A stretch of 13,579 nt of DNA from Verrucomicrobiota bacterium (GTDB lineage Bacteria; Verrucomicrobiota; Verrucomicrobiia; Chthoniobacterales; UBA10450): assembly GCA_003219395.1 (NCBI GenBank), contig QHOR01000026.1, forward strand, positions 1-13,579, written 5' to 3'. How positions within the stretch are numbered: position 1 is the stretch's first letter; each line of letters starts with the position of its first letter. The notes under the pieces were generated by a model that saw only the letters and a list, made by a program, of their open reading frames with translations, did no database searches and was not told where the DNA came from. A program made the translations under genes and the position numbers. Positions 1 through 13,579 of the stretch are shown here, in pieces.

Positions 1-949
1 AAGAAGGAATCCATCGTATGCCCCGCCGGCACCGGGTATTCCGGAAATTCATACCCGAGATTTTCGAGCGAAAACATGAGCCGCTCGGCCAGGCGCGATG
101 TGTTTTCAATTGTTGTTTCCGGCAAATCCGGGAAAATTGCTCGCATTTGCCCATCGCTCTTCAGATGCCGCTCGGCATTTTGCGTCAGCAATTTTCCCGC
201 AGCATCCAAATGCGTGTGCTCTCGAATACAGCTGAAGACATCAAGCACTTCGCGCCCGTACGGCTTCGCGTATTTCACACCGTTTGTTGCCAGGAGCGAT
301 AATCGGTATCCGCGTGCCAGATCGATCAGTTCGCGATTAACGCGTTCTTCACCCCGAATGAAATGTCGCTGAATTTCAACGAAAACATTTTCGCAGCCAA
401 ACGTGTCGATCAAAAATCGGGCGCGATCCGCAGATTTGTAGGGCGTTTGACGCGCTCGGTAAATGCATCCTGCGTTCGCGGACTTTTTCCGCTTCGTAAA
501 CCCATAGAAGTTCGTTTTGGCAGAATGCCAAAAGTCCGAGCTGGACTCGCATTAGCACGCTGCAAATGTGCGCTCCCCGATCCAAAGAGCGCTACCAATC
601 CTTTCGCAAATTCCGGTAGCTCATCCCATCGCACCGTGCATTTTCCTTTCTCGCTGCGCAGATGTGCCTTGGTCAGCAGCTCGCACAAATTTTTGTAGCC
701 GGTGCGATCTTCAACCAGCACAGGAAGCACTGCGCCGTCTTCCATCAACACTTCGCAGCCAATGATCGGGCGGACATTATGTTCACGCGCAGCGACGGAA
801 AATCGTTGCGCACCATACACCCCGTTGCGATCGAGCAACGCCATCGCCGGCATTTCCAGTTCGGCGGCGACCTCGGCTAATTGCTCTGGGAATGAACCGC
901 CGCGCAGAAAGCTAAATGCGCTGCACGCATGAAGTTCGACGTAGGACAT
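1..949 (-). pseudogene. dnaE2: Error-prone DNA polymerase DnaE2/ImuC, N-terminal part, frameshifted and cut by the window edge
   Basis: Encodes the start of the alpha-subunit-like translesion polymerase that works with ImuA/ImuB in SOS mutagenesis. The ATG at 949 opens a frame that reads as a DnaE2 PHP domain: ELHACSAFSFLRGGS (residues 5-19), ALLDRNGVYGA, PIIGCE, GYKNLCELLTKAHLRSEKG and GLVALFG (117-123). That frame stops at 410-412. The gene resumes one frame over, which is open from 551 to the left edge: ENVFVEIQRHFIRGEER, LLATNGVKYAKPYGREVLDV and HTHLDAAGKLL follow. A single shift must therefore lie between 551 and 412, where neither frame looks conserved. That segment is roughly 30 codons longer than I expect for the family and holds strong palindromes at 480-537. 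The gene may be a true pseudogene, a small insertion, or an assembly error. Identity is firm; functional state is not. No good ribosome binding site precedes the ATG. Confidence 0.86.
515..533. repeat. Perfect 8-bp inverted repeat inside dnaE2, nested in a second one
   Basis: TTTTGGCA at 515-522 and TGCCAAAA at 526-533 are exact reverse complements with a 3-base loop. A second exact pair, GGACTTTT at 480-487 and AAAAGTCC at 530-537, overlaps it. Both fall in the dnaE2 segment where the reading frame is lost and family similarity disappears, so this may be a small palindromic insertion. Seen directly; its origin is inference. Confidence 0.6.
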
Positions 950-956
950 GGCACAT

Positions 957-1064
957 CATCCGGAGCGCGAGCGAAGCACCTCTCCCAGAAAGCATTGATC
1001 ACGCTGGAGACCGGGAGTGTTCAATTTTCGTTTTGTGAGATCTCTCGCTCCGCTCGAGATGACA
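957..1064. repeat. REP-like inverted repeat pair between imuB and dnaE2
   Basis: The plus strand at 957-985 reads TCATCCGGAGCGCGAGCGAA followed by GCACCTCTCCC. The minus strand at 1064-1037 reads TGTCATCTCGAGCGGAGCGA followed by GAGATCTC. The two arms are imperfect copies in opposite orientation about 50 bases apart. The arrangement resembles bacterial REP/BIME elements. It fills almost the whole gap between the imuB stop (1068) and the dnaE2 start (949), genes that in the usual cassette lie close together. A shorter relative of the same motif is seen near 10917. Confidence 0.6.
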
Positions 1065-1067
1065 ATT

Positions 1068-2102
1068 TCAATCATAGATCCCGTCAATTTTCCAGCTTGC
1101 CTCCGATTCATGACAACGAACCAGTTCTCCAGTCTCCAATTGCAGATCCCAGTCTGCGAGTGCCCACAGTTTTTCATCCCACCAATTTCCGGAAAACAAA
1201 TACGGGCCGCGTTGATCGACGATTTTCCCACGAATATCTGCACCGCGAACGTGCGAAGGGCGGTCTTCATCCAACAGGACAGATCCAGATATTGCCGGCC
1301 GAAATCTTCGCAGCGCTGAGCGCAAAATATGGAGGGGCGAGCTCCTGCAAGCCTCGGGATATGATCCCGGCACCGAAGAGCTCCGCCCTAGATTGCGTGT
1401 CACCGAAGTTAGCGCCCACGCAAAAGGCTCTATCTGAAATGCATCTGGCCGATGCGTTTCTTCCAAAACCGGAGTACCGACACGATCAGCGCCCAGAAGA
1501 GCGGTCAAACGAGCAAGCGTTTCTGAGAGCTGATGCGGATTGCGTAACGTAGTTTCAAATAATCCGAATTGTTCTCTCGCAGGTTTGATCGGCTGCGCGC
1601 TCAGCGCGACCGCAACAATCGGATATTCGGATTTAAAATTCTCCAGATGCGTATGCAGCATCCGGAAGAGAAGGTCGATATTGTTGGTCGGCTGCGGAAT
1701 TTTGAAAGTGCGCTCGTAACTTTGTTTATCCGTGAAGGTGACGCGCAGGGTGAGTTCTTTTGCGACGAGATACATTCCGCCCAATCGAATGGCGAGTTGC
1801 TCCAAAAATCGGCGGAGCATGAACAGAAGTGGCTCGGCCGTTTCAATTTCGCTCTCAAATTCAAAACTCTCCTCGAATGACTCCGGGGGCCTGATGAGTT
1901 TGATTACTCTGCTAGATTGTCCATTTGCCCGCTCCCACAGTCGGATTGCTTCCGGTCCAAGTCGCGCCCCAAGCTGCTGCTTATCCAGCGCCGCAAGCTG
2001 ACCGATCATATGAATCCCCCATTTGTGCAGGATTGCCAGTATTTGGCAGATGTCGTTCTGCTGAGTTTTTGCTGCAGAATCCGACGAATCAAAGCGCTCC
2101 AT
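1068..2102 (-). CDS. imuB: N-terminally truncated ImuB (Y-family-like SOS mutagenesis adaptor), 344 aa
   Basis: ImuB is a catalytically inactive Y-family homologue that links DnaE2 to the sliding clamp during SOS mutagenesis. This product holds only the part after the palm and fingers. It has a helix-hairpin-helix/thumb region (about residues 18-62, LHKWGIHMIGQLAALDK), a little-finger-like region (about 75-175, LEQLAIRLGGMYLVAKEL) and a clamp-binding motif QFGLF at 178-182. It then has LARLTALLGADRVGTPVLEETHRPDAF in two adjoining stretches, and a C-terminal domain with ALRRFRPA, DQRGPYLFSGNWW and WKIDGIYD at the very end. Full-length ImuB is usually about 480-520 aa, so roughly 150-190 residues are missing. 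An in-frame TAA lies 9 bases upstream of the ATG and the helicase gene begins to overlap the space at 2152, so the missing part is not nearby. A LexA box lies 29 bases upstream. The frame is otherwise intact and well conserved. It could be a functional adaptor fragment or a recent remnant. Confidence 0.85.
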   Translation of the reverse strand: MERFDSSDSAAKTQQNDICQILAILHKWGIHMIGQLAALDKQQLGARLGPEAIRLWERANGQSSRVIKLIRPPESFEESFEFESEIETAEPLLFMLRRFLEQLAIRLGGMYLVAKELTLRVTFTDKQSYERTFKIPQPTNNIDLLFRMLHTHLENFKSEYPIVAVALSAQPIKPAREQFGLFETTLRNPHQLSETLARLTALLGADRVGTPVLEETHRPDAFQIEPFAWALTSVTRNLGRSSSVPGSYPEACRSSPLHILRSALRRFRPAISGSVLLDEDRPSHVRGADIRGKIVDQRGPYLFSGNWWDEKLWALADWDLQLETGELVRCHESEASWKIDGIYD

Positions 2103-2124
2103 GCGCGCAATTTAACCTGCGCAA

Positions 2125-2155
2125 CTTATATGTTCAAGTGAACATTGATGCTCAA
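2125..2155 (-). promoter_or_regulatory. LexA-regulated (SOS) promoter with perfect TGTTC-N4-GAACA box
   Basis: Minus strand: TTGAGC (2155-2150, possible -35), the 14-bp box TGTTCACTTGAACA (2144-2131), and TATAAG or CATATA (2132-2125, possible -10). The spacer is 17-19 bases depending on the -10 chosen. The arms extend to ATGTTCA/TGAACAT, fully symmetric around 2 bases. TGTTC-N4-GAACA is the LexA motif reported for Verrucomicrobia (established knowledge). A repressor bound here would sit between -35 and -10. The -35 overlaps the stop codon of the upstream helicase gene. The first gene downstream is the truncated imuB. Confidence 0.82.
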
Positions 2156-4134
2156 ATTATTTCGACTGGACACTTCGGCAACGCCTGCAGGAAAGCCCGG
2201 CCGTACGGCCTGGTCAGGACGCGACTGTCCAGGATGACGATAATGCCATGATCACTCTTTGTTCGGATCAAGCGTCCCACGCCCTGTCGCAATTTCAGGA
2301 TCGCTTCCGGAAGCGAATATTCAGTGAACGGATCGCCCCCGCGTTCCTCGATCAATTCAAGTTTCGCCTCCACCAACGGATGGTCCGGCACGGCAAATGG
2401 CAGACGCGTAATAACTACGTTCGAGAGCGCCTCACCTGGAACATCGACGCCCATCCAAAAACTGTCGGTGCCAAAAAGAACGCTGCGCGACGTGGTCTTG
2501 AATTGCTCCAACAGTTTTCCGCGCGGTGCGCCGCCGCCCTGCACCAGGAGATTGAAGTGCTTTTGCGAAAAGAATTGCGCCATTCGCTCGGCCACCTGCT
2601 GCATGCCGCGATGATTTGTAAAAAGTACGAACGCCCGCCCATCGGTTTTCTCGACAAAATGTGCGATCCAATGCTCCAGAGCTTGAGCGTACGTGGTCTC
2701 CCGAGGATCGGGCATTTTCTTCACGATGAATATTTTCATCTGTTTCTGGAAGTCGAACGGACTGCCGAGTAGCGCCGGCTCAACTTCGCCCGCCCCGATG
2801 CGTTGCCGAAAATAAGCGAGATCCGCGCGACCCACTGAGAGTGTCGCACTGGTCATGATGCACGAACAATTTTCACGAAAAAGCATTCGACGCAGCACAG
2901 GCGCAATATCGATTGGCGCAGCGTTAAGCGTAAGGAATTGGGCTGTCTTGCCGGTACGCTCGACCCAGTAAACGTGCTCTTGAGCGCTTTGCTCCAGGAA
3001 CGCTGCAATTCCCGCGCGTGCTTCGCGAATTCGCCTTGCGTATTCCTGTAATTCTGCTTTTAGAAAGTCGTCATCAGTACGCTTTACAACGTCGGCAACC
3101 CGCGCTTGCAACGCGGCGAACCGGTTCGTAATCGTGTCGGGCACCAGATCGGAGTCACGCACGCGAAACTCGCGGCCTTTTTTGAAATCGCATTTCGATT
3201 CAACCGCAGCAAAAAAAATTTCGGCGTCATCGACCAGTTCAGCCGCGAGTCTTACGCCCTCGGCATCGCGCGTTACGGTAAAAAGACCCTTGCGGGTGCG
3301 GGCATTGTAGAGCCGTTGGATGGTTGATCTCAGCCCGTACTGCGAGATGCCAATCCCAATTTGCCGTGAAGCGACTTGCTCGACCGTGTGTGCTTCATCC
3401 AAAATGAGGAAATCATTCGGAAAAATAAATCCGCTCTCGCGCTCTTCCTGCGCCTCCGGACTTATCAGCAGAATAAAGAGCAGCGTGTGATTAATCACCA
3501 GGACATCAGCGCCCAGCAAACGTTTGCGCGCTTGCTGATAAAAACAGCGGGAATCCTGGCCGCATGTTTTCTGTGTGCAGATATGCGCTTCGCTACAGAC
3601 CTGTACCCAAACTTTGGGATCCGGCTCGACCGATAAATCGCTGAGTGAACCATCACGAGTGGTGCGCGCCCATTCCGCAAGCCGGTTTAGCTCATTTTGC
3701 TCCGGCCCGGTAAAAAGCTCATTGGCTTGCTGCAACGCGCGTTCCAATCGCCGCGGACAAAGATAGTTTTGGCGGCCCTTGACCAACGCAGCCTTGAACT
3801 CGACCGGCAAAATCTTTTCTAAAATAGGGATATCTTTGTAAAGAAGTTGCTCCTGGAGATTGATGGTGTGAGTGGAGACGATTGCTTTTTTGTGCTGCTC
3901 GATCGCCCACAAGATTGCCGGCGTCAGGTAAGCCAGCGATTTTCCTACACCTGTTCCAGCTTCAATCACCAAATGACGCTCTTCCTCCAGCGCGTTGGCA
4001 ACAGCTGCAGCCATTTCCTGTTGTTGTGGACGGAACTCGAAATTCTTGGCCTTTGATAACGGGCCGCTTTCCGAGAAAAAAGCGCGGACACGTTCGACAA
4101 AATCGCTGCCTAAGGTGTTCTTCAGTGCAATCAT
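2152..4134 (-). CDS. DinG/XPD-family ATP-dependent DNA helicase with Fe-S cluster cysteines, 660 aa
   Basis: Superfamily 2 5'-3' helicase of the DinG/YoaA/XPD type, acting in DNA repair or structure resolution. Numbered from the ATG at 4134: Walker A EAGTGVGKS at 58-66; motif Ia STHTINLQEQL; four iron-sulfur cysteines at 126, 186, 191 and 197, whose spacing of the last three matches DinG; DEAH at 246-249. Later come ITSATLSVG, FTNHRG, GTDSFWMGVDVPGE, TRLPFAVPDHPL and the arginine-finger box QGVGRLIRT. A longer frame begins with TTG at 4179, but those 15 codons lie in the palindromic intergenic repeat and read as a non-conserved hydrophobic leader. The ATG before IALKNTLGS is therefore preferred. 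The gene is divergent from lptG. It ends inside the SOS promoter of imuB, so some imuB transcription might also come from read-through. DinG itself is an SOS gene in E. coli, but I see no LexA box at 4134-4348. Confidence 0.9.
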   Translation of the reverse strand: MIALKNTLGSDFVERVRAFFSESGPLSKAKNFEFRPQQQEMAAAVANALEEERHLVIEAGTGVGKSLAYLTPAILWAIEQHKKAIVSTHTINLQEQLLYKDIPILEKILPVEFKAALVKGRQNYLCPRRLERALQQANELFTGPEQNELNRLAEWARTTRDGSLSDLSVEPDPKVWVQVCSEAHICTQKTCGQDSRCFYQQARKRLLGADVLVINHTLLFILLISPEAQEERESGFIFPNDFLILDEAHTVEQVASRQIGIGISQYGLRSTIQRLYNARTRKGLFTVTRDAEGVRLAAELVDDAEIFFAAVESKCDFKKGREFRVRDSDLVPDTITNRFAALQARVADVVKRTDDDFLKAELQEYARRIREARAGIAAFLEQSAQEHVYWVERTGKTAQFLTLNAAPIDIAPVLRRMLFRENCSCIMTSATLSVGRADLAYFRQRIGAGEVEPALLGSPFDFQKQMKIFIVKKMPDPRETTYAQALEHWIAHFVEKTDGRAFVLFTNHRGMQQVAERMAQFFSQKHFNLLVQGGGAPRGKLLEQFKTTSRSVLFGTDSFWMGVDVPGEALSNVVITRLPFAVPDHPLVEAKLELIEERGGDPFTEYSLPEAILKLRQGVGRLIRTKSDHGIIVILDSRVLTRPYGRAFLQALPKCPVEII

Positions 4135-4148
4135 GAGGGGCAGTAGGA

Positions 4149-4275
4149 AATGACAAACCAAGAATGACGAATCATGCAAGAAGCCCGACTGCCGAATGAC
4201 GAACGGGCGAGGTCGCAGCTCTTTGTCGTTTGGTCATTTTGTTATTCCTTCGAGCTTCGTCATTCGGATTTCGTC
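4149..4275. repeat. Palindromic intergenic repeat built on the AATGACGAA motif
   Basis: Several copies of AATGACGAA-like units occur in both orientations: AATGACAAACC and GAATGACGAATC near 4149-4173, CCGAATGACGAA at 4192-4203, then TTTGTCGTTTGGTCATT, TTCGTCATTCGG at 4256-4267 and TTTCGTCAT. The 12-mers at 4192-4203 and 4256-4267 are exact reverse complements. It occupies most of the 214-base gap between two divergent genes, so promoters for both must lie in or beside it. I recall similar intergenic repeats in Chthoniobacterales-type genomes, but this needs a search. No coding potential is seen. Confidence 0.65.
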
Positions 4276-4348
4276 ATCTTTCTGTTTAGTTTCGGCGCGT
4301 GCCATGATTTGAATACGTAATTTACCACGCGAAAGTATCCAAATCGTC

Positions 4349-5488
4349 ATGAGACTTCTCGACCGGTACGTCATTCGCAATTTCCTGCAGGTCTATCTTT
4401 ACTGCATCGCCGGCTTCATCTCCATCTGGCTCATTTTCGACGTGAGCGATAACATCTCGACCTTTATCGATGAGCATGTGGGCCTGGTTCTGGTCGCCCG
4501 TTATTACGCCACTCAGATCCCGCAGGTTTTCATCATTCTACTTCCGGTTTCGCTTCTGCTATCGCTCCTTTTTGCTCTGGGCCGAATGTCGCGATCCAAC
4601 GAAATTGTCTCGATGCTCACCGCGGGTATAAGTCTTCCGCGTGTTCTGCTACCTCTGATTGGGATGGGACTTCTCACTGTTGGAGTCAGCATGGCGATGA
4701 ACTATTCGCTTGCGCCACATGCAGAACTGGCGCGCAAAACTTTTCTTTCGGAAGCGCAAGCCCGTCCGAGTCACTATGTCCAAGGGCAAATCTTTCGTAA
4801 TCGAACCGACTTGCGCACCTGGTTCATTCAAAATTTTCTGCCCCGAGGCAGTACATTCAATAACGTCCAGGTCCTTCAACAGGACGCGAACGACAACATC
4901 ATTACCAATTACGTCGCAAGTCGCGCATCCTATCGCCCGGAAGCCAAAACTTGGGATCTGGAGAACGTAAAGGTTGTTCACTACGATCCGGTGGGAAATA
5001 TTGTTGACGAGCAGATCTATCCTTCGCTCAAGATCGAGCACTGGAGTGAAACGCCATTCCGTCTCGGGAGCGCAAATGAACGCGCAGAATTTCTAAGTCT
5101 GCCTGAATTACGGGAGTATTTGCGTTTCAATTCAGATTTCCCAGCTACGTTGCTGGCACCGTTTCGCACCCATTTGTACTATCGGCTCGCTCTGCCGTGG
5201 ACCTGTTTGGTGGTCGTCTGCATCGCTGCACCGCTGGGAATCGGCTATTCGCGTCGCGGGGTATTGTCCAGTGTCGCCGCCGCGGTTTTTCTCGTCTTTT
5301 CGATGAACTTTCTGGTGCATCTGTTTCTCGCGCTGGGCGAAGGCGACCGCGTTTCTCCTTGGGTGGCGGCCTGGGCGCCAAACCTTCTGTTCGCCGCGAT
5401 CGGCCTCTATTTACTTTATCTGCGCGCATCCAACCGTGAACCTCCCAGTTTTAAGCTTTTCGCCGCGCGACGTATAGTATCACGATGA
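4349..5488 (+). CDS. LptF/LptG-family lipopolysaccharide export permease, 379 aa
   Basis: Inner-membrane permease of the LptB2FG transporter, which extracts lipopolysaccharide and passes it to LptC/LptA. The sequence begins MRLLDRYVIRNFL, more like LptG than LptF. Membrane segments fall at about 12-31, 56-78, 97-117, 280-296, 304-328 and 339-360. A large periplasmic domain (about 120-275) between segments 3 and 4 gives the family's 3+3 layout. The conserved SNEIVSMLTAGISLPRVL follows segment 2. Length is normal for the family. It is the first gene of a plus-strand operon whose next gene overlaps it by ATGA. The start has no clear ribosome binding site, and a weak TTGAAT near 4310 is the only -35 candidate. 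LptF versus LptG is left open. Confidence 0.92.
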   Translation: MRLLDRYVIRNFLQVYLYCIAGFISIWLIFDVSDNISTFIDEHVGLVLVARYYATQIPQVFIILLPVSLLLSLLFALGRMSRSNEIVSMLTAGISLPRVLLPLIGMGLLTVGVSMAMNYSLAPHAELARKTFLSEAQARPSHYVQGQIFRNRTDLRTWFIQNFLPRGSTFNNVQVLQQDANDNIITNYVASRASYRPEAKTWDLENVKVVHYDPVGNIVDEQIYPSLKIEHWSETPFRLGSANERAEFLSLPELREYLRFNSDFPATLLAPFRTHLYYRLALPWTCLVVVCIAAPLGIGYSRRGVLSSVAAAVFLVFSMNFLVHLFLALGEGDRVSPWVAAWAPNLLFAAIGLYLLYLRASNREPPSFKLFAARRIVSR

Positions 5489-5994
5489 ACCCGCTTCCAA
5501 ACGAATGGGCAATCACACATCGGGCAGACAGCTGCGCAGCGACACATCGACCGTTTGTCGCCGGCGAATATTTTTACACGCTGCTCTATCACAGTGCGGA
5601 CGGCTATCGGCGCGAGGATTTGAGTGAAGAGGCGTGGCAAAACCGGAATGAAAACATTCAGCCATTTTCATTTTGGAGATCACGTTACGAACCTTTACCA
5701 CCCAAGCCGCCCGAACCGCTTCCGAGAGAAAATGCGGAACAACTCTTTCGCCGTTTAATTGAATCCCAGAATCCGCCTGCGAATGCCTGCTATGTCCTTG
5801 CCGCAATGCTTGAGCGCAAGCGCGTCCTGAAACAAGTGAAGACGGAAGAGAGTACCAACGGGCGTGTTTTGATTTACGAACACGACGCGACCGGCGATGT
5901 GTTCGTTGTGCCCGATCCGCAATTGCGGCTGGACGAGTTGGAAAACGTGCAAAACGAAGTGGCAGAGCTGCTCCAAGCTGCGGCACATGCTTGA
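5485..5994 (+). CDS. Conserved hypothetical protein, probably PVC-superphylum specific, 169 aa
   Basis: Function unknown. The start overlaps the permease stop as ATGA (5485-5488), so translation is probably coupled. Visible features: a CAATHRPFVAGEYFYTLLYH block (cysteine 17) that resembles a treble-clef or zinc-ribbon half, WRSRYEP after NIQPFSFW (about 58-70), a proline-rich linker (PKPPEPLPRE), a helical block ACYVLAAMLERKRVLKQVKTEE, then FVVPDPQLRLDELENVQNEVAELL at the C-terminus. There is no signal peptide or membrane segment, so it is probably cytosolic. From memory, Planctomycetes and Verrucomicrobia carry small proteins with the same order: a Cys-x2-T block, FxFWR, LxRKR, VxDP and a final VQ helix. 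That link is inference. The only other Cys is near the LAAMLERKR block, so metal binding within one chain is doubtful. Confidence 0.85.
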   Translation: MNPLPNEWAITHRADSCAATHRPFVAGEYFYTLLYHSADGYRREDLSEEAWQNRNENIQPFSFWRSRYEPLPPKPPEPLPRENAEQLFRRLIESQNPPANACYVLAAMLERKRVLKQVKTEESTNGRVLIYEHDATGDVFVVPDPQLRLDELENVQNEVAELLQAAAHA

Positions 5995-6003
5995 AAGATC
6001 GAC

Positions 6004-7026
6004 ATGCTTCTTCCCTGGTTTTTCGAAAAATTTCCTCTTTATCTCGCGCCGATGGCCGGGGTGTCGGACAAAATTTTCCGACAGCTCTGCAAGGAATATG
6101 GCGCGGACGTTCTCACGACCGAATTCGTTTCTGCCGAAGGAATTTTCCGCCGCAATGCGCGGACGCGTGAATACCTGGATTTTGATGAGATCGAACGCCC
6201 AATTGGTGTGCAACTCTTCGGTGCCGACCGCAATCACATGGCGGAAGCGGCGTGCCAGGTCGTCGATTGGGTGGATCCAGATTTCATCGATCTGAACTTC
6301 GGTTGCCCTGTTAAGAAAGTAGTCTCCAGAAATGGCGGCTCCGCGTTGTTGAAAGATTGTGCGACTTTGGCCAGCGTGGCGGCCGCGGTAGTTCGAGCGA
6401 TCGCGCCACTGCCGGTAACGGCCAAGATCCGCATCGGCTGGGATGCCAGCTCGATTAACGCCACGCGCGTAGCATGCCTGCTCGTTGACGCAGGGGTCGC
6501 GGCGATAACTGTGCACGGTCGCACACGCGCGCAAGGTTATGCTGGCGCCGCAGATTGGGATGTTATCGGCGAAGTTGCCGCCGCTGTTCCGATTCCGGTT
6601 ATCGGGAACGGCGATCTATCCAGTGCCGACGACGTCGCGAAACGACGGCGTGAAGCTGGAGTCGCGGGCGCAATGATCGGTCGCGCAGCCATGCGCGCCC
6701 CATGGATCTTCAATCAGATCAAAGAATATCTCGCCAGCGGAAAAATGGCGGATGCACCCAGCCTGTCGCAAAAATGGAACTTAGTGATGCGGCACTGCCA
6801 GTTCGCGGTTCGCGAATTTGGCGCGGAGGAATCCGCAATTCGCTCCATGCGCGCGCGCCTGATGGCTTATTCTTGGACTATGCCTCGCGCGAAACGGTTG
6901 CGTGAAAACTTTGCACATGTGTCGACGCTCGCCGAAGTTGAAGCGATCGCGGAAGAAAATATCTCGAATGAACAAATTATGGGCAGGGAGCAGGAAAATG
7001 CGATCCCAGCATTGCTGCTTTCCTAA
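6004..7026 (+). CDS. dusB: tRNA-dihydrouridine synthase, DusB-type, 340 aa
   Basis: FMN enzyme that reduces uridines in the D-loop of tRNA with NADPH. The TIM-barrel start YLAPMAGVSDKIFRQLCKEYGAD is at 13-35. LTTEFVSAEG and PIGVQLFG follow, then the catalytic cysteine, Cys101, in DLNFGCPVKKV with GGSALLKD behind it. Next come VTAKIRIGWD, the histidine block ITVHGRTRAQGYAG (FMN and tRNA contacts), PVIGNGDL and the phosphate site GAMIGRAAMRAPWIF. The C-terminal helical tRNA-binding domain includes RSMRARLMAYSW. Length fits the family. It begins 9 bases after the preceding hypothetical gene, with only a weak GAAAG ahead of the ATG. Confidence 0.95.
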   Translation: MLLPWFFEKFPLYLAPMAGVSDKIFRQLCKEYGADVLTTEFVSAEGIFRRNARTREYLDFDEIERPIGVQLFGADRNHMAEAACQVVDWVDPDFIDLNFGCPVKKVVSRNGGSALLKDCATLASVAAAVVRAIAPLPVTAKIRIGWDASSINATRVACLLVDAGVAAITVHGRTRAQGYAGAADWDVIGEVAAAVPIPVIGNGDLSSADDVAKRRREAGVAGAMIGRAAMRAPWIFNQIKEYLASGKMADAPSLSQKWNLVMRHCQFAVREFGAEESAIRSMRARLMAYSWTMPRAKRLRENFAHVSTLAEVEAIAEENISNEQIMGREQENAIPALLLS

Positions 7027-7035
7027 CGTTTTTCC

Positions 7036-7407
7036 ATGACGACGGAATCCACCGCTACCAATTATAAAATCGGCAATGAACGCCTGATCAGCGTCACCGA
7101 AAAAGCTGCGCGAAAGCTGGAGTCGCTGCTGGAAGAAAAAGGCAAGCCAGAGGGGGCGTTGCGTCTGGCTGTGGTAGGCGGTGGCTGCTCCGGACTGCAA
7201 TATGTCATGGACCTGGTAGAGGGCCCGAAGCAGCGCGATATCCTGGTTCCGACCTCAAATGTTCGCCTGGTTGTCGATCCGAAGAGCGCACTTTTCGTCA
7301 GCGGCTCGGTGCTCGATTACAGCGAAGACCTGCAAAAGGGTGGCTTCAGAGTCACCAATCCGAATGCAGTTGCGCACTGCTCGTGCGGAGAAAGTTTTGC
7401 GGTGTAG
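7036..7407 (+). CDS. erpA: A-type iron-sulfur cluster carrier (ErpA/IscA family), 123 aa
   Basis: Small carrier that delivers iron-sulfur clusters to apo-proteins. The HesB/IscA fold begins at ISVTEKAARKLESLLEE (about 18-35). The three cluster ligands are Cys51 (GGGCSGLQY), Cys115 and Cys117 (AHCSCGESF near the C-terminus). ErpA and IscA cannot be told apart with certainty from this, so the symbol is tentative. It is the last gene of the plus-strand operon, 9 bases after dusB, and converges on frr. No clear terminator is seen in the 177 bases (7408-7584) between the two genes. Confidence 0.9.
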   Translation: MTTESTATNYKIGNERLISVTEKAARKLESLLEEKGKPEGALRLAVVGGGCSGLQYVMDLVEGPKQRDILVPTSNVRLVVDPKSALFVSGSVLDYSEDLQKGGFRVTNPNAVAHCSCGESFAV

Positions 7408-7584
7408 AAAATTCGCACGGAACTGTTGCAATCGTAACTTGCGGTTCTTTCGCGGATCGATCGGAGTAGACCTCGCCGACAGGTTCGTAGCGACGGAGCA
7501 GTACACCGACTTTCAGGGTGAGTTTCGTGTTAAAACAGGAGGCAACTGGAACGAAGGTTCAAAGGAGGAAGCTGAGGAATCAAA

Positions 7585-8145
7585 CTACACCTTCATGATT
7601 TCCGTTTCTTTGTGCTTGAGATGATCGTCGATGGATTTGACTAACCGGTCGGTAAGCTTTTGTACCTCTTCCTCCACATCACGCAAACCATCCTCGGTTA
7701 ATTCACCGGCGGCCTTGAGTTTCTTCGCCTCGTCGAGCGCAGCCCGGCGATTAGCGCGCACACGCACACGCGCTTCCTCGGCCATCTTGCTCAATGACCG
7801 CACCAGCTCTTTTCGTCGCTCTTCTGACAGCTCTGGAATGGGCAGCCGAATGATTTTCCCATCAACCGCGGGCATGATGCCGATCTTTGACTCCTTGAGC
7901 GCCCTCTCGATGTCGTGCACCGTGCCGGCGTCAAACGGCTGAACAACGAGCAAGCGCGCCTCGGGTGTGGTGATCAAAGCAAGCTGTTTGAGCTTCATGG
8001 TCGATCCGTAAGCGTGGACATCCACGTTTTCGACCAGACCGGGGGAAGCTTTCCCGGTGCGCACCGCGGCAAATTCGTGCACCATGTAATCGACGCTTTT
8101 TTCCATCGACATCTCGGCTTCCAAAAGAATGTCATCCTTGCTCAT
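7585..8145 (-). CDS. frr: Ribosome recycling factor, 186 aa
   Basis: Splits post-termination ribosomes together with EF-G. Typical length and conserved blocks are present: VHEFAAVRTGKASPGLVENVDV, YGSTMKLKQLA, TTPEARLLVVQPFD, IPELSEERRKELVR, VRVRANRRAALDEAKK and, at the end, KLTDRLVKSIDDHLKHKETEIMKV in adjoining stretches. The two-domain (triple-helix plus beta/alpha/beta) layout follows from this order. It starts 12 bases after the pyrH stop, the usual pyrH-frr pairing. No strong ribosome binding site is present. Confidence 0.97.
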   Translation of the reverse strand: MSKDDILLEAEMSMEKSVDYMVHEFAAVRTGKASPGLVENVDVHAYGSTMKLKQLALITTPEARLLVVQPFDAGTVHDIERALKESKIGIMPAVDGKIIRLPIPELSEERRKELVRSLSKMAEEARVRVRANRRAALDEAKKLKAAGELTEDGLRDVEEEVQKLTDRLVKSIDDHLKHKETEIMKV

Positions 8146-8157
8146 GTGGCTGAAGTG

Positions 8158-8898
8158 TTACTTCGATGGAAGCTCATCGCAAACCAGTGTCCCCACTTTT
8201 CGCCCAAGCACGGCATCGCGAATGTTGGTGGGATTGTTCATGTCGAAAACAATAATTGGTATCTTATTGTCCATGCACAGGCTGAATGCAGTCGAATCCA
8301 TTACTTGTAGACGTTTCGAAAGAGCTTCGGAGAAAGTGAGCTGATCGAACCGTTGCGCGTCTGGGTACTTATTTGGATCCCGATCATAGACACCGTCCAC
8401 TTTTGTGGCTTTGAGGATCACATCGGCGCGAATCTCGCTCGCCCGCAGTGCCGCCGTGGTGTCGGTGGAGAAGTAAGGATTGCCCGTGCCAGCGGCAAAA
8501 ATCACGATCCGACCAAGTTCAAGATGCCGAATGGCGCGTCCCAGAATGAATGGCTCCGCCACATTTCTCATGTCAATAGCTGACTGGACACGGGTCTCGA
8601 CACCCATTTGATCAAGTGTGCTGCGTAGCGCCAATGCGTTGATCACGGTGGCGAGCATGCCCATGTAATCAGCGGTAGTACGGTCCATACCCCGATGCGA
8701 CGCCGACACACCGCGCCAGATGTTTCCGCCTCCAATGACGACCGATACCTGCACTCCCAGATCACGGACTTCCTTTATGCGTTCGGCGATCTCGCGCACA
8801 ACCGTAGGCGAAATGTTGTCACGCCCGCCCCGTTCTTGCACGGCTTCGCCGCTCAGCTTCAGAACGATGCGTCTATACGCTGGCCTGTCAGTTTGCAT
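8158..8898 (-). CDS. pyrH: UMP kinase, 246 aa
   Basis: Phosphorylates UMP to UDP, a step of pyrimidine nucleotide synthesis, and belongs to the amino-acid kinase fold. Visible signatures are KLSGEAV (14-20), [44 protein letters not shown] (substrate and ATP region), [13 protein letters not shown] and [13 protein letters not shown]. Length is normal. An 86-base gap separates it from fmt, so it may have its own promoter, though none stands out. frr follows 12 bases downstream. The usual rpsB-tsf upstream partners are not here. Confidence 0.97.
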
Positions 8899-8984
8899 GA
8901 GTGACTTAAGATAATCAGGGCAGGCCGAGCTTTGGAAGGCAAAACGACGAGCTTGTCGACCGGTGATCTGGGGAGCACAGGCTC

Positions 8985-9965
8985 TCAGCCGTCCATCCGA
9001 GCGATCAAAGTATATCCACGTAAAAAATTCGGCGCGCTCATGCGTCGTTTTCCTTCAAGTTGCACGTCACCCAAAGAAAGCGCGCCTTTACCTGCGGCAA
9101 CGACTAACTCATCCTGATTTCTCAGGATTTGGCCGGGATTGCCCTGGAGATCCACAATGCTTGCTGAGAAAATTTTTAACTTATGGGTTCCGTCGATCTT
9201 AATAGTCATAAACGCGCCCGGCCACGGATCGAAGGCGCGGATTTTCCTCTCAATCGCATCAGCCGACTCCGACCAATCAATTTTGCCGTCTTCGCGTTTC
9301 AGCTTCGGGGCGTAAGTCGCGAGCGTGTTGTCCTGCGGGATGCGCGGCGGATTTCCTTTCGCCAGCAATTGCAACGATTTGAGTAACGCTTCAGGCGCAA
9401 GCTTCGCCAGTCGATTATGCAACGATCCACCAGTGTCTCCGGGCAGAATGTCGATTCTGCGCTTTAAGAGAATATCGCCAGCGTCGAGTGCTTCAGCGAC
9501 ATACATCACGGTAATACCGGTCTCGCGATCACCGGCTGCTATTGCCGCCTGTATTGGCGCGGCGCCGCGCCAACGCGGCAAGAGCGAAGCGTGCACGTTC
9601 AAGCAGGCAATCTTTGGAATTTCGAGAACATCACGTGGCAGGATTTGCCCATAAGCCATGACCACGATCACATCTGGTTTCAGGGCACCAATTTCTTTAA
9701 TTGCCAGTTGGTCCTTGATCCGGGCCGGTTGCAAAACCGGCATTGGCACGGCGCGACCAACCTCAGCTGAATTGAAATCAGGGTCGCAGCTCGTCAGCGC
9801 TTTCTTGATCGGCGGTGACTCTATCAATTGCATCCGCCCGGCTGGTTTGTCGGGTTGCGTTACAACGGCAACAATTTCATGTTCGGACTTCAGCAAGGCT
9901 CGGAGTGCCGGCACGCCAATTTCGCCTGTGCCGATAAACACGATTCGCATGCCGGGTGAACTCAT
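8985..9965 (-). CDS. fmt: Methionyl-tRNA formyltransferase, 326 aa
   Basis: Formylates initiator Met-tRNA using 10-formyl-tetrahydrofolate. N-terminal Rossmann domain: [25 protein letters not shown]. Catalytic block: [19 protein letters not shown] with Asn123 and His125, and the Asp of LDAGDIL at about 161. The C-terminal OB-like domain starts near [23 protein letters not shown]. The ATG at 9965 overlaps a TGA (9962-9964) that closes another frame, probably the true end of the upstream zinc-ribbon gene, which would give translational coupling. Residues 58-75, between PPIKKAL and [10 protein letters not shown], are about 13 residues longer than in E. coli Fmt (from memory). Confidence 0.96.
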
Positions 9966-10290
9966 CTGCTCAACGGTACGAACGGATCGCGGGGTCGTCC
10001 ATTTTTCGCGGGCCCGCCGGTCGCGCCGGGCAAACCGCTATTTGGAATTATTGGAGCCGAACGGACATCGGCGCACGCCGCGGCCCGCCCGCCATCGCCT
10101 CCGCCAGCAGTTTTTCGCCAGCGGTAATCTCACGTCGACCTACGGATGACCCGCAGCCGGTACACAGATAATCGAAAATTTCCTTGTCAGGCAGGACTAA
10201 AAGCAACCGCTCGCGCACAGGCATCGCGGCCTTGCATTTTTCACAGTAAAGGCTGGAAGCTGTGAAATTCTCAAACTGCTGCTGGCTCAT
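9962..10290 (-). CDS. Small zinc-ribbon protein, probably frameshifted near its C-terminus
   Basis: Function unknown. The frame from the ATG at 10290 encodes two CxxC knuckles, YCEKCK (Cys16, Cys19) and LCTGCG (Cys43, Cys46), 23 residues apart, which would bind one zinc. That frame ends at 10048 after 80 residues. Another frame is open through the same place and gives a protein-like tail (SAPIIPNSGLPGATGGPAKN, then [12 protein letters not shown]). It stops with a TGA at 9962-9964 that overlaps the fmt ATG. A single-base shift in the G/C-rich run at about 10070-10095 would join the two. I therefore give the joined extent; the strictly open part is 10048-10290. The start overlaps the end of the adenylate kinase gene by 20 bases in another frame. 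Confidence 0.6.
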
Positions 10291-10870
10291 ACACGCCGTT
10301 GAGGCTCTTTAGAATATCGAGCAGAACTCTGGCGGGCGGCTGAGTCGCGTCAACCACGGTCACCAGTTCGTTCGAATAATATGAAAGCACTGGCTTCGAC
10401 TCCGTCTCGTAAATGTCAAGGCGTCGCTGGATAACCCGCTCGTTTGCGTCGTCGAGACGGTTGTCTTTCAGTGCGCGTTTTTTGAGCCGATAAAAAAGTG
10501 TCTCTCGACTTGGACAGGCAAGGTGAAACACCTTTTTTACGTCGATCATCTCCTCCATGATCCTGGCCTGCCCAACATTTCGCGGAATACCGTCCAGCAC
10601 CAGCGTGTCGATGTCGGGTTTAAATTTGTGCCCTTCCACTGCGGCATCAATCGCCTCTCTCCAAAGCTCCACCGTGATATCGTCGGGAACTAACTGACCT
10701 TTGCTCGAGTATTCGAGGAATGCTCTTCCGACTTTTGTGCGCGTGTCGATGGAGCGGAACACGTCGCCGCAGGCGCAATGATAGAAGCGTGGAATCGTTC
10801 CGAGCGTTTTTCCCTGAGTGCCTTTACCGCTGCCGGGCGCGCCGAAAAGGATAAATGTATTATATCTCAT
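10271..10870 (-). CDS. adk: Adenylate kinase-like nucleoside monophosphate kinase with short LID, 199 aa
   Basis: Transfers phosphate between ATP and AMP (or a related NMP). The P-loop GAPGSGKGT is at 10-18, CGDVFR at the AMP-binding site, KGQLVPDD at about 57-64, and LVLDGIPRNVGQA at 90-102. The LID is short (KDNRLDDANERVIQRRLDIY, about 135-154) without a zinc finger. Family norms at these places are GDLLR and DGFPRT, so the substitutions Val/Phe, Ile and Asn are mild deviations and this may be a second adk copy. A TTG at 10912 would add 14 poorly conserved residues, partly in repeat-like sequence; the ATG before RYNTFILFG is preferred. The gene lies downstream of rpmA and its end overlaps the zinc-ribbon gene. 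Confidence 0.87.
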   Translation of the reverse strand: MRYNTFILFGAPGSGKGTQGKTLGTIPRFYHCACGDVFRSIDTRTKVGRAFLEYSSKGQLVPDDITVELWREAIDAAVEGHKFKPDIDTLVLDGIPRNVGQARIMEEMIDVKKVFHLACPSRETLFYRLKKRALKDNRLDDANERVIQRRLDIYETESKPVLSYYSNELVTVVDATQPPARVLLDILKSLNGVYEPAAV

Positions 10871-10910
10871 GAGCGGAGTGGGTTTATACTCCAAAAGGAA
10901 TCGGTTAGAC

Positions 10911-10995
10911 AAGCACTGTCATCCCGAGCTGACTCCAGAGAGCCCGTGATGCTACGATTGTGATTCAACGGAGTCTCCGACTGTCCTTCGCTCCA
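10911..10995. repeat. Degenerate REP-like sequence between rpmA and adk
   Basis: TGTCATCCCGAGC at 10917-10929 shares its core with the arm TGTCATCTCGAGC of the element at 957-1064. Short arms (ACTCC at 10932 and GGAGT at 10970) and the near-palindrome CGGAGTCTCCG at 10969-10979 suggest a worn inverted repeat. It fills most of the 126-base gap between rpmA and the chosen adk start. A low-confidence call based on motif likeness only. Confidence 0.4.
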
Positions 10996-10996
10996 T

Positions 10997-11257
10997 TCAG
11001 GAGGAGGAGGAAATCAGGGGATCCACATTAACCCGGCGCCCAGCACGATCGAAGCGCACGCTTCCATCGATTAGCGCAAAAATCGTATAGTCCCGGCCAA
11101 GTCCGACGTTTCTTCCAGGCACGAATTTTGTGCCGCGCTGGCGGACGATGATATTACCTGCCACAACCATTTCGCTGCCGAATTTTTTCACACCCAGCCG
11201 TTTGCTAACGCTGTCACGGCCGTTCTTAACGCTGCCTTGTCCTTTTTTATGAGCCAT
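10997..11257 (-). CDS. rpmA: 50S ribosomal protein L27, 86 aa
   Basis: L27 reaches the peptidyl-transferase centre of the large subunit with its N-terminus. The sequence [35 protein letters not shown] and [15 protein letters not shown] is typical. The mature-type start (AHKKG) carries no cleavable Firmicutes-like leader. The C-terminus ends in a short serine run (LISSSS). It follows rplU by 50 bases, the standard rplU-rpmA pair. Confidence 0.97.
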
Positions 11258-11307
11258 TGAAAAAACTCGTTGGTTGAGAGTTGATACTTAATAGCGTTTG
11301 GTCCGCC

Positions 11308-11658
11308 TTACTCCTCGCTCTTCTTCGCCGCAGCCTTTTTAGCTCCTAGACTGATGCTTTTGATTTTCACACGCGTCAATTTTCGGCGATGTCCAACGGT
11401 GCGGTGATATCCCTTGCGCCGCCTGTATTTGAACGCGACGACCTTTTTGTCCTTGCGCTGTTCCAGAACTTCAGCAGTGACCTTCGCCCCGGAAACGAAC
11501 GGGCTTCCCTGCGTCACGTCTTTTCCGTCGGTAAACATCAGCACCTCGCCGAAGGTAGCGGTCTTGCCCGCATCGACGTCCAGAAGATCGACATCGATCG
11601 TGTCGCCTTCCGCGACGCGAAACTGCCTGCCGCCAGTTTTGATAATTGCGTAAGCCAT
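11308..11658 (-). CDS. rplU: 50S ribosomal protein L21, 116 aa
   Basis: Large-subunit protein that binds 23S rRNA. Typical blocks: MAYAIIKTGGRQFRVAEGD at the start, FGEVLMFTDG, VTAEVLEQRKDKKVVAFKY, and RRRKGYHRTVGHRR with KLTRVKI behind it. A Lys/Ala-rich tail (AKKAAAKKSEE) closes it. A longer frame from an ATG at 11691 adds 11 residues, but this lies inside a hairpin, and L21 proteins begin at MAYAIIKTGG or similar, so 11658 is chosen. Confidence 0.97.
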   Translation of the reverse strand: MAYAIIKTGGRQFRVAEGDTIDVDLLDVDAGKTATFGEVLMFTDGKDVTQGSPFVSGAKVTAEVLEQRKDKKVVAFKYRRRKGYHRTVGHRRKLTRVKIKSISLGAKKAAAKKSEE

Positions 11659-11669
11659 GAGCCGGAGAG

Positions 11670-11702
11670 AAAAAGCCGCCCAAACTTCCATGGATGGGGC
11701 GG
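11670..11702 (-). terminator. Terminator-like hairpin between glgA and rplU
   Basis: On the minus strand CCGCCC (11702-11697) pairs with GGGCGG (11681-11676) around a 15-base loop. The AAA before the stem can pair with the run that follows if one C bulges. The stem is followed by CTTTTT (11675-11670). This would end glgA transcription just before the rplU start, or act as a leader/attenuator if the rplU promoter lies upstream of it. The long loop lowers confidence. Confidence 0.5.
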
Positions 11703-11750
11703 TTTGACAAGCGGAAACCTCGAATCGCCGTGCGACACCAAGGCAGCGAC

Positions 11751-13202
11751 CTAGGCGGCTGCTTTGTCGGGGGCGCCAATAAGTTCTTTGTATAAAACTT
11801 CATAGCGCCGTGCGGACGCCTCCCACGAAAAATTGCGCACCATTGCCCGCTTCATCAACCCGGTCCACAGCTCCCGATCGGTGAAGATTTGCCGCGCGCG
11901 TTTGATCGCGTCCCAGAATGCTTCGCTTGAATATTCGTAACACAGAAAGCCGTACCCGCTGTCTGCAATCGGATCGTAATCTTCGATGATTTCATGAATT
12001 CCACCCGTCGCGCGGGCGACTGGAAGAGCACCGTACTTCAAGTTATACATCGCACTGAGACCCGCTGCCTCGACCTGTGATGGAATCAGGCTGATATCCA
12101 TCCCAGCCTGGATCAGGTGCGCCAGTTTGGCGTCGAAATTCTTTTGATACACGAATCTCGTCGGGAACTTTCTTGCTGCGACCGCAAGCGCCGTTTCATA
12201 GGCGGGATCGCCTTCTCCCAGAATGATCAGCCGTACATCGTCCCACAAAAATCGATTCAAAACCGGTACCAGAATTTCGAAGCCTTTTTCGCGAACGACG
12301 CGAGTAATCATGCCGAACACCGGACCTCGCGGCCCGGCTGCAAGGTTCATCTCCTTCAGTAATGCGTCACGACAAACCTGTTTTCCGCGAAGCTTTTTCA
12401 CATCGTAGCGTGCCGGCAGCAAGCGATCCGAGGCCGGATTCCAGAGCTTGTAATTGGCACCATCTAAAATGGCGCTCAGACGATCCGCGTTTTCGCGCAA
12501 CACACCATCGAGACCGCAGCCGCCGGATGGCGTCAGGATTTCGCGGCGGTAATGTTCGCTTACGGTCGTGATCCTATCGGCAAACAGAATGCCGCCTTTA
12601 AGAAAATTCAGCCGTCCGAAGAACTCGACTCCATCCAGCGTAAAAAACGGATCCGGCAGGTTTGTAAGCCCGAAATCGAGTCCCCAAAAGCTGCCTTGGT
12701 CAGCCATATGGTGAATGGTCAAAACCGTCTTGAACGGCAGCCCCTGCGCGCGCACAAATACCGGCACCAGCGCAGCAGCCCAGTCGTGTGCATGCAGAAC
12801 CTGCACTTGCGGCGTCAGCCGGCGAGATAACTCGAGCGTCGCCTTGCAAAAAAATATAAACCGCGCGGCGTTATCCTCATAGGGCTTGCCGTGTTCGCCG
12901 TAAATTCCCTCGCGATCGAAAAATTCATCGCACCGAATTAAGACCAACTGCACGCCAGTGGCACTTCGTGCCTCCAGATAGCGCGCCACATAGGCTTTTT
13001 CGCCGACCTGCACATCGACAGCGATCCCAGTATCCTTTTTCTTGAACGCCCGGTCGTCCCGAATCTCCCGATAAAAGGGAAGAGCCACGCAAACATCGTG
13101 TCCGCGGGAACGCAATGCAGCAGGCAGCCCATCCATGACGTCGATGAGCGCTCCCGCGCGCTGGAGCGGCGGCCCTTCCGCGCTAAGCATGAGAATTCTC
13201 AT
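11751..13202 (-). CDS. glgA: Glycogen (starch) synthase, GT5 family, divergent, 483 aa
   Basis: Builds alpha-1,4-glucan from ADP-glucose. The N-terminal GT5 domain (about 1-245) begins MRILMLSAEGPPLQRAGAL and has LHAHDWAAALVP (136-147), TIHHMADQGSFWG (162-174) and ADRITTVSEHYRREI (208-222). ILDGANYKLWNP (245-256) leads to the GT1 domain, with ITRVVREKGFEI (Arg301, Lys306), IILGEGDP and SLIPSQVEAAGLSAMY (Glu378). The normal KTGGL at the N-terminus is here RAGAL, so the substrate-binding Lys15 is Arg. The C-terminal motif EPCGL is EAAGL and TGGL is TGGI. These changes may be lineage-specific or affect donor preference. It follows the CCA-type gene by 19 bases and precedes a terminator-like hairpin. 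Confidence 0.9.
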   Translation of the reverse strand: MRILMLSAEGPPLQRAGALIDVMDGLPAALRSRGHDVCVALPFYREIRDDRAFKKKDTGIAVDVQVGEKAYVARYLEARSATGVQLVLIRCDEFFDREGIYGEHGKPYEDNAARFIFFCKATLELSRRLTPQVQVLHAHDWAAALVPVFVRAQGLPFKTVLTIHHMADQGSFWGLDFGLTNLPDPFFTLDGVEFFGRLNFLKGGILFADRITTVSEHYRREILTPSGGCGLDGVLRENADRLSAILDGANYKLWNPASDRLLPARYDVKKLRGKQVCRDALLKEMNLAAGPRGPVFGMITRVVREKGFEILVPVLNRFLWDDVRLIILGEGDPAYETALAVAARKFPTRFVYQKNFDAKLAHLIQAGMDISLIPSQVEAAGLSAMYNLKYGALPVARATGGIHEIIEDYDPIADSGYGFLCYEYSSEAFWDAIKRARQIFTDRELWTGLMKRAMVRNFSWEASARRYEVLYKELIGAPDKAAA

Positions 13203-13221
13203 CGTACGATCGGTGTTTTCG

Positions 13222-13579
13222 TCAGTCGTTCTTGCCTAACGAATACTCATGTTTCACCCACTCGAGGGCTTCCTCCCTCGTGCGCAAGCTTCCCTCGAGC
13301 TGTCGGGTCTCAACGGCCTCGAGAATCTCGCTGAACTTTGGGCTCGGCTCCAGGCCGAGGCCGATTAAATCGTCCCCTCGCACGAGCGGTGCCGGAATGA
13401 TCGGTTCGTTCGCGAATTCCTCCCGCTTGCGAAGGAGAAATTCGTAATTGTCGAGCATGCGATGGCTGCCCTGGCAGTCGACCCGGTGCAGTTCAAGCTC
13501 GTCATCGAAAGTCGGTCGCGCCATGAAACGTTTTAGCTTGGCCACGCGCATCTTTGGTACGTCTTTGAAAACCATGTGC
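13222..13579 (-). CDS. CCA-adding enzyme / poly(A) polymerase-family protein, C-terminal part, cut by window edge
   Basis: Only the last ~119 residues are visible, and the gene continues past the right edge. RFMARPTFDDELELHRVDCQ is the conserved C-terminal block of bacterial tRNA nucleotidyltransferases. It is followed by a helical stretch with LVRGDDLIGLGLEPSPKFSE and ILEAVETRQLEGSLRTREEA, which match the family's GDDLIALGLKPGP...LEEVEEAQLEG pattern. The catalytic head domain (GxGxxRD, DxD) lies outside the window, so CCA-adding versus poly(A) activity cannot be decided. An ATG at 13575 is internal, not the start. The stop lies 19 bases ahead of glgA. Confidence 0.87.
   Translation of the reverse strand, partial: HMVFKDVPKMRVAKLKRFMARPTFDDELELHRVDCQGSHRMLDNYEFLLRKREEFANEPIIPAPLVRGDDLIGLGLEPSPKFSEILEAVETRQLEGSLRTREEALEWVKHEYSLGKND

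Follow-up and report, generated by a model that had tools for sequence, protein, structure and literature searches.

We propose that ImuB, in the verrucomicrobial family to which the analysed stretch of 13,579 nucleotides (the window) belongs, consists of two chains encoded in two operons. The split, its exact place, its retention across the clade, the purifying selection on both halves and the common operator architecture follow directly from the computation, and we consider it likely that an old gene fission turned ImuB into a two-subunit protein while the ImuA-ImuB-DnaE2 mutasome around it stayed ordinary. According to this model, ImuB would have been broken once, in the family ancestor, exactly between palm and thumb. 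The window gene would be the back half, comprising thumb, little finger, clamp motif, RecA-NT region and tail, and the front half, a pseudo-catalytic palm with fingers, would persist as a gene of its own behind lexA-imuA. LexA, through predicted binding, would shut off both operons by occupying a -35 element that is part of its box, and after damage both halves would be made together. The two chains would then re-associate into an ImuB linking ImuA, the sliding clamp and DnaE2, in a presumably mutagenic complex.

The window gene (positions 1068-2102, reverse strand) encodes 344 amino acids that align with the thumb-to-tail part of one-chain ImuB. Pfam detected IMS_C in it and no IMS domain, which bears out the original prediction of an imuB fragment lacking its front. 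Alignment and a structural model place a thumb with a helix-hairpin-helix at about residues 20-60 (1923-2045, on the reverse strand like all features of this gene), and PF11799 together with the model indicates a little finger at about residues 76-172 (1587-1877). A clamp-binding-type motif, QFGLF, follows at residues 178-182 (1557-1571) and is conserved in 51 sequences, with Q178 invariant and F179, L181 and F182 each present in at least 90%; its putative function is assigned by comparison with PMC10421592, in the available part of which the ImuB clamp motif is described as essential in mycobacteria. Residues 189-213 (1464-1538) form a helix and a strand in the model at the place of the RecA-NT motif, and are a putative RecA-NT region by position and by the pattern given in the available part of PMC6511836 rather than by a profile. 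The C-terminal beta-rich domain of the model (residues 270-344, 1071-1295), known as ImuB-C in the literature, holds the invariant residues W307, W308, W313, W318, G341 and Y343. According to the available part of PMC12926913, thumb and tail of ImuB contact DnaE2 in models. The window protein was modelled as separate domains (pLDDT 77.6, pTM 0.43), and its matches to Y-family structures covered approximately 150-200 columns with a low whole-chain TM. The linker before the tail (window 1300-1415) is very variable in length among the relatives, low in model confidence, and contains repeat-like peptides in some of them (e.g. L015, L024).

Relatives of the 344-aa protein were found in 40 of the 58 genomes of a first relatives' set. 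Across the family, 68 of 83 genomes, representing 12 of 14 genera, encode a short ImuB with the same thumb, little finger, clamp motif and tail, in frames of at most 398 aa and never at full length. The 18 named contigs carrying the gene come from soil Verrucomicrobia MAGs, one of them named Candidatus Udaeobacter sp. Outside the family, strong ImuB matches (E below 1e-40) in a search of the order, covering 157 genomes at least 85% complete, lay in frames of at least 484 aa except for two cut by contig ends (G121, G117). Among the matches listed for a class-level sample of 383 genomes, the strong non-family ones (E below 1e-28) had frames of at least 478 aa, again except for the contig-end-cut G117. 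Outgroup loci fetched whole carry imuA, a one-chain imuB and dnaE2 as direct neighbours, in many cases together with lexA.

A search for IMS domains located, in the genus, a small second IMS gene directly behind lexA and an imuA-like gene. This palm/fingers half, a separate gene of about 175 aa after lexA-imuA, has strong matches in 73 of the 83 family genomes; a 74th candidate (G036) is only a weak DinB-like match. Sixty-nine of the 73 palm genes are whole, with lengths of 172-208 aa and ends no more than 17 residues after a PLPIETL-like motif, the exceptions being one of 239 aa (G068) and three cut by contig ends (G009, G063, G025). When aligned to one-chain ImuB, the end of the palm gene and the start of the window gene flank the palm/thumb junction, and by this alignment the fission removed no domain, a few linker residues falling to neither half. 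Inspected by eye, the palm is devoid of catalytic carboxylates, the first motif (YLPNF) having no D and V-E standing where D-E would be; the comparison is with what we take to be the DinB motif, also seen in the DinB-like sequences here. The model of the palm from G016 (pLDDT 89.5, pTM 0.81) matches Y-family palms, with a TM of 0.71/0.69 against the isolated Dbh catalytic fragment 1im4. As for the neighbouring imuA, the NCBIfam ImuA model matched 53 of 58 genomes, none above its cut-off; the best matches, in frames of 350-380 aa, were rejected as ImuA and taken as RecA, and ImuA was read from weaker matches adjoining lexA together with a Pfam RecA match.

Both halves are present in 62 of the 83 family genomes, with the back half only in 6, the palm only in 11 and neither in 4. 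Over the whole set this co-occurrence is non-significant taken alone (Fisher one-sided p 0.076) because many bins are incomplete. Among the 32 genomes at least 90% complete, 28 encode both, two the palm only (G002, G061) and two neither; at 92% or more (24 genomes), 23 encode both, none a single half and one neither, and all 15 genomes at 95% or more encode both. The one genome without either half in the second group, G036 (genus g3, 93% complete), also had no LexA and an ImuA-model match of RecA length only.

Both genes evolve under purifying selection: at dS below 1.5, the median dN/dS was 0.169 over 810 palm pairs and 0.171 over 491 back-half pairs; the closest back-half pairs have higher values, e.g. 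0.40 for the window's bin (G000) and G016. Palm-to-back-half ratios of log distances were 1.03 for 59 split genomes and 1.26 for 16 one-chain outgroups. By this measure of sequence divergence, the freed palm is constrained no less than before. The trees of both halves recover the family as monophyletic with G104 and G106 as sisters, with a support of 0.20 for the family clade in the palm tree and 0.94 in the back-half tree, and they have 22 of 56 splits in common, compared to at most 2 in 200 shuffles.

Upstream of the window gene lies a DinG/YoaA-like helicase gene (2152-4179, reverse strand), and beyond it on the forward strand an lptF/G-like gene, an unknown gene of 169 aa, a dus-like gene and an Fe-S assembly gene (together 4349-7407). 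In 21 relatives, the lexA-imuA-palm genes are found beyond the block from lptF/G to the Fe-S gene. The typical arrangement is dnaE2 - back half - dinG, followed divergently by lptF - (small gene) - dusB - Fe-S gene - lexA - imuA - palm, with dusB undetected in L101 and L102. Where the halves share a contig (21 genomes), they are always divergent and 5.8-16.8 kb apart; in 41 of the 62 two-half genomes they are on different contigs. The window and its nearest relative, G016, have other genes after the Fe-S gene, and in G016 lexA-imuA and imuA-palm are located on other contigs. A single inversion with breakpoints in imuB and behind dinG would yield the observed order and would be its simplest origin. 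Neither dinG nor lptF adjoins the fetched outgroup cassettes, which therefore lend this putative inversion no independent support.

Between the stop of the DinG/YoaA-like gene and the 344-aa ImuB piece lies a LexA-type operator, TGTTCACTTGAACA (2131-2144, reverse strand), the sole zero-mismatch match in the window. A perfect TGTTC-N4-GAACA palindrome is expected there 0.01 times by chance and occurred in 3 of 200 shuffles; with up to two mismatches allowed there were 11 matches versus 6.1 expected, and the weight therefore falls on the perfect box alone. The Verrucomicrobial LexA operator reportedly has this motif, described by Erill in 2016, and the matching palindrome is present upstream of SOS genes in the family. 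The original prediction of a perfect, undecayed LexA-type box directly ahead of a front-less ImuB thus agrees with our results, and two of its details need correction: the gap to the ATG (first base 2102) counts 28 rather than 29 bases, and the box is not placed between -35- and -10-like hexamers, since its right arm itself holds the -35-like TTGAAC (2132-2137, reverse strand). A -10-like TAAATT (2109-2114, reverse strand) follows 17 bases after TTGAAC and 6 bases before the ATG, a position that would imply a leaderless or nearly leaderless transcript. A sigma-70 scan of 2050-2260 returned no promoter reaching the scan threshold, so the promoter reading depends on conservation among the relatives.

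We searched the 400 bases upstream of the back half at 66 usable loci of 68 and found a perfect box at 48, a box with one mismatch at one and none at 17; two of these 17 (G004, G019) have boxes in which both arms are changed alike. Before imuA, in 72 family genomes, the box is perfect in 53, has one mismatch in 10 and is missing in 9, several of which have no upstream sequence. TT precedes GAAC in all 48 perfect back-half boxes and all 53 perfect imuA boxes, so that the right arm reads TTGAAC. A TAAATT-like hexamer (at least five of six matches) is present in 43 of the 48 perfect-box back-half promoters versus 4.3% of shuffles, mostly 16-18 bases past TTGAAC and 6-8 bases before the ATG. The expectation that intact cassettes carry the box before imuA was borne out in 6 one-chain outgroup genomes out of 19, five with a perfect box and one with a single mismatch; one of the 19 has no upstream sequence.

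Genome-wide, perfect boxes number 2-6 per genome in five genomes, with control matches in two of them (3 and 1). A perfect-box search was rejected as a regulon map, the sites being too few and most of the other boxes lying in genes or far from them. In G093 (L266 1501, G093:C2), one perfect box was observed 37 bases ahead of a radical-SAM gene that we take to resemble splB. In several deeper genera, a gene X of about 645 aa with repeats is located between dinG and the back half (e.g. L148 13922-15862). Over 15 such intervals, a survey that leaves the box-less loci G085, G087, G088 and G092 outside, a box with no or one mismatch precedes gene X in eight; in two others a different gene, transporter-like, takes the place of X, in two the box comes after X, and three are without a box. 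Gene X was considered as the donor of the back-half LexA box, but 20 X-like outgroup loci yielded a single box, with one mismatch, and so this idea stays a guess.

The window's own bin (G000, 62% complete) shows no lexA, imuA or palm/IMS gene and an ImuA-model match of RecA length only. The reading of this as a real loss of lexA was rejected on the strength of LexA matches in 32 of 34 relatives from the same genus. Its dnaE2 looks broken: a first part with the PHP domain (410-949, reverse strand) changes frame near 410 and continues in another frame (3-413, reverse strand) until cut by the window end, whereas the G016 gene, of 1092 aa, has a single frame. About 150 bases (410-560) are strongly unlike G016, and part of this stretch recurs in the same bin (79% over 70 bases; 92% over 26); this might stem from a dispersed repeat or from faulty assembly.

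A different reading of these data is that the back half alone is a reduced but working ImuB and that the palm gene has another job, e.g. with ImuA. This possibility strikes us as rather doubtful. It is in line with the palm gene travelling with imuA and the back half with dnaE2, with the six genomes that have a back half and no palm gene, and with PMC12926913, according to which thumb, little finger and tail, the DnaE2 contacts in models, persist even in those ImuB proteins that are reduced furthest. However, none of the six back-half-only genomes exceeds 85% completeness, single halves disappear at 92% completeness and above, and the palm, measured against the back half, is under constraint equal to or stronger than that in one-chain ImuB. 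The window by itself, with its missing front and intact box, fits the deletion that was originally envisaged to have taken the front of imuB and fused an SOS promoter to the remnant. The observation of an undecayed box ahead of a front-less ImuB stands, whereas the fusion does not: the family-wide short form, the separately kept palm gene, the common boundary and purifying selection on both halves refute a recent deletion, to which we attach hardly any credence.

Equally, the fragmented state of most bins, including the window's, might suggest an assembly or binning artefact, but the boundary is identical in the 69 whole palm genes, and in genomes assembled into 20-50 contigs, such as G077, G078, G079, G082, G084 and G094, a single long contig bears both halves in divergent orientation, leaving this explanation with a vanishingly small probability. 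It is also very unlikely that the likeness of the box to a LexA site is due to chance. The cognate LexA is absent from the bin, and perfect boxes are rare genome-wide and partly located inside or far from genes; yet in different genera the box keeps its position and spacing upstream of two genes that belong to one pathway, and LexA is encoded by nearly all same-genus relatives.

Within the preferred model of a two-subunit ImuB, we see about even chances that one subunit, the palm, is produced with ImuA and the other, thumb-finger-tail, with DnaE2, each under separate LexA control, and that the two meet only after damage. If true, mutasome assembly would depend on induction of both operons. The dead palm of ImuB has been cut free yet kept, which makes its role testable by removing one small gene, and the break in this polymerase-fold protein, precise and conserved throughout a family, offers a clean case of gene fission under kept co-regulation.

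The family has the lexA, imuA, imuB and dnaE2 parts of the LexA-controlled ImuA-ImuB-DnaE2 mutasome of Mycobacterium, Pseudomonas and Caulobacter, and likewise its replaced catalytic palm residues, clamp-type motif and LexA-type boxes. Linkage of imuA, imuB and dnaE2 with lexA is seen in family loci, the window itself holding the back half and dnaE2 only. Unlike that mutasome, where ImuB is one chain, the family builds ImuB as two chains from two operons. The term 'split ImuB' occurred in our literature search only in PMC12926913, in the available part of which it denotes the iPolY and standalone ImuB-C of DnaE2X systems. There, too, ImuB functions are spread over two genes, but with RecA as partner and with a break that separates the polymerase part from the tail domain. 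In the family, the break is between palm and thumb rather than between little finger and tail, and an imuA-like gene, not expected in DnaE2X systems, is present. The reduced ImuB proteins of the same source retain thumb, little finger and tail, just as the window gene does, whereas the family also retains the removed palm as its own conserved gene, a feature that the available part of PMC12926913 does not mention for reduced ImuB. The mycobacterial imuA'-imuB/dnaE2 cassette is similarly divided over two loci, although its genes, as described in the available parts of PMC10421592 and PMC6511836, are separated but whole and the family gene is cut. No paper found in the search contained both Udaeobacter and translesion. 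We conclude that the palm/thumb fission of ImuB is new in the sense of being absent from the literature searched, supplements excluded.

Fusions were also observed among related polymerase genes. A DinB-like Y-family polymerase and a DnaE-type alpha subunit share one frame in L221 2217-5999 (G160) and in L283 (G199), L284 (G327), L285 (G461) and L286 (G161), with lengths from 1261 aa (cut) to 1543 aa. IMS, IMS_C, PHP, pol3 alpha, finger and HHH_6 domains were detected in the four tested, and L286 was assigned by reading only; a LexA-type box is present near the start of the fusions in L221 and L286. Finally, a 1583-aa frame (L282 1198-5946, G381:C6) joins ImuB, with its IMS domain, to a DnaE2-like subunit; its ImuB part matches the window protein with an E of 4.8e-43, and this fusion is the opposite of the window's fission.
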